From contig NZ_CAJQTX010000006.1 of assembly GCF_907163085.1 (NCBI RefSeq), forward strand, positions 124,001-188,000: 64,000 bases of DNA. The letters run 5' to 3'. Source of the DNA: Candidatus Accumulibacter sp. ACC003 (GTDB lineage: Bacteria > Pseudomonadota > Gammaproteobacteria > Burkholderiales > Rhodocyclaceae). The position numbers were made by a program, and so were the translations under genes. Positions 1-64,000 of the stretch are shown here, piece by piece; positions within the stretch are counted from its first letter, which is position 1, and each line of letters opens with the position of its first letter. The notes under the pieces are model-generated. The model was given only the letters and a program-made list of their open reading frames with translations. It did not search any database and was not told where the DNA came from.

Positions 1-198
1 TACGCAGGTCGGCCGGTCATCGAGCGGATAGACCGTGTGTCCAGGCCAGGTCTTAGAATCTATCGGGGCGCCGACAACATTCCAATCGTCATGAACGGCC
101 TTGGTGTGGCGATTGTCTCGACGCCCAAGGGAGTGATGACTGACCGCAAGGCACGCGCCAGCCATGTTGGCGGCGAAGTGCTGTGCGTCGTCGCGTAA
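1..198 (+). CDS. rpsH: 30S ribosomal protein S8 (C-terminal part)
   Basis: The window opens inside an open frame that ends with TAA at 196-198. The roughly 65 residues visible match the C-terminal half of S8, including [13 protein letters not shown] and the terminal [10 protein letters not shown]8 binds 16S rRNA in the small subunit and in many bacteria represses translation of the spc operon. The gene is cut only by the window edge. rplF follows 9 bp downstream in the usual spc order. Confidence 0.97.
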
Positions 199-207
199 GG
201 GGTAGCC

Positions 208-744
208 ATGTCGCGCGTTGCAAAAAAACCAATCGTTTTGCCGCAGGGTGTTGCGGTAGATGTCACGGCCGAATTGATTTCCGTCAAGGGGCCGCTCGGG
301 GCGCTGCAGTTTGCTGTTAATCCGGCTGTCGCAATCGAAGTGGAGGGCGGTTCCGTGTTCTGCAAGGCGGTGCCGGGTGTCGCTCAAGCGGGTGCCCTGT
401 CGGGAACCCTGCGGGCTGTAGTGGCGAATATGGTAACCGGGGTGAGCACGGGTTTTGAGCGCAAGCTCAATCTCATCGGCGTCGGATATCGCGCCCAGGC
501 TCAGGGTGACACGCTCAACCTGACCCTCGGGTTTTCGCATCCGATTGCCTACAAGTTGCCGAAGGGCATTACGGCGACGACTGCCACGCAGACCGAAATC
601 GTTATCAAGGGGGTCGACCGCCAGCTGGTCGGCCAGGTGGCTGCCGAAGTTCGCGCCTACCGTCCACCAGAGCCGTACAAGGGCAAGGGTGTGCGCTATG
701 TCGACGAAGTCGTCGTCATCAAGGAAACGAAGAAGAAAAAGTAA
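208..744 (+). CDS. rplF: 50S ribosomal protein L6
   Basis: This 178-residue protein has the length and order of L6. It starts [12 protein letters not shown], contains the GVGYRAQ segment near the middle of the protein, and ends in a basic tail with PYKGKGVRY followed by several lysines. L6 binds 23S rRNA near the GTPase-associated centre of the large subunit. It lies between rpsH and rplR with gaps of about 10 bp, so it is part of one spc transcript. The ATG start sits close downstream of the rpsH stop with a GGGG-type ribosome site. Confidence 0.98.
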
Positions 745-754
745 GGGTGCTTAG

Positions 755-1114
755 ATGATTGACAAGAAACAGGCGCGTTTGCGCAGGGCTCGCAAAACCC
801 GGGCCAAAATTGCCGAACTGAAGTCGGTGCGTCTGTTGGCGCATCGTAGCAATTGCCACATCTACGCACAGGTTATTTCAGCCTGCGGCTCGACGGTTCT
901 AGCTGCCGCGTCGACCCTGGAGCCGGAGGTGCGCAAGAGCCTGGTCAAGGGCGGCGGCGATATTGCGGCGGCAAAAACGATCGGTCAGCTGGTCGCCGAG
1001 CGCGCCATCAAGGCCGGTATCGAGCAAGTCGCATTCGATCGTTCCGGCTTTCAGTATCACGGACGGATCAAGGCGCTGGCGGAGGCCGCTCGTGAAGCCG
1101 GCCTCAAGTTCTGA
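755..1114 (+). CDS. rplR: 50S ribosomal protein L18
   Basis: The 119-residue basic protein has typical L18 features: an N-terminal [16 protein letters not shown] and a conserved C-terminal [23 protein letters not shown]18 binds 5S rRNA and joins it to the 50S subunit. It sits 10 bp after rplF and 30 bp before rpsE in the normal spc order. Nothing is unusual. Confidence 0.98.
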
Positions 1115-1144
1115 CCGGTCCGCAAAGAATTGGAGTAATCAATA

Positions 1145-1669
1145 ATGGCTAAACCGCAAAGCAGAAAACCTCAGCAGGCTGAGAAGCCCGATGACGGCAT
1201 GCGCGAGAAGATGATTTCGATCAACCGCGTAACCAAGGTGGTCAAGGGTGGTCGGATTCTCGGCTTCGCCGCGCTGACCGTCGTCGGCGACGGCGATGGG
1301 CGTGTCGGCATGGGTAAGGGTAAGTCGCGGGAAGTTCCGGTGGCGGTCCAGAAGGCCATGGAAGAGGCGCGGCGCAACCTGATCAAGGTCAGCCTCAAGG
1401 ACGGAACCTTGCAGCATACGGTGTTCGGCCACCATGGCGCTTCGCGGGTCATGATGCAGCCAGCGCCCGAGGGAACCGGCATCATTGCTGGCGGCGCCAT
1501 GCGAGCGGTGTTCGACGTCATCGGGATGACCAACGTCGTCGCCAAGGCGCACGGTTCTACCAATCCGTACAACATTGTCCGGGCGACGATCAACGGGCTG
1601 CGTTCGATGACCACGCCTGCCGAAATCGCTGCCAAGCGGGGCAAGACCGTGGCCGAGATTCAGGGGTAA
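1145..1669 (+). CDS. rpsE: 30S ribosomal protein S5
   Basis: A 174-residue S5. The N-terminal domain begins [17 protein letters not shown] and contains the conserved [18 protein letters not shown] loop. The C-terminal domain has [16 protein letters not shown]5 sits at the mRNA entry channel and affects decoding fidelity. The ATG follows a GGAGTAATCAATA leader with a good ribosome site. rpmD begins 3 bp after the stop, so translation is probably coupled. Confidence 0.98.
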
Positions 1670-1672
1670 GAA

Positions 1673-1855
1673 ATGACCGACAAGAAAGTTAAAGTGACGC
1701 TGGTCAGAAGCCTGATCGGTACCAAGGAGTCGCACCGCGCGACGGTGCGGGGCCTGGGTCTTCGTCGCATGCATAGCAGTTCGATCCTTGAAGACACCCC
1801 GGCCGTTCGCGGGATGATCAACAAGGTCTCCTATCTCCTGAAGTGCGAGGGCTAA
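1673..1855 (+). CDS. rpmD: 50S ribosomal protein L30
   Basis: This 60-residue protein matches bacterial L30 ([19 protein letters not shown], then [10 protein letters not shown] and a C-terminal [13 protein letters not shown]). L30 is a small 23S rRNA-binding protein of the large subunit. It lies between rpsE and rplO, separated from each by 1-3 bp, the standard spc position. Confidence 0.98.
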
Positions 1856-1856
1856 G

Positions 1857-2291
1857 ATGGATCTCAATACTATCCAAAGCGCCGACGGTTCGCGTCCAGA
1901 CAAAAAGCGCGTCGGCCGCGGTGTCGGGTCCGGTTTTGGCAAGACTTGCGGACGTGGCCACAAAGGCCAGAAGTCGCGTGCCGGTGGCTTCCATAAAGTC
2001 GGCTTCGAAGGTGGCCAGATGCCACTGCAACGCCGCTTGCCGAAGCGCGGTTTCAAGTCGATGACCGGCGCCCGCAACGTCGAGGTGCGCTTGTCTGAAA
2101 TCGAACGTCTGCCGGTCGATGAGATCGATTTGGCGACGCTTCGCCAGGCCAATCTGGTGCCGCAGCAGGTTCTTTCGGCCAAGGTTGTGCTTTCGGGTGC
2201 GATCACGCGCAAGGTCGTCCTAAAGGGCGTTGGCGCGACCGCAGGTGCCAGGGCGGCGATCGAAGCCGTCGGCGGCAGCGTCACTCAATAA
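1857..2291 (+). CDS. rplO: 50S ribosomal protein L15
   Basis: The 144-residue protein has the glycine/arginine-rich N-terminus of L15 ([41 protein letters not shown]) and a compact C-terminal domain. L15 is an early 50S assembly protein. It begins 1 bp after rpmD and precedes secY, the conserved order. Confidence 0.98.
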
Positions 2292-2314
2292 CGAGTTGGT
2301 AGAGGTGATCTTTC

Positions 2315-3640
2315 TTGGCAACTAGTCCCAGCACGGTCAGCAAAGGCGGGAAGTTCGGCGACCTCAAGCGTCGACTGTGGTTCCTCCTTGGTGCCCTGGT
2401 CGTGTACCGGATTGGCTCGCACATTCCGGTCCCGGGGATCGACTCGCAGGTTCTCGCCGAACTGTTCGGGCGCCAGCAGGGTGGTATTCTGGGCATGTTC
2501 AACATGTTCTCGGGGGGCGCGCTGTCACGGTTCACGATTTTTGCGCTGGGGATCATGCCGTACATTTCGGCGTCGATCATCATGCAATTGATGACGCACG
2601 CCAGCCCTCAGCTCGAGGCGCTGAAGAAAGAGGGCGAAGCCGGACGACGCAAGATCACCCAGTACACCCGCTACGGCACGGTCGGCCTGGCCTTGTTCCA
2701 GGGAATCGGCATTGCCATCGCGGTCGAGCAGCAGCCGGGTTTGGTTCTCGATCCGGGGATGATGTTCCGTTTTGTCACGGTAATCACGCTGGTTACCGGC
2801 ACGATGTTCCTGATGTGGCTTGGCGAGCAGGTTACCGAGCGCGGTCTGGGCAATGGTATTTCGATCATCATCTTTGCCGGTATTGCTGCTGGCTTGCCGA
2901 GGGCCGTTGGTGGCCTGCTGGAGCTGGTGCGCACTGGTGCGATGCATCCGCTGGCCGCCATTGTGATCAGCGTGCTGGTGGTCCTGGTCACGGCCTTCGT
3001 CGTCTTTGTCGAACGCGGGCAGCGCAAGATACTGGTCAACTATGCCAAGCGGCAGGTTGGCAACAAGGTTTACGGTGGTCAGAGTTCGCACCTGCCACTC
3101 AAGTTGAACATGGCCGGAGTTATTCCGCCGATCTTTGCGTCGTCGATCATTCTCTTCCCGGCGACTATTGCCGGCTGGTTCGGCGCCGGCGAGTCGGGAC
3201 GTTGGCTCAAGGATCTGGCTGGAGCACTCTCGCCAGGGCAACCTATTTACGTGATGCTTTACGCAACGGCAATTATATTTTTCTGTTTCTTCTACACGGC
3301 ACTGGTGTTCAACTCTCGCGAAACAGCTGATAACTTGAAGAAAAGCGGCGCCTTCGTCCCTGGCATCCGCCCGGGTGACCAGACGGCGCGCTATATCGAC
3401 AAGATCTTGATGCGGCTGACGCTGGTTGGCGCTTGCTATATCACCATCGTCTGTTTGCTGCCGGAGTTCATGATCCTGAAATGGAACGTGCCATTCTATT
3501 TTGGTGGTACTTCGCTGCTGATCATTGTCGTGGTGACCATGGACTTCATGACCCAGGTGCAGGCGTATACCATGTCGCACCAGTACGAAAGCCTGCTGAA
3601 GAAGGCTAACTTCAAAGGCTCCGGGTTACCGGCGAAATAG
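2315..3640 (+). CDS. secY: Protein translocase subunit SecY
   Basis: SecY is the channel subunit of the SecYEG translocon in the inner membrane. This 441-residue protein has about ten hydrophobic segments and conserved motifs: [13 protein letters not shown] in the first segment, a plug-region [21 protein letters not shown], and [12 protein letters not shown]. The start is TTG at 2315, preceded by GAGGTGATC at 2302-2310. No suitable in-frame ATG lies nearby, and the residues from the TTG onward match SecY N-termini. infA begins 1 bp after the stop. Confidence 0.98.
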
Positions 3641-3641
3641 G

Positions 3642-3860
3642 ATGGCAAAGGAAGATCTAATTGAAATGCAGGGGGAGGTCGTTGAAAACCTCCCGAACGC
3701 GACCTTCAGGGTAAAGCTTGAGAATGGCCATGTCGTTCTCGGCTTCATTTCCGGAAAGATGCGCATGCACTATATTCGCATCCTGCCCGGGGACAAGGTG
3801 ACCGTGCAACTGACACCCTACGACCTGAGTCGTGCGCGAATCGTCTTCCGCGCCAAGTGA
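3642..3860 (+). CDS. infA: Translation initiation factor IF-1
   Basis: A 72-residue S1/OB-fold protein starting [20 protein letters not shown] and containing [16 protein letters not shown], as in IF-1. It binds the A site of the 30S subunit during initiation. Its position between secY and rpmJ is typical of Betaproteobacteria and supports the taxonomic inference. It directly follows secY, so it is probably cotranscribed. Confidence 0.97.
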
Positions 3861-3927
3861 AGAATCTCTACGCAACAATTCGGTGGCGGGCTGGCTGCGC
3901 CTGCTACCGGAGAATCAGGAGTTAAAG

Positions 3928-4041
3928 ATGAAAGTGCTGGCCTCTGTGAAGCGCATCTGCCGTAAGTGCAAGATCATACGGCGTCACGGTGTCGTGCGGG
4001 TTATTTGCGCCGATCCACGTCACAAACAGCGTCAGGGTTGA
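3928..4041 (+). CDS. rpmJ: 50S ribosomal protein L36
   Basis: The 37-residue protein begins [20 protein letters not shown] and contains the Cys-Cys...Cys...His zinc ligands of L36 (CRKC, then C and H in [10 protein letters not shown]). It is a late-assembling 50S protein. The ATG at 3928 is preceded by CAGGAG at 3916-3921 at a suitable distance. The 76-bp gap to rpsM carries a small hairpin. Confidence 0.96.
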
Positions 4042-4049
4042 TCGCTGCG

Positions 4050-4065
4050 ATCCACTCTTGTGGAT
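4050..4065 (+). promoter_or_regulatory. Hairpin in the rpmJ-rpsM leader
   Basis: ATCCAC and GTGGAT form a perfect 6-bp stem around a TCTT loop, about 50 bp upstream of rpsM. No T-run follows, so it is unlikely to be a terminator. In E. coli the alpha operon leader just upstream of rpsM is where S4 binds to repress translation. A similar role here is only a positional inference. Confidence 0.35.
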
Positions 4066-4117
4066 TGTCAGTCGGTTGAAGGTATAACTGTAAGTTTCGA
4101 ATAGTTGGGGTGAATCA

Positions 4118-4480
4118 ATGGCCCGCATCGCAGGCGTTAACCTACCAAACCACCAGCATGCCGAAATCGCGCTCACCGCGATCTACGGTATTGGCCGCCC
4201 ACGCGCACAGAAAATTTGTGATGCGGCTGGCGTTTTACGTTCAACAAAAATGAAAGACATGACCGAAGCCGAGCTGGAGCGTTTACGCGACCAGATCGGT
4301 AGGTTCTCTGTCGAAGGCGACTTGCGCCGCGAAGTGACGATGAGCATCAAGCGTTTGATGGACCTCGGTTGCTACCGTGGTCTTCGTCACCGCAAGGGCC
4401 TTCCCTCGCGTGGTCAGCGTACCAAGACCAATGCGCGCACCCGCAAGGGGCCGCGCAAGCCGATCGCCGGCAAGAAATGA
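4118..4480 (+). CDS. rpsM: 30S ribosomal protein S13
   Basis: A 120-residue S13 starting [14 protein letters not shown]. It carries the helix-hairpin-helix-like [11 protein letters not shown] and the conserved [20 protein letters not shown] tail that contacts 16S rRNA and tRNA. It is the first gene of the alpha operon segment, 76 bp after rpmJ and 20 bp before rpsK. Confidence 0.98.
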
Positions 4481-4500
4481 TTAGGGATTAGGATCTGACT

Positions 4501-4896
4501 ATGGCCAAGAGCGCTACAAAAGTTCGCAAGAAAGTCAAGGTAAGAAAGAACGTGGCCGAGGGCGTCGCCCACATCCACGCTTCCTTCAACAACACGATCA
4601 TCACCATCACCGACCGCCAGGGCAACGCGTTGTCGTGGGCTACTTCGGGTGGCGCAGGCTTCAAGGGCTCGCGCAAGAGCACGCCGTTTGCGGCGCAGGT
4701 TGCGGCAGAAGCGGCTGGCAAGGTCGCTGTCGAGTGCGGCGTCAAGAACCTCGAAGTCCGGATCAAGGGCCCCGGCCCCGGTCGGGAGTCGTCAGTACGC
4801 GCCCTCAACGCTTTGGGTATGAAGATAACGGCGATCACCGACGTCACACCGATCCCGCACAATGGCTGCCGTCCGCCCAAGAAGCGTCGGATTTAA
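4501..4896 (+). CDS. rpsK: 30S ribosomal protein S11
   Basis: The 131-residue protein contains [34 protein letters not shown] and the C-terminal [20 protein letters not shown], all diagnostic of S11. S11 lies on the 30S platform near the E site. Spacing to rpsM and rpsD is 12-20 bp, as in a normal alpha operon. Confidence 0.98.
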
Positions 4897-4908
4897 GGAG
4901 AAGAAATA

Positions 4909-5538
4909 GTGGCTCGCAACCTAGATCCGAAGTGCCGTCAGTGCCGCCGTGAAGGCGAAAAGCTGTTCCTGAAGGGCGAGAAGTGCTTTACAGACAAGTG
5001 CGCAATCGAGCGCCGCTCGTATGCGCCGGGGCAGCATGGCCAGAAGTCCGGCCAGCGCTTGTCGGACTATGGCGTTCATTTGCGTGAGAAGCAGAAGATT
5101 CGCCGTATTTATGGCGTTCTTGAAGGCCAGTTCCGCAAGGTTTACAAAGAGGCTGATCGCCGCAAGGGGGTTACCGGCGAGGTGCTTCTGCAGCTGCTTG
5201 AAGCGCGTCTGGACTCCGTTGCCTATCGCATGGGCTTCGCCGCGTCGCGGTCCGAGTCGCGGCAGGTGGTCAGGCACAATGGCGTGCTGGTGAACGGGCG
5301 CCGCGTCAATATTCCTTCGTATCAGGTCCGTCCTGGTGACGTCGTTGAAGTGTGCGAGAAGGCGAAAGCGCAGCTTCGCATCAAGGCGGCACTCGTTGCT
5401 GCCGAAGCCCGCGGTTTTCCGGAGTGGGTCGAAGTGGACACCAAGGCTGCGAAGGGCACTTACAAGGCGCACCCGGAGCGCAGCGAACTGCCGCCGACGA
5501 TCAACGAGAGTCTCGTCATCGAACTCTACTCGAAGTAG
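4909..5538 (+). CDS. rpsD: 30S ribosomal protein S4
   Basis: A 209-residue S4. The N-terminus has [20 protein letters not shown], with cysteines that may bind zinc in this S4 type. The central S4 RNA-binding domain includes [21 protein letters not shown]4 starts 30S assembly and is the classical alpha-operon repressor. The start is GTG at 4909, preceded by AAGGAG at 4895-4900. Confidence 0.98.
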
Positions 5539-5577
5539 TAGTCGCGAGGCTTGACGGCATCAGGCAAAGGACAGTAC

Positions 5578-6552
5578 ATGCAAAGCAGTGGACTATTTAA
5601 ACCGCGCATCATCGATGTGCTGAGCTTGTCGTCGGTGCATGCGCGGGTGATCATGGAGCCGTTTGAACGCGGCTACGGACACACTCTCGGCAACGCGCTG
5701 CGGCGGATTCTGTTGTCGTCGATGCCGGGCTACGCACTGACCGAGGTCAGCATCGATGGTGTGCTCCATGAGTACTCGACAATCGACGGCGTGCAGGAGG
5801 ATGTCGTCGACATTCTGCTTAACCTGAAAGGTGTGGTCTTCAAGCTGCACAATCGGGAGGAGGTCGTCCTGCGCCTGGCCAAGGAAGGCAAGGGCGTCGT
5901 TCGGGCGGGCGATATCGAGGTCTCTCATGACGTCGAGATCATCAATCCCGAGCACGTGATTGCTCACCTGTCGGCCGGTGGCAAGCTGGCGATGGAGATG
6001 AAGGTCGAGAAGTCGCTGGGCTACGTCGCGGGCAATCTTCGCGACCTGGGCGAGGGTGGCAAGAGCATTGGCAAACTGGTCCTCGACGCGTCGTTCAGCC
6101 CGGTTCGCCGGGTCAGCTACACCGTTGAGAGCGCGCGTGTCGAACAGCGCACCGACCTCGACAAGCTGATCATGGAAATCGAGACCAACGGCGCGATCGA
6201 GCCTGAGGAGGCGATCCGCACCGCGGCGCGCATTCTGATGGAGCAGCTTTCGGTTTTTGCCGATCTCGCCGGGACGGCAATGCCCGTCGAGTACCAGAAG
6301 ACGGTGCAGGTCGATCCGTTGCTGCTGCGTCCGGTAGACGATCTCGAGCTGACGGTTCGCTCCGCCAACTGCCTGAAGGCCGAGAACATCTACTACATCG
6401 GGGATCTGATTCAGCGTACCGAGAACGAACTGCTCAAGACGCCGAACCTCGGACGCAAGTCGCTTAATGAAATCAAGGAAGTGTTGGCCGCGCGCGGCTT
6501 GACTCTGGGCATGAAGCTTGAGAACTGGCCGCCGGCCGGGCTCGAGAAATAA
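5578..6552 (+). CDS. rpoA: DNA-directed RNA polymerase subunit alpha
   Basis: The 324-residue protein begins [14 protein letters not shown]. Its N-terminal dimerisation domain contains [20 protein letters not shown]. After a linker, the C-terminal domain has the helix-hairpin-helix [20 protein letters not shown], which contacts UP elements and activators. The ATG at 5578 was chosen over an in-frame TTG at 5551 because AAAGGA lies at 5566-5571 and the length then matches homologues. It sits between rpsD and rplQ as expected. Confidence 0.98.
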
Positions 6553-6582
6553 GCTGCCTGAAAAGAACAGGAAGGAATAGAT

Positions 6583-6972
6583 ATGCGTCACCGTTTGGGT
6601 CTCCGCAAACTGAATCGTACCAGCGCCCATCGTCTGGCGATGTTGCGCAACATGACCGTTTCACTGCTGCGCGAAGAAGTCATCAAGACGACGCTGCCGA
6701 AGGCCAAGGAGCTGCGCCGAGTGATCGAGCCGATCATCACGCTTGGCAAAAAGCCCAATCTCGCCAATCGGCGACTGGCCTTCGATCGTCTGCGTGACCG
6801 CGACATGGTGGTCAAGGTTTTTGACGAGCTTGGGCCGCGTTACGCGACGCGAAATGGCGGCTATCTGCGGATTCTGAAGTGTGGTTTTCGCGTCGGCGAC
6901 AATGCGCCGATGGCCTTGGTCGAGTTGATGGATAGACCCGATACGCCCGCCGGCGTGGTCAGCGAAGCGTAA
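6583..6972 (+). CDS. rplQ: 50S ribosomal protein L17
   Basis: A 129-residue L17 starting [17 protein letters not shown] and including ALLRNMT-like and [15 protein letters not shown] segments. The last part, [20 protein letters not shown], is also typical. It is the final gene of the alpha operon and is followed by an intrinsic terminator at 7026-7051. Confidence 0.98.
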
Positions 6973-7025
6973 GCACAGCTCGCCGAATGCAGGGAACCTG
7001 CGCCCCGGTGTGGGCGTCAGGAAGA

Positions 7026-7051
7026 AAGCCAGGCTCAGCCTGGCTTTTTTT
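7026..7051 (+). terminator. Rho-independent terminator of the ribosomal operon
   Basis: AAGCCAGGC (7026-7034), a TCA loop and GCCTGGCTT (7038-7046) form a perfect 9-bp GC-rich stem, followed directly by a T-run to 7051. It lies 53 bp after the rplQ stop and is the strongest terminator signal seen in the window. Confidence 0.93.
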
Positions 7052-7155
7052 CGCGTGCGAGTCGCGTTGCCGACTTTCACGGTAAGCGCCGCTGCTTGTT
7101 CCGATCGACCAGCTTGCTCGACTCCGCATGGCGTCGGCAAGGCCAGGTGTTGACG

Positions 7156-7190
7156 ATCCGGGGCGTACTCCGAGTACGTCCGCCCCGGAT
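7156..7190. repeat. Imperfect GC-rich palindrome
   Basis: ATCCGGGGCG (7156-7165) is the exact reverse complement of CGCCCCGGAT (7181-7190). Inside, GTACTC (7165-7170) pairs with GAGTAC (7172-7177), leaving a short GTC bulge. No T-run follows on either side. It may be a REP-like intergenic palindrome, but no second copy was found in this window. Confidence 0.5.
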
Positions 7191-7191
7191 T

Positions 7192-7452
7192 TCAGAGCAT
7201 CCGCCAGTCGGGAAACCCCGAATGCCACCACGATTCGTCCGCTTGCTGTTGCGCTGCGGCAGGCGCTCGATCGCTGGTCGCTGCTGCCGATTGCCGGCAA
7301 GTTGCCTGGAGTCCGGCAAACAGCAGCCTTAGACGCGGCACGTCGGCATATCGACGTTGGCATCCCGGCTCTTTCTCCTTGCTGCCCATCAGTCGATCGA
7401 GCGTGCCCCAGGCGTTCAGCCGGCGGCGGGTGAGAGCGCGAAGTGTAGTCAT
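7192..7452 (-). CDS. Doubtful small hypothetical protein
   Basis: An 86-codon frame starts MTTLRALTRRRLNAWG and is preceded on the minus strand by a CGGGGG run that could act as a weak ribosome site. The product is basic, with no membrane segment, signal peptide or motif I recognise. It could be chance coding potential in a GC-rich spacer. Confidence 0.22.
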   Translation of the reverse strand: MTTLRALTRRRLNAWGTLDRLMGSKEKEPGCQRRYADVPRLRLLFAGLQATCRQSAAATSDRAPAAAQQQADESWWHSGFPDWRML

Positions 7453-8008
7453 GACAAAACCCCCGGAACGAGATTCATGAAGACCGTAGCTGGCGGTCAT
7501 GATCGGCAGCGCCAAGACGCTGACGAGCTAGAGTTGCACAGCTTTCGGTCACGACCTGCGCACTACGTCACGATTTGGCGGCAATTGCCGACGCCGGCTA
7601 CGGCGGATTTGTCGGCTGCGGTCGCGTCGCGTGCCGGGCGGCTGGCCGGCGAAGGCGCGATGGCTGCTGATCGCCAGCAAAGCCGCTGACGCCGCGAGTC
7701 TTCGAAATTCTCGCGACGAGGCGGGTATCATGGCAGCGTCGGCGCCGGCTTCGTTCGGCAATTGATGCTTGACCAAGCAGCGGAGGGCAAAATGCCAGCC
7801 AGAAACGTTGAGTGCGGCATGATTCGCGTGACAGTCGCGTTGGCGACTCAGCAACCGCCCTTTCTGGCGCGAGACGAGTCGCTGTTGAGCAAAATCGTCA
7901 TGCGTTTCAACATCCATGGCGGCGCGACGCGCCGCGGGCAATGACGCTCGGTCCATCGCGCTCGGCGTGTCGTTGTCTGCGAGCTGGCTGGCGGCCGGGG
8001 TGCCGTTA

Positions 8009-8962
8009 ATGGTGCGCGTGCCGAATCTTGTCGAACTCGACGTTCCGCAAGCAGCAGCGGTTCGTGGCGAGTTGCTGCGTGGTCTGCTGGCGTGCCCGGC
8101 GGTGATCGCGCCCAAGTATCTCTACGACGCTCTCGGGTCGCGTCTGTTCGCGGCGATCACCGAGCTGCCCGAGTACTATCCGACGCGCACCGAGGCGGCA
8201 ATCCTGGCGGCTCATCGCGACGCCATCGCCGCCGAGTTGCCGCGCGGACTGACGCTGGTCGACGTCGGCGCGGGCAACTGTGAAAAGGCGGCGCGCTTGT
8301 TGAGGCCGCTGCGGGTGAGCACCTACGTCGCCGTCGATATCTCGCTGGAATTCCTGCGCGAGGCGCTTGAACGTCTGCAGCAACACCATCCCGACGTCAC
8401 CATGCTGGGCATCGGCAGCGACTTTTCGAGTCGTCTGCGGCTACCTGCGGTGCTTGGTGAGGGATCGCGCCTGCTGTTCTATCCGGGTTCGAGCATTGGT
8501 AACTTTATGCCGGCGCAGGCCTTGGACTTCCTGCGTCAATTACATGCCGCGGCGCAAGGCGGTGCGCTGTTGATCGGCGTCGACCTGCTCAAGCCGGTCG
8601 AGGTGCTCGAACGCGCCTACGACGATCCGCTGCAAGTCACCGCCGCCTTCAACCGCAATCTGCTGCGGCACGTCAACGATCTCGTCGGCTGCGATTTCGC
8701 CCTCGCCGACTGGCGGCACCGGGCGTTCTTCAACGCCGCGCAGTCGCGCATCGAAATGCATCTGGAAGCGCGGCGCGGCGTGACCGTTCGCTGGCCTGGC
8801 GGCGAACGCGCCTTTGCCGCGGCCGAGCGGATTCATACCGAGAACTCGTACAAATGGCGCGCCGACGATTTCGCCACGCTGTTGGTCGATGCCGGTTTTA
8901 CGGTGATCCGGCGCTGGACCGACGAGCGCGGCTGGTTCGCCGTATTCCTGGCCGGGGCCTGA
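8009..8962 (+). CDS. egtD: L-histidine N(alpha)-methyltransferase EgtD
   Basis: EgtD adds three methyl groups from S-adenosylmethionine to histidine, making hercynine, the precursor of ergothioneine and selenoneine. The 317-residue product shows the family marks: PKYLYDALGSRLFAAITELP, YYPTRTEAAIL, the SAM-binding LVDVGAGNCEKAARLL, YVAVDISLEFL, FYPGSSIGNFMP and the C-terminal IHTENSYKW. The ATG at 8009 gives a length close to known EgtD (about 320). The longer frame from 7916 adds residues with no family match. It converges on senA with a 20-bp gap. Confidence 0.94.
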   Translation: MVRVPNLVELDVPQAAAVRGELLRGLLACPAVIAPKYLYDALGSRLFAAITELPEYYPTRTEAAILAAHRDAIAAELPRGLTLVDVGAGNCEKAARLLRPLRVSTYVAVDISLEFLREALERLQQHHPDVTMLGIGSDFSSRLRLPAVLGEGSRLLFYPGSSIGNFMPAQALDFLRQLHAAAQGGALLIGVDLLKPVEVLERAYDDPLQVTAAFNRNLLRHVNDLVGCDFALADWRHRAFFNAAQSRIEMHLEARRGVTVRWPGGERAFAAAERIHTENSYKWRADDFATLLVDAGFTVIRRWTDERGWFAVFLAGA

Positions 8963-8982
8963 GCGGGGTGGCCGGCGGCTCG

Positions 8983-10224
8983 TCACACTTCGACCGCGCA
9001 GCTGCGGAAGCCGCTGACGATGTCGTTGCGTTCGGCCGTGAAGAAGTTACGGTAGCGCGGGTGTGCCAGTTCGGCTGCCGTCGCCCAGCTGCCGCCGCGC
9101 GGGACGTAGCGGCTGTCGAACCAGGGTGCCGAATAGTCGCGGTAGGGATGTGCGACAAAGCCCGGGTAGGGCCGGAAGCGGCTGGCAGTCCATTCCCAGA
9201 CCTCGCCCCAGTGGAAATTCTGCGCACTGCGTGCGCTGAGTGCAGCGCATTCCCACTCGCCTTCGCTGGGCAGCCGGCGTTGTGCCCAATGGCACCAGGC
9301 CTGGGCCTCGAAGCGGCTGAGGTGGGCCGCCGGTGCAGCCATCGGCAGTGGCTGCCATTGTCCGAAGCAGCGCCGTTGCCATTGACCGTCGACGCAGCGC
9401 AGATAGCGCGGTGCGGCCAGTGCGCTGGCCTCGCGCCACTGCCAGCCGGCAGGCGACCAGTAGCGCGCGTTGTGATAACCGCCGGCGACAACGAAGGGCA
9501 GGTAGCGTTGCCAGCTCACCGGCTCGGCGTCGATCGCGAAGGCCGGCAGGCGCACACGATGTCGCGCGAGTTCGTTGTCGAAGGCGAAACCCGGCCGCTG
9601 GTAACCGAGCAGCCACTCGCCAGCCGGCACGCGCAGGCTAGCTGTCGGCGGGCGCGGCAGCCCTTGTCGCGACGCCGCCAGCAGCGCTTCGGGCAGCGGC
9701 AGCTCGAGCGCCTGCGCCATGTACGTCGCTGCTTCGGCGTGCATCTGCTCGTGCAACAGCACCAGGCGGAAAAAGTAGAGGTCGGCCGGCGTGGTGGCGC
9801 TCCGCGCGAGCAGATCGAGTGTTTCGGCGAGCGCCGCGGCCAGATATTCGCGGCTAGCTTCGAGGTCGGGCAAGCGCAGGCGCCAGCGCGCCGCGTGCGC
9901 GACGATGCTGGAGTCGTAAAGCGCGTCGGCGCCAGCCAGGCGCCCGGCCGGCCGCGCGTGCTCGGGGTCGCAGGAAATTCCCCGCGAGCGCTGCAGGTTG
10001 CGCGCGATCCAGTAATCCTGAAACCAGCCAATATGGCCTATTTCCCACAAGGGTGGATTCAGTTGCGGCGAAAAAGGAACGCGCAGCGCCGCTCCGAGAG
10101 CCTGCTCGTAGGCGGTCAGCAAGGCCAGCGTGCGTTGGCGCGCGCCCGTCAGTGCCGCATCCAGGACCTGCACGTCGCCCTCGCGAGCGGCGTCGGCCGC
10201 TGCCCATCGACTGTCTGCACTCAT
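8983..10224 (-). CDS. senA: SenA, selenoneine synthase (EgtB-family non-heme iron enzyme)
   Basis: SenA joins hercynine to a selenosugar, forming the C-Se bond of selenoneine. The 413-residue product has an N-terminal DinB-like domain with the predicted iron ligands H64 (in EIGHIGWFQDYW), H158 and H162 (in LLHEQMHAEA). The C-terminal sulfatase-modifying-factor-like domain contains WGEVWEWTASRFRPYPGF and YVPRGGSWAT. It differs clearly from the EgtB at 55826. Adjacency to a SenB-like glycosyltransferase and a SelD favours SenA over EgtB. The ATG at 10224 was preferred to an upstream in-frame GTG at 10266, which has no ribosome site. Confidence 0.88.
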   Translation of the reverse strand: MSADSRWAAADAAREGDVQVLDAALTGARQRTLALLTAYEQALGAALRVPFSPQLNPPLWEIGHIGWFQDYWIARNLQRSRGISCDPEHARPAGRLAGADALYDSSIVAHAARWRLRLPDLEASREYLAAALAETLDLLARSATTPADLYFFRLVLLHEQMHAEAATYMAQALELPLPEALLAASRQGLPRPPTASLRVPAGEWLLGYQRPGFAFDNELARHRVRLPAFAIDAEPVSWQRYLPFVVAGGYHNARYWSPAGWQWREASALAAPRYLRCVDGQWQRRCFGQWQPLPMAAPAAHLSRFEAQAWCHWAQRRLPSEGEWECAALSARSAQNFHWGEVWEWTASRFRPYPGFVAHPYRDYSAPWFDSRYVPRGGSWATAAELAHPRYRNFFTAERNDIVSGFRSCAVEV

Positions 10225-10247
10225 CGATTCGTCATCCCGGGCCTCCT
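10221..10247 (-). promoter_or_regulatory. Ribosome site and four-codon mini-ORF overlapping the senA start
   Basis: On the minus strand a perfect AGGAGG lies at 10247-10242. It is 17 bases from the senA ATG, but only 6 bases from an out-of-frame ATG at 10235. That ATG opens a four-codon frame (M-T-N-R) whose TGA (10223-10221) overlaps the senA ATG as ATGA. Ribosomes could load at the mini-ORF and restart on senA. Alternatively, senA starts further upstream. Confidence 0.4.
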
Positions 10248-10268
10248 CGCTGAAAGTGTGCAGCACCC

Positions 10269-11279
10269 GTGAGCAGGTCGCCGCCGCTTCCGCAGCTGGT
10301 CATTGTGAGCCCGGCGCTCGCCGCTGCCAACAACGGCAACTGGCGGACGGCGCGTCGCTGGCAACGATTCCTTGCGCCAGAGGCCTCGACGCGCGTCGTC
10401 AGCCAATGGCCGGAGGCGTTCGCTGCCGACGACCAGGCGATGTTGGCCCTGCACGCCCGCCGCTCTGCACCATCGGTCGCCGCCTGGCGAGCCGCGCATC
10501 GCGTGGGTGGGCTGGCGCTGATCCTGACCGGCACCGACCTCTACCACGACATTCACCACGACGCCGCGGCGCAAGCGGCGCTGCACCTGGCCGACGCACT
10601 GGTGGTCCTGCAGGAACTTGGGCCGTTGGCCTTGCCTGCCGACCTGCGGGCCAGGGCGCGAATCATCTTCCAGTCGACCAGCCGCCGCCGCAGCGTGCCG
10701 AAAACAGGCCGCTACCTGTGCGCGCTGATGGTCGGTCACCTGCGCGACGAAAAGTCACCCGAGACGCTCTTTGCCGCCGCTCGCGCGCTTGCCGCGCACG
10801 ACGATATCCGCCTCGAGCACATTGGCGACGCCCTCGATCCGCGGCTCGCGGCCGCCGCTGTGGCGACGATGGCCGCCTGTGCCAACTACCGCTGGCTGGG
10901 TGGGCAGCCGCACGCGGCGACGCGTCGCCGCATCCAGCACGCGCACCTGCTGGTTCACGCCAGCCGCCTAGAAGGCGGCGCGCACGTGCTGATGGAAGCG
11001 GTGTGCAGCGGCACGCCGGTGATCGCCTCGGCGATCGACGGCAATATCGGCATGCTCGGCAAGGACTACGCGGGCTACTTCGCCTGCGGCGACGCGCCGG
11101 GACTGGCAGCCTTGCTCGTCCGCTGCCGCGCCAGCCAGGGCCAGACCGACGGCGTTCTGGCGGAGCTTGCCGCGCAGTGCCAGCGGCGCGCCGAGCGTTT
11201 CGCGCCGGCCAGCGAACAAGCCGCCGTGCGGCAACTGCTCGCCGACCTGCTCGGCAGCGCAGCGATCGGCGGACGCTAG
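10269..11279 (+). CDS. senB: SenB, selenosugar synthase (GT-B glycosyltransferase fold)
   Basis: SenB uses selenophosphate and a UDP-sugar to form a selenosugar for SenA. The 336-residue product resembles that family: N-terminal LVIVSPALAAANNGNWRTAR, then LALILTGTDLYHDI, and a C-terminal GT-B donor site HASRLEGGAHVLMEAVCSG with a conserved glutamate. The start is GTG at 10269, just before the conserved N-terminus; no nearby ATG fits and no strong ribosome site is visible. senA runs divergently from 10224, 44 bp away, leaving little room for two promoters. The stop TAG directly abuts the next ATG. Confidence 0.86.
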   Translation: MSRSPPLPQLVIVSPALAAANNGNWRTARRWQRFLAPEASTRVVSQWPEAFAADDQAMLALHARRSAPSVAAWRAAHRVGGLALILTGTDLYHDIHHDAAAQAALHLADALVVLQELGPLALPADLRARARIIFQSTSRRRSVPKTGRYLCALMVGHLRDEKSPETLFAAARALAAHDDIRLEHIGDALDPRLAAAAVATMAACANYRWLGGQPHAATRRRIQHAHLLVHASRLEGGAHVLMEAVCSGTPVIASAIDGNIGMLGKDYAGYFACGDAPGLAALLVRCRASQGQTDGVLAELAAQCQRRAERFAPASEQAAVRQLLADLLGSAAIGGR

Positions 11280-13556
11280 ATGCGCGGCAGCGAACAACCG
11301 GTGCTTCGCGATATCGTCCTGGTCGGCGGCGGCCACAGCCACGTCGTCGTCCTCGGGCGCTTCGCCATGCGCCCGGAGCCCGGCGTTCGCCTGACGCTGA
11401 TCTGCAGCGATACGCACACCCCGTATTCGGGAATGCTGCCCGGCTATATCGCCGGCCACTACAGCTACGATGAGGTGCATATCGACCTCCGCCGACTGGC
11501 CGAGTTTGCCGGTGCGCGCTACTACCAGGACGAGGTTGTCGGTCTCGAGCGGACGCAGCGCAAGGTGCTCTGTGCGCGGCGGCCACCGGTCGCCTACGAC
11601 CGTGTCTCGATCAACGTCGGCTCGATGCCGGCGGTCGATCGCGTCGCCGGCGCCGCCGAACACGCGCTTCCCGTCAAGCCGATCCGCCGCTTCAACGATC
11701 GCTGGCTGGCTTTGCTCGAGCGCGTTCGCCGACACGCCGGCGAGACGACCATTGCGCTGGTCGGCGCCGGCGCCGGTGGTGTCGAACTGACGTTGGCCAT
11801 GCAGTATCGCCTGCGCAACGAGCTACGCGCCCTGGGACGTAATCCCGACGAGCTGCACTTCCACCTTTTTTCCGCCGAACGCGACATCCTGCCCACCCAC
11901 AACGCGCGCGTGCGGCAGAGCTTCGAGCGCGTGCTGGCCGCGCGTGGCGTCGTCGTTCATCGCGCCGCCGAGGTCAGCGAGGTCAGCCACGGTCAATTAC
12001 GCACCCGATCGGGCGAGACGCTGTCCGCCGACGAGATCGTCTGGGTGACGCAGGCCGGCGCTGCTGCCTGGCTGCGCACTACCGGCCTGGCGCTCGACGA
12101 CAGCGGCTTCGTGCAGGTCCGCGCCAGCCTGCAGAGCGTCGATGATGCGCAGGTCTTTGCCGCTGGCGACTGCGCGGCGATGGTCGACGCGCCGCTCGAG
12201 AAAGCGGGTGTCTTCGCCGTTCGCCAGGGCCGGCCGCTGGCCGACAACCTGCGTCGCTCGCTGCTCGGGCAGCCGCTGCGCTCGTACCGGCCGCAGGCGC
12301 GCTGGCTGGCGCTGATCAGTACCGGCGACCGTTACGCCATTGCCTCGCGCGGCTTTCTCCATTTCAAGGGCGGCTGGGTGTGGCGCTGGAAGGACTGGGT
12401 CGACCGACGCTTCATGGCGCGTTTCAATGATCTGCCGTCAATGCTCGCCAGGCCGTCAGGCGTAGTGGCCAAGCTGCCACTCGATCAGGCCGAAGCGGCG
12501 CAGGCGATCTCGGCGGTCGCCATGCGCTGCGGTGGCTGCGGCGCCAAGGTCGGCGCCAGTGTGTTGTCGCGGGCGCTGGCGGCGGTGCACCCGATAGAGC
12601 ACGAAGACGTGCTGATCGGCCTGCACGCGCCCGACGACGCGGCTATCGTGCGCGTGCCATCGGGCAAGGCCATCGTCCAGACCGTCGATTTCTTTCGCGC
12701 GTTCATCGACGATCCCTGGTTGTTCGGCCGCATCGCCGCCAACCACGCGCTCGGCGACATCTTTGCCATGGGCGCCGAGGCGCAGACGGCGACGGCCATC
12801 GCCACGCTGCCGCCCGGACTCGAAAGAAAGGTCGAGGAAACGCTGTTGCAGATGATGTCCGGCGCCGTCGAAGTGCTCAATGAGGCCGGCTGTGCGCTGG
12901 TCGGTGGCCACAGCGGCGAGGGCGTCGAACTGGCGCTCGGCTTCGCCATCAACGGTCTGATCGACGAAAAGCTGGCAGGCGTGATGTGCAAGGGCGGCAT
13001 GCGCCCCGGCGACAACCTGATCCTCAGCAAGCCGATCGGCACCGGCACGCTGTTCGCCGCGCACGCCCGGCTGCAGGCCAGGGGGCGCTGGATCGACGAT
13101 GCGCTGGCGTCGATGGACCTGTCCAGCCGCCGCGCCGCCAATTGCCTGCGCGAGCACGGTGCGACGGCGTGCACCGACCTCACCGGTTTCGGCCTGCTTG
13201 GCCATCTGCTCGAGATGACGCGCGCGTCCGGCGTCGATGCCGAGCTCGACCTGGCCGCCCTGCCGGTTCTCGATGGCGCCGTCGACACCAGCGCCGCGGG
13301 TATCCTCAGTTCGCTGCAGCCGGCGAACGTGCGCCTGCGCCGCGCCCTGCGCAACCAGGAGGAAGGCCGCGCGCACGCCAACTACCTGCTGCTCTTCGAC
13401 CCGCAAACCGCCGGCGGCCTGCTGGCCAGCGTGCCGGCCGAGCGAGCCAGCGACTGCGTAGAGGCGCTGCGGTCGCTGGGTTACGAAAAGGCGGCGTGCA
13501 TCGGGCGGGTTCTGCCTCCTGGCGATGACCTCGCGCCAATCGAGTTGAAGGTATAG
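11280..13556 (+). CDS. selD: Selenide, water dikinase fused to an FAD/NAD(P) oxidoreductase (SenC/SelD)
   Basis: SelD/SenC makes selenophosphate from selenide and ATP. Residues 1-400 are a pyridine nucleotide-disulfide oxidoreductase-like domain, with an FAD motif DIVLVGGGHSHVVVLGRF, an NAD(P) motif IALVGAGAGGVELTLA and a second FAD motif VFAAGDCAA. Residues 410-758 are SelD, with RCGGCGAKVG at 416-425. Cys420 and Lys423 align with the catalytic Cys17 and Lys20 of E. coli SelD, and Cys replaces the selenocysteine used by some SelDs. Such fusions are known in SelD. Placement one base after senB argues for a dedicated SenC role, but it could also serve selenoprotein or tRNA selenation. Confidence 0.92.
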   Translation: MRGSEQPVLRDIVLVGGGHSHVVVLGRFAMRPEPGVRLTLICSDTHTPYSGMLPGYIAGHYSYDEVHIDLRRLAEFAGARYYQDEVVGLERTQRKVLCARRPPVAYDRVSINVGSMPAVDRVAGAAEHALPVKPIRRFNDRWLALLERVRRHAGETTIALVGAGAGGVELTLAMQYRLRNELRALGRNPDELHFHLFSAERDILPTHNARVRQSFERVLAARGVVVHRAAEVSEVSHGQLRTRSGETLSADEIVWVTQAGAAAWLRTTGLALDDSGFVQVRASLQSVDDAQVFAAGDCAAMVDAPLEKAGVFAVRQGRPLADNLRRSLLGQPLRSYRPQARWLALISTGDRYAIASRGFLHFKGGWVWRWKDWVDRRFMARFNDLPSMLARPSGVVAKLPLDQAEAAQAISAVAMRCGGCGAKVGASVLSRALAAVHPIEHEDVLIGLHAPDDAAIVRVPSGKAIVQTVDFFRAFIDDPWLFGRIAANHALGDIFAMGAEAQTATAIATLPPGLERKVEETLLQMMSGAVEVLNEAGCALVGGHSGEGVELALGFAINGLIDEKLAGVMCKGGMRPGDNLILSKPIGTGTLFAAHARLQARGRWIDDALASMDLSSRRAANCLREHGATACTDLTGFGLLGHLLEMTRASGVDAELDLAALPVLDGAVDTSAAGILSSLQPANVRLRRALRNQEEGRAHANYLLLFDPQTAGGLLASVPAERASDCVEALRSLGYEKAACIGRVLPPGDDLAPIELKV

Positions 13557-13582
13557 CGGCGAAGATGGGTGGGACTTCGCCG
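13557..13582 (+). terminator. Possible terminator hairpin after selD
   Basis: CGGCGAAG (13557-13564) and CTTCGCCG (13575-13582) form a perfect 8-bp stem immediately after the selD stop codon, with a 10-base loop. No T-run follows, so a Rho-independent role is uncertain. It may instead protect the transcript end. Confidence 0.4.
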
Positions 13583-13821
13583 AACTCGGCATCGCGTGCA
13601 GTGTCGGTGGTCTGGCGATTGCCGATGCGTAACACGGGGCTATAGCCGCCTGCCTACCGGACGACTATCAATAGCGCAGCCCTGCGTGAAATTCAGGGAT
13701 GGTGGAAGCCTGTCTGTCCGGGGTCCACACGATGGCCGAGATCGGCTGCCATTTCGCGGCAAATCTGCGAAGCGTCGCAGTGGAATGCCGCAACGTGAGC
13801 ACTACCCCTTTTCCTTTCCTT

Positions 13822-14217
13822 CTAGCCAGCAATTAGTGGGGTGGTACGCCCAGGAAACGCACGGAGAAGCTTGCCGTCCATGGTCACGACCCTGGTATCG
13901 AGCTTCTTTGCCAGCGCAACAAATTCGCAGTCGTATGCGGAGCAATCACTGGTCTTCACGAGTTCAAGGACATCGGTCGAGACAACCTCGAACTCCAGAC
14001 CATCAAGCAGGTCTTCGGCGGCCTGCTGTATGCTCATGGCCTGCTCAAAGGTGAGCGCTTTTCGCCTCATGTAGCCGGCCAGGATGTTTCTGAATTCGCT
14101 CCGCCACAAGATCGGCGCCGCCCATTCATGGTCGCGCTCGAATAATGCTTCGGCGGCGGCAGTGAACTCGCTCGGCAGGTAGAGATAAGCAATGATGTTG
14201 GTGTCAGCCACAATCAT
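13822..14217 (-). CDS. PIN-domain toxin (VapC/FitB family)
   Basis: The 131-residue product is a PIN endoribonuclease candidate. It starts MIVADTNIIAYLYLPSEFT and has the four expected acidic residues: D5, E41 (in LWRSEFRNIL), D96 (in SAYDCEFVALA) and D114 (in VVTMDGKLL). Family members cleave tRNA or rRNA when the antitoxin is lost. Its ATG overlaps the stop of the upstream antitoxin by 4 bp (ATGA), the usual coupled arrangement. Confidence 0.88.
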   Translation of the reverse strand: MIVADTNIIAYLYLPSEFTAAAEALFERDHEWAAPILWRSEFRNILAGYMRRKALTFEQAMSIQQAAEDLLDGLEFEVVSTDVLELVKTSDCSAYDCEFVALAKKLDTRVVTMDGKLLRAFPGRTTPLIAG

Positions 14218-14459
14218 GGGCGGCCCTGGCGCTTTTCCACGTCGATATCTGGCGCTCGGAACTTGTCGTGCAGCAATGCGCCTCGTAGCGCACGCGCTTG
14301 CGCCAGTCTCTCGTCGGGTGTCTGCCTGGCAGGCAGTAGCACGGCCTCCAGGCAGACAATCGCCTCGCTGTTCAGACTGCGGCGGTGCGTTTCTGCGGAA
14401 TGCTTCAAACGCTCATACACCGTGTCCGGGATGTTCTTCAGGGTAAGGGTCGTCGGCAT
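14214..14459 (-). CDS. Ribbon-helix-helix antitoxin (FitA-like)
   Basis: The 81-residue product begins MPTTLTLKNIPDTVYERLK, a ribbon-helix-helix DNA-binding N-terminus of the FitA type, followed by AETHRRSLNSEAIVCLE. It should bind the PIN toxin and repress the pair. The ATG at 14459 was chosen because GGAGAG lies just upstream; the longer frame from 14513 adds residues without family character. Confidence 0.85.
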   Translation of the reverse strand: MPTTLTLKNIPDTVYERLKHSAETHRRSLNSEAIVCLEAVLLPARQTPDERLAQARALRGALLHDKFRAPDIDVEKRQGRP

Positions 14460-14665
14460 GCGTCTCTCCAACCGAAATGGAACCATCATGGTTCTTCTCG
14501 GCAACTCAGTCAACGGCGCGCTCGGCCAACTCGCGGAGACGAGGGTACGGAGAGCGCCGGCGAACGCCTGAGCAGCGAGCGTTCGTCCAATGAATCACGC
14601 TTGGCCGAGCCCTTGAATAGGCGTCTGCGCGCCGATGGAAGCCCTTTCGGCAGCGATCCGCCGGC

Positions 14666-15511
14666 TCACGAAGCATCCGATCTCAGCGCCATCTGCATGT
14701 CGCGTTGACGGGCGCGGTCCCGGCGCAGCATCACCAGGCCGGCGATCAGGACACCGAGGGTCACCAGCGCGACCATGATCGTCGCCAGCGCGTTGATGTC
14801 CGGACTGACGCCCAGCCGCACTTTCGAGAAGATCACCATCGGCAGCGTGCTCGCGCCCGGGCCCGAGACGAAACTGGCGATCACCAGGTCGTCGAGCGAA
14901 ATGGTGAACGCCAGCAGCCAGCCGGAAATCAGCGCCGGCGAGATGATCGGCAGCGTCACCCGCATGAAGACGCTGGCCGGTCGCGCGCCGAGGTCCATCG
15001 CCGCTTCTTCGAGCGAGACGTCGAGCGACGCCAGGCGCGATTGCACGATCACTGTCACGTACGACAGCGTCAGCGTGATGTGCGCGATGGTGATGGTGCT
15101 GACGCCGCGGCCAGCGGGCCAGCCGAAGGCCTGTTCGGTGGCGACGAACAGTAGCAGTAGCGACAGGCCGGTAATCACTTCGGGCATCACCAGCGGCGCG
15201 GTGCTCATTCCGGACAACAGCGTGCGGCCGCGAAAGCGACCGAAGCGCGCCAGCGCCAGGCCGGCCAGCGTGCCGAGGATCGTTGCGCCGGTGGCATTGA
15301 CCGCCGCGATGCGCAGCGACAGCCAGGCGGCTTCGAGAATCTGCTCGTTGTCGAACAGCCGGCTGTACCACTCGGTCGAGAAGCCGCTCCAGACGGTCAC
15401 CAGTCGCGACTCGTTGAACGAGTAGACGACCAACGAGACGATCGGGATGTACAGGAAGGCGAAACCGAAGAGCAGGAACGACAGTCTCGCCAGCGAGGTC
15501 TTCGAGTTCAC
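14666..15511 (-). CDS. potI: Polyamine ABC transporter permease, PotI-like
   Basis: The 281-residue inner-membrane protein has about six transmembrane segments, including FLLFGFAFLYIPIVSLVVYS at the start. The ABC permease EAA loop is EEAAMDLGARPASVFMRVTL. PotI-type permeases pair with PotH to import putrescine or spermidine. The start is GTG at 15511, overlapping the potH stop by 4 bp (GTGA). The ATPase gene upstream is disrupted by an insertion sequence, so polar effects on this gene are likely. Confidence 0.93.
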   Translation of the reverse strand: MNSKTSLARLSFLLFGFAFLYIPIVSLVVYSFNESRLVTVWSGFSTEWYSRLFDNEQILEAAWLSLRIAAVNATGATILGTLAGLALARFGRFRGRTLLSGMSTAPLVMPEVITGLSLLLLFVATEQAFGWPAGRGVSTITIAHITLTLSYVTVIVQSRLASLDVSLEEAAMDLGARPASVFMRVTLPIISPALISGWLLAFTISLDDLVIASFVSGPGASTLPMVIFSKVRLGVSPDINALATIMVALVTLGVLIAGLVMLRRDRARQRDMQMALRSDAS

Positions 15512-16512
15512 GCCCGCTCTCCGGCCTGCCGTCCCTGCACGCGCTGGAAGTACACGATCGGTGCGACGAGGAGCAGCAACAGGGCGATGGCGACGGCACT
15601 GGCGACCGGCCAGTCGCGGTTGTTGAAGAATTCGGTCCACAGGATCTTGCCGATCATCAGCGAGTCCGCTGGCCCGAGTAGCGCCGGGATCACGTACTCG
15701 CCGACCGCCGGGATGAAGACCAGCATGCAGCCGGCAACGATGCCCGGCAGCGACAAGGGCAGGGTGATGCCGATGAAGGCGCGCAGCGGTCGGCAACCGA
15801 GGTCGGCGGCGGCTTCGAGCAGCGTCAGGTCCATCTTCTCCAGATTTGCATACAGCGGCATGACCATGAACGGCAGGTAGGCGTAGACGATTCCCAGGTA
15901 GGTCGCGAAATCGGTCTGCAGCATGACGATGGGGCGGTCGATGACGCCCAGCCAGAGCAGCAGGTTGTTGAGCAGGCCATTGTTCTTGAGGATGCCGATC
16001 CAGGCGTAGACGCGCAGCAGGAACGACGTCCAGAAGGGCAGGATGACCAGCATCAGCAGGATGCCGCGCCAGCGCGTGTCGCTGCGGGCGATGGCATACG
16101 CCAGCGGATAGCCGATCAACAGCGCGGCCAGCGTCGAGATGGCGGCCACCTGCACCGAGTTGGCGAAGGCGCGCAGGTACAGGCTGTCTTCGACGAGGTA
16201 CAGGTAGTTGCCGGGATTGACGTTCAGCCGGATGTCGGCGAGCCGGTCGCCGGCCCATTGCAGCAGCGGCTGGTACGGCGGCATGGCGATCTGCGCTTCC
16301 GAAAACGAGATCTTCAGGACGATCGCGAAGGGCACCAGGAAGAACAGCAGCAGCCACAGGTAGGGCACCGCGATCACCGCCGTGCGACCGCTCAGCCCGC
16401 GGCGCGCGAGTTGCGTTCGTGCCCAGCGGCACGGTGGCAGCCCCACGAGTGCGCCGAGCTGCGTCCGGACGGCGCCGGCCAGGCGCTCGCCTGGCGTCGC
16501 GTCGGCCTTCAT
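15508..16512 (-). CDS. potH: Polyamine ABC transporter permease, PotH-like
   Basis: A 334-residue inner-membrane permease starting MKADATPGERLAG, with a cytoplasmic N-terminal stretch followed by six hydrophobic segments (first is AVPYLWLLLFFLVPFAIVLK). The EAA loop is LEAAADLGCRPLRAFIGITL. The FWTSFLLRVYAWIGIL segment is typical of PotB/PotH. The ATG at 16512 overlaps the stop of the ATPase gene by 4 bp, so the operon was translationally coupled before the insertion. Confidence 0.94.
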   Translation of the reverse strand: MKADATPGERLAGAVRTQLGALVGLPPCRWARTQLARRGLSGRTAVIAVPYLWLLLFFLVPFAIVLKISFSEAQIAMPPYQPLLQWAGDRLADIRLNVNPGNYLYLVEDSLYLRAFANSVQVAAISTLAALLIGYPLAYAIARSDTRWRGILLMLVILPFWTSFLLRVYAWIGILKNNGLLNNLLLWLGVIDRPIVMLQTDFATYLGIVYAYLPFMVMPLYANLEKMDLTLLEAAADLGCRPLRAFIGITLPLSLPGIVAGCMLVFIPAVGEYVIPALLGPADSLMIGKILWTEFFNNRDWPVASAVAIALLLLLVAPIVYFQRVQGRQAGERA

Positions 16513-17138
16513 GCGCTGATCACCAGCGGGCTGGTGTTGCGCCAATGCACGTACACTTCCTGTTCCCAGGTGATTCCCTGGTCGTCGAAGCGGCTGACGT
16601 TGGGACGCGTCACGCGCACCGTCTTGCCCGACCGGAGACGGATCAGGAAGACCGACAGGTCGCCCAGATAGGCGATCTCCTTGACCACGCCCTGCGTCCA
16701 GTTGGCGGCCGTTTGCGGCGGTGCCAGCGATACCTGCATCTTCTCCGGGCGGATCGCCACCCAAACCTGGCCTTGCGGCGGCGGGTCGTCGCCGCGGGCG
16801 ACGAGTACCGGTCGCTCGAGTTCGTGGCAGGTGATCGTCGTTTGCCCGGGTTGATCGGCGCTCGGCCGACCTGCAAAGAGGTTGACCGAACCGATGAACT
16901 CGGCGACGAAGCGGTTGCCGGGAAACTCGTAGATCTCCCTGGGCGTGCCGACCTGCACGATCCGGCCGTGCTCCATGACGCCGATCCGCGACGACAGGGT
17001 CATTGCCTCTTCCTGGTCGTGGGTGACGACGACGAAGCTGATTCCCAGTTGCTCCTGCAGATTTACGAGTTCGAACTGGGTGTGCTCGCGCAGCTTCTTG
17101 TCGAGCGCCGCCAGCGGTTCGTCGAGCAGCAGTAGTTT
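16509..17138 (-). pseudogene. potG: Polyamine ABC transporter ATPase, 3' part (interrupted by an IS)
   Basis: This is the C-terminal half of a PotA/PotG ATPase. It begins at the insertion point just before LLLLDEPLAALDKKLREH (Walker B and D-loop), continues through the switch histidine in FVVVTHDQEEAM, and ends with the TOBE-like regulatory domain. The 5' half lies at 19515-20035. Removing the 2376-bp element and one 5-bp duplication restores a continuous 381-residue reading frame, so the lesion is the insertion alone. Confidence 0.93.
17134..17138. repeat. Left target-site duplication (AGTTT)
   Basis: AGTTT at 17134-17138 directly flanks the left IS end and is repeated exactly at 19515-19519. 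Its perfect state suggests a recent insertion. Confidence 0.92.
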
Positions 17139-19514
17139 CAGATTTCCTGATCCCGGCCGGGAATGTAGATAGAATTCCGGAATTGCACGTGGCACTTTAT
17201 TTTGACGGCCATGATTTTCTTATGGCATAAACCAAGCTTCGCTAGGAGTGCAAGGAGGAGCAGACGTTGAGGCAATCGTGGCTTCCAGGGTTTCCGGATG
17301 GTGCGCAGAAAGTGGGAGAAGGGTTGGCGATTCTGGAGAAGGATGGCCAAGCGATCTACTTTGTTGGGGGAGACAATTACTTCTCGCACCCCGTAGGAGA
17401 CGACGCTGGCCGCAGGTTCGCTCTGACCAGCCTGATGGAGAACGGGCACGTCAAGGCGGTCGAACTGGAAAGGCCACCGCTGTGCATCCCGCACCGCACG
17501 CTGATGAACTGGGTGGGACAAAGCCGCAAAGCCGGGCCATCGTCTTTCTTTCGACCGGCGGCGGCGAGCCGGCCGCGGATCATGACGCCGGACAAGAGTG
17601 CCGAATGCGCGCGGCTGTTGAGCGAGGGAAAGCGTCCTGCCGAAGTGGCACGGCAGGTGGGCGTCCAGGAGTCGACGCTGCGCAAGGCGATCCGGCGCCA
17701 GGGCGTGCCGCAGTTGGCCGCCTTGCCGCAAGAGGCAGGGGAGTTGGAAGCGGCGAGCACCAAGAGTGAGCGCAGCCGGGCGGATGCGGAAGCCGCCGCG
17801 GGGATGGGCACCGCCTGCACGCGCGCCGACGAGCGGATCCAAACGGCGCTGGGATTGGCGACCGGTGCGACGACGCGCTTCGAAGCGAGCCACGATGTGG
17901 CGATGGGGGGGCTGTTGGCCGGCTTGCCGGCCTTGTGCGCGAACGGGCTACTGACCGGCCTGGATCGCCATCTCAAGCTGCCCCGGGGATTCTACAGCGC
18001 CTTGCACATCCTTCTCGTCCTCGGCTTCATGGCCCTGGGGCGAATCAAGCGGCCGGAACATCTGCGACAAACCTCGCCCGGAGAACTCGGCAAAGTCATC
18101 GGCCTGGACCGGGTACCGGAAGTCCGCACCCTGCGGGAAAAGGTCCATCTGCTGGCCAAGACGGGTGACCCGGCAGCCTGGATGCGGGATCTCGCGAAGC
18201 TCTGGATGGAAAGCGAGCCAGAAGAAGCGGGTTACCTGTATGTCGATGGTCATGTTCGGGTGTATCACGGCGAGCAGGCCAGGCTGTCGAAGCGCTACGT
18301 CTCGCGCGAACGCCTGTGCCTGCGGGGCACCACCGACTACTGGGTTAACGATGCCCTGGGTCGCCCGTTCTTTGTGGTTTCGCAGCCGCTCAATGACGGA
18401 CTCGCCGAGACCCTGCTCAAGGACATCGTCCCCCAACTGCTGGAGATTGTCCCGGGACAGCCGACGCCGGCCGAACTGGACGCCGACCCGACCCTGCACC
18501 GGTTTGTCATGGTCTTCGATCGGGAAGGGGCCACCCAGAGTCTCCTCGGCAGACTCTGGAAACAGCGCATCGGCGCACTGACCTACCGCAAGAACGTCAA
18601 GGACCTCTGGTCCGAAGAGGTGTTTCAGGAACAGGAAGTCCATCTGCCGGCAGGCGGCAGCACCGGGATGAAACTCGCCATGCGCGAAACCCGACTCGGC
18701 ACAGGCGATGGCAGCCTGGCCGTGAGCGAAGTTCGTCGGCTGACCCAGACGGGACATCAAACAGCCGTGATCACGACCGCCCGGCAACTCGGAAACACCA
18801 CCATCGCTGGGCGGATGTTCGCCCGTTGGTGCCAGGAAAACTACTTCGCGTACATGATGGAACATTATGATATTGATGGGCTTATCGAGTACGGAGACGA
18901 CTCTCTTCCCGGCACTCACCAGGTCGTTAACCCCCGCTGGCGGGAACTCGACAAGGCCGTCAGGCAAACCCGCCAGAGCGAAAGAAAACTGCAGGCCGCA
19001 ATCGCCAGGACGGCCTTGAACGACGGCGGCGAAATCCAGAAAAACGCCGAGTCTGTCGAAGCACTGCAGGCCGTTCAGGAGGAGCTCAAGCGACTTTGCG
19101 CGGCGCGCAAGGCAAGCCCCCGAAAGGTGACGATCGACAGTCTGCCCGAGGCCGAGCGACCGACCCAACTGCCGCCGCTGAACAAGATGCTCTGCGATAC
19201 CGTGAAAATGGTCGCCTACCGGGCCGAGACCGCCATGGTGGCGCTATTGCGCCGCCACTTGAAGAAGGAGGACGACGCACGTGCGCTCATTCGCGAATTG
19301 TTCGTTTCTTCCGCTGACATCGAACCGAACGCGCTAGCCAACACCCTGACCATCAAAATTCACCGGATGGCCAGCCCAGCTCATGATCGCGCTATCGCCG
19401 CGCTCCTCGAGGAACTCACCCTGCAAGATTTTCCGCATCCGGAAACCGGGGCAAGAATGACCTTCACTCTTGTCTGAAGTGCCAACCCGGTTTCCTCCGA
19501 GATCAGGAAATCTG
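17139..19514 (+). mobile_element. Insertion sequence in potG, 2376 bp, 5-bp duplication
   Basis: The ends are CAGATTTCCTGATC (17139-17152) and its perfect reverse complement GATCAGGAAATCTG (19501-19514). Homology extends a few bases further inward with mismatches. The element is bounded by AGTTT direct repeats and carries one large transposase gene. I cannot assign the family with certainty. The size, 14-bp perfect inverted repeats and 5-bp duplication are what can be read directly. Confidence 0.95.
17267..19477 (+). CDS. DDE-type transposase with N-terminal helix-turn-helix region
   Basis: The 736-residue protein contains a probable helix-turn-helix near residues 110-145 (KRPAEVARQVGVQESTLRKA). 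A large catalytic region follows, with acidic candidates in YLYVDGHVRVYHG, RFVMVFDREGATQ and FARWCQENYFAYMMEHYD, consistent with a DDE nuclease of the IS4/IS1634 style. A helical region around residues 560-620 may form a coiled coil. The start is TTG at 17267, supported by AAGGAGGAG at 17252-17260. The gene is intact and fills most of the element. It is not a recognised named IS to me. Confidence 0.85.
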   Translation: MRQSWLPGFPDGAQKVGEGLAILEKDGQAIYFVGGDNYFSHPVGDDAGRRFALTSLMENGHVKAVELERPPLCIPHRTLMNWVGQSRKAGPSSFFRPAAASRPRIMTPDKSAECARLLSEGKRPAEVARQVGVQESTLRKAIRRQGVPQLAALPQEAGELEAASTKSERSRADAEAAAGMGTACTRADERIQTALGLATGATTRFEASHDVAMGGLLAGLPALCANGLLTGLDRHLKLPRGFYSALHILLVLGFMALGRIKRPEHLRQTSPGELGKVIGLDRVPEVRTLREKVHLLAKTGDPAAWMRDLAKLWMESEPEEAGYLYVDGHVRVYHGEQARLSKRYVSRERLCLRGTTDYWVNDALGRPFFVVSQPLNDGLAETLLKDIVPQLLEIVPGQPTPAELDADPTLHRFVMVFDREGATQSLLGRLWKQRIGALTYRKNVKDLWSEEVFQEQEVHLPAGGSTGMKLAMRETRLGTGDGSLAVSEVRRLTQTGHQTAVITTARQLGNTTIAGRMFARWCQENYFAYMMEHYDIDGLIEYGDDSLPGTHQVVNPRWRELDKAVRQTRQSERKLQAAIARTALNDGGEIQKNAESVEALQAVQEELKRLCAARKASPRKVTIDSLPEAERPTQLPPLNKMLCDTVKMVAYRAETAMVALLRRHLKKEDDARALIRELFVSSADIEPNALANTLTIKIHRMASPAHDRAIAALLEELTLQDFPHPETGARMTFTLV

Positions 19515-19519
19515 AGTTT
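19515..19519. repeat. Right target-site duplication (AGTTT)
   Basis: Exact copy of 17134-17138 directly outside the right end of the insertion sequence. Confidence 0.92.
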
Positions 19520-20035
19520 GGGTTGCTTGATCAGCGCGCGCGCCAGCGCGACGCGCTGACGCTGGCCGCCCGACAACTGCTCGGGCCGGCGTTTGCCGAA
19601 GCCCTCGAGGCGCACCAGTGCGAGCATCTGGGCCACGCGTTCGGCGATCTCCGAGCGTGGGCGGTGCTCCATCTTGAGGCCGAAGCCGATGTTCTGTTCG
19701 ACGCTCATGTGCGGGAACAGTGCATACGACTGAAACATCATGTTCACCGGGCGTTCGTAGGGCGGGATACCGCTCATGTCGAGGCCATCGATGAAAATTT
19801 TGCCGCGGCTCGGTTGCTCGAAGCCGGCGAGCATGCGCAGCAGCGTGGTCTTGCCGCAGCCCGAGCCGCCGAGCAGGCAGAACAGCTCGCTCCTGAAAAT
19901 GTTCAGCGAGACGTCGTCTACCGCGACGAAGTCACCGAAGCGCTTCGTGACACCTTCGATGCGGATATACGGTTGCGCCGTCGGGTCGTTCCACGCCGGC
20001 CGACCGCCGGCCGCCGCTGCTGCAGACGACGCCAT
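19515..20035 (-). pseudogene. potG: Polyamine ABC transporter ATPase, 5' part (interrupted by an IS)
   Basis: This encodes the N-terminal half of the ATPase: an alanine-rich lead, then YIRIEGVTKRFGDFVAVDDV, the Walker A LLGGSGCGKTTLLRML, the Q-loop NMMFQSYALFPHM and the ABC signature LSGGQRQRVALARALI. The frame runs into the insertion sequence, where an off-family tail reads on to a stop at 19334. Without Walker B the product cannot hydrolyse ATP. The start at 20035 follows the binding-protein stop by 17 bp. Confidence 0.93.
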
Positions 20036-20052
20036 GTCAATTCCAGCGTGAA

Positions 20053-21225
20053 CTAATGACCGGTCTGGAAGCGAGTCCAGGTACGCGTCAGCTGGCGATT
20101 GTAGTCGTCGCCGACCGCCAGTTCGGGCGACAGCTTGGCCTTCACCTCGGCGCTGGGAAAGACGCTTGGGTCGTTCTTCACCTCGGCCTTGATGAACGGC
20201 TCCGAGGCCAGGTTGCCGTTCGGGTAATGAACCGCGTTGGCGTTGGCCGCCGCCACTTCGGGCTGCATCAGATAGTCGATGAACAGATGCGCGTTCCGGG
20301 GATGCTTGGCGTCGGCCGGAATGACCATCATGTCGAACCAGATGATGCTGCCTTCTTTGGGCAGCGAGTAAGCGATCTGCACGCCCTTGCCGGCCTCCCG
20401 GGCGCGATCGCGCGCTTGCAGGACGTCGCCGCTATAGCCGACGGCGATACACAGGTCGCCGTTGGCCAGGTCCTCGATGTACTGCGAGGAATTGACCTTG
20501 CGCACGTACGGACGAATCTTCAGCAGTTGCTCTTCGACAAGCTTCAGATCGCCGGCGTCCTGGCTGTTGGGGTCCTTGCCGAGATAGATCAGGACAATGC
20601 TGCGAATATCGGACGCGGCGTCGAGGATCGAGATCCCGCAATCCTTGAATTTGGCCGCGTATTTTGGATCGAGCACCAGCGCCCAGCTATCGACTGGCGC
20701 GCCGGGCATGATCTCCTTGATCTTGCCAACGTTGTAGCCGATGCCGTCGGTTCCCCACATATACGGGACGGCATAGTCGTTGTCGGCGTCGTGTAGCGCG
20801 ACGCGCTGCATGATTGCCGGATCCATGTTGCCGAGGTTCTTCAGCAGCGACTTGTCCAGTTTCTGGAAAACGCCGGCCTTGATCTGACGTTCCATGAACT
20901 GAGCCGATGGCAGCACCAGGTCGTAACCCGTATTGCCCGCCAGCAGCTTGGTCTCGACGACCTCGTTGGAATCGAAGACGTCATAATTGACCTTGATACC
21001 GTACTTGGCCTCGAAGTTCTTGACCGTCTCCGGATCGATGTAATCCGACCAGTTATAGACATTGAGCACTTTGTCGGCATCGCTGCTGACGCCGGCTTTG
21101 GCCGCCGCCGCCGCTGGCGGAGTAGCGACTTCGGCTTCCTTGCCGCAGGCCGAAAGCAGCAGCGCACCGGCCAGGCACGCGAGCCGGCGGGTGAGGGCCG
21201 GGGATGGATGTGTTGAGTGAGACAT
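20053..21225 (-). CDS. potF: Polyamine-binding periplasmic (lipo)protein, PotD/PotF-like
   Basis: The 390-residue protein begins with a lipoprotein signal peptide ending LLLSACGK (lipobox Cys). The mature part starts with VLNVYNWSDYIDPETVKNFE, the hallmark of PotD/PotF, and includes VPYMWGTDGIGYNVGKI and the C-terminal MQPEVAAANANAVHYPNGN. It captures spermidine or putrescine for the PotGHI transporter. It is the first gene of the operon; the ATG at 21225 begins the signal peptide. The gene is intact, but its partner ATPase is broken. Confidence 0.94.
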   Translation of the reverse strand: MSHSTHPSPALTRRLACLAGALLLSACGKEAEVATPPAAAAAKAGVSSDADKVLNVYNWSDYIDPETVKNFEAKYGIKVNYDVFDSNEVVETKLLAGNTGYDLVLPSAQFMERQIKAGVFQKLDKSLLKNLGNMDPAIMQRVALHDADNDYAVPYMWGTDGIGYNVGKIKEIMPGAPVDSWALVLDPKYAAKFKDCGISILDAASDIRSIVLIYLGKDPNSQDAGDLKLVEEQLLKIRPYVRKVNSSQYIEDLANGDLCIAVGYSGDVLQARDRAREAGKGVQIAYSLPKEGSIIWFDMMVIPADAKHPRNAHLFIDYLMQPEVAAANANAVHYPNGNLASEPFIKAEVKNDPSVFPSAEVKAKLSPELAVGDDYNRQLTRTWTRFQTGH

Positions 21226-21526
21226 GACGCAGCCTTTCGATGCGGGGTGACGATAGCGATAGCGGAAGCGTAACCCAGCGCCCACGGCGCGCCAAGAGCT
21301 GGATTGCTTGCGGTCAGGCTGGCCGCCGTGCGCGGCCGAGAGTCTTTGCACTTTTCCCCAAGCCGAGAGGTCGTGTGCTGGCGGGGTGCTGAGCGGAAAG
21401 CGCTTTGACTATCCGGGCCCTCTGCAGGCGCCTGCCTAACAGCGAGCGCGGGTTCAGCCGAAGCGAGTCGTAAGTCGCAGCCGCGATTTTCACGCCGCGC
21501 CGCGCTGGCCGCGGCACTTGAGCACC
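21226..21526. other. Spacer upstream of the pot operon
   Basis: About 300 bp between the pot operon start and the end of marC. It must hold the minus-strand pot promoter, but I saw no convincing -35/-10 pair. Confidence 0.5.
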
Positions 21527-22153
21527 CTAATGGGTCGCCAGACTGAAGTACTGGGTGATTCCCTCAAGGACGTTGTTCGCCGCCACCGACGCCAGGATCA
21601 ATCCCATCACGCGGCTGACGATGCTCGCGCCGGCGTCGCCGATGACGCGCTGAATCGGCTCGGCCAGGCGCAGCAGCACGTAGGTGACGATCAATACGCT
21701 GACCATGATCGCCGTCGTTTGCGCCTGCTCGGCAATCGAATTTCTCGTGTTGTCGGTCAGCAGGACAATTGCCATCATCGCTCCGGGCGAGGCGATCGAC
21801 GGGATGGCCAGCGGGAAGACCGACGGATCGCTGCTGCCGCTGACCATTTTCTTTTCTTCGTCGGGCTTGCTTTCGCCGAAAATCATCGTCAGTGCGAAGA
21901 GGAACAGGATGATCCCTCCGGAGATCTGAAAGGCGCTCAGCGGCACACTGATGGCGTTCAACAGCAGTTCGCCGGCGACGACGAAGAACACCAGCACGCC
22001 CAGTGCGACGAGGATCGCGCGGCCGGCGATCTGCTTTCGCCTGGCCGCTGCCATTCCCTGCGTGACCGAGATGAAGACCGGTACGCTGCCGATGGGATCG
22101 ATCACCGCCCAAAGGACGGCGAAGCTTTGCATGAATGTCGCGTAGTCGAGCAT
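21527..22153 (-). CDS. MarC-family integral membrane protein
   Basis: The 208-residue inner-membrane protein has about six hydrophobic segments and family marks: an N-terminal AVLWAVIDPIGSVPVFISVT and a mid-protein PLAIPSIASPGAMMAIVLL. MarC/YhgN proteins resemble transporters, but their substrates are mostly unknown; the old link to multiple antibiotic resistance is not supported. It stands alone, on the same strand as the pot operon, ending about 300 bp upstream of it. Confidence 0.9.
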   Translation of the reverse strand: MLDYATFMQSFAVLWAVIDPIGSVPVFISVTQGMAAARRKQIAGRAILVALGVLVFFVVAGELLLNAISVPLSAFQISGGIILFLFALTMIFGESKPDEEKKMVSGSSDPSVFPLAIPSIASPGAMMAIVLLTDNTRNSIAEQAQTTAIMVSVLIVTYVLLRLAEPIQRVIGDAGASIVSRVMGLILASVAANNVLEGITQYFSLATH

Positions 22154-22507
22154 GAGGTTTACTCCGCTGGGTGTCTTGGCACCGACCTCGGTTTCGCCTG
22201 GTCGGCGCCTTGCTTTGACCCGAGGTCAGGGCCAGTTCTTGCTCGGGTGATGCGAGGAAGAAGCGCTGCCGTGCCGGCCGCCTCATCGCCGCTTATTGCG
22301 CGGTGCTGCTTGCCTACTGGACGTCGCCAAGCTCGGCTTGTCGCCGATAGTACGCGCGCAGTCCTTGTTCCGCAAAGCCGCAGCAGGCGCCGAGGTGGCG
22401 TGGCGATGACCGCCGTCGACCCGCTGGCGAGCACGGCGCTGGCCGACCACCAACGCCTGCTGATGCGCACTCACCATGGCGTCGCCCACCGCAGCTGCAA
22501 AAATCGC
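22154..22507. other. Non-coding spacer
   Basis: No supported gene between marC and the SHOCT protein gene. Weak overlapping frames on both strands lack motifs and ribosome sites. Confidence 0.5.
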
Positions 22508-23410
22508 TCAGAGGCGGCTCAGCAATTCCGTCTTCTTGGCCGAGAATTCCTCGTCACTGACGATGCCCTTGGCTCTGAGGTCGGCCAGTCTTTCGATTAC
22601 CGCGAAGATGTCCTGGTCGCGAGCCGGCGGTGGCGTCGTGTCCTGCGGCACGCTCTGATAGCGAGGCGCCTCGGGCGCTGTCGATGGTGTCGCGGCTGTC
22701 GCGGGTAGCGACGGCGAAGGGGCTTTGGCTGCCTGCCCGGTCGACGAAAGCACCGGCAGGCTGGCGACGTCGATCAAGCCATGCTGGCTCGAGAAGCTCA
22801 GCGTGCCGCCGATCGATTGCTGCTGCGAGAAGCCGCCGATCTGGTGGTCGAGCGTGTCATAGACGGTGACCGTGCCGCCGACGTCGATCGCCAGGCGTCG
22901 CGCTTGCGCGAAGTGGGCATAGCGAACGCCGTTCTGCGCACCGGTGCTGTTCGGATGGCGCAGGTCGCCGGGCCACCAGTCGCCCGAGGTACCCGGCGCC
23001 GGCGGCACGAACAGGCTGACCGGCCCGACCGACGCCGATCCGTGTTGCTGAGCACCGCCGAAACTGGCCTGCTCCTGGCCGGTGTTCCAGGCGCCCTGGC
23101 CGCCCTGGCTTTGCGACTGGAAGCTACCACTGCGGATCAGATCGGGCTGCTGGGCGACGAGTGTCGCGAGTTCGTTGCACAGCGCGTCGATGCGCCCCTT
23201 GAGATGGTTGTCGAACAGGTTCGAGACCATGATCATGCCGCCACGCATCCATTGCCCCGAGCCGGAGAATTCGGGATGCGAGAATTGCGCCATGCTGCCG
23301 TTGCCGTTGATCACCGACTCGAGCATGCTCAGCACGGCGTTGGCACTGAAGCCATGGCGCTGAGCGATATCGTCGATGGCCTGCTGGCCGCTGGGGGAAA
23401 GTTGTCGCAT
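22508..23410 (-). CDS. SHOCT-domain protein
   Basis: The 300-residue protein begins MRQLSPSGQQAIDDIAQRHG. A central glycine/glutamine-rich region follows (QSQSQGGQGAWNTGQEQAS), then a Pro/Ala-rich linker, and a C-terminal SHOCT motif, IERLADLRAKGIVSDEEFSA with KKTELLSRL at the end. SHOCT is a short oligomerisation-type motif often at the C-terminus of otherwise unrelated proteins. No signal peptide or membrane segment is clear. Its function is unknown. The start at 23410 follows from the family-like N-terminus. Confidence 0.8.
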   Translation of the reverse strand: MRQLSPSGQQAIDDIAQRHGFSANAVLSMLESVINGNGSMAQFSHPEFSGSGQWMRGGMIMVSNLFDNHLKGRIDALCNELATLVAQQPDLIRSGSFQSQSQGGQGAWNTGQEQASFGGAQQHGSASVGPVSLFVPPAPGTSGDWWPGDLRHPNSTGAQNGVRYAHFAQARRLAIDVGGTVTVYDTLDHQIGGFSQQQSIGGTLSFSSQHGLIDVASLPVLSSTGQAAKAPSPSLPATAATPSTAPEAPRYQSVPQDTTPPPARDQDIFAVIERLADLRAKGIVSDEEFSAKKTELLSRL

Positions 23411-23758
23411 GCTGATGAGCCTCGATGTTGAAACGGACGCTTCTGAAGGTTCCTGGCGGCGGCCAGTCGAGCGCCGGGCGCCGGGCCGGCGAAGGTGCCG
23501 GAACGGGAGTCTACGCCTATCGTTGTGAGCCAGGCAATCGGCCGCTGGCACCTTGTCGGTGCGGCGCGATCGCGCCGCTCTGGCTGGTCAGCCTGGCCAC
23601 GTCGCGTGCAGGTATGCAGACCGCCGCGTGTACGGCAAGATGACGCCCGCCACGGCGATCGCGTAAATCGCTTCCGACGTGCCGTCGTCGGCGGCGCCTG
23701 TTCGCCATTCTGCGCCGCTGCCATAGCCGTCACAATCCATCCCAGGAGGAGTGCCACG
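23411..23758. other. Spacer between divergent genes
   Basis: This 348-bp region separates the SHOCT gene (minus) from the glutathione transferase gene (plus). It presumably holds both promoters. Only the AGGAGGA ribosome site of the transferase (about 23744) is clear. Confidence 0.5.
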
Positions 23759-24385
23759 ATGAGCGATATCGTTTTCTACACCAACCCGCAGTCACGTGGG
23801 CGTGTTGCCCACTGGATGCTTGAAGAGGTCGGCGCGCCTTATAAAACGGTCTGGCTGGAGTTCGGGCCGGCGATGAAGAGCGCCGACTATCTGGCGGTGA
23901 ATCCGATGGGCAAGGTCCCAGCGCTCAGGCACGGTGGCGCGCTGCTCACCGAAACGGCCGCCATCTGCGCCTACCTTGCCGACCGTTTTCCAGAGCGGGG
24001 CTTGCTGCCGGCAGCCAACGATCCCGCCCGTGCGGCCTACTTCCGCTGGCTGTTCTTTGCCGCCGGCCCGCTTGAGCTGGCCGTGACTGCCAGGGCGCTT
24101 GACTGGCAAGTTCCTGATGGCAAGAGCGGCTTTGTCGGCTTCGGCAGTTACGGCCAAACGCTAGACGTCCTCGAACACGCGCTGCAGCCAGGACCCTACG
24201 TCTGCGGCGAGCAATTTACTGCCGCCGACGTGTACCTCGGCTCGCAGCTTGGCTGGGGCTTGCAGTTCGGTACCATCGAAAAACGGCCCTGCTTTGCCGC
24301 CTACGTCGAACGGCTGCACGAGCGGCCGGCAGCGCGACGCGCCGATTGGCTCAACGAAGAGCATCTGCAAAATGCTGGCGCCTGA
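23759..24385 (+). CDS. Glutathione S-transferase family protein
   Basis: The 208-residue protein has a thioredoxin-like N-terminal domain, MSDIVFYTNPQSRGRVAHWM, with the cis-proline region in MGKVPALRHGGALLTETAAI, and an all-helical C-terminal domain. It likely conjugates or reduces small molecules with glutathione; the substrate is unknown. An AGGAGGA ribosome site precedes the ATG at 23759. The EamA gene follows about 105 bp downstream on the same strand. Confidence 0.92.
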   Translation: MSDIVFYTNPQSRGRVAHWMLEEVGAPYKTVWLEFGPAMKSADYLAVNPMGKVPALRHGGALLTETAAICAYLADRFPERGLLPAANDPARAAYFRWLFFAAGPLELAVTARALDWQVPDGKSGFVGFGSYGQTLDVLEHALQPGPYVCGEQFTAADVYLGSQLGWGLQFGTIEKRPCFAAYVERLHERPAARRADWLNEEHLQNAGA

Positions 24386-24490
24386 TGCGCCGCTCGCACA
24401 CGACGCGGCACGGCCTCGCCGTCGGCGTCGCGCGCAGCCGAATGAGTGCGGCACGGCCACCTGCTGGAATCGATCGAGCGAGGACCCACG

Positions 24491-25354
24491 ATGCCCAGCC
24501 CACGCGTAATGGCCCTGACGGTGCTGGCGATGATCGCCTTTGCCGGCAATTCACTGCTTTGCCGGGCCGCTCTCCAGCATACCAGCATCGACGCCGCCAG
24601 CTTCACGACGATCCGTCTGATTGCCGGCGCGCTGATGCTGGTGCTGGTGGTGCGCCTGCGTGCCGGCAGCCGGGTCGGCGGCGGCAACTGGCTGTCGGCG
24701 CTGGCGCTGTTCGCCTACGCCGCGGGTTTCTCCTTCGCCTATCGGAGCCTGCCGGCCGGCGCCGGTGCGCTGCTGCTCTTTGGCGCGGTGCAGGCGACGA
24801 TGATCGGTCACGGTCTGCTGCGCGGCGAACGTCTGCTGCGCTGGCAAGTCGTCGGCCTGCTGCTGGCGCTCGCCGGCCTCCTCGGTCTCCTGCTGCCGGG
24901 GCTCTCGGCGCCGCCGCTGAGTGGCGCCTTGTTGATGCTTGGTGCCGGTGTCGCCTGGGGCGTCTATTCCCTGCGCGGCAAGTCGGGCGGCGACCCGACG
25001 CGGGTCACGGCCGGCAACTTCCTGCGCGCGGTGCCGATCGCCGTCGCCTTGAGCGCATTCAGCGCCTTGACGCTGAACGCCGCGTCGCTGGACAGCGCCG
25101 GTGTCTGCTACGCGCTCGCGTCCGGCGCGCTCGCCTCGGGGGTCGGCTACGCGATTTGGTACACGGCCTTGCCGGCTTTGCCCGCGACCAACGCCGCGAC
25201 GGTGCAACTCAGCGTCCCGGTGATTGCCGCGCTGGGCGGAATCGCTTTTCTTGGCGAACCGCTGACGCTGCGCCTGACCTTGTCGTCGGTCGCCATTCTC
25301 GGCGGCATAGCGCTGGTGATTCTCGAGAAGCGGCCGGCCGTCAGCCGCCGCTAA
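24491..25354 (+). CDS. EamA/DMT-family transporter
   Basis: The 287-residue protein contains ten predicted hydrophobic segments arranged as two EamA repeats. The first begins VMALTVLAMIAFAGNSLLCR. The second includes LLMLGAGVAWGVYSLRGKSG. Members export metabolites such as amino acids or nucleobases. The ATG at 24491 has a nearby GAGGA and leads straight into the first segment. The substrate cannot be named from sequence. Confidence 0.9.
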   Translation: MPSPRVMALTVLAMIAFAGNSLLCRAALQHTSIDAASFTTIRLIAGALMLVLVVRLRAGSRVGGGNWLSALALFAYAAGFSFAYRSLPAGAGALLLFGAVQATMIGHGLLRGERLLRWQVVGLLLALAGLLGLLLPGLSAPPLSGALLMLGAGVAWGVYSLRGKSGGDPTRVTAGNFLRAVPIAVALSAFSALTLNAASLDSAGVCYALASGALASGVGYAIWYTALPALPATNAATVQLSVPVIAALGGIAFLGEPLTLRLTLSSVAILGGIALVILEKRPAVSRR

Positions 25355-25965
25355 GGTCATGCTCCTGCAGGAGGTGGTCGGCGGGAGCGTCGACTTGGGG
25401 TACCGCTTCGGGTGTCGATTCACCCCTGAGCGTGCGCGCCACCGGGACGATCGGCGCTTTCGTCTTTCGCCGGTACGTCGACGTGCGATAGCGCCTGTTG
25501 CCTCGGGCCCGACCGGTCGCGTATCACTTCCCGGCGCAGGGTCTAGCCGCGATCAGATGGTGCAAATGGAGCGGCAAGAGCTCGGCGTGACGCGGAGCCA
25601 CTGGCACTTGGCGGTGCTCAGTTCTGGCGCTGCTCGCGCCAAGCATGTCGCGCCAAGCACATTGCCGGCCTCGCATCCGTGTCGAAGAATTTTACAGTCC
25701 ACCATCGGTTTGATCGGCAAACAACTGCAGCGCCTTGAATTAATAACAGCAAGTAGCAATGGTCTATTTCTTGCTTCGGCTCTCAACCGGGATCGGACGA
25801 GATAGGTTTGCACGGACAGCGTCGTTGTTGATCGCCTTTTTTTGGAAAACGTAACCTCGTAGACATTTCGGCGCAGTGACGTGTGATCGTTGCTGCGCCC
25901 CAGGTGATCGGCAGTTTCCCGATAGCCCCTGGAGTTCGTCAATACCACCAAACGGAGGGATAGCC
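25355..25965. other. Non-coding region upstream of the PEP-CTERM gene
   Basis: No gene is supported in this 611-bp stretch. The last 200 bp are relatively AT-rich (for example the T-run near 25837-25843), which suits a promoter, but no clear -35/-10 pair or sigma-54 site was found. Confidence 0.5.
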
Positions 25966-27543
25966 ATGATGTCATTTGCGCCCAAGCGCGCCCCGATACG
26001 GCGTCGAACCAAACTCGCAGTCGCCTTCGTTTCCGTGTTACCGCTTCTGACTGCGGGCGCGGCCGAGGCATCGGTCATCGTGTCGAGCGGTTTTGAAGGT
26101 GGGTCGCAGCTCATCAATTGCGCGTTGGGCCAGTGCTTCCGTCCGCCCGATACGATGGGCGCCGTGGGAACCACGCAGTTTCTTGAAACCAGCAACGGCA
26201 GCATCCGGATCTATGACAAGAACACCGGTGCCGTGCAATCGAGCGTGAATATGGCGGCATTCTGGGCGGCCGCCGGACAGCCTGGCGGCGCCGGGGGTGA
26301 CCAGCGCGTGTTGTTCGACCATTACACCAATCGCTGGATCGTCAGTGGCTTCGGCCCAACGGGCAACACGGTCAATATCGCGGTATCCAGCAATGCGAAC
26401 GCGTTGGGGCCGTGGCAATCCACCCGGATCACGGGTGTGGTCGGCACCACGCTGGACTACCCGACCCTGTCCCTGGATAACAAGGGTGTCTACATCGGCA
26501 CCAACAACTTCAACTCCAGCGACACCTTCACCGGCACCAGCGTGTTCGTGATCCCGAAAACCGGCCTGTTCGGCGGTGCGCCGACCTTGACCGACATGAC
26601 GACCCTCACCACGCCGGCGGCCGGTCCGAACAACGGCTTCGCGATCCAGGCGGCGCTCAACTGGCAGGGCAATCCGACCAATACCGCAGCAGTCATGGCT
26701 GACAGCAAGGTTTCCGACGCTCAGGTTTTCTATCGGCTGAGCGGCGTGAACGGTGCCGCTGCCACGCAGTCCGCGTCGGCGACCATCACCGGCTCCCACT
26801 ACGCTTACTACGGCGACGGAGGACGTCAGCCCGACGGCAGCCAGGTGGTCGACCTGTTGAGTCCGCGGATCAGCGCCAATGTGGCGCAACTCAACGGCAA
26901 GTTGTACTCGGCGATCACCGTTGAAAATCCGAATGACTTAGGTCATTCGGGCGTTCGCTGGTCGGTGGTCGACGCCCTCAGCGGATCGCTGATCGGGCAG
27001 GGCTTCATCGGTGGCGGCGGGTACGACTACTATGAAGGCTCCATCGCGGTTAACGAATTCGGCGAAGCGGTGATCGGCTACAACCGGTCAGGCTTCCAGA
27101 CGGACGACAGCAACGGCGACGGCCTGGCCGACGGCAACATCAGCTTCCTCGCACGAGCCTTCCTGGTCGACGGCATTGGCGGGCTCGACCAGCAGGGTTC
27201 CGACATGCTGCTGCGCGTCAGTGGAATCAGCGACTACCACTGCGGTACTCGCACCAACCCGGCTGACTGCCGGGAGCGATGGGGCGATTACAGCGCGGTC
27301 ACCTTCGATCCGACGAACCACCACGATTTCTTTGCGATCGGTGAATATGCGAGTGAATGGGCGGTCATCCCGAACTTCACGACCACCGAGCGAGCGATCT
27401 GGAACACCTACATCGCCAAGATCGCTTTTACCCAGTCTACCGCCGTTCCCGAACCCGAGACCTACCTTCTGGTGCTCCTTGGCCTGGCGCTGGCGACGGT
27501 TTCGACGCGGCGCGGCCAGCCGACGACGGGTGTTTCCACATAG
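25966..27543 (+). CDS. Secreted PEP-CTERM sorting-domain protein
   Basis: The 525-residue protein has a signal peptide (after the basic KRAPIRRRTK, a hydrophobic stretch to AEASV) and a C-terminal PEP-CTERM tail. The tail comprises VPEPETYLLVLLGLALATVS followed by basic TRRGQ. PEP-CTERM proteins are sorted by exosortase in bacteria that make extracellular polysaccharide. The middle resembles a beta-propeller-like secreted domain with PPDTMGAVGTTQFLE. The ATG pair at 25966/25969 follows GGAGGG. No exosortase gene is in the window. Confidence 0.87.
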   Translation: MMSFAPKRAPIRRRTKLAVAFVSVLPLLTAGAAEASVIVSSGFEGGSQLINCALGQCFRPPDTMGAVGTTQFLETSNGSIRIYDKNTGAVQSSVNMAAFWAAAGQPGGAGGDQRVLFDHYTNRWIVSGFGPTGNTVNIAVSSNANALGPWQSTRITGVVGTTLDYPTLSLDNKGVYIGTNNFNSSDTFTGTSVFVIPKTGLFGGAPTLTDMTTLTTPAAGPNNGFAIQAALNWQGNPTNTAAVMADSKVSDAQVFYRLSGVNGAAATQSASATITGSHYAYYGDGGRQPDGSQVVDLLSPRISANVAQLNGKLYSAITVENPNDLGHSGVRWSVVDALSGSLIGQGFIGGGGYDYYEGSIAVNEFGEAVIGYNRSGFQTDDSNGDGLADGNISFLARAFLVDGIGGLDQQGSDMLLRVSGISDYHCGTRTNPADCRERWGDYSAVTFDPTNHHDFFAIGEYASEWAVIPNFTTTERAIWNTYIAKIAFTQSTAVPEPETYLLVLLGLALATVSTRRGQPTTGVST

Positions 27544-27611
27544 GATATTGCTGACATCTCCTGCCAACGACGAAAAAAGAGGCGCGGCGTGAAACTCGCT
27601 TTCTGTCTTTC

Positions 27612-28055
27612 ATGCTTCTTGCCGTGAGGACACCTGAGTTCTACTCTTTCATTCGCCATGTGCTGGCGGTCGCGATTATCGGAGGATCGCTGGTCGCAAC
27701 CGCTAGTGAGGCAGCAGAAGTCCCAGGCCCCGTGGTCGGCGCCTGGGGTGGCGATCGCCTAAACCTCATCCTCGACGTGCAGGGCGGTAAACTCGACTAT
27801 GACTGCGGCTCAGGTTCGATCAACGAGCCGCTGCGGATTGATTCGCAGGGCCAGTTCACCGCTCGTGGTGCCCACACAGCGCATCATGCCGGACCCGAAA
27901 TGGCCGCTGGGACCGCAACGACGCGTGCCGCCACCTATGATGGTCGCGTGTTTGGAACCGTACTCGAGCTTCGCGTGCGGATCGACGACGAGGCCATCGT
28001 ACGTAGCTACCGGCTTGAAAAGAACCAAAAGGTCAAACTGATCCGGTGCCGTTAA
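27612..28055 (+). CDS. Small secreted hypothetical protein
   Basis: The 147-residue product has an N-terminal hydrophobic stretch (VLAVAIIGGSLVATASEAAE) that looks like a signal peptide. A compact domain follows with VVGAWGGDRLNLILDVQGGK, YDCGSGSINEPLRID and a C-terminal KLIRCR. The pattern 'GAWGG...YDC..G.I.EP' recalls a family of uncharacterised periplasmic proteins. Two cysteines (in DYDCG and at the C-terminus) could form a disulfide. It follows the PEP-CTERM gene by 68 bp on the same strand. Function unknown. Confidence 0.7.
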   Translation: MLLAVRTPEFYSFIRHVLAVAIIGGSLVATASEAAEVPGPVVGAWGGDRLNLILDVQGGKLDYDCGSGSINEPLRIDSQGQFTARGAHTAHHAGPEMAAGTATTRAATYDGRVFGTVLELRVRIDDEAIVRSYRLEKNQKVKLIRCR

Positions 28056-28441
28056 CTCCGTAACGTGACGGGTAGATTGCGCGATACGGAGCCCAATAAA
28101 AAGGGGGCAGGCGCATCCATCAATGAATCGCCCCTTCGGTTCTTGCCTGGTCGCCAGTTACTTTGCCAGCGAGTGTCGCTGTGCTGGCCGCAATAGTGCC
28201 TCAGGTTGCGGTAGCCGAGAAAGAGAGTGTTTGACTTGAATTTGGCACTCCCGCATATGCCGAGGGCGTCTGAACGGCGGCATTGTAGTCCTGCCGCAAC
28301 CGGCCGCTTGCGGCCGATTGTACGCATGGCATCGACAACCGGCGTCTGAGCCCGCTTACTCCGCCAGGTCTGCTGCGTGTCGAAACTTGTCAAGGGACGC
28401 AGCCCTTCCCTCAGCGAGCGGCCGCTCCATCTGCATCGCTG
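28056..28441. other. Spacer between convergent genes
   Basis: The 386-bp interval lies between convergent transcription units. CTCCGTA (28056-28062) and TACGGAG (28084-28090) could form a 7-bp stem near the end of the upstream gene. Nothing else is recognisable. Confidence 0.4.
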
Positions 28442-29884
28442 TCACGGCTTGGCCTGATTTTTGACAGGCCCAGACGCCGCGATTTTGGTGGTCGCCTGCA
28501 GTGCCTGTTTGGCAGCCTCGCGCATCTTTGAATCCTCGTCCAGAGTCATTTTCTTCAAGAACTGGATGCTGCTATCGCGGTTTTGAGAAAATCGATAGAA
28601 AAGCGCCCAAGAGGCGATCGCTTCGTCGAGCTTCCCCTGTTTTGCCTGGCTCTGGCCCAGATTGGCCCAAGACATTGCTCGCCCCGGCTCGAAAACCAGC
28701 GACAGAAGAAGCAACGGTTCTGCCGCAAGGGGATCGTTATTGCGGAAATGCGCATAGCCCAAATTCGCGGCGATTTCCGCATTGGTGGAATTGAGTTGGT
28801 AGGCGGCTTCAAAAGCCTGGATGGCCTCGGCGAGTTGTCCATTGCGGAGATATTCGACGCCTCGTTTGTTTTCCGCGCGTGCGCGCCCTTGCGCGCCAGC
28901 CGGCGAGGACTTTGCCAGGTTGAGCTGTTCAATACGACGCTTTGTCGCAAGAATGGCCGTCTCCTTGCCGGCGCCGCCGTCGACCCTGGCGTCGGCGATC
29001 ATCTGTCGAACATATGTCTCGCCGACAGCGATATCTGGGTGTCGAGCAACTGACGGTGATATCCGAGGCGGGGTAGCGGCAGAGGGCGGTGTAGCAGCGG
29101 CGGGCGATTTAGGGGGCGGGGCAGCGGCGGCAGTGGGCGGCGATGGCGGTGACGGAGCAACAGTGGGCAATGCTGCTGGCACTGGCCGCGCGGCAGCGGC
29201 GGGCGATTTAGGGGGTGGGGCAGCGGCAGCCGCGGGCGGTGGTGGCACGGGCAGTGCGGCAGCCGCGTCCGGCGCAGGCTTTGCAGTCTCCTTTTCCGAT
29301 CCGGAAATCCGCAGGTCAGCACAGCTATCATAGTGCTCATAATGCTCCGGATTCGTAGCGTCCATATGGGTAGCAATCCACACCCATTGCAACACGCAGT
29401 GTGACGGGTCACAAGGGAGTTCTCGGGGGATCGTGACCGTCATATGGCCAGCGATATCTTCCCCCTTCTTTCCTGGCTCGGGGTGGGCCGAGCCAGCGCA
29501 GTTCACCATTTCCCCAATCTGAACCTTCTTGCCAGGCGTCAAGGGGTCGAACAAATAGGCGTAGCAATATCCCGCGTGATTTTCTCCGTCAGGGAACAGG
29601 AGCTTGAGTTGTAGCGGGCCGGGTGTGACCTCGGTGAATTTCTTGTTGAACTTGAGTCCGAGACAAGGTTCTCTTCGGAGTTCTTCCTTTACACCAGCAA
29701 TAGGCCAGGATTTTTGCTGGCCCGGCATTTGTTCCATGGCACGTGACTTGGGGTAGGTCATGTACCCGTGCGCATGCGCTGCAGTCGCCAGCAGGCTTTG
29801 GAAAATTCCCAACATCACGAGTAGGCCAAACCGAATCGCTATTCGGCTACGGAGCGGACCAGCAGACCGTCTTGATTGCTTCAT
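28442..29884 (-). CDS. LPMO-like secreted protein with Pro/Ala linker and TPR domain
   Basis: The 480-residue protein has a signal peptide predicted to be cut after AHA (residues 36-38), exposing His39 as the mature N-terminus (HGYMTYPKSRAME). Such an N-terminal His is half of the copper 'histidine brace' of lytic polysaccharide monooxygenases. His103 in ENHAGYCYAYL could be the other half. The domain ends CVLQWVWIATH ... SCADLRI, as in PF03067/AA15-like LPMOs. A Pro/Ala-rich linker (about 210-285) with a repeated APPPKSPAAA module follows, then about three TPRs. Substrate unknown. It is a paralogue of the next gene. Confidence 0.75.
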   Translation of the reverse strand: MKQSRRSAGPLRSRIAIRFGLLVMLGIFQSLLATAAHAHGYMTYPKSRAMEQMPGQQKSWPIAGVKEELRREPCLGLKFNKKFTEVTPGPLQLKLLFPDGENHAGYCYAYLFDPLTPGKKVQIGEMVNCAGSAHPEPGKKGEDIAGHMTVTIPRELPCDPSHCVLQWVWIATHMDATNPEHYEHYDSCADLRISGSEKETAKPAPDAAAALPVPPPPAAAAAPPPKSPAAAARPVPAALPTVAPSPPSPPTAAAAPPPKSPAAATPPSAATPPRISPSVARHPDIAVGETYVRQMIADARVDGGAGKETAILATKRRIEQLNLAKSSPAGAQGRARAENKRGVEYLRNGQLAEAIQAFEAAYQLNSTNAEIAANLGYAHFRNNDPLAAEPLLLLSLVFEPGRAMSWANLGQSQAKQGKLDEAIASWALFYRFSQNRDSSIQFLKKMTLDEDSKMREAAKQALQATTKIAASGPVKNQAKP

Positions 29885-29956
29885 TTGTTGCGCCCTCTCT
29901 GGACTATTGTTCGATTACTCCGGGGTGCCACCAGGCTCAGGATGCCGAACGCGGCC
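29882..29956 (-). repeat. Duplicated upstream segment, copy next to LPMO-TPR gene
   Basis: This segment closely matches 30612-30686. On the minus strand both copies contain the tail of a small ORF (G-I/V-LSLVA ... VQRGRNK, stop), a GAGAGGG ribosome site and the ATGA start of an LPMO-like gene. Here the rest of the small ORF is missing, so only its tail was carried in the duplication. Confidence 0.8.
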
Positions 29957-30614
29957 TTGGCAGAGGAAGTGCTTCAGAAGCGGGTGAAGTCAGCGGCGCC
30001 GACGCAGGCTTTGCGGCGTCCTTTTCGGCTCCGGTGATTCGCAGGTCGGCACAGTTATCATAGTGCTCAAAATGCTCCGGATGCGTGGCGCCATTTTGGC
30101 TGGCAATCCAAACCCATTGCAGCACGCAGTGTGACGGGTCACAAGGGAGTTTCCGTGGGATCGTCACCGGCATATGGCCAATGATGTCGTGCCCTTTCTT
30201 TCCCGAGGCAGGGTGATCTGAGCGAGCGCAATCATTCATTTCGCCAATCTGAACCTTCTGGCCAGGATTAAAGGGGTCAAGCAAATAGACGTAGCAATGT
30301 CCGACGTGATTTGCTCCGTCAGGGAATAGGAGTTTGAGCTGTAAGGGGCCGGGTGTGACCTCGGTGAATTTCTTGTTGAACTTCAGTCCGAGACAAGATT
30401 CTCGCCTGAGTTTTGCCTTGATACCCGCGATCGGCCATGCTTTTTCCTGGTCCCGCATTTGTTCCATGGCACGTGACTTGGGGTAGGTCATGTAACCGTG
30501 GCCATAAGCCGCAGTCGAGATCAGGATTTGGGAAATTCCAACGATCAAGAGCAGGCCAAAGCGAAACGGGTTTGGCCTGTGAAGCGGATCTGCAGACAGT
30601 GTTGATGGCTTCAT
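29937..30614 (-). CDS. LPMO-like secreted protein (short paralogue)
   Basis: The 225-residue protein is a close paralogue of the LPMO domain of the neighbouring gene. The predicted cleavage after AYG leaves His39 N-terminal (HGYMTYPKSRAME), His103 lies in ANHVGHCYVYL, and the domain ends CVLQWVWIASQ ... NCADLRI. It lacks the TPR region and ends in a short Pro/Ser tail encoded at the duplication junction. The start overlaps the stop of a small upstream ORF (ATGA at 30614-30611), with GAGAGGG about 8 bp ahead. Copper oxygenase activity is inferred. Confidence 0.75.
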   Translation of the reverse strand: MKPSTLSADPLHRPNPFRFGLLLIVGISQILISTAAYGHGYMTYPKSRAMEQMRDQEKAWPIAGIKAKLRRESCLGLKFNKKFTEVTPGPLQLKLLFPDGANHVGHCYVYLLDPFNPGQKVQIGEMNDCARSDHPASGKKGHDIIGHMPVTIPRKLPCDPSHCVLQWVWIASQNGATHPEHFEHYDNCADLRITGAEKDAAKPASAPLTSPASEALPLPRPRSAS

Positions 30615-30907
30615 TTGTTGCGCCCTCTCTGGACTATGCTTCGATGACTCCGAATTGCCACCAGGCTCAGGACGCCAAACGGGATGTTCAAGTCAAGCCG
30701 TTTACTGTGCTTGTTGACGCGATTTACTAACGCGTGCTTTAAAAAACCGGCGCCGATCAGCGATAAGATAATTTGGGTGCCGACGCTGCCGATGCCGACG
30801 TTTGCCGACAGCGCCTTGCCTGTCGCAGGCGCCATCCCGACGCGAGAGCCGATGATGAGGGCCAGGGCGAGGCCGCAAACGAGTTTTGGATCGAGCGAAG
30901 TGGGCAT
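30611..30907 (-). CDS. Small hydrophobic protein upstream of LPMO-like gene
   Basis: The 98-residue product has two hydrophobic stretches (LVCGLALALIIGSRVG and GTQIILSLIGAGFLKHALV) and a basic C-terminus ending VQRGRNK. It lies 9 bp after the lactonase gene and its stop overlaps the LPMO start as ATGA, which suggests a three-gene transcript. No strong ribosome site is visible. Its last 20 or so codons are duplicated with amino-acid-level conservation upstream of the second LPMO gene. Function unknown. Confidence 0.5.
   Translation of the reverse strand: MPTSLDPKLVCGLALALIIGSRVGMAPATGKALSANVGIGSVGTQIILSLIGAGFLKHALVNRVNKHSKRLDLNIPFGVLSLVAIRSHRSIVQRGRNK
30612..30686 (-). repeat. Duplicated upstream segment, copy next to short LPMO gene
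   Basis: Partner of 29882-29956, 730 bp away. It encodes the C-terminal part of the small hydrophobic protein and the ribosome site of the short LPMO-like gene. The offset matches a single tandem duplication of this tail plus the LPMO domain. Confidence 0.8.
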
Positions 30908-30916
30908 CGTGTGCCG

Positions 30917-32074
30917 TCAGCACGCCGGCACGGGCAGGAGGACCACAGGCTTGTCGAGTTCGACCGCAGCGCCCGTCAATACGGGCAAACCAGTCGCGGG
31001 GTCGAGGCGCAGAACGGTGATGCGGCCCGACCCCTGGTCGGCGGCGAGTATGTAGTGGCCGCTTGGGTCGATGACGAAGTGCCGGGGGTCCTTGCCGCCG
31101 ACCGGCGCGTGGCCGACGCGGGTCAAGCGGCCCGTGCCGTCGTCCACGCGGAAGGCGGCAAGGCTGTCGTCGCCGCGGTTCGACCCGTAGACGAATCGAC
31201 CGTCGGGCGACACGGCGACCTCGGCCGTCCAGCTTTTCCCGGCGAAGCCCTCGGGGAGGGTGCTCAGCGTTTGGAGCCGCGAGAGGCTTCCCTTCTCGGC
31301 GTCGTAGGCGAACACGGCGACTGTCGAGCGGAGCTCGTTGATTGCGTACAGGTACTTCCCGGTTGGGTGGAAGCTCAGGTGGCGCGGGCCGGCACCCGCG
31401 TCGAGCGGTGCCGCACCGTGGGGCTCGAGGGTGCCCTTGGCGGCGTCGAAGCGGTAGATGAAAATCCGGTCGGCACCGAGGTCGGGGGCGAAGGCGAATC
31501 GCTCCGCAGCGTCGAGGTAGATGCCGTGGGCGTACGGCTTGTCCTGCCGGCCTTTGTTCGGACCCGAGCCCTCGTGGACCCGTACGGCCGTTGCGCGCCG
31601 CAGCCGACCGTCGGCGTCGATAGGCAGGACGGCCACGCTTCCTCCACCGTAGTTGGCGACCAGGACCTTGCGTCCGTCGTGGTCGACGAGCAGGTGGCAG
31701 GGACCGCTGCCCTCCGACGGTTGCTGGTTCAGGAGCGTGAGGTCACCAGTCTTCGGATCGATCGCGAACGCGCTCACGACGCCCGTCTTCGCACCCTTGA
31801 AAGTCGACACCTCGCCGACCGCGTAGAGGAAACGCCCGCTCGGGTGGCGCGCCAGAAACGACGGGTTCTTCGTCTCGGCAACGAGGACCGGGCGCGTCAG
31901 CGTGCCGGTAGCGGCGTCGAAGGTGAGTCGGTAGATGCCCCGACTGGTGCCGTCGGTGTAGGTCCCGACGTAGACGGCGAGAGGCCCGGGCGTCGCCGGA
32001 CACGCGGCCACCCCGGACACCGCCAGCGCTCCGAGAGCGAGCAGCAGTGCAGGAAGGGCGGGGGCTGTCGTCAT
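30917..32074 (-). CDS. Lactonase-family beta-propeller protein (6-phosphogluconolactonase-like)
   Basis: The 385-residue protein has an N-terminal export signal (hydrophobic ALPALLLALGALAVSGVAAC), with a Cys that could be lipidated. The seven-bladed propeller starts LAVYVGTYTDGTSRGIYRL and contains HPSGRFLYAVGEV, GSGPCHLLVDHDGRKVLVAN, GAGPRHLSFHPTGKYLYAIN and DPRHFVIDPSGHYILAADQG. Cytosolic Pgl homologues hydrolyse 6-phosphogluconolactone; an exported form more likely acts on another lactone or sugar. The ATG at 32074 begins the signal. Confidence 0.88.
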   Translation of the reverse strand: MTTAPALPALLLALGALAVSGVAACPATPGPLAVYVGTYTDGTSRGIYRLTFDAATGTLTRPVLVAETKNPSFLARHPSGRFLYAVGEVSTFKGAKTGVVSAFAIDPKTGDLTLLNQQPSEGSGPCHLLVDHDGRKVLVANYGGGSVAVLPIDADGRLRRATAVRVHEGSGPNKGRQDKPYAHGIYLDAAERFAFAPDLGADRIFIYRFDAAKGTLEPHGAAPLDAGAGPRHLSFHPTGKYLYAINELRSTVAVFAYDAEKGSLSRLQTLSTLPEGFAGKSWTAEVAVSPDGRFVYGSNRGDDSLAAFRVDDGTGRLTRVGHAPVGGKDPRHFVIDPSGHYILAADQGSGRITVLRLDPATGLPVLTGAAVELDKPVVLLPVPAC

Positions 32075-32650
32075 GTTCTTGATGCTGCGCCGTCGGAGGC
32101 GCTCCGTCAACACTGGCCTGGCGGCGCGAATTTGCAGCTGTTTTCGCGCCGGCGCGGTAATGCTTGCCAACCTGGAGTTGCCAATTGGCTTCCTGCTCTT
32201 GCCCCCGGCGCGGTATGAAAAACCTATAAGTCAGTCCGTTACCTCTGCGGATCGGCCTCGTCAGTGGGCCGTGCTCGATAGTTCCAGCGGATGTTCGGCG
32301 GCGTCGACAAGGGCAGCAAAGAAGCGCCAAACGGCGAAGTGAGATGGATCATTGCCATTTTTTCCAAGCAAAGAAGATCGCGTTTCACAACGGCCGCGAC
32401 AGAACTGCGCCATTTTGCGCATCTAGATGCCAGGCGAGATCAGGATCCGAGCCGCCAGTGCCGCGGTTTCGATGGGCAAAAGCATCCGGTTTGCCGATCT
32501 ATAGAACTGCCGAGCGCTTCCGCCAGGCGCTCCAGTCCACATGCGCTCCGGTCGAAGAAAGTTAGCGACTTGGCAGGTGTCCTGTACTATTCCTGCTCTG
32601 GACTCTTGATCCAGAACATGAAAAGGCCGACAAGCCCGTTGAAAGCGCAC
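32075..32650. other. Region between divergent lactonase and heme-sensor genes
   Basis: No gene is supported in these 576 bp. A plus-strand frame stays open from 32291 into the next gene but has no ribosome site or family match before 32651. Both divergent promoters should lie here; none is clear. Confidence 0.5.
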
Positions 32651-33541
32651 ATGAACGCCTCTGTGACGACCATCGCGGGCATTGTCCGCAGATCAACCCT
32701 GCTGGTCTTCCTCTGCGCCGTCGTCATCGGCTCCGGGACGTTTTTCCTGGTCTACAACGCGGCGACAATGCGCCACGTCGAGGATGAGGCACGCACCCTG
32801 CTCGGCATCGCCCTGGCGGCGCGGGCCTACACCGTCGAACAGATCACCCCCTTGCTCGAGAAAAACCCGGACGGCGAATTTCACCGTGAACAGGTGCCCT
32901 CGTTCGCCGCGCAGGCGATTTTCAAACGATTCGTCGGTAATACCGGCGATTACAGCTACCGCGAAGTGGCGCTCAACCCGACAAACCCGGTCGACCGGGC
33001 CAACACTTTCGAGAGCGAACTGATCACCGGCTTTCGCAAGGACCCGGCCCTGAAGGAAGTCACGGGGATCAGAGATCACGAGGGCGACCCGCTCTTCTAC
33101 ATCGCGCGGCCCATCGTGATCCGCGACCCGGCCTGCCTCGTCTGCCATTCCACGCCCGATAAGGCGCCAAGGGCAATGGTCCAGATCTACGGCGACACCA
33201 ATGGCTTTGGCTGGACCGAGGGCGAGACCATCGGCGTCCAGTTGCTGACCGTGCCGATCGAGCAGGAGCGCCGGTCGATCTACGAACTCGTCGCCGTGTT
33301 CCTCGCCATGCTGGTGGTGCTCTTCCTCTTCGTCTCGGTGATGGTCACCGTGCCGCTCCAACGCCACGTCATCCGGCCGCTGCAACAGCTTTCCGACGTC
33401 GCCGAACGATCGAGCCTGCGCGAGGAAGACGAGCCGCTGCCGCAGACCGGCGCGCGGGAAATCCAGCGCCTGTCGCAGGCGATCTCGCGACTGCGCACCA
33501 GCCTCAGCCTCGCCATGAGAAACCCAAGCGACCCGAAATGA
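32651..33541 (+). CDS. Membrane sensor with Tll0287-like (DUF3365) domain and heme c motif
   Basis: The 296-residue protein has a first membrane segment (about 17-37, LLVFLCAVVIGSGTFFLVYN) and a periplasmic Tll0287-like domain (about 40-205). That domain carries CLVCH at 162-166 (CxxCH, c-type heme attachment). A second membrane segment (212-234) leads to a HAMP-like tail with VIRPLQQLSDVAE. No kinase or cyclase domain follows. The ATGA overlap at 33538 couples it to the MscS channel gene. The start could also be an ATG at 32618; neither has a strong ribosome site. Confidence 0.85.
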   Translation: MNASVTTIAGIVRRSTLLVFLCAVVIGSGTFFLVYNAATMRHVEDEARTLLGIALAARAYTVEQITPLLEKNPDGEFHREQVPSFAAQAIFKRFVGNTGDYSYREVALNPTNPVDRANTFESELITGFRKDPALKEVTGIRDHEGDPLFYIARPIVIRDPACLVCHSTPDKAPRAMVQIYGDTNGFGWTEGETIGVQLLTVPIEQERRSIYELVAVFLAMLVVLFLFVSVMVTVPLQRHVIRPLQQLSDVAERSSLREEDEPLPQTGAREIQRLSQAISRLRTSLSLAMRNPSDPK

Positions 33542-35001
33542 GGCGCTCGGCGCCGCTTCTCATTCTCGTCGCAGGGCTCGGCCTCGCGCTCTACTGGGTG
33601 GTCGGGGCCTTCGGTCTCTTCCAGTCCCTGCCCCTGGTCAAACAGATCGTGGCCGATGCCGGCCTGGTCGTCGCCGCTGTGGCGCTGGTGATGCTGGTCG
33701 CCAATTTCATTCTCGACGTGCTTCTCACTGCCACCTTTCAGGTCGCCCCCAACGATCTCGTGCGCGCGGTCGTCATCGCCCTACTGGCCGTCATCGCCAC
33801 GACCCTGCTGCTCGCCTTCTTCGGCGTGGACGTCCTGTCGATTCTGACCACCTCGGCAATTCTCGGCGCGATTGCCGCCGTGGCCATGCGCTCCTCGTTC
33901 GGCGGCGTGATGGCGGGCATTTCCCTGTCGTCGCTGCCGCGTTTTGGCATTGGCGCCACCATTGAATTCAACGGCGAACGGATGACCATCGAGAAACGGA
34001 CGATGTCCAGCATCATCGGACGTCGCTCCGACAACGTGCGGCTGCTGGTGCCGAATTCTGTCCTCGTGGGCGCCATGATCGTCATGTTTCCCGAAGACGG
34101 GCCGACGCGTTTCGACGTCTTCCTTCACCTTCCTCCCGATGTCCCCCCGCAACGGATCACCGACCTTCTGGCCGACGCCTTCGTCGATATCGAACATCTC
34201 GATACCACGTGTCCGGTCGAGGTCGCCCCGATCGAGACGCGCCCCGATCTCGGCTCGATCAAATACCGCATCCGACTCTTCGCGCGCGATCAGGAAGACG
34301 CCGACCGCCTGAGCGGCGAAGTTCTGCGCCGGGCCTGGTATGTCCTGAACCGGGCCGCGATCGGTCAGCCGAAGAACAAATTCTACGAAACTCCCCCCTG
34401 GCAGGGACCGACCCTGGCCGCGGCCCTTGCTGCCGCCTGCCCCGATTTCACCCCCGAGCGTCGGGAGGCCGTGCTGCGTCAGGGCCGGACCTATCGCTTC
34501 GCGCCGCTGGAAATGCTGCGCTTTCCCGATATCGACGCCGGCTGGGCCGTACTGATCCTCGAAGGCCGTGCCAGTACCCGGAGCGGCCACTACCTGAACA
34601 TCGTCGGCCATGGCCGGGAGGCCGACGAACACCTGCCGGCGATGCCGGTAGAGCAGCTGTCGACCAGTGCGGCGGTGCGCACGATCGCCGGCCTGCTGGC
34701 CGCCGAGGTCGGTCCCATCGCGGAAAGACTGGTGCGCGAAACGATCAACACCACGCGCACTCGTGCCGATCTGCTGGCCGCTCTGGCGTCCTTCATCCCC
34801 GTTGCCGAGCGGCGCGCGGCGTTCATCGAGGCTGGCCATGATCTTGCGGGTGGCGTCGGCACGCGCGGACCCGGAACGATCCAGATGCTCTGCCGCGATG
34901 CCCTCGGACGGCAGATCCCCGAACCCGAACTGCGCGCTGTCAGCGAACTGATTGCCGTCACCTTCCCCTCCGAAATCCACCCTCAAGAGCTGATCGGCTA
35001 G
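33538..35001 (+). CDS. MscS-family mechanosensitive channel
   Basis: The 487-residue membrane protein has four to five hydrophobic segments. The MscS pore/beta core follows: FGVDVLSILTTSAILGAIAA, then AMRSSFGGVMAGISLSSLPR, and GRRSDNVRLLVPNSVLVGAM. Family members open under membrane tension and may gate ions or small solutes. The C-terminal 200 residues (from about 300) are longer than E. coli MscS and could hold a degenerate cyclic-nucleotide-binding fold, which I cannot confirm. It overlaps the heme-sensor gene by 4 bp. Confidence 0.87.
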   Translation: MRRSAPLLILVAGLGLALYWVVGAFGLFQSLPLVKQIVADAGLVVAAVALVMLVANFILDVLLTATFQVAPNDLVRAVVIALLAVIATTLLLAFFGVDVLSILTTSAILGAIAAVAMRSSFGGVMAGISLSSLPRFGIGATIEFNGERMTIEKRTMSSIIGRRSDNVRLLVPNSVLVGAMIVMFPEDGPTRFDVFLHLPPDVPPQRITDLLADAFVDIEHLDTTCPVEVAPIETRPDLGSIKYRIRLFARDQEDADRLSGEVLRRAWYVLNRAAIGQPKNKFYETPPWQGPTLAAALAAACPDFTPERREAVLRQGRTYRFAPLEMLRFPDIDAGWAVLILEGRASTRSGHYLNIVGHGREADEHLPAMPVEQLSTSAAVRTIAGLLAAEVGPIAERLVRETINTTRTRADLLAALASFIPVAERRAAFIEAGHDLAGGVGTRGPGTIQMLCRDALGRQIPEPELRAVSELIAVTFPSEIHPQELIG

Positions 35002-35183
35002 GGTCAAGACAGGCTTCGTCGCGCCGGAACCGCGACGCCATCGCCGCCGTCGGCCGTTGTTTCTGCTCGGGGCAATAGGCCTAATAAGCATAAGAACAAA
35101 ACTTCTTATTCTTTTGAGGTCTTTCGGCGCTGCGCTATCTTGGCGCCCGCAGCTTGCCGCCCACCTCTTCGAACAACCCGCGA

Positions 35184-36989
35184 ATGGCCATCCCCGAGTC
35201 CCTCCATGCACTGATCGTCGGCCTGACGCTGATCTGCCTGTTCGCCTGCTTCGTCCGGGAATGGCTCAAGCCCGACGTGGCCGTGATGAGCGCGGTGGCC
35301 TTGCTGATGGCCGTCGGGCTGCTGGCTCCAAAACAGGTGTTGAGCGTGTTCAGCAACAGCGCGCCGATCACCATCGCGTGTCTGTTCATCATCAGCGGCG
35401 CGCTGAGCAAGACCGGCTGCGTCGATCGTCTGGGCGATTGGCTGGGGGCGATGGCTGGCCATAGCGAGCGCCGTCTGCTGTTGGCGATGCTCGCGGTCGG
35501 CTTGTTGGTGTCGCCGTTCATCAACAACACGCCGGTGGTGATGGTGATGATTCCAGCGGTGATCGCGATGGCTGGTCGTTATGGCGTGGCGCCGTCGCGG
35601 CTCCTGATCCCGCTTTCCTACGCGACGATTCTCGGCGGCATGATCACCATGGTCGGCACGTCGACCAATATCCTGGTTGACGGCGTGGCGCGCAATCACG
35701 GCATGGAGCCGTTCCGGATGTTCGAAATCAGCTTGCCGGCCATCGCCATCGCGCTGATCGCCAGCGCCGTCATCTTCTGGCTGGCACCTCGCCTGCTGCC
35801 GGTACGCGAGACCTTGACGCAGCAGTTCACCGGTAGCGGTGATCGTTTGTTCATGACCGAGCTGTTCGTGCCCGAAGGCTCGCACCTGGCCGGCCATACG
35901 CTCAAGGAGGCGCGCCTGGCAAACGGTACGATCCAGGTATTGAAACTGTTTCGCGGCGACCAGGAAACTTCGGCGCCAATCGCCGAGACGACGCTGATGG
36001 CCGGCGACCGCCTGGTCGTGCACAGCCGCAGCAGTGCGATGGTCGACCTGCGCGGCAGCACCGATCTGATGGGTGTGCAGCGGCCGGCTGCCGATTCCCA
36101 CGACCTGGAAACGCTGCGCCGTCGCGGCGTCGTGCTGGTCGAGGCGATCGTCGGTCAGACCTCGCGTTATGTCTTGCGCCCGATTCGCGATCTCGACCTC
36201 GCCGCGCGTTACGGCATCCACCTGGTTGCGGTACATCGCAAGAATGCGTCGATTGCCGACATTGGCGACGATTTTCAGCTGCAGTTCGGCGATGTCTTGC
36301 TGGTCGAAGGAACGCCGGCGCAGATCAAGCGCTTTTGCGAAAACGGCGACCTGTTCGCCATCACCGACGGCCACTCGCCGGTGAACAACCACGGCAAGGC
36401 GCCGATCGCCCTGGCGACCATCGTCAGCGTGATGATTCTGGCGGCCTTCAATGTGATGCCGATCGAAGGACTGGCGATCATCGGCGCGGTGCTGGTCGTC
36501 GCGACGGGTTGTCTGCGCGCCGACGAAGCCTACAAATCGATCGAGTGGCCGATTCTGCTGCTCATCTTCGGCATGCTGGCGTTGAGCATCGCGATGCACG
36601 ATTCCGGGCTCGACCGCTTGCTGGCCAGCGCGCTGGTCGCTGTCGGTGGAGGCTTGTCGCCGTGGCTAATGCTGTCACTGGTCATCCTGATCACGTCGAT
36701 CGCCACCGAGTTCATCAGCAACAACGCCGTGGCGGTGCTGTTCACACCGATCGTCATCGGGGTCGCCGAACACCTCGGCGTCGATCCGCGCCCCTTCGTC
36801 GTCGCGGTGATGTTTGCCGCCAGCGCGAGCTTCGCGACGCCGATCGGCTACCAGACCAACACGCTGGTATACACCGCCGGCAATTACCGCTTTACCGACT
36901 TCGCGCGCCTCGGCATTCCGCTCAATCTGGTGGTGTGGGTCAGCGCCAGCGTGCTGATCCCGCTTTTCTGGCCGCTGCTGCCGGCTTGA
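35184..36989 (+). CDS. SLC13/DASS-type carrier with RCK_C (TrkA-C) domains
   Basis: The 601-residue protein has a membrane half starting LHALIVGLTLICLFACFVRE with SPFINNTPVVMVMIPAVIAM and GTSTNILVDGV, typical of SLC13 carriers. Two central TrkA-C-like domains (about 215-395) include TELFVPEGSHLAGHTLKEA and IAETTLMAGDRLVVHS. A second membrane half has TSIATEFISNNAVAVLFTPI. These carriers move divalent anions such as sulfate or dicarboxylates. The ATG at 35184 was chosen; a TTG at 35154 is possible. The substrate is not determined. Confidence 0.88.
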   Translation: MAIPESLHALIVGLTLICLFACFVREWLKPDVAVMSAVALLMAVGLLAPKQVLSVFSNSAPITIACLFIISGALSKTGCVDRLGDWLGAMAGHSERRLLLAMLAVGLLVSPFINNTPVVMVMIPAVIAMAGRYGVAPSRLLIPLSYATILGGMITMVGTSTNILVDGVARNHGMEPFRMFEISLPAIAIALIASAVIFWLAPRLLPVRETLTQQFTGSGDRLFMTELFVPEGSHLAGHTLKEARLANGTIQVLKLFRGDQETSAPIAETTLMAGDRLVVHSRSSAMVDLRGSTDLMGVQRPAADSHDLETLRRRGVVLVEAIVGQTSRYVLRPIRDLDLAARYGIHLVAVHRKNASIADIGDDFQLQFGDVLLVEGTPAQIKRFCENGDLFAITDGHSPVNNHGKAPIALATIVSVMILAAFNVMPIEGLAIIGAVLVVATGCLRADEAYKSIEWPILLLIFGMLALSIAMHDSGLDRLLASALVAVGGGLSPWLMLSLVILITSIATEFISNNAVAVLFTPIVIGVAEHLGVDPRPFVVAVMFAASASFATPIGYQTNTLVYTAGNYRFTDFARLGIPLNLVVWVSASVLIPLFWPLLPA

Positions 36990-37549
36990 GCGGAGCGGCA
37001 CAGCAGGCCGCGGCCGTGACTTGTCAAGACAGCTCCGAGCTGTAGTGGTCAAGCGATTTCGGCAGCCTGCGGCCGGCGAGACTCGTTCTTCGCTTCGTGG
37101 AATCGGCAAAGACAAGCGCCGCACAAACGCCGCTGGCGCCGCTTCGCAAAAGCCCGTCGCAATGCCGGCTTCTGGCCATCGCCCGTCAAGCTCGATTGCC
37201 CGGCGACGGCCGCTTTGTAGTAGGGTAGCCAAACTGTTTTTTCGGCTAGAACTGGCCCTTGCAGCCCCGAAAAATCGAGTGGCCCGAACGGCAGCAAAGT
37301 CATCAGAAAGCGGCCGCTCGGCGCTGCGGTAAGGTCGGCCCGCTCATCGGCTTGAATGGTCATCCAGGCCTTGCTGCATAGGCGACCGCACCTCGCCGCA
37401 TTGCTGCCGTTCGAACGGTGGACAGGCCTAGCCATTTCTGGTATTTCTTGAGGCATAGCGATGCCGATCAAAGTCGCTATTCGTTATCAGTTGGTAGCCA
37501 AGCCTCCAGATGTATTCTACCGTTGTCCTGTTTCCCGAGAGGTCCTACT
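36990..37549. other. Non-coding region
   Basis: No convincing gene in these 560 bp. A minus-strand frame (37049-37471) has no ribosome site and no family match that I can name. The stretch immediately before 37550 contains GAGAGG, the ribosome site of the next gene. Confidence 0.5.
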
Positions 37550-38356
37550 GTGAAGTCTCCTGCGCCGCGCCAATCAGCACGCTCATCCGCCCCAGAAACT
37601 GGGTTTTGGATACCGTTTTCAGGTCCAGACTGCTATGAGTACCTGGCACCCACGCAAGTCACGCGCCCTCGTCAGATCAATCAGCCGATCGGGAAACGGA
37701 CGGCGAATCGGATTGCGCGGAAGTTGGGACTGAAAAAGAAGAACGTTCTTACCGAGGAGCAGTATCTCCTGTTCATCTCTGGCGGAGGTGTAGACGGTAA
37801 CGCGGATGACGCGAAGTTGGCGGATCAGAGCGTCCGAATTTTCACCAACACGACTGGGCGCCCGCTGGTGTATCTTGACCAATGCGGCGACCCGGTGGAA
37901 TCGGTTCTCGCCAGTTACGGGCTCTTTGTGAACGAGCAGGGATGGCTAATGAGCCTGGCCAATCGCGACGCCCCAACGAGAATAGCGAACGTTTTGTTGG
38001 CGCCTGGCGGCTACATCAATACGTGGTTTATGGCCAATTGTGCGACGTCTTCCCTGGTCCAACTCTACCGGTCGGCGTACACGGTGGAGGCCATCTATGG
38101 CAACAAGGCGCAAGAGCGGTCGGGCGTCCCGCAACTTGTGACCAACACCAAAGGGGGCGTGCGCACGCAGGTGGGGATGTCAATGGCACCTGCTCTCTGG
38201 CTGACCAACTTTGCCCTGCTCTACACGCTGAAGCCAGAGATCGCGGCGTCGATGCCCGCCTACTGGGCTCCGATTCCCGCGACCGTGGCCGACGCAATTC
38301 TGAAGAGCGCCACTGGTCAGGTTCCGTACAGTTTGGTTGCGTCCGCCTTTCAATAA
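37550..38356 (+). CDS. Hypothetical protein, unrecognised
   Basis: The 268-residue product starts at GTG 37550, preceded by GAGAGG at 37537-37542 at good spacing. It is basic near the N-terminus (RTANRIARKLGLKKKN). The rest looks globular, with TGRPLVYLDQCGDPVESVLA, GYINTWFMANCATSSLVQLY and NFALLYTLKPEIAASMPAYW. No signal peptide or membrane segment is clear. I do not recognise the family. It stands alone, with 256 bp to the convergent hydrolase gene. The spaced cysteines (in DQCGD and ANCATSS) are worth noting. Confidence 0.72.
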   Translation: MKSPAPRQSARSSAPETGFWIPFSGPDCYEYLAPTQVTRPRQINQPIGKRTANRIARKLGLKKKNVLTEEQYLLFISGGGVDGNADDAKLADQSVRIFTNTTGRPLVYLDQCGDPVESVLASYGLFVNEQGWLMSLANRDAPTRIANVLLAPGGYINTWFMANCATSSLVQLYRSAYTVEAIYGNKAQERSGVPQLVTNTKGGVRTQVGMSMAPALWLTNFALLYTLKPEIAASMPAYWAPIPATVADAILKSATGQVPYSLVASAFQ

Positions 38357-38612
38357 TCCCATCAAGGCGAGCGTCTAGCTGCTGAATCGTTTCCCCTGGC
38401 GGTCGGCGACGTGCCAGCCGCTCGCGTCCCCGGAGAGTTTGACGTGGGGTATCTCGCATGGAGCGGGATCATTAACCTCTCCATGCTGGACGAACAGTGT
38501 GCAGTGTTCTGGAAAGCGTCCGAGCACCTCGTCATTGAGTCGTTTGGGTCCGTGCGTGCCTTGCCTGGCGCGGCTGCTGCGCGCCGTTCATTCGCCGCGC
38601 GGGCGACAACCG

Positions 38613-39203
38613 TCACATGATGCGGAACTGCATCAGCACGCGCGCGTCGTTCCAGATGTCGTCGGGGCTGATCGAGTTGCGGTTGAACTTGAACGAGATG
38701 TCGGCCTTGCGAAAGGCCTCGTAGACGAGTTCCGAGCAGATGTACTTGCGGTCGCGGTTCTTGCGGCCTCGGCGGAAAAGAATCCGCATCGCGATGCGGA
38801 GAATCTCCCAGTTGTCGTAGGGCCTGGTGAGTTCATCCATGCCGAAGCTGATCGCCGTCTTGAGCTTTTCGGTATCGGGTTCGGGCGTGACGCGGCCGAT
38901 CACGATGCGTCCTTTGTACGGCTTGTTGCGGCCGTGGTAATCGCGAACATATTTGGACAAGGGAACGAGGCGAACGCCAATGGCGGTTTCGCTCTCGAGA
39001 ACGAAGATGCGCTGCAGATTATCGTCGCGATAAATCATGCCGACGTGGCTCCAGACCGACCGGGTGACCCACTGGATGGTCCTCGAGAAGAAGTAGCTTC
39101 CCGAGCAAAAGACGATGTCGCCGGTCCGCAGTTGCTGGCGAGCGTGCTCGTAGGCGAGGATGGGTATTCGGGCGACAGCTTTGACGCCAAGGCGATCGGC
39201 CAT
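38613..39203 (-). CDS. YiiX/NlpC-P60-like papain-fold cysteine hydrolase
   Basis: The 196-residue protein matches the permuted papain-fold YiiX/YebB type. Early in the sequence is LRTGDIVFCSGSYFFSRTIQ, with His53 in SVWSHVGMIY, and the nucleophile candidate Cys156 lies near the end in RKYICSELVYEAF. Relatives are predicted to cleave amide bonds in peptidoglycan or lipids. No clear signal peptide is present, so the protein is probably cytoplasmic or needs another route. It converges on the orphan gene. Confidence 0.85.
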   Translation of the reverse strand: MADRLGVKAVARIPILAYEHARQQLRTGDIVFCSGSYFFSRTIQWVTRSVWSHVGMIYRDDNLQRIFVLESETAIGVRLVPLSKYVRDYHGRNKPYKGRIVIGRVTPEPDTEKLKTAISFGMDELTRPYDNWEILRIAMRILFRRGRKNRDRKYICSELVYEAFRKADISFKFNRNSISPDDIWNDARVLMQFRIM

Positions 39204-39572
39204 GTGCGGCTCCGTTCAAGAGGCAGGTGGTGCTCAGTCGCCTTGGCGACTCGCGAATCGCCCTTCTTCCCCCTGCGGGATAAGGGCCGGCGAAGACGGC
39301 GGCATCGACTGAGCTTGCTCGCCGCCGCTGGAACGATTCCGGCGCGCCAGCCGGAACGTCCACTGCAGCTTACGGGAGAGCAGGCAGGGCCTCGGTGGTC
39401 TGCGTCGTCTCGAGTGCTCAGGGTCGTCGGCTGGCTCGAACGGATGCCATTATCGCCCAGCGCGCGGGGAAAGCCGATCGGCGGCTAGGATCGCGGCTGC
39501 AGTCGTGCCACAATGCTCCGATCGAGCGCAGACTCGAGCCCAAATCGTCAATTCGACAAGGAGGAATGAGAC
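39204..39572. other. Region upstream of the amino-acid transporter operon
   Basis: This 369-bp stretch carries the promoter region of gltI. The AAGGAGGA ribosome site at 39558-39565 is strong. No clear promoter hexamers were identified. Confidence 0.5.
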
Positions 39573-40484
39573 ATGAAGCTGATTAAAAAATCACAGCGCT
39601 GGATGCTGGCGGCAGGCGTCGCCGCGGTGTTGCTGTCGGTACCCGCGATGGCCAAGGAGTTGACCGGTACGCTGAAAAAGATCAAGGATACCGGCGTCAT
39701 CACACTGGGGCATCGGGAGTCGTCGATTCCGTTCTCGTATTACGACGACAAGCAACAGGTGATCGGCTACTCGCAGGCGATGATGCTGATCGTCGTCGAA
39801 GCGGTCAAGGCTGACCTGAAATTGGCCAAGCTCGACATCAAACTGCTGCCGGTGACGCCGTCGAACCGCATTACGCTGCTGCAAAACGGTTCACTGGACA
39901 TCGAATGCGGTTCGACGACCAACAACACCGAGCGCCAGAAGCAGGTCAGTTTTTCGACGACGATCTTCATCATCGAGACGCGTCTGCTGACCAAGAAGAC
40001 GTCGGGGATCAAGGATTTTCCTGACCTGGCCGGGAAGAACGTCGTGACGACCGCGGGAACGACGTCGGAACGTCTGTTGCGCAAGATGAACGAAGACAAG
40101 CAGATGGGCATGAACGTCATCAGCGCCAAGGATCACGGCGAGGCATTCCTGACGCTGGAAACGGGTCGCGCGGTGGCTTTCATGATGGACGACGCCCTGC
40201 TTTTCGGAGAAATGGCCAAAGCCAGGCGCGCCAGTGATTGGACCGTGGTCGGCACGCCGCAATCGTTCGAGGCCTACGGCTGCATGCTGCCGAAGGGCGA
40301 TCCGGCGTTCAAGAGCGTCGTTGATGACGCTCTGGCCAAGGCGATGAAGTCTGGCGAAGCCGAGAAGATCTACGCCAAATGGTTCCTGCAGCCGATTCCG
40401 CCAAAGGGCCTGAACCTCGAATTCCCGCTCTCCGACGCCATGAAGGCGCTCTACAAGGCGCCCAACGACAAAGCGTACGACTGA
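39573..40484 (+). CDS. gltI: Glutamate/aspartate-type ABC transporter, periplasmic binding protein
   Basis: The 303-residue protein has a signal peptide ending VPAMAKE, then the solute-binding domain starting LKKIKDTGVITLGHRESSIP. It contains the diagnostic NGSLDIECGSTTNNTERQKQ and AKDHGEAFLTLETGRAVAFM. This matches GltI, which binds glutamate and aspartate in the periplasm. A strong AAGGAGGA ribosome site precedes the ATG. The permease and ATPase genes follow on the same strand. Confidence 0.93.
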   Translation: MKLIKKSQRWMLAAGVAAVLLSVPAMAKELTGTLKKIKDTGVITLGHRESSIPFSYYDDKQQVIGYSQAMMLIVVEAVKADLKLAKLDIKLLPVTPSNRITLLQNGSLDIECGSTTNNTERQKQVSFSTTIFIIETRLLTKKTSGIKDFPDLAGKNVVTTAGTTSERLLRKMNEDKQMGMNVISAKDHGEAFLTLETGRAVAFMMDDALLFGEMAKARRASDWTVVGTPQSFEAYGCMLPKGDPAFKSVVDDALAKAMKSGEAEKIYAKWFLQPIPPKGLNLEFPLSDAMKALYKAPNDKAYD

Positions 40485-40552
40485 GCGTACGGCGCCCGGG
40501 GCGTGCTGGCCCGCGGGCGCCAACGCTGCCGAGAGGCCGCGGCGTTGATCGC

Positions 40553-40570
40553 GCCGCCGCCAGCGGCGGC
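40553..40570 (+). promoter_or_regulatory. Intercistronic hairpin between gltI and gltJ
   Basis: GCCGCC (40553-40558) and GGCGGC (40565-40570) form a perfect GC stem with a 6-base loop in the 180-bp gap after the binding-protein gene. No T-run follows. Such hairpins often protect binding-protein mRNA so that it is made in excess; here that is an inference. Confidence 0.4.
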
Positions 40571-40664
40571 TGATTTCTCGGCCGCGTTGTTCCTGGCGTA
40601 GACGCCTGGAGTCCTGCGGCACGGTGCCCAAAGCACGCCTGCCGTGCGCCAAGGAGAAGCATCG

Positions 40665-41402
40665 ATGGCTTACAACTGGAACTGGGACGTTTTTCTGCAG
40701 CCGACGGCGACCGGCGACGACACCTACCTCGGCTGGATGTTCTATGGTTTCAAGATGACCATCGCCCTGTCGCTGTCGTCGTGGTTGATCGCGCTGGCGG
40801 TGGGGGCGGTGGTCGGGGTCTTGCGGACGGTACCGAACCGCGGCTTGTCGGGCTTGGCCACCGCCTACGTCGAGGTCTTTCGCAATATCCCGCTGCTGGT
40901 GCAACTCTTCCTCTGGTATTTCGTGATGCCCGAGTTGCTGCCGCTGGCCTGGGGTGACGCGCTCAAGCAGACCAACCCGATCCTGCAGCAGTTTTTCGCG
41001 GCGATGCTCTGCCTGGCCTTGTTTACCAGCGCGCGGGTCGCCGAACAGGTCCGCTCGGGGATCAACTCGCTGCCGCCCGGACAGAAGAACGCCGGCCTGG
41101 CGATGGGTTTTACCTTGCCGCAAACCTACCGTTTCGTGCTGCTGCCGATGGCGGTGCGCTTGATCGTGCCGCCGCTGACTTCCGAGTTCCTCAATATCTT
41201 CAAGAACTCGGCGGTGTGTTCGACGATCGGCCTGCTCGAACTGGCGGCGCAGGGGCGGCAACTGGTGGACTACACGGCGCAGCCCTACGAGTCGTTCATC
41301 GCCGTCACGCTCGCCTATCTGCTGATCAACGTCGTCGTCATGTTCGGCATGCGCTGGCTTGAAGAGCGCGTACGCGTCCCCGGCTACATCGGAGGCAAAT
41401 GA
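40665..41402 (+). CDS. gltJ: Glutamate/aspartate-type ABC transporter permease, GltJ-like
   Basis: The 245-residue inner-membrane permease starts [17 protein letters not shown]. It has five hydrophobic segments and the EAA-loop-like segment [40 protein letters not shown] and [19 protein letters not shown] are typical of His/Glu-type permeases. An AAGGAG ribosome site sits at 40651-40656. It pairs with GltK in the membrane. Confidence 0.93.
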
Positions 41403-41403
41403 C

Positions 41404-42084
41404 ATGCATGAGTTTGACTGGTCTTCGATCCCCGGCGCCTGGCCCTTTCTCTGGGATGGCATGGTCATTTCCCTGCAGATCACGATCACCGCTATCCTTG
41501 TAGGGATCGTCTGGGGGACGCTGCTGGCGCTGATGCGCTTGTCGTCGATCAAGCCGCTGGCGTGGTTTGCCGCGGCTTACGTGAACCTCTTCCGGGCGGT
41601 GCCGCTGGTGATGGTCTTGCTGTGGTTCTTCCTGATCGTGCCGACGCTGCTGGAAAGCCTGCTCGGCCTGCCGCGCGGTTCCGACGTTCGCCTGGCGTCG
41701 GCGATCACCGGTTTCGCCTTGTTCGAGGCGGCGTACTACTCGGAGATCATCCGCGCCGGCATCCAGTCGGTGTCGAAAGGGCAGATGGCCGCAGCCAGTG
41801 CGCTCGGGATGACTTACGGTCAGTCGATGCGCCTGGTGGTCCTGCCGCAGGCTTTCCGGAACATGATTCCCTTGCTCCTAACGCAGGGGATCATCCTCTT
41901 TCAGGACACCTCGCTGGTTTATGTCTCGGCGCTCGCCGACTTCTTTGGCGCGGCCTACAAGGTCGGCGATCGCGACGGTCGCCTGGTCGAATTGCTGCTC
42001 TTTGCCGGCGCCGTATATTTCGTGATCTGCTTTAGCGCGTCGCGAATCGTCCGCCATTACCAGAACAAGATGAAAGTGGCTTGA
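41404..42084 (+). CDS. gltK: Glutamate/aspartate-type ABC transporter permease, GltK-like
   Basis: The 226-residue permease begins [20 protein letters not shown]. Its permease domain includes [20 protein letters not shown] and the EAA-like loop [20 protein letters not shown]. The ATG at 41404 begins 1 bp after the gltJ stop, suggesting coupling. It is the second membrane subunit for the GltI-binding-protein system. Confidence 0.93.
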
Positions 42085-42095
42085 GGAGTTTTCCG

Positions 42096-42824
42096 ATGAT
42101 CTCGATGAACAAGGTCAGCAAGCATTACGGTTCGTTCCAGGTGCTCAGCGATTGCTCGACGCAGGTCGAGAAGGGCGAAGTGATCGTTGTCTGCGGTCCC
42201 TCGGGCTCGGGCAAGTCGACCTTGATCAAGTGCGTCAATGGTCTGGAGCCCTTTCAGAGTGGTGAAATCATCGTCAATGGCGTTTCCGTCGGTGATCCGA
42301 AAACAGACCTCGCCAAGCTGCGGTCGACGGTCGGCATGGTTTTCCAGAACTTCGAACTGTTTCCGCACATGCGCATCGTCGAAAACCTGTGCATTGCCCA
42401 GGTCAAGGTGCTCGGACGCAGTCCGGACGAAGCTCGCGCCAAGGCCAGCAGCCTGCTCGAGCGCGTCGGCCTGAGCGAGCAGGCCGGCAAATACCCGGGG
42501 CAGCTTTCCGGCGGCCAGCAGCAGCGCGTGGCGATTGCCCGAGCACTCGCCATGGACCCGATCTGCATGCTCTTCGACGAGCCCACCTCGGCGCTCGACC
42601 CGGAGATGGTCAACGAGGTCCTCGACGTGATGACCGAACTGGCGCAGGAGGGGATGACGATGATGTGCGTCACGCACGAAATGGGCTTTGCCAAACGTGT
42701 CGCGACACGCGTGATCTTCATGGATCAGGGGCGGATCGTCGAAGACGATAGCAAGGATGCCTTCTTCGAGGCCGCCCGCTCGGAGCGCGCGCAACAGTTC
42801 CTGGCCAAGATCCTGCACCACTGA
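42096..42824 (+). CDS. gltL: Glutamate/aspartate-type ABC transporter ATPase, GltL-like
   Basis: The 242-residue ATPase has Walker [21 protein letters not shown], the Q-loop [12 protein letters not shown], the signature [17 protein letters not shown], Walker [17 protein letters not shown] and the switch His in [10 protein letters not shown]. It powers amino-acid import through GltJK. The ATG at 42096 has GAGGAG at 42083-42088. The gene has no C-terminal regulatory extension, as is normal for this subfamily. Confidence 0.94.
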
Positions 42825-43440
42825 GCGACTGTCTTGCGAATGGCTATTTCTTGGGCTTTTCCGTCGCCGACATGAGATCACCTCCAGGAATCAGCTTGCG
42901 CTCGGTCGACGATGACATTCGTTTGCGGGGCCGGGTGCCCGCAGCCGGCAATCCCTTGCGCTTTCCAGTGCTGCCGACGCCCTCCCGGATGCCGCTGTCA
43001 GGAGTATCGCTTGGCCGCCGGCGCCGCTCACGAAGGCACCGCGAATGACCCGTTTTGCCTAAGCAATGGCGCTCTCCGGGAGGGTGAAGACGAGATAGCC
43101 GGCGCGATCAGCGCACCGGGCCGCTTGCCTTGCAAAAAGTCTGGCGGCTTGACGAGCGCGCGGCCCTTCGCCCACAAGCTCCACCGAGCTCCAGTCATGT
43201 TGTATAAAATGCCGGCAGGTCAAAACCAGTCGCAACAGCGGTCAGGCAATCACAAGCGGCAAGGCTGCTCTTGGCAAACCCGTTTGCCTGCCCAAACAAA
43301 CGTGCTTACCGCCGGCCTCATGGTTCACATGACATGCCGAGCAGTTATGTGTTTCCGGAAGAATCTTTCGTGCATTCGAAATAGCGATGACATCCGCCCA
43401 TGCTCGGGGGTGTCTGAACTTCAGTTAGATGGAATTGGCC
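42825..43440. other. Non-coding region upstream of the bd oxidase genes
   Basis: No gene is supported in these 616 bp. TATAAA at 43203-43208 could serve as a -10 element for the oxidase operon, but no matching -35 sequence lies upstream. No FNR-type palindrome was recognised. Confidence 0.45.
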
Positions 43441-44859
43441 ATGGCACTTGACCCCGTCATCCTGTCGCGAATTCAGTTCGCGTTTGTCATCAGCTTCCAC
43501 ATCATCTTCCCGGCCTTCACCATCGGGCTGGCGGCGTGGTTGGCGACCATCGAAGGCGCGCGGCTGTTTACCGGCAACACCCTGTACCGGCGCGTCTTCG
43601 ACTTCTGGCTGAGAGTCTTCGCGGTGTCCTTCGGCATGGGCGTGGTCACCGGCATCGTCATGGCTTTCCAGTTCGGCACCAACTGGAGCGTGCTGGCGGC
43701 GAAGACCGGCGCGATCCAGGGGCCGCTGCTCGGCTACGAAGGCTTCACCGCCTTCCTGCTCGAAGCCACCTTTTTCGGCGTGATGCTGCTCGGCCGCGAG
43801 CGTGTCTCGCCGCGCTTCTACTTCTTCGCCTGCTGCATGGTCTCGCTGGGCACCATGTTCTCGTCGTTCTGGATCCTGGCCAACAACAGCTGGATGCAGG
43901 TGCCGCTGGGCCACGCCATCGTCGACGGCAAGATCATCCCGGCCGACTGGATGCAGATCGTTCTCGGCCCGGTACAGATGGTGCGCTGGCCGCACATGCT
44001 GTTCGCTGCCTTCCTGACCACCGGCATGTGCGTGGCGGCCACCGGCGCCTGGTACACGCTGCGCCAGGTGCATCGCGACGAAGGCCGGGTGATGCTGCAT
44101 TGGGGTCTGGCGTTGGTGGCGCTGATCATTCCGGTGCAACTGTATTTCGGGCACCTGACGGGTCTCTATGTTCTGAAGCACCAACCGGCCAAGTTTGCCG
44201 CCATCGAAGCGCGCTGGAAGAACGAGCAGCCGGCCAGCGAGGTGCTGCTCGGCTGGCCCGACGAGGCCGAGGAGCGCAACCTGTTCGCCATCACCGTGCC
44301 CAGGCTCGGCAGCATGATCGCCTCGGGCAACTGGACTGCGGCCGAGGTCGGGCTGGAATCCTTCGTCAAGGAAGATCGTCCGCCCGTCGTCATCCCGTTC
44401 TTCGCCTTTCGCATCATGGTCGGCATGGGCCTGGTGATGCTCGCCGTGTCGTGGTTCGGCAACTTTCTGCGCTGGCGCGGCACGCTCGAAACGAAGCGCT
44501 GGTTCCTGTGGGGCACCTTCCTGTCGTTCCCGAGCGGCTTCGTCGCCGTTCTCACCGGCTGGTTCACCGCCGAAGTCGGCCGCCAGCCCTGGGTGGTCTA
44601 TGGCCTGCTGCGCACCAGGGACGCGGTCACGCCGTCGCTGACCACCGGTGACGTGGCGTTCTCGCTGGCCGGTTATGTGCTGGTCTATGCGGTGGTGTAC
44701 AGCTTCGGGCTGCACTACATCTACTGCTTGCTGCGTGACGGCCCCGGCGCGGACGCGAAAGCAGGCGCTGGCCTCACCGGCGCCACCGGCAGCCGGCCGC
44801 TGGCCTTTGCCGGTAATCCCGACACCGCCACCGGGCGCAGCGCGAGACAACAGCCATGA
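43441..44859 (+). CDS. cioA: Cytochrome bd-type quinol oxidase subunit I (CioA/CydA)
   Basis: Subunit I of the bd-type terminal oxidase takes electrons from quinol and reduces oxygen. The 472-residue protein has about nine hydrophobic segments, an N-terminal SRIQFAFVISFHIIFPAFTI whose His is a heme ligand candidate, and the GRQPWVVYGLLRT motif. The Q-loop is short, as in cyanide-insensitive CioA forms. The ATG at 43441 was chosen over an ATG at 43429 by comparison with CioA N-termini. cioB overlaps its stop by 4 bp. Confidence 0.92.
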   Translation: MALDPVILSRIQFAFVISFHIIFPAFTIGLAAWLATIEGARLFTGNTLYRRVFDFWLRVFAVSFGMGVVTGIVMAFQFGTNWSVLAAKTGAIQGPLLGYEGFTAFLLEATFFGVMLLGRERVSPRFYFFACCMVSLGTMFSSFWILANNSWMQVPLGHAIVDGKIIPADWMQIVLGPVQMVRWPHMLFAAFLTTGMCVAATGAWYTLRQVHRDEGRVMLHWGLALVALIIPVQLYFGHLTGLYVLKHQPAKFAAIEARWKNEQPASEVLLGWPDEAEERNLFAITVPRLGSMIASGNWTAAEVGLESFVKEDRPPVVIPFFAFRIMVGMGLVMLAVSWFGNFLRWRGTLETKRWFLWGTFLSFPSGFVAVLTGWFTAEVGRQPWVVYGLLRTRDAVTPSLTTGDVAFSLAGYVLVYAVVYSFGLHYIYCLLRDGPGADAKAGAGLTGATGSRPLAFAGNPDTATGRSARQQP

Positions 44860-45863
44860 GCGGCCTTCAGCCCAGCAACCTGGCGCTGTTCTGGGCCGGC
44901 GTGATCGCCCTGGCGATCATGGTCTACGTGATCCTCGACGGCTTCGATCTCGGCGTCGGCATTCTCTTTGGTACGACCGCCGACGAGGCCAAGCGGGTAT
45001 CGATGATGAACACCATCGCGCCGTTCTGGGACGGCAACGAGACCTGGCTGGTGATCGTCGGTGCCGGCCTTTTCGCCACCTTCCCGACGGTCTATGCGGT
45101 CTTCCTGAGCGCCTTCTACATCCCGGTGCTGCTGCTGCTGTTCGGCCTGATCTTCCGCGGCGTCGCCTTCGAGTTCCGTTACCGTAGCCAGCGCATGCGC
45201 TGGCTGTGGGACCGGGGTTTCTTCATCGGCTCGGTCCTTGTCGCCTTCGTGCAGGGCGCCGCCGTCGGCGCGATGATGCGCGGTATCCGCGTCGTCGACG
45301 GTCAATACGTCGGCGGCTCGTTCGACTGGCTGCACCCGTTCGCGGTGCTCACCGGCGTCGGCCTGGTTTTTGGCTATGCGCTGCTCGGTGCTGCTTGGCT
45401 GGTCCTCAAGAGCGACGGCGCGCTGCGCGACTGGGCGTATGCGCGCATCGGCTGGCTGGTGGCCATCGTCTTCGTGATCATCGCCGCGGCCTTCGCCACC
45501 GTGCTGCGTGTCGATGCCGGCGCAGTCGCACAGGGCCACCTCGCCGATCGCGCCTGGGGCTGGGTTTTTCCGCTGCTCGGCGTGGCCGCATTGATGGCCG
45601 CGGTATGGGGCGCGCGGGCGCGGCGCGACGCCTTGCCGTTTGCCTGCACCGCGCTGTTCTTCGTCGCCGCGTTCCTCACCCTGGGGGTGATGTTCTGGCC
45701 GTACATGGTGCCCTATGCCCTGACCGTGGCCAACGCCGCCGCACCGGACGTTTCGCTGCGCTTCCTGTTCTATGGTGGCGTCGTGGTGCTGCCGGTGGTC
45801 GCCATCTATACCATCGGCGTGTACTGGGTGTTTCGCGGCAAGGTGCACGGTGGCTACGGTTGA
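44856..45863 (+). CDS. cioB: Cytochrome bd-type quinol oxidase subunit II (CioB/CydB)
   Basis: The 335-residue membrane protein begins with a hydrophobic segment containing IALAIMVYVILDGFDLGVGI, the family hallmark. NETWLVIVGAGLFATFPTVY and VAFEFRYRSQRMRW follow. It forms the heterodimer with CioA. ATGA overlap at 44856-44859 couples it to cioA. No small CydX-like frame was seen after it; the glucosidase gene starts 51 bp later. Confidence 0.93.
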   Translation: MSGLQPSNLALFWAGVIALAIMVYVILDGFDLGVGILFGTTADEAKRVSMMNTIAPFWDGNETWLVIVGAGLFATFPTVYAVFLSAFYIPVLLLLFGLIFRGVAFEFRYRSQRMRWLWDRGFFIGSVLVAFVQGAAVGAMMRGIRVVDGQYVGGSFDWLHPFAVLTGVGLVFGYALLGAAWLVLKSDGALRDWAYARIGWLVAIVFVIIAAAFATVLRVDAGAVAQGHLADRAWGWVFPLLGVAALMAAVWGARARRDALPFACTALFFVAAFLTLGVMFWPYMVPYALTVANAAAPDVSLRFLFYGGVVVLPVVAIYTIGVYWVFRGKVHGGYG

Positions 45864-45914
45864 TCGGGAAAAAAGGCCATGATGCCGACTGATGCACCGC
45901 CAGGAGAGACAGCA

Positions 45915-48658
<2,744 letters not shown>

Positions 48659-48662
<4 letters not shown>

Positions 48663-50200
48663 GCAAGGACTACGACATCATCATCATCGGCAGTGGCGCG
48701 GGCGGCGGCACGCTGGCACTCAAGCTCGCGCCATCGGGCAAACGCATCCTCATCCTGGAACGCGGCGACTATCTGCCGCGCGAAAAACAGAACTGGGATG
48801 TGAACGAGGTCTTCGTTCGGAATCGTTACGTTTCCAGCGACACCTGGCATGACCGCGACGACCGGCCGTTCCAGCCGGGAGTCCATTATTTCGTCGGTGG
48901 CGCGACCAAGATGTATGGCGCGGCGCTGTTCCGCTTGCGCGCCCACGATTTCACTGCGCACCGCACGGCCGACGGCATGTCTGCCGGTTGGCCGATCGGC
49001 TACCGGGAGTTTGAGCCGTATTACACGCAGGCCGAGCAGCTGTATCAGGTGCACGGCCAACGTGGCGACGATCCGACCGATCCGCCGGCCAGCGCGCCTT
49101 ACCCGTTCCCGCCGGTCAGCCACGAGCCGCGCATCGCGGAAATCGCCGATGGCTTGCGCCGCGCGGGTTATCACCCGTCGTATGCGCCGAGCGCGATCAT
49201 GCTCGACGAGGCCGACCGGCCGAACAGCCGCTGTATTCGTTGTGATTCCTGCGATGGCTACCCCTGCCTGGTGCACGCCAAGGCCGACGCCGAGGTCATC
49301 GCCGTTCGTCCGGCGCTGAAGTATCCGAACGTAACGTTACTGACCAACGCACACGTTCACCGACTGGAGACCAGCGCCAGCGGCCGCGAGGTCAGCAAGG
49401 TGATCGTCGACCGCGACGGCCGGCGCGAGGAATTCACCGCCGTGGTCGTCGTCGTTTCCTGCGGCGCGGCCAACTCGGCGCGCTTGCTGTTGATGTCGGC
49501 AGACAGCAAACATCCGCGCGGCCTGGCCAACGGCTCGGACATGGTCGGCCGTCACTACATGTTTCACAACGCCATTGCCCTGGTCGCGCTTTCCCGGCGC
49601 GAGAACCCCACCGAGTTCCAGAAAACGCTGGCCGTCAACGATTTCTATCTCGGCGCCACCGACTACGAGTTTCCGCTCGGCAACATCCAGATGCTCGGCA
49701 AGTCCAAGGGGCCGATGTTCAGGGAAGACGCACCGAGTTTTGCACCGGGTTTCACGCTCGATCAGATGGCCAAACACGCGGTGGACTTCTGGCTGACCAG
49801 CGAAGACCTGGGCCTGCCGCAGAATCGCGTGACGCTGACTGCACAGGGCGAGATCAAGCTGCATTACGAGTTCAGCAACCTCGAGCCACTCGAGCGTCTG
49901 CGCCACAAGCTGCAGTCCATGCTCGAGCACATGGACATGCACCCGCACCTGATCCCGAACAATCTCTACCTCGGGAAGCACATCCCGATCGCCGGCGTTG
50001 CCCATCAGGCGGGTACCTGCCGCTTCGGCGCCGACCCCGCCGCCTCGGTGCTCGACGTGAACTGCAAGGCGCACGAAGTCGATAACCTCTACGTCGTGGA
50101 CAGCAGCTTCTTTCCGAGCATCGGCGCCGTCAACCCGTCGCTGACGGTGATCGCCAACGCCTTGCGCGTCGGCGAGCATCTCCTCGAAAGCTGGCGCTGA
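48659..50200 (+). CDS. GMC-family FAD oxidoreductase
   Basis: The 513-residue protein has the N-terminal FAD motif IIIIGSGAGGGTLALKLAPS with ILILERGDYLPR, and the GMC C-terminus VVDSSFFPSIGAVNPSLTVI. The catalytic pair is likely the His in GVAHQAGTC and the Asn in AVNPSLT. A CIRCDSCDGYPCLVHAKADA segment with several cysteines may bind a metal or form disulfides. It oxidises an alcohol or sugar; the substrate is unknown. ATGA overlap with the glucosidase gene implies a shared substrate pathway. Confidence 0.88.
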
Positions 50201-50212
50201 GGGCCGACGGCG

Positions 50213-51475
50213 ATGGCACAACGCCGCGAAATCGTCGCCGTCTATCTGGCCGGCGTCGTGCAGGGCGTCGCGCTGGTGACCTTCCCGGCGGCCAGCGCGG
50301 TGTTCACCGGCGCCGGCGCCGGTGCCTACGGGCTGTCGAGTACCGAGTACGGCGGCATGTTCGTGCCGCAGGCGATCACCGCCATTGGCGCTTCGCTGCT
50401 CGGCGCCGGCCTGGCGCGCCGACTCGGCGCCAAGCGCATCTACCTGCTGGGCCTGGTCGCCAACTTGCTGGCGATGTCGCTGCTGATCGTCAGCAGCCTG
50501 GTCATGCACCAGCACGCCCTGGCCTACGGCCTGCTCTTGGCCGCGACGGCGTCTCTGGGTGTCGGCTTCGGGTTTACGGTGCCAACGCTGAACACCTTTG
50601 CCGCGGCCTTTTTCCCGCAAGGGGTCGACCGCGCCGTGCTCGGGCTGAACGCGCTGCTTGGCCTGGGGACCGCGCTGGCGCCCCTGTTTGTCGCGCTATT
50701 CGTCGGCCTGGGAATCTGGTGGGGCCTGCCGGTACTGGTCGTGGCCTTGATCGTCGGGCTGTTGCTTTTCAGTCGGCGTTTGCCCTTGAGCGAGGGCGCA
50801 GCGGCGCTCGCCGAAGGCGGGCACCAGGCGCGCAGCAGCTTACCGGCGCGCTTCTGGCTGTTTGCTGCCTTCGCGCTCGTGTACGGCATCTGCGAAACGA
50901 TCAACGCCAACTGGGCGACGGTGTATATGACCCGCGAGCTTGGCGCCAGCGCGACCATGGCGTCGCTCGCGCTGACGCTCTTCTGGGGCTCGGTAACGCT
51001 CGGGCGGATGATTATCGCGGCCATCGAGAAGTACCTGTCGCCGCAGCGAACGTGCCAACTCCTGCCCTGGCTGGTCGCTGGCGCACTGGCCGCTACCGCC
51101 TTGCTGCCGAAGGGCGAGCCGCTGTTTGGCATGGCGATTTTCGCGCTGGCCGGCCTCGGCTGTTCGGCGCTGTTGCCGCTGGCGATCAGCTTCGGTCAGC
51201 AGCAACTGCCGAGCATCGGCAGTTCGGTGGCCGGCGGGCTGATCGCTTTCTACCAGATCGGCTACGGGATCGCGGCATTCGGCGTCGGACCGCTGCAAAG
51301 CCGCGCCGGCCTCGACCTGAACGTCATCTATGGCGCGACGACGGTGGTTGCGCTGAGCATGGCGGTGCTGGCTATTTTTGTCGTCCGGGGCCCGCAACGC
51401 TCGCCGAGCGGGCCGTGCAACGGCGGCCGCGCTAGCCACGGAATTCAGGATTTCGACACTTCGTTCAAACCATGA
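50213..51475 (+). CDS. Major facilitator superfamily transporter
   Basis: The 420-residue protein has about twelve hydrophobic segments, starting AVYLAGVVQGVALVTFPAAS. SSTEYGGMFVPQAITAIGAS is followed by the loop motif RRLGAKRIYLLGL. The position 12 bp after the GMC gene suggests it imports or exports the glycoside or the oxidised product. The family alone does not give the substrate. Confidence 0.88.
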   Translation: MAQRREIVAVYLAGVVQGVALVTFPAASAVFTGAGAGAYGLSSTEYGGMFVPQAITAIGASLLGAGLARRLGAKRIYLLGLVANLLAMSLLIVSSLVMHQHALAYGLLLAATASLGVGFGFTVPTLNTFAAAFFPQGVDRAVLGLNALLGLGTALAPLFVALFVGLGIWWGLPVLVVALIVGLLLFSRRLPLSEGAAALAEGGHQARSSLPARFWLFAAFALVYGICETINANWATVYMTRELGASATMASLALTLFWGSVTLGRMIIAAIEKYLSPQRTCQLLPWLVAGALAATALLPKGEPLFGMAIFALAGLGCSALLPLAISFGQQQLPSIGSSVAGGLIAFYQIGYGIAAFGVGPLQSRAGLDLNVIYGATTVVALSMAVLAIFVVRGPQRSPSGPCNGGRASHGIQDFDTSFKP

Positions 51476-51500
51476 CCATCCTCAGAAAAGGAAGACGAGC

Positions 51501-52268
51501 ATGAACCTCAAAGGAAAAGTCGCCATAGTTACCGGCGGTAACAGCGGCATCGGCATGGCCATCGTCCTCGAACTGGCGCGCCAGGGCGCCAACATCGTCA
51601 TCGATTACGTCGTCCATCCAGAGACTGCCGAAGCGCTGGAACAGCAGGTCCGCGCCCTCGGTGACCAGGCCATCGGCGTACACGCCGACGTCAGTCAGGT
51701 CGCCGAACTGGAAACGCTGATTGCCGCCACCGTCGAGGCCTTCGGTCGGGTGGATATCATGGTCAATAATGCCGGAATCGAGACGCGCACTTCCATACTC
51801 GAAACGACCGAAGAGCAGTATGAAAAGGTGCTTTCGATCAATCTGAAGAGCGCCTTCTTCGGCACACAACTCGCCGCGCGGCAGATGATCAAACAGGGCG
51901 GCGGCGGCAGCATCATCAACATCACGTCCGTGCACGAAGACTGGCCGATGCCCAATAACACGCCCTACTGCGTTTCCAAGGGCGGCATGCGCATGCTCAC
52001 GCGCACCGCGGCGGTCGAACTCGCGCCGCACAACATTCGGGTCGTCGGTGTTGGCCCCGGCGCCATCGCCACGCCGATCAATACCGCCACGATGAACGAC
52101 CCGGCACTGCTCAAGAAACTCGACGATGCAATTCCCATGGGGCGTATGGCGCAACCCGCCGAGATCGGCACCGTCGTAGCCTTCCTCGCCAGCGAAGGAG
52201 CCAGCTATATCACGGCGACGACCATTTTCGCCGATGGCGGCATCATGCAGGGAAGCCCGGGGCTGTAA
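51501..52268 (+). CDS. Short-chain dehydrogenase (glucose 1-dehydrogenase-like)
   Basis: The 255-residue SDR has the cofactor motif VAIVTGGNSGIGMAIV, the NNAG motif (VNNAGIETRTS), catalytic Ser in INITSVHED and YxxxK in PYCVSKGGM. It resembles the glucose 1-dehydrogenase/3-oxoacyl reductase-like group. An AAGGAAG ribosome site precedes the ATG at 51501. It is the last gene of the glucosidase-GMC-MFS-SDR cluster and probably acts on the sugar released by the glucosidase. Confidence 0.9.
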   Translation: MNLKGKVAIVTGGNSGIGMAIVLELARQGANIVIDYVVHPETAEALEQQVRALGDQAIGVHADVSQVAELETLIAATVEAFGRVDIMVNNAGIETRTSILETTEEQYEKVLSINLKSAFFGTQLAARQMIKQGGGGSIINITSVHEDWPMPNNTPYCVSKGGMRMLTRTAAVELAPHNIRVVGVGPGAIATPINTATMNDPALLKKLDDAIPMGRMAQPAEIGTVVAFLASEGASYITATTIFADGGIMQGSPGL

Positions 52269-52436
52269 AGGCCAGCACGAGCGGGCCGGATGTAGCGGTG
52301 GCTGCCGGGAGGAGGCGTATTCTCGTTCTCGGCGGTCGATCTGGCTCGGCAAACTTCACATGGAAGAGGAATCCGATCGATTCCTCACCATAGGCCAGGT
52401 CCACTATCGCTCGATTTATCGGACGGCAGACAGCGT

Positions 52437-53041
52437 TTATACTTGCGGCTTTCGGCAATAGCTCTCGCAGTTATCGACACACTGATGATGAAACTCTTCA
52501 ACTTCCTTGAACGTCGGCGCGTCACAAATTTTGATCGGCAGATCCTGGGCGAGCGGGCACCATTTGTGCAGCAAGCCAAACCCCATTTGTTTTGTGTCGG
52601 AAAACTGCCAGTCTTTGCTGTTTTCCATGGCGTACACTTTTTTCATCATATCGAACAAGAGCGACCCTGGTGACAAGACCATCTTGTCGGCTGCATGGCG
52701 CCGACAAGTAGCCTCTGCAGGTCGAGTTGCTGATCGAATGTCCGTTTGGTGCATTCCGGCGCACGCTCCTCGTAGAATTTGCTCAGGTCCGCCGACGCAT
52801 CGTAGTGGTCCTTTCCCTTGATCTTGATTTCTCTCATGACCTCGCTATGGTTTTGTCGGGCGCTATTGCACACGTCTTTGCAAATACTGCATCCAGGGTT
52901 GAGGCAGATTGCTTCAGCCTTGCTTGAAAACGCGGCGGTCATGGCAACAAGAATGATGAGAGCGGCCACCATGGGTAAGGAAACAAACGCATACGCGGCG
53001 ACGATCGAGCGAACGATACGGTTTGCGTGGCGAGCCATCAT
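52437..53041 (-). pseudogene. Frameshifted Cys-rich secreted protein
   Basis: From 53041 the minus strand encodes a signal-anchor-like start (VRSIVAAYAFVSLPMVAALI), then AICLNPGCSICKDVCNSARQ, ending in a stop at 52646. A second frame, overlapping from about 52754, continues in protein-like fashion with KMVLSPGSLLFDMMKKVYAM and ends at 52437 with more cysteines (HQCVDNCESYC). Joining the two by a -1 shift near 52670-52700 gives one coherent protein of roughly 190-200 residues. It is therefore a frameshifted gene or a sequencing error. Function unknown. Confidence 0.55.
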
Positions 53042-54528
53042 TTCCCCCATCTGTTTGCTGGTTCCTTGGGTAGCGGCGTTGCTTGTGCGCGCCACGCAGG
53101 GAAAGACATCGTTATACGGGAGAAATATAGGAAATCCAATGGGCTTTCGGGAAAGATGGCCGACGCCGGGTAAAGCCGTCAATCGGCGATTTTTGGCCAG
53201 CATGCGTTGCGATTTGCAGAAAATCTCGCCGAATGGCACCCCAAACACGAGCCTCGCCGCCCACCTGCCAGGCGATGCGCTGCGCGAACTCGATTGCAGC
53301 TGCGGGCTGGGCTGACGAAGTCCACTGAGGATCGTTGCGTGCCTGTTCCGGCGCGGCGGCCGCCTCGCACAGCGTCGGCCCACGTGCTTGGGCGATGCGT
53401 ACTGGCAGCATGGCCCACAGATACCGGGCCACGACCCGATTGCGGGCTGCTGGGCGCGGCGTAGCGCCGACGAGTGGCGGCAGATACGGTCTCGATTTGT
53501 CGGCAGCGCTTTGACAGTTGACGCCGTCCGCGATCGTGACAGCATCCGCGATACGCGCTGCCAGCGGTGGCGCGGCCGACTGGCCGCGCAAAGGGGCCGA
53601 TCCGACGCGTTGCTCAGCTCGGCGTCGGCCAGTTTCGTAGACGGCGGCCGCCAGCCACGCTGCCAAGGGCAATATGGCCCGCTGGCGACAGCGACCACCC
53701 CGGTCGTTGCCGGCGCTCGGCGCAGAGCGTGAGCGGATCGATCGATGCGGGAGATACAATGGTCCATGCTGACGATCGATCATTCCATGCCGGCGATAGA
53801 ACGATCCATGAAAAACATGGAACGATCCATCCCGGCGATAGAACGATCCATGAAAAACATGGAACGATCCATCCCGGCGATAGAACGATCCATGAAAAAC
53901 ATGGAGCGATCCATCCCGGCGATAGAATGATCCATGAAAAACATGGAACGATCCATGCTAGCGATAGACGCTTCCATGTCGACGATGGAACGTTCCATCT
54001 CCCGGTTGGACCTGGGAACCCCGGGCCAGGCACCGAAATCGCTGTCGACCAAACGCACGGGGTGGCCATTTTCAACGAGCGGATCGACCGCGCGGACGTG
54101 CTCTTCCGCGTGTTAACGGCGGCGCCTATACTGCCAGCGGCAAAAAGCGAACGGACGCGTGCCCGGTACCGGGTTCATCGACTGCTTGCTGCAATACGTC
54201 CTGCCGGCTGCTTTGAAGCGTATCCGGCACTACGGCTTGCTCTCGCCCGCGCGCTGCCCACATTGCGGGATTGGCCAGTTTCGTGTCGTCGCCACCCCCT
54301 TGCCGCAACGTGATCTCGAGAATCCGCGTGCGCCGCCGTGATGATCGCCGTCGATTTCTGTCTTCCGCAGCAATCGGACGGTGGCGCCGTCCGGAGAGTG
54401 CTTCGTCTGAATGGCAGCCCATTGGTGCAAGGACTGGCGCGCTTACCGGCTGCGCCCCGGCTTGTCGGCCTTCCGCCAGCTTTGCTACCCGTCGATGAGC
54501 AGCTTGCCGCCGGCTTCATGTCAATCAA
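53042..54528. other. Gene-free stretch with tandem repeats
   Basis: About 1.5 kb without a recognisable gene. Long frames are open on both strands but show no family motif. The array at 53800-53967 and its degenerate flanks (from about 53758 to 54010) are the only clear structure. Confidence 0.6.
53800..53967. repeat. 42-bp tandem repeat, four copies
   Basis: Four units start at 53800, 53842, 53884 and 53926. Each unit is two 21-bp halves that share AACGATCCAT. Units one and two are identical, the third has one change and the fourth has several. The first half of each unit contains the small palindrome CCATG-AAAAA-CATGG. Because 42 is a multiple of three, several frames stay open. One would encode a heptad pattern (MERSIPA, IERSMKN). 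Confidence 0.92.
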
Positions 54529-54556
54529 TTGACTTCCGGCCGACCTACCTTACAAT
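54529..54556 (+). promoter_or_regulatory. Likely sigma-70 promoter upstream of the cold-shock fusion gene
   Basis: TTGACT at 54529-54534 and TACAAT at 54551-54556 match the -35 and -10 consensus in five of six positions each, with a 16-bp spacer. Transcription should start near 54563, leaving a leader of about 115 bases before the ATG at 54678. Long leaders are common for cold-shock genes. Confidence 0.6.
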
Positions 54557-54677
54557 CCGCACATTGATGGCCATCGTGGCGGTTCAGTCCGACAAGGTTT
54601 ATCTGCCGCGAGCCGCCAGCGCTTGAGTCGGGATTTTTGGGTGGTAGATAAACGCTAATCGTAGGCTTTTTAAATCT

Positions 54678-55241
54678 ATGCGCATCGAAGGCACTCTCGC
54701 AAAATGGAACGATGAACGCGGCTTCGGTTTTATCTCACCGACCAAAGGCGGAGCCCCTGAAGTTTTTGTTCACGTCTCAGCCTTTCCACGAGATGGTCAG
54801 CGCCCGTCCGTCGGTGAGTTACTCACGTTTGAGATAGAGGCCGACAAGGACGGCAAGACGAGAGCGACGAATCTGTTGTTTCCAAATCGTGCAGTTCGTC
54901 TCACTCCCAGGCAGTGCGAGCCGAGCGGTCGGAGCGAGAAACCGAGTTCTCTTGGGCGCATCGTTTCATTTGCCGTTGTCGTCGCCTTGGCTTTCTACGG
55001 TTACGGAAAATACGCTCACCGGCTGGCCGCGCAAGAGAATGTTTCGGCGCCACAGGACGCCGTCGCTAGCCACTCCAATGAAAATACAGTGTCGTCGGCT
55101 TTTCAATGTGATGGCAGAACTCATTGCTCACAAATGACTTCCTGTGCCGAAGCCACGTTCTTCTTGAAGAACTGCCCCGGCGTGAAAATGGACGGCAATC
55201 ATGATGGTGTTCCGTGTGAGCAGCAGTGGTGCAATCAGTGA
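54678..55241 (+). CDS. Cold-shock domain protein with membrane segment and Excalibur domain
   Basis: The 187-residue protein combines three parts. Residues 1-70 form a cold-shock nucleic-acid-binding domain, with RNP1 in KWNDERGFGFISPTKGG and RNP2-like VFVHVSAF. A hydrophobic segment follows (about 95-111, GRIVSFAVVVALAFYGYGKY). The C-terminal Excalibur domain (about 140-187) has QCDGRTHCSQMTSCAEATFF and the calcium-loop motif DGNHDGVPCEQQWC. The membrane segment puts the two ends on opposite sides. A plausible promoter lies at 54529-54556. Confidence 0.85.
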   Translation: MRIEGTLAKWNDERGFGFISPTKGGAPEVFVHVSAFPRDGQRPSVGELLTFEIEADKDGKTRATNLLFPNRAVRLTPRQCEPSGRSEKPSSLGRIVSFAVVVALAFYGYGKYAHRLAAQENVSAPQDAVASHSNENTVSSAFQCDGRTHCSQMTSCAEATFFLKNCPGVKMDGNHDGVPCEQQWCNQ

Positions 55242-55434
55242 GCATCGGTGTCTCAAAGTCATTGACACGTTCCGGGTCCCCTGAATTCAAAGTTTGGCGC
55301 CGAGATCTCATTAGTCATGTTCGTCGCATTTTCTTTTCCTTGCTCCGGCGGCGCCGTCTCGCCAGCGCCGAATTTTCACGCTTTCGCATTGCTGCGATGG
55401 CTTTGAGGCTTACTCATACAGATCTTGCCAACAC

Positions 55435-55647
55435 ATGCTTTCTCCTCCCGTCACTCAAGCTCTGTCCCAGCTCACGTCAACGGTCTACACATTCGTGGGC
55501 CTTATGTTGCTCTCAGCTTTTGTCGCGCTTTTGGCCGCCCGCAGCTTTGGCGGCCGATCAGCGGCGGCACGCCAGACAATCTTTTCGCTGGTCTCGTTTA
55601 TTGGCCTTTGTTGCACCGCTGCCTACATTGTCAATCGCAATGGGTAG
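55435..55647 (+). CDS. Small two-TM membrane protein, hypothetical
   Basis: The 70-residue product has two hydrophobic stretches (TFVGLMLLSAFVALLA and LVSFIGLCCTAAYIV) separated by a short basic loop (RSFGGRSAAARQ). No strong ribosome site precedes the ATG. It sits between the cold-shock fusion gene and egtB on the same strand. Hydrophobic composition supports a real gene only weakly. Confidence 0.4.
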   Translation: MLSPPVTQALSQLTSTVYTFVGLMLLSAFVALLAARSFGGRSAAARQTIFSLVSFIGLCCTAAYIVNRNG

Positions 55648-55825
55648 CTGCCTGCTTTTGGCGACGCCGGCTAGCGGCACGCGAGGCCAGGCCCATCTCG
55701 CTGCTTCTGTGCTGTAATTGAAACCCTGACGACAATCAGCGATACGGTCACGCCGGGTTGGCGCCGTCGTCCGCCACGGCGCCGCTTGCACCCGCGTGGC
55801 GCCGCCATTCCAGGGAGCCGTCCAG

Positions 55826-57091
55826 ATGCCCGAGATCACCTCGTCCCGCGAAGTACTATCAACCCTCGACGCGTCTCTGCGCGCGCGCCTGGCAGAGCGC
55901 TATCGCCGTGTGCGCGCGCACAGCCTGGCGCTCGCCGCACCGCTGTCGGCCGAGGACCAGTGCATCCAGTCGATGGCCGACGCCAGCCCGACCAAGTGGC
56001 ACCTGGCGCACAGTAGCTGGTTCTTCGAAGCCGTCGTTCTGCAGCCGCATGTCGCCTCGTATGCGGCTTTCGACGAGCGTTTCGCGCGGCTCTTCAATTC
56101 GTATTACGAGGCGCTGGGCCCGCGTCACCCGCGGCCGCAGCGCGGTCTGCTGACGCGGCCGTCGCTCGGCGAAGTGCAGGCTTTTCGCGAGCACGTTGAT
56201 GCCGCCGTGCTGGCGCTGATCGCCGGCGCCGACGCGCTCACCTGGGACGTCGCCGCGCCCTTGCTCGAGCTCGGTCTGAACCACGAGCAGCAGCACCAGG
56301 AGCTGATCGTCACCGACATTGTGCACGCGCTGTCGTGCAATCCGCTGCTGCCGGCTTATCGGCCCCTGGCGACGCCGCTGCCGCGGTCGACCCGCACGCC
56401 GCTGGCGCTGCACTGGCTGGCCATGACGGGCGGCGTAAGGAACGTCGGGCACGACGGCGAGGGTTTCGCCTTCGACAACGAGCGGCCTCGTCACGCGGTG
56501 CTCTTGCCGGCGTTCCTGATCGCCGATCGCCTGGTCGCTGGCGGTGACTACGCGCAGTTCATCGCCGACAGCGGCTACCAGCGCCCCGAACTGTGGTTGT
56601 CCGACGGCTGGGCGGCGGTGCAGGCGAACGGCTGGCGGGCGCCGGCGTACTGGTTGGCGCCCGGTGATGCGCGCGCGCCGGCGGCGCACTGGCAGGTGTT
56701 CGGCGTGCACGGCGTGCAGCCGCTGGACGCCGCGGCGCCGGTCGCGCACATCAGTTTCTACGAAGCGGCGGCCTACGCCGAGTGGGCCGGCGCGCGCCTG
56801 CCGACCGAGTTCGAATGGGAGGCCGCCTGCGGTGTCCCGGCGATCAGCGAGATGTACGGCGAGGTCTGGCAATGGACGCGTTCATCGTACGACCCTTACC
56901 CGGGCTTCCGGCCGCTGTGCGGCGCCGTCAGCGAGTACAACGGCAAGTTCATGGTCGGGCAGCAGGTGCTGCGCGGGAGCAGCAGCGCGACACCCGCCGG
57001 CCATGGCCGGGCGACCTACCGCAACTTCTTCCCGCCGGCCGCGCGCTGGCAGTTTGCCGGGCTGCGCCTGGCCAAAGATGCGCCACGCTGA
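55826..57091 (+). CDS. egtB: EgtB, ergothioneine-type sulfoxide synthase
   Basis: EgtB joins hercynine to a thiol (cysteine or gamma-glutamylcysteine) and oxidises it. The 421-residue protein has the DinB-like iron site H62 (in KWHLAHSSWFFE), H153 and H157 (in LNHEQQHQELI). The C-terminal sulfatase-modifying-factor-like domain has YGEVWQWTRSSYDPYPGF and YRNFFPPAARWQF. The sequence is typical of EgtB, and clearly different from SenA at 8983. A GGGAG ribosome site precedes the ATG at 55826. No EgtA, EgtC or EgtE is visible, so the thiol donor and the lyase step are open. EgtD is 47 kb away. Confidence 0.92.
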   Translation: MPEITSSREVLSTLDASLRARLAERYRRVRAHSLALAAPLSAEDQCIQSMADASPTKWHLAHSSWFFEAVVLQPHVASYAAFDERFARLFNSYYEALGPRHPRPQRGLLTRPSLGEVQAFREHVDAAVLALIAGADALTWDVAAPLLELGLNHEQQHQELIVTDIVHALSCNPLLPAYRPLATPLPRSTRTPLALHWLAMTGGVRNVGHDGEGFAFDNERPRHAVLLPAFLIADRLVAGGDYAQFIADSGYQRPELWLSDGWAAVQANGWRAPAYWLAPGDARAPAAHWQVFGVHGVQPLDAAAPVAHISFYEAAAYAEWAGARLPTEFEWEAACGVPAISEMYGEVWQWTRSSYDPYPGFRPLCGAVSEYNGKFMVGQQVLRGSSSATPAGHGRATYRNFFPPAARWQFAGLRLAKDAPR

Positions 57092-57183
57092 CCCGCGTCC
57101 GGGATAGAGTACGCACCTGCGCGATTGCCAAGCGGCAGCGGGCGCCCGCTGGCCGCTGCCTGGCACGACACCTGGAGTAGAAA

Positions 57184-59376
<2,193 letters not shown>

Positions 59377-59411
59377 CGACGACGCCCGACGCGCCGCGGC
59401 GCTCCACCACG

Positions 59412-62400
59412 ATGCGGGTGCTTGCGCCCGCGCCGCCCTTTAATACTGCGATGTTGCCCATGTTCGACAACCTGCGAAAATATGCCGCCGCCTACGCGGT
59501 GGCAATCGGCGGCCTGCTGCTGACCTGCCTGTCGTCGTGGAACGTGCGCGAGGAGCTGCAGAGCAGCCACCTCAAGGAATTCCAGTGGGCGGCCAGTGAC
59601 CGCGTCGAGTCGCTGCGCGCTGTTGTCGGGCAGGGGCTGGACGCGCTGCTCGAGATTCGCGGCCTGTTCTACGCCGCGCAGGGAATCGACGATACCGAAT
59701 TCAACGTCTTTACCGACTCGATCCTGCAGCGTCGGCCGTACATCGAGAGCCTGCTCTGGGCGCCGCTGCAAGCGCCATCGGAGCTGGCCGCCGGCAGCCC
59801 ACCGCTGGCGCGGGGGGCTGCGCAGGGGTCAGCGCATTTGCCAGTGCATTTGCCAGCGCATTTGCCAGTCCTCCTGGCCGCGTCGCGCGGCGGCTTCGGG
59901 CCAGCGCAAGGCGTCGACCTGAACGCCAGCAGCGAATTGGCGATGCTCTTCGCGCGCGCCACCGAGAGCGGCAAGATTGCCGTCAGCGGGCGCCTGGCGC
60001 TGGCGCGGCCGGGTCAGGAAAACTTGTCGGTAATCTATGCCGTGTTGCCGGTCTACGCGCCGGCCAGGGCGCGCGCCGGCGCCGCCCGCCCGACGCCGGC
60101 CAGTTCTGGCAAGCCGCTCGGTTTCGTGGTCGGCGTCTACAACGTCGAGGAACTGGTGCATGTCGCGATCAGCCTGCTTGAGCCGCGCGGTGTCGAGGTC
60201 CTGGTGCGTGACGATTCGGCCGCTGGCGAAGCCGAGTTCGTGCACTTTTACGCCAGTCGGCTGGAGCCCGGCAGCGTCGCCACCGCGGCCGGACTGCTCC
60301 CCGAGCACGACCAGGATCAGCCACGGATGGTGGCGACGATTGACGTCGGCGACCGAAGCTGGTCGGTCACCTGTGTGGCGACGCATACCTTTCGCAGCGC
60401 CGAGGCATTCAACGAGGCGCATTGGTTGGTAATGGCCGGTGGCTTCGTGTTTACGGCGCTGCTCGTTTTCTACCTGGTGCACAGCCGCCGCGAACTGGAT
60501 TATCGAATCCGCCTGGCGCAGACCATCCGCGAGCGCGAAGAATTGTTTCGGCAGCTGGCCGAAACGGTCGACGTCGTTTTCTGGGCGACCAACGCCGACG
60601 CTACGCGGCTGGAGTATATCGGCCCGGCATTCCGCCGGATGGCCAGTGCACAGGCGCCGCTCGACAGCAGCTCGCCGTCGCTGCTGCTCGAGGTCTTCGC
60701 GCCCGACGACCGGCATACCCTGAGCGCCGCGATCGCTCAGCTGCAGAGCGACGGTGGCCGTTTCACGGTGGTGCTGCCGGTGGTCGCTGGTCCGCGCGCC
60801 GACAACGATAGCCGGTGGTTGCGCGTCTGCGGCTTTCCGGTGCGCGAAGCGGGTGGCGAGCTGAGCCGCATCGTCGGTTTTTGCGAGGACATTACCGAGC
60901 ACAAGGTGGCCGAGGACGCGCTGCGCGACTCGGAAGCGAAATTGCGGACGCTGTTCAAGAACTCCCCGGACCTTATTTTTACGGTCGATCGTCAGGCCAA
61001 AATCCTGTTTACCAACCGCGCCTTGTCGTACCCGCTGGGCGGTGCCGGCGAGACGCGATCGGAGCTGATTCTGCCGCCCGACGTTCGCCAGGCTTACCTT
61101 GAAAAACTGTGGCGGGTATTCGCCAGCGGCCAGATCGAGCATTGCCAGTACGCCGCCAGCGACGCCACCTGGTGGGAAGTCCGGATGGTGCCGATCAGTT
61201 CGGCGAATGCGGCAAACGTGGTGATCGCGGCGATGGTGGTGATCACCGACATCACCGAGAACCGGCAGCTGCAACGGCAGGCGATTCGCAGCGCGCGGCT
61301 GGCGTCGCTCGGCGTGCTGTCGGCGGGCATTGCGCACGAAATCAGCAACCCGAATCATGCCATCATGGCCAATGCCGCCTTGCTGGGCCGCATCTGGCAC
61401 GACGCCCTGCCGATCCTCAAGGAGTATGAGGACGAGCAGGGCGATTTCCTGCTGGCCGGCTTGAACGCGGCGCAAGCGCGCGAAACGATTGCCCGCGGCA
61501 TGCGCGACATCGGCGAGAATGCCAAGCGTATCCAGACGATCATCGCCAATCTGAAGCATCTGGGCAAACAGGATGGTGGCCATATGGATGAACTGGCCGA
61601 CGTCGGGAGGATCCTCAGCGCCGTCGTGGCGCTGCTCGACGCCCGTATTCGCAAGCACACCGACGTCCTGACGCTGGAGCTGCCGGAGGCCCTGCCGGCG
61701 GTGCGCGGGAACGTCCAGCAGCTCGAGCAGGTATTCATCAACGTGATCATCAACGCCCTCGAGTCTCTGCCCGACCGGAGCCGCTCGGTCAAGGTTTCCG
61801 TCCGCCTCGACAGCGCCAACAGCCGCATCGTCGTGCGCGTCAAGGATCGCGGCCAGGGGATCAGCGAGGATGTCCTGGCGCAGATCGGCGAGCCCTTCTT
61901 CACCACCAAGGCAGACAGCGGTGGCACCGGGCTGGGCCTGTCGATCTCGTCGTCGATCGTCGAAAAACACGGCGGCGTCCTGCGCTTCGCGTCGAACAAG
62001 AAATTCGGCACGACGGTCAGCATCGACCTGCCGATCAGCACGGAGGAGTGGAATGAAAGAGCAATCCCTGGTCGCCCTGCGGTGCTGCTGGTTGATGACG
62101 ACGAGTCGGTCCTGCATGCCACCGCGGCGCTGCTGCAGAGCGCCGGGGTGGCCAACGTCCAGATGTTCAACGACAGTCGCGAGCTGCTGCCGGCGCTCGA
62201 GCGGCAGCCGGCCAGCGTGCTGTTGCTCGATCTCTTCATGCCGCATCGCACCGGCGAGGAGTTGTTGCCGGAGATCGTGCAGCTCTATCCGGAGCTGCCG
62301 GTGATCGTCATGACCGCCGCGCAGGACGTCGAGACCGCGGTGCTGAGCATGAAAGAAGGCGCCTTCGACTACCTCGTCAAGCCGGTCGAGGAAAGCCGCC

Positions 62401-62512
62401 TGCTGGCGAGCGTCCGGCACGCGCTCGAGGTGCAATCGTTGCGCCGGCAGATGGGCGTTCTCAAACACTATCTTCTTCGGTTGTCCTGCAACACGGCGAG
62501 GCCTTTGCCGGC

Positions 62513-62516
<4 letters not shown>
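59412..62516 (+). CDS. Hybrid sensor histidine kinase: CHASE, two PAS, HisKA, ATPase, receiver
   Basis: A membrane kinase of about 1034 residues. Rough positions: TM1 22-43, a CHASE-like periplasmic domain 50-330, TM2 336-357, two PAS domains (about 376-500 and 505-615), and HisKA with IAHEISNPNHAI near 640. The ATPase follows with N-box FINVIINALES (about 775), KDRGQGIS and GGTGLGLS. A receiver from about 890 has VLLVDDDES and phosphorylation Asp in VLLLDLFMP. Its C-terminus would normally continue into an AAA+ domain, but instead stops at 62516, overlapping the next gene. The start could also be ATG 59451 or 59460. Confidence 0.9.
59834..59869 (+). repeat. Three 12-bp in-frame repeats in the kinase gene
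   Basis: GCATTTGCCAGT occurs three times in a row (one copy ends in C), encoding a tandem His-Leu-Pro-Val/Ala tetrapeptide in the CHASE-like periplasmic region. Copy-number change would keep the frame. Confidence 0.85.
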
Positions 62517-63481
<965 letters not shown>

Positions 63482-64000
63482 ACCGGCGACGCCGTCGTCG
63501 TGGCCACGGCTGTGCTTCGCCGCGCCCGCCGCCGAGGCCCTTGTTTGCCGTCCGCCCCTGGCAGCTGAGCACGGCCCCGGGGAGCTCTGCCCCCGGTGTC
63601 GCGTTTCGTTAATGACAGGCACGGCAATCGAGCACTTTCGATCGCCTTTGCAGGCGCTTTGCAGGGCATTTGTGATGACGGTGAGGTAGTCGGCGATGCT
63701 GTTTTGTTGCACCCCGTGGTGCGTGCGGCGCAGCGGGCGTGAGCGCCGCCGAGGTGCGCCATTTCGCGTTTTTCCGGACGCTGCACGGCGCTGGCACGAA
63801 CAATGCTTAAGTCAAGCAGGTCGGCGCCCGTCGGCTCGCTCTTGATCGGTAAAGACCAATCATGCTGGCCGCTAGCATCGCTGTACCCTCATGCACGCGC
63901 TGGATCGTGCCCCAAGCGATCATTGATCTCGATGAAGTCATTAACGGCTGCCACGCCATCGTCGTCAAGCTCTGCTGAGCATCGTTCGTCTGGGAGCCCG
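63482..64000. other. Window end without recognisable gene
   Basis: No gene is supported in the last 519 bp. A minus-strand 64-codon frame (63609-63803) ends in CRACH, resembling a heme-attachment motif, but nothing else in it looks like a cytochrome. Confidence 0.5.

Follow-up and report, generated by a model that had tools for sequence, protein, structure and literature searches.

Selenoneine is a selenium-containing antioxidant, and ergothioneine is its sulfur twin. In the described route to selenoneine, SenC forms selenophosphate, SenB forms a selenosugar, and SenA joins the selenosugar to hercynine to give a selenoxide that eliminates to selenoneine (PMC9814287; consulted sections of PMC10702425); SenC takes selenide, not sulfide, according to the same sections of PMC10702425. 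The first-pass annotation of the DNA studied here had called the pathway not new, and these two papers bear that out. Variovorax paradoxus DSM 30034, which we take to carry senA, senB and senC, shares the SenA and SenB families with our locus and likewise has a selenophosphate synthetase gene adjoining senB; our locus differs in having egtD in the cluster and in the fusion of its SelD to a FAD oxidoreductase. Such a fusion was in print by 2008 as Ndh-SelD, with an NADH dehydrogenase-like domain ahead of a SelD whose active site is CxxC in every fusion reported there, much like ours, and the NADH dehydrogenase has been suggested to help make the SelD substrate (excerpts of PMC2398784 and PMC2432076, respectively). 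In our locus the fusion lies directly behind senB, whereas the excerpts of PMC2398784 draw no tie to SenB or selenoneine. A link between fusion and selenoneine is not treated in the literature searched, part of it in excerpt and with Kayrouz 2022 and 2024 left out, and we claim no novelty for it.

The window, that is, the whole stretch of 64,000 nucleotides analyzed, has Candidatus Accumulibacter, a wastewater organism, as its nearest named relative by both SenB and SenA. Proteins of the cluster were named with NCBIfam curated models and their cut-offs. The gene egtD (8009..8962, plus strand; starting with the ATG at 8009, although the longest open frame begins at 7916) encodes an L-histidine N-alpha-methyltransferase (TIGR03438, 364 bits, cut-off 290.9, E 4e-109) and converges on senA, their stops being separated by 20 bp. 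The selenoneine synthase gene senA (8983..10224, minus strand; ATG at 10224, in-frame GTG at 10266) scores 515 bits on NF041186 (cut-off 420, E 1e-154). Divergent from it lies senB (10269..11279, plus strand, GTG start), predicted to encode a Se-glycosyltransferase, or selenosugar synthase (TIGR04348, 406 bits, cut-off 300, E 7e-122). The fusion gene (11280..13556, plus strand) follows with an ATG immediately after the senB stop, so the two genes probably form a single transcription unit. Its N-terminal half (11280..12464) is a FAD/NAD(P)H oxidoreductase resembling NDH-2 and FSP1 (TIGR03169, Nterm_to_SelD, 508.5 bits, cut-off 310, E 1e-152), and its C-terminal half (12495..13556) a selenophosphate synthetase, SelD (TIGR00476, 291 bits, cut-off 125, E 1e-86). 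Pfam is consistent with the four identities at the level of fold, and the window gave no Rfam match at the gathering threshold. The four pathway genes named by the first-pass annotation are thus present, as open reading frames at or a few codons off the positions it gave and each over a curated cut-off, and its description of the layout, with egtD converging on senA, senB divergent and SelD fused, agrees with the frames. We read the window as holding an ordinary, complete sen cluster that would make selenoneine, with the fusion as its SenC and an EgtB drawing on the same hercynine, and put the probability of this reading at roughly 0.9. The enzyme identities rest on models, on relatives with solved structures and, for both synthases, on a tree; the predicted product is very probably selenoneine. 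As the pathway was known, the locus mostly adds one more likely selenoneine producer.

To see how common the layout is, genome contigs were scanned for SenB, which gave 242 relatives; the best 80 were examined, and the 66 of these in which senB is flanked by 2.3 kb or more on each side are the basis for the layout counts. The scan may have passed over the genome of the window and very close ones, and the fractions are valid for this sample. Among these 66 loci, senA is adjacent to and divergent from senB in 36, adjacent in the same direction in 2 and not adjacent in 28, and senB is followed by the fusion in 31, by a stand-alone SelD in 18 and by neither in 17. A plus-strand egtD that precedes senA, no more than 3.3 kb from senB, accompanies 24 of the 36 divergent pairs; at least four of those 24 (L035, L043, L072 and L073) have some 1-2 kb of other sequence between egtD and senA. 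The entire layout of the window recurs in 14 of the 66 loci, L035 counted. The first-pass annotation had called the arrangement, fused SelD included, unusual; with these frequencies among the best 80 of 242 relatives, and with the fusion in print since 2008 (excerpts of PMC2398784), neither part of that judgement holds. Identical genes, order and strands are found in Candidatus Accumulibacter regalis (L003), in a metagenome-assembled genome of Propionivibrio dicarboxylicus (L004) and in other Betaproteobacteria; L003 differs from the window in sequence only, with SenB 72% and the fusion 82% identical. In sum, pathway and fusion were each known before, and the layout is common.

A "SenB without SenA" pathway was considered for the 28 loci in which senA is not adjacent, and was rejected, as SenA is over cut-off in 23 of the 27 genomes of these loci (L051 left out); in most cases senA is simply unlinked from senB. 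Five of the 28 (L025, L027, L036, L068 and L079) have it in the same locus, 3-7 kb from senB. SenA over cut-off is absent from the other four genomes (L028, L030, L034 and L048), the assemblies of which may be incomplete. In Limnobacter and its kin, another gene occupies the senA position.

The first-pass annotation had also placed the synthase at 8983-10224 with SenA rather than EgtB, and asked for a profile check. The SenA score is 95 bits above its cut-off, and the EgtB model gives the same protein 257 bits, under its cut-off of 360. Against solved structures the best match is selenoneine synthase (8ryz/8k5i, 410 bits, E 1e-121), followed by OvsA (176 bits) and EgtB (173 bits). Two iron-site motifs, WEIGHIGWF at residue 60 and HEQMH at residue 158, align with the histidine motifs of 4x8b and supply the three histidines looked for; which histidines within them bind iron is our assumption. 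A quick-search tree of 105 proteins of the SenA/EgtB family, including four solved anchors and supported by SH-aLRT values only, agrees with the profiles. Five of its branches unite the window SenA with 8ryz to the exclusion of OvsA, the window EgtB and both EgtB chains (SH-aLRT 64, 96, 97, 78 and 99), and two further branches unite them with OvsA inside (0 and 96); the tree program warned that the EgtB anchor 4x8b sits on a long branch.

A second synthase, absent from the first-pass annotation, lies about 42 kb past the cluster (55826..57091, plus strand), with no egtD beside it. It scores 522.5 bits on the EgtB model TIGR03440 (cut-off 360) and 332 bits on the SenA model, under that cut-off of 420. 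Its best solved match is EgtB (Cabther) (E 2e-140), and branches with SH-aLRT 73 and 100 unite it with that structure, 6o6l, the source of which we take to be Chloracidobacterium thermophilum. By profile, structure match and tree, the predicted protein is a true EgtB, an ergothioneine sulfoxide synthase, and like 6o6l on the tree it stands apart from the synthase of the sen cluster. These results bear on whether the cluster itself might make ergothioneine, its synthase being an EgtB. The two enzymes are homologous, as the 257 bits on the EgtB model indicate, but that score is below 360 while the SenA score is well clear of its own cut-off, the tree puts the synthase with SenA, its neighbours are senB and selD, and the window already has a true EgtB elsewhere. 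We therefore consider an ergothioneine-producing cluster very improbable, and on model scores and tree placement together we reject EgtB as the identity of this synthase. The cluster might instead make a different selenium compound, the selenosugar of SenB going to another acceptor. After the selenoneine synthases, the solved protein closest to our synthase is OvsA, which is the selenoxide synthase of a different pathway, yet at 176 bits it is far from the 410 bits to the selenoneine synthase, and egtD, the hercynine source, adjoins; the chance of another product seems slight, and selenoneine remains the expected one.

SenB was placed by its model and by solved relatives. The glycosyltransferase at 10269-11279, named SenB by the first-pass annotation subject to a profile check, matches solved SenB chains at 391-397 bits (E 6e-116 to 9e-118), the next match being a capsule polymerase at 23 bits, and the model score given above agrees. 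The two outcomes named by the first-pass annotation as refuting its reading, a synthase that groups with EgtB and a glycosyltransferase outside SenB, were looked for in this way and did not occur. It retains N24, T27, K162, E235, E243 and the motif EGGAHV; the first five correspond to N20, T23, K158, E231 and E239 of V. paradoxus SenB, where these residues and EGGAHV are reported to matter (excerpt of PMC10891094). V157 of the V. paradoxus enzyme is replaced by E161 in the window, and this position is E in 38 and V in 4 of the 42 loci in which the motif was found, out of the best 80 of 242 relatives examined. Among 72,556 plasmid records, SenB was found in just 3, all at less than 60% identity.

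Hercynine supply probably depends on a single gene, since the search of the genome gave one egtD match, that of the sen cluster, and none elsewhere. With one egtD and two synthases, SenA and EgtB, hercynine is probably shared. Among 150 genomes of the family, EgtB is present in 34, SenB in 29 and both in 7 (G000, G003, G008, G009, G017, G055 and G132); egtD gives a single match in six of these seven and two matches in G055, of which one is partial. Co-occurrence of SenA and EgtB was considered as a selected pattern and rejected, the overlap of 7 of 29 being matched by 6.6 expected by chance. How hercynine is split between SenA and EgtB with a single EgtD is a testable question.

The fusion was claimed by the first-pass annotation as a SelD-type selenophosphate synthetase joined to an oxidoreductase, and both halves are well over their cut-offs. 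Its 477 bits on TIGR04369, "fusion_not_SelD", fall short of the cut-off of 700. In phmmer searches the oxidoreductase half matches NDH-2 and FSP1 chains and the SelD half matches solved selenide, water dikinases. The active-site motif CGGCGAK (codons at 12528..12548, plus strand; C417, C420 and K423) aligns to solved SelD chains, with the catalytic cysteine and lysine kept, presumably the equivalents of Cys17 and Lys20 of E. coli SelD. Among the best 80 of 242 loci, CGGCGAK is present in 39 of 40 fused SelD proteins, the pattern being unmatched in one, and stand-alone SelD has GGGCGCK in 21 of 21. When 40 full-length fusions were aligned (the window, 35 of the sen loci and 4 from other genomes), the pair C417 and C420 was found in 39, and the flavoprotein half had C42 and C98 in all 40.

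The exception, L166, belongs to a genus mate (G125) in which SenB is not over cut-off. Here RRDGSG replaces CGGCGAK and the SelD cysteines are gone; identity to the window fusion is 55% in the SelD half and 66% in the front half, and the oxidoreductase half is intact (TIGR03169, 486 bits). This single case fits relaxed selection on SelD after loss of SenB, and in that genome the front half seems to serve some purpose by itself. Across the 150 family genomes, SenB is over cut-off in 29 and TIGR03169 in 28, of which 10 have it in a frame of at least 700 residues; 8 of these 10 fusion genomes have SenB, compared with 21 of the 140 others (Fisher p 3e-5, kinship ignored). Fused SelD and SenB thus go together in the family. 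The two fusion genomes without SenB over cut-off, G125 and G028, the latter with its SelD site kept, indicate that the tie between fusion and selenoneine is not a strict one, and a further genus mate (G018) has its fusion far away from senB. Of the 81 rows of a SenB tree, 41 have the fusion after senB, 20 a stand-alone SelD and 19 neither, with 1 unknown; this state needs at least 15 changes on the tree, so fused and stand-alone SelD often replace each other at this place. These repeated swaps are new but modest, as is the SenB-less genus mate that has lost the SelD cysteines of its fusion.

The genome of the window also has a stand-alone SelD (C1:449634, 431 bits, active site GGGCGCK) and SelU (C4:565967, 364 bits), and SelA gave no match in it; the fusion would thus be an extra selenophosphate synthetase, with the stand-alone SelD as the likely supplier for tRNA selenouridine. 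A putative selenate-binding protein, TIGR04553, is encoded at C4:224706 (378 bits) and was over cut-off in 8 of the 33 genomes searched, namely in 8 of 29 with SenB and 0 of 4 without. One could suppose that the stand-alone SelD supplies SenB as well as SelU, the fusion having some other redox job. The completeness of that SelD at 431 bits, the 17 of 66 loci (from the best 80 of 242) with neither kind of SelD after senB, and the intact front half of the G125 fusion (486 bits) beside its lost SelD cysteines would all suit this explanation. However, the fusion adjoins senB with zero gap, it occurs in 31 of the 66 loci at the place that a stand-alone selD takes in 18, its SelD score is far above cut-off and CxxC is kept in 39 of 40 full-length fusions, and we find it unlikely that the fusion is not the selenium donor. 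Taking the fusion as donor, it may tentatively be seen as a self-contained selenium activator, a proposal to which we give somewhat less than even odds: the flavoprotein half would use NAD(P)H to reduce glutathione-bound selenium, perselenide or Se(0) and hand the selenide directly to the SelD CxxC; no free selenide would then be involved in making selenophosphate for SenB, this supply would be separate from the SelD for tRNA selenouridine, and fused and ordinary SelD would be rival modules swapped repeatedly beside senB. Why a flavoprotein-SelD fusion is so often the selenium donor in sen clusters, despite an ordinary SelD in the genome, is a second testable question.

The proposed route in the window would begin with EgtD, methylating histidine to hercynine. 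The fused SelD would make selenophosphate and hence act as SenC here; the flavoprotein half in front of it would most likely supply selenium as selenide or keep it so. SenB would transfer the selenium of selenophosphate to a UDP-sugar, and SenA, using iron and oxygen, would couple the selenosugar to hercynine, the resulting selenoxide falling apart to selenoneine. EgtB, 42 kb past the cluster, would take the same hercynine to ergothioneine. We infer all of this chemistry from orthology, and the flavoprotein role, the sharing of hercynine and expression are likewise read from the genes.

The divergent 5' ends of senA and senB lie close together. In the window the gap (10225..10268) is 44 bp from ATG to GTG, or 2 bp if senA starts at the GTG at 10266. 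For 44 divergent pairs (43 loci of the best 80 of 242 plus the window, under a laxer flank rule than the count of 66 loci), the gap between nearest starts has a median of 13 bp and the genes overlap in 17, the starts being mechanical and these values approximate; between conserved SenA and SenB residues the median distance is 111 bp. Mean GC drops at the junction from about 0.70 to 0.47-0.61 across some 60 bp. The abutting or overlapping starts are a further new but modest finding. A TATAAN motif was counted in 79 loci plus the window (L017, a match without a senB start, was left out) and stands upstream of the nearest senB start in 17 of the 80, at 6 bases in 15 and at 7 bases in 2; by orientation these are 13 of 44 divergent and 4 of 36 other loci. 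At other spacings from 0 to 59 bases before senB it was found in none of the 80 loci. As background, 20 of 16,685 ATGs in the loci have TATAAN at 5-8 bases; 15 of the 17 senB sites start with ATG and so should fall among those 20. A TATAAN 6-7 bases before the senB start is, judged by its position, a predicted mark of a leaderless transcript. Its -35 box shows no conservation at these sites, the TATAAN state changed at least 5 times on the SenB tree, and no paper on leaderless transcripts of selenoneine genes was found in the literature searched. For the window itself, a promoter for leaderless senB transcription was considered and rejected, TATAAN being absent there; a wider pattern was present in one family locus out of 29, and the window is among the 28 without it.

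Between 7300 and 14300, terminator-like sites number 5 compared with 4.6 expected, and a promoter scan gave 2 promoter-like sites compared with 0.6 expected, one of which, at 10330-10302, lies within senB and reads on the minus strand. Under this minus-strand site, 15 of the 44 divergent loci and 6 of the 33 others carry ATT as the codon for Ile12 of SenB.

The senA and senB genes are arranged head to head, with starts separated by a median of 13 bp in the 44 divergent pairs compared (43 relatives and the window, where the gap spans 10225-10268); since starts were set mechanically at the nearest start codon, these gaps are approximate. The two starts overlap in 17/44 loci. Given this spacing and overlap, the promoters of senA and senB must lie within, or at the edge of, the opposite gene. 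Among the best 80 of 242 SenB relatives, 17 loci (e.g. L009, L012, L029, L061 and L063) carry the motif TATAAN at an exact spacing of 6 or 7 bases 5' of the senB start, which points to a leaderless senB mRNA in those 17 relatives. The senB gene of the window has no TATAAN at 6 or 7 bases before its start.

In some relatives, the place of senA upstream of senB is taken by a different minus-strand gene. In Limnobacter and kin (L040 and L058), this gene is methyltransferase-like in L058 and has a similar start in L040, and in L051 and L077 a longer minus-strand frame occupies the position. The genomes of L040, L058 and L077 were searched, and all three encode a SenA over the cut-off elsewhere. 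One family genome (G121) has two SenA-model matches over the cut-off; one of them (C10, locus L165) shares its contig with an Ndh-SelD fusion roughly 7 kb away, whereas senB is on a different contig. No SenA over the cut-off was found in the genomes of the SenB loci L028, L030, L034 and L048; these assemblies may be incomplete, or the selenosugar may be put to another use there.

The window also encodes a true EgtB (55826-57091), absent from the first-pass annotation. No egtD adjoins this gene, and the genome's single egtD match lies within the sen cluster.

A genus mate whose genome has no SenB over the cut-off carries an Ndh-SelD fusion (L166:6217-8466, minus strand) in which the active-site cysteines of SelD are lost and the oxidoreductase half is intact.

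A putative selenate ABC transporter binding protein (TIGR04553) is encoded close to some sen clusters, e.g. at L011:5981-6844; in the genome of the window it is found on another contig (C4:224706). Just 3' of the window's fusion lies a minus-strand gene for a PIN-domain protein (13822-14217), perhaps a VapC-like toxin.
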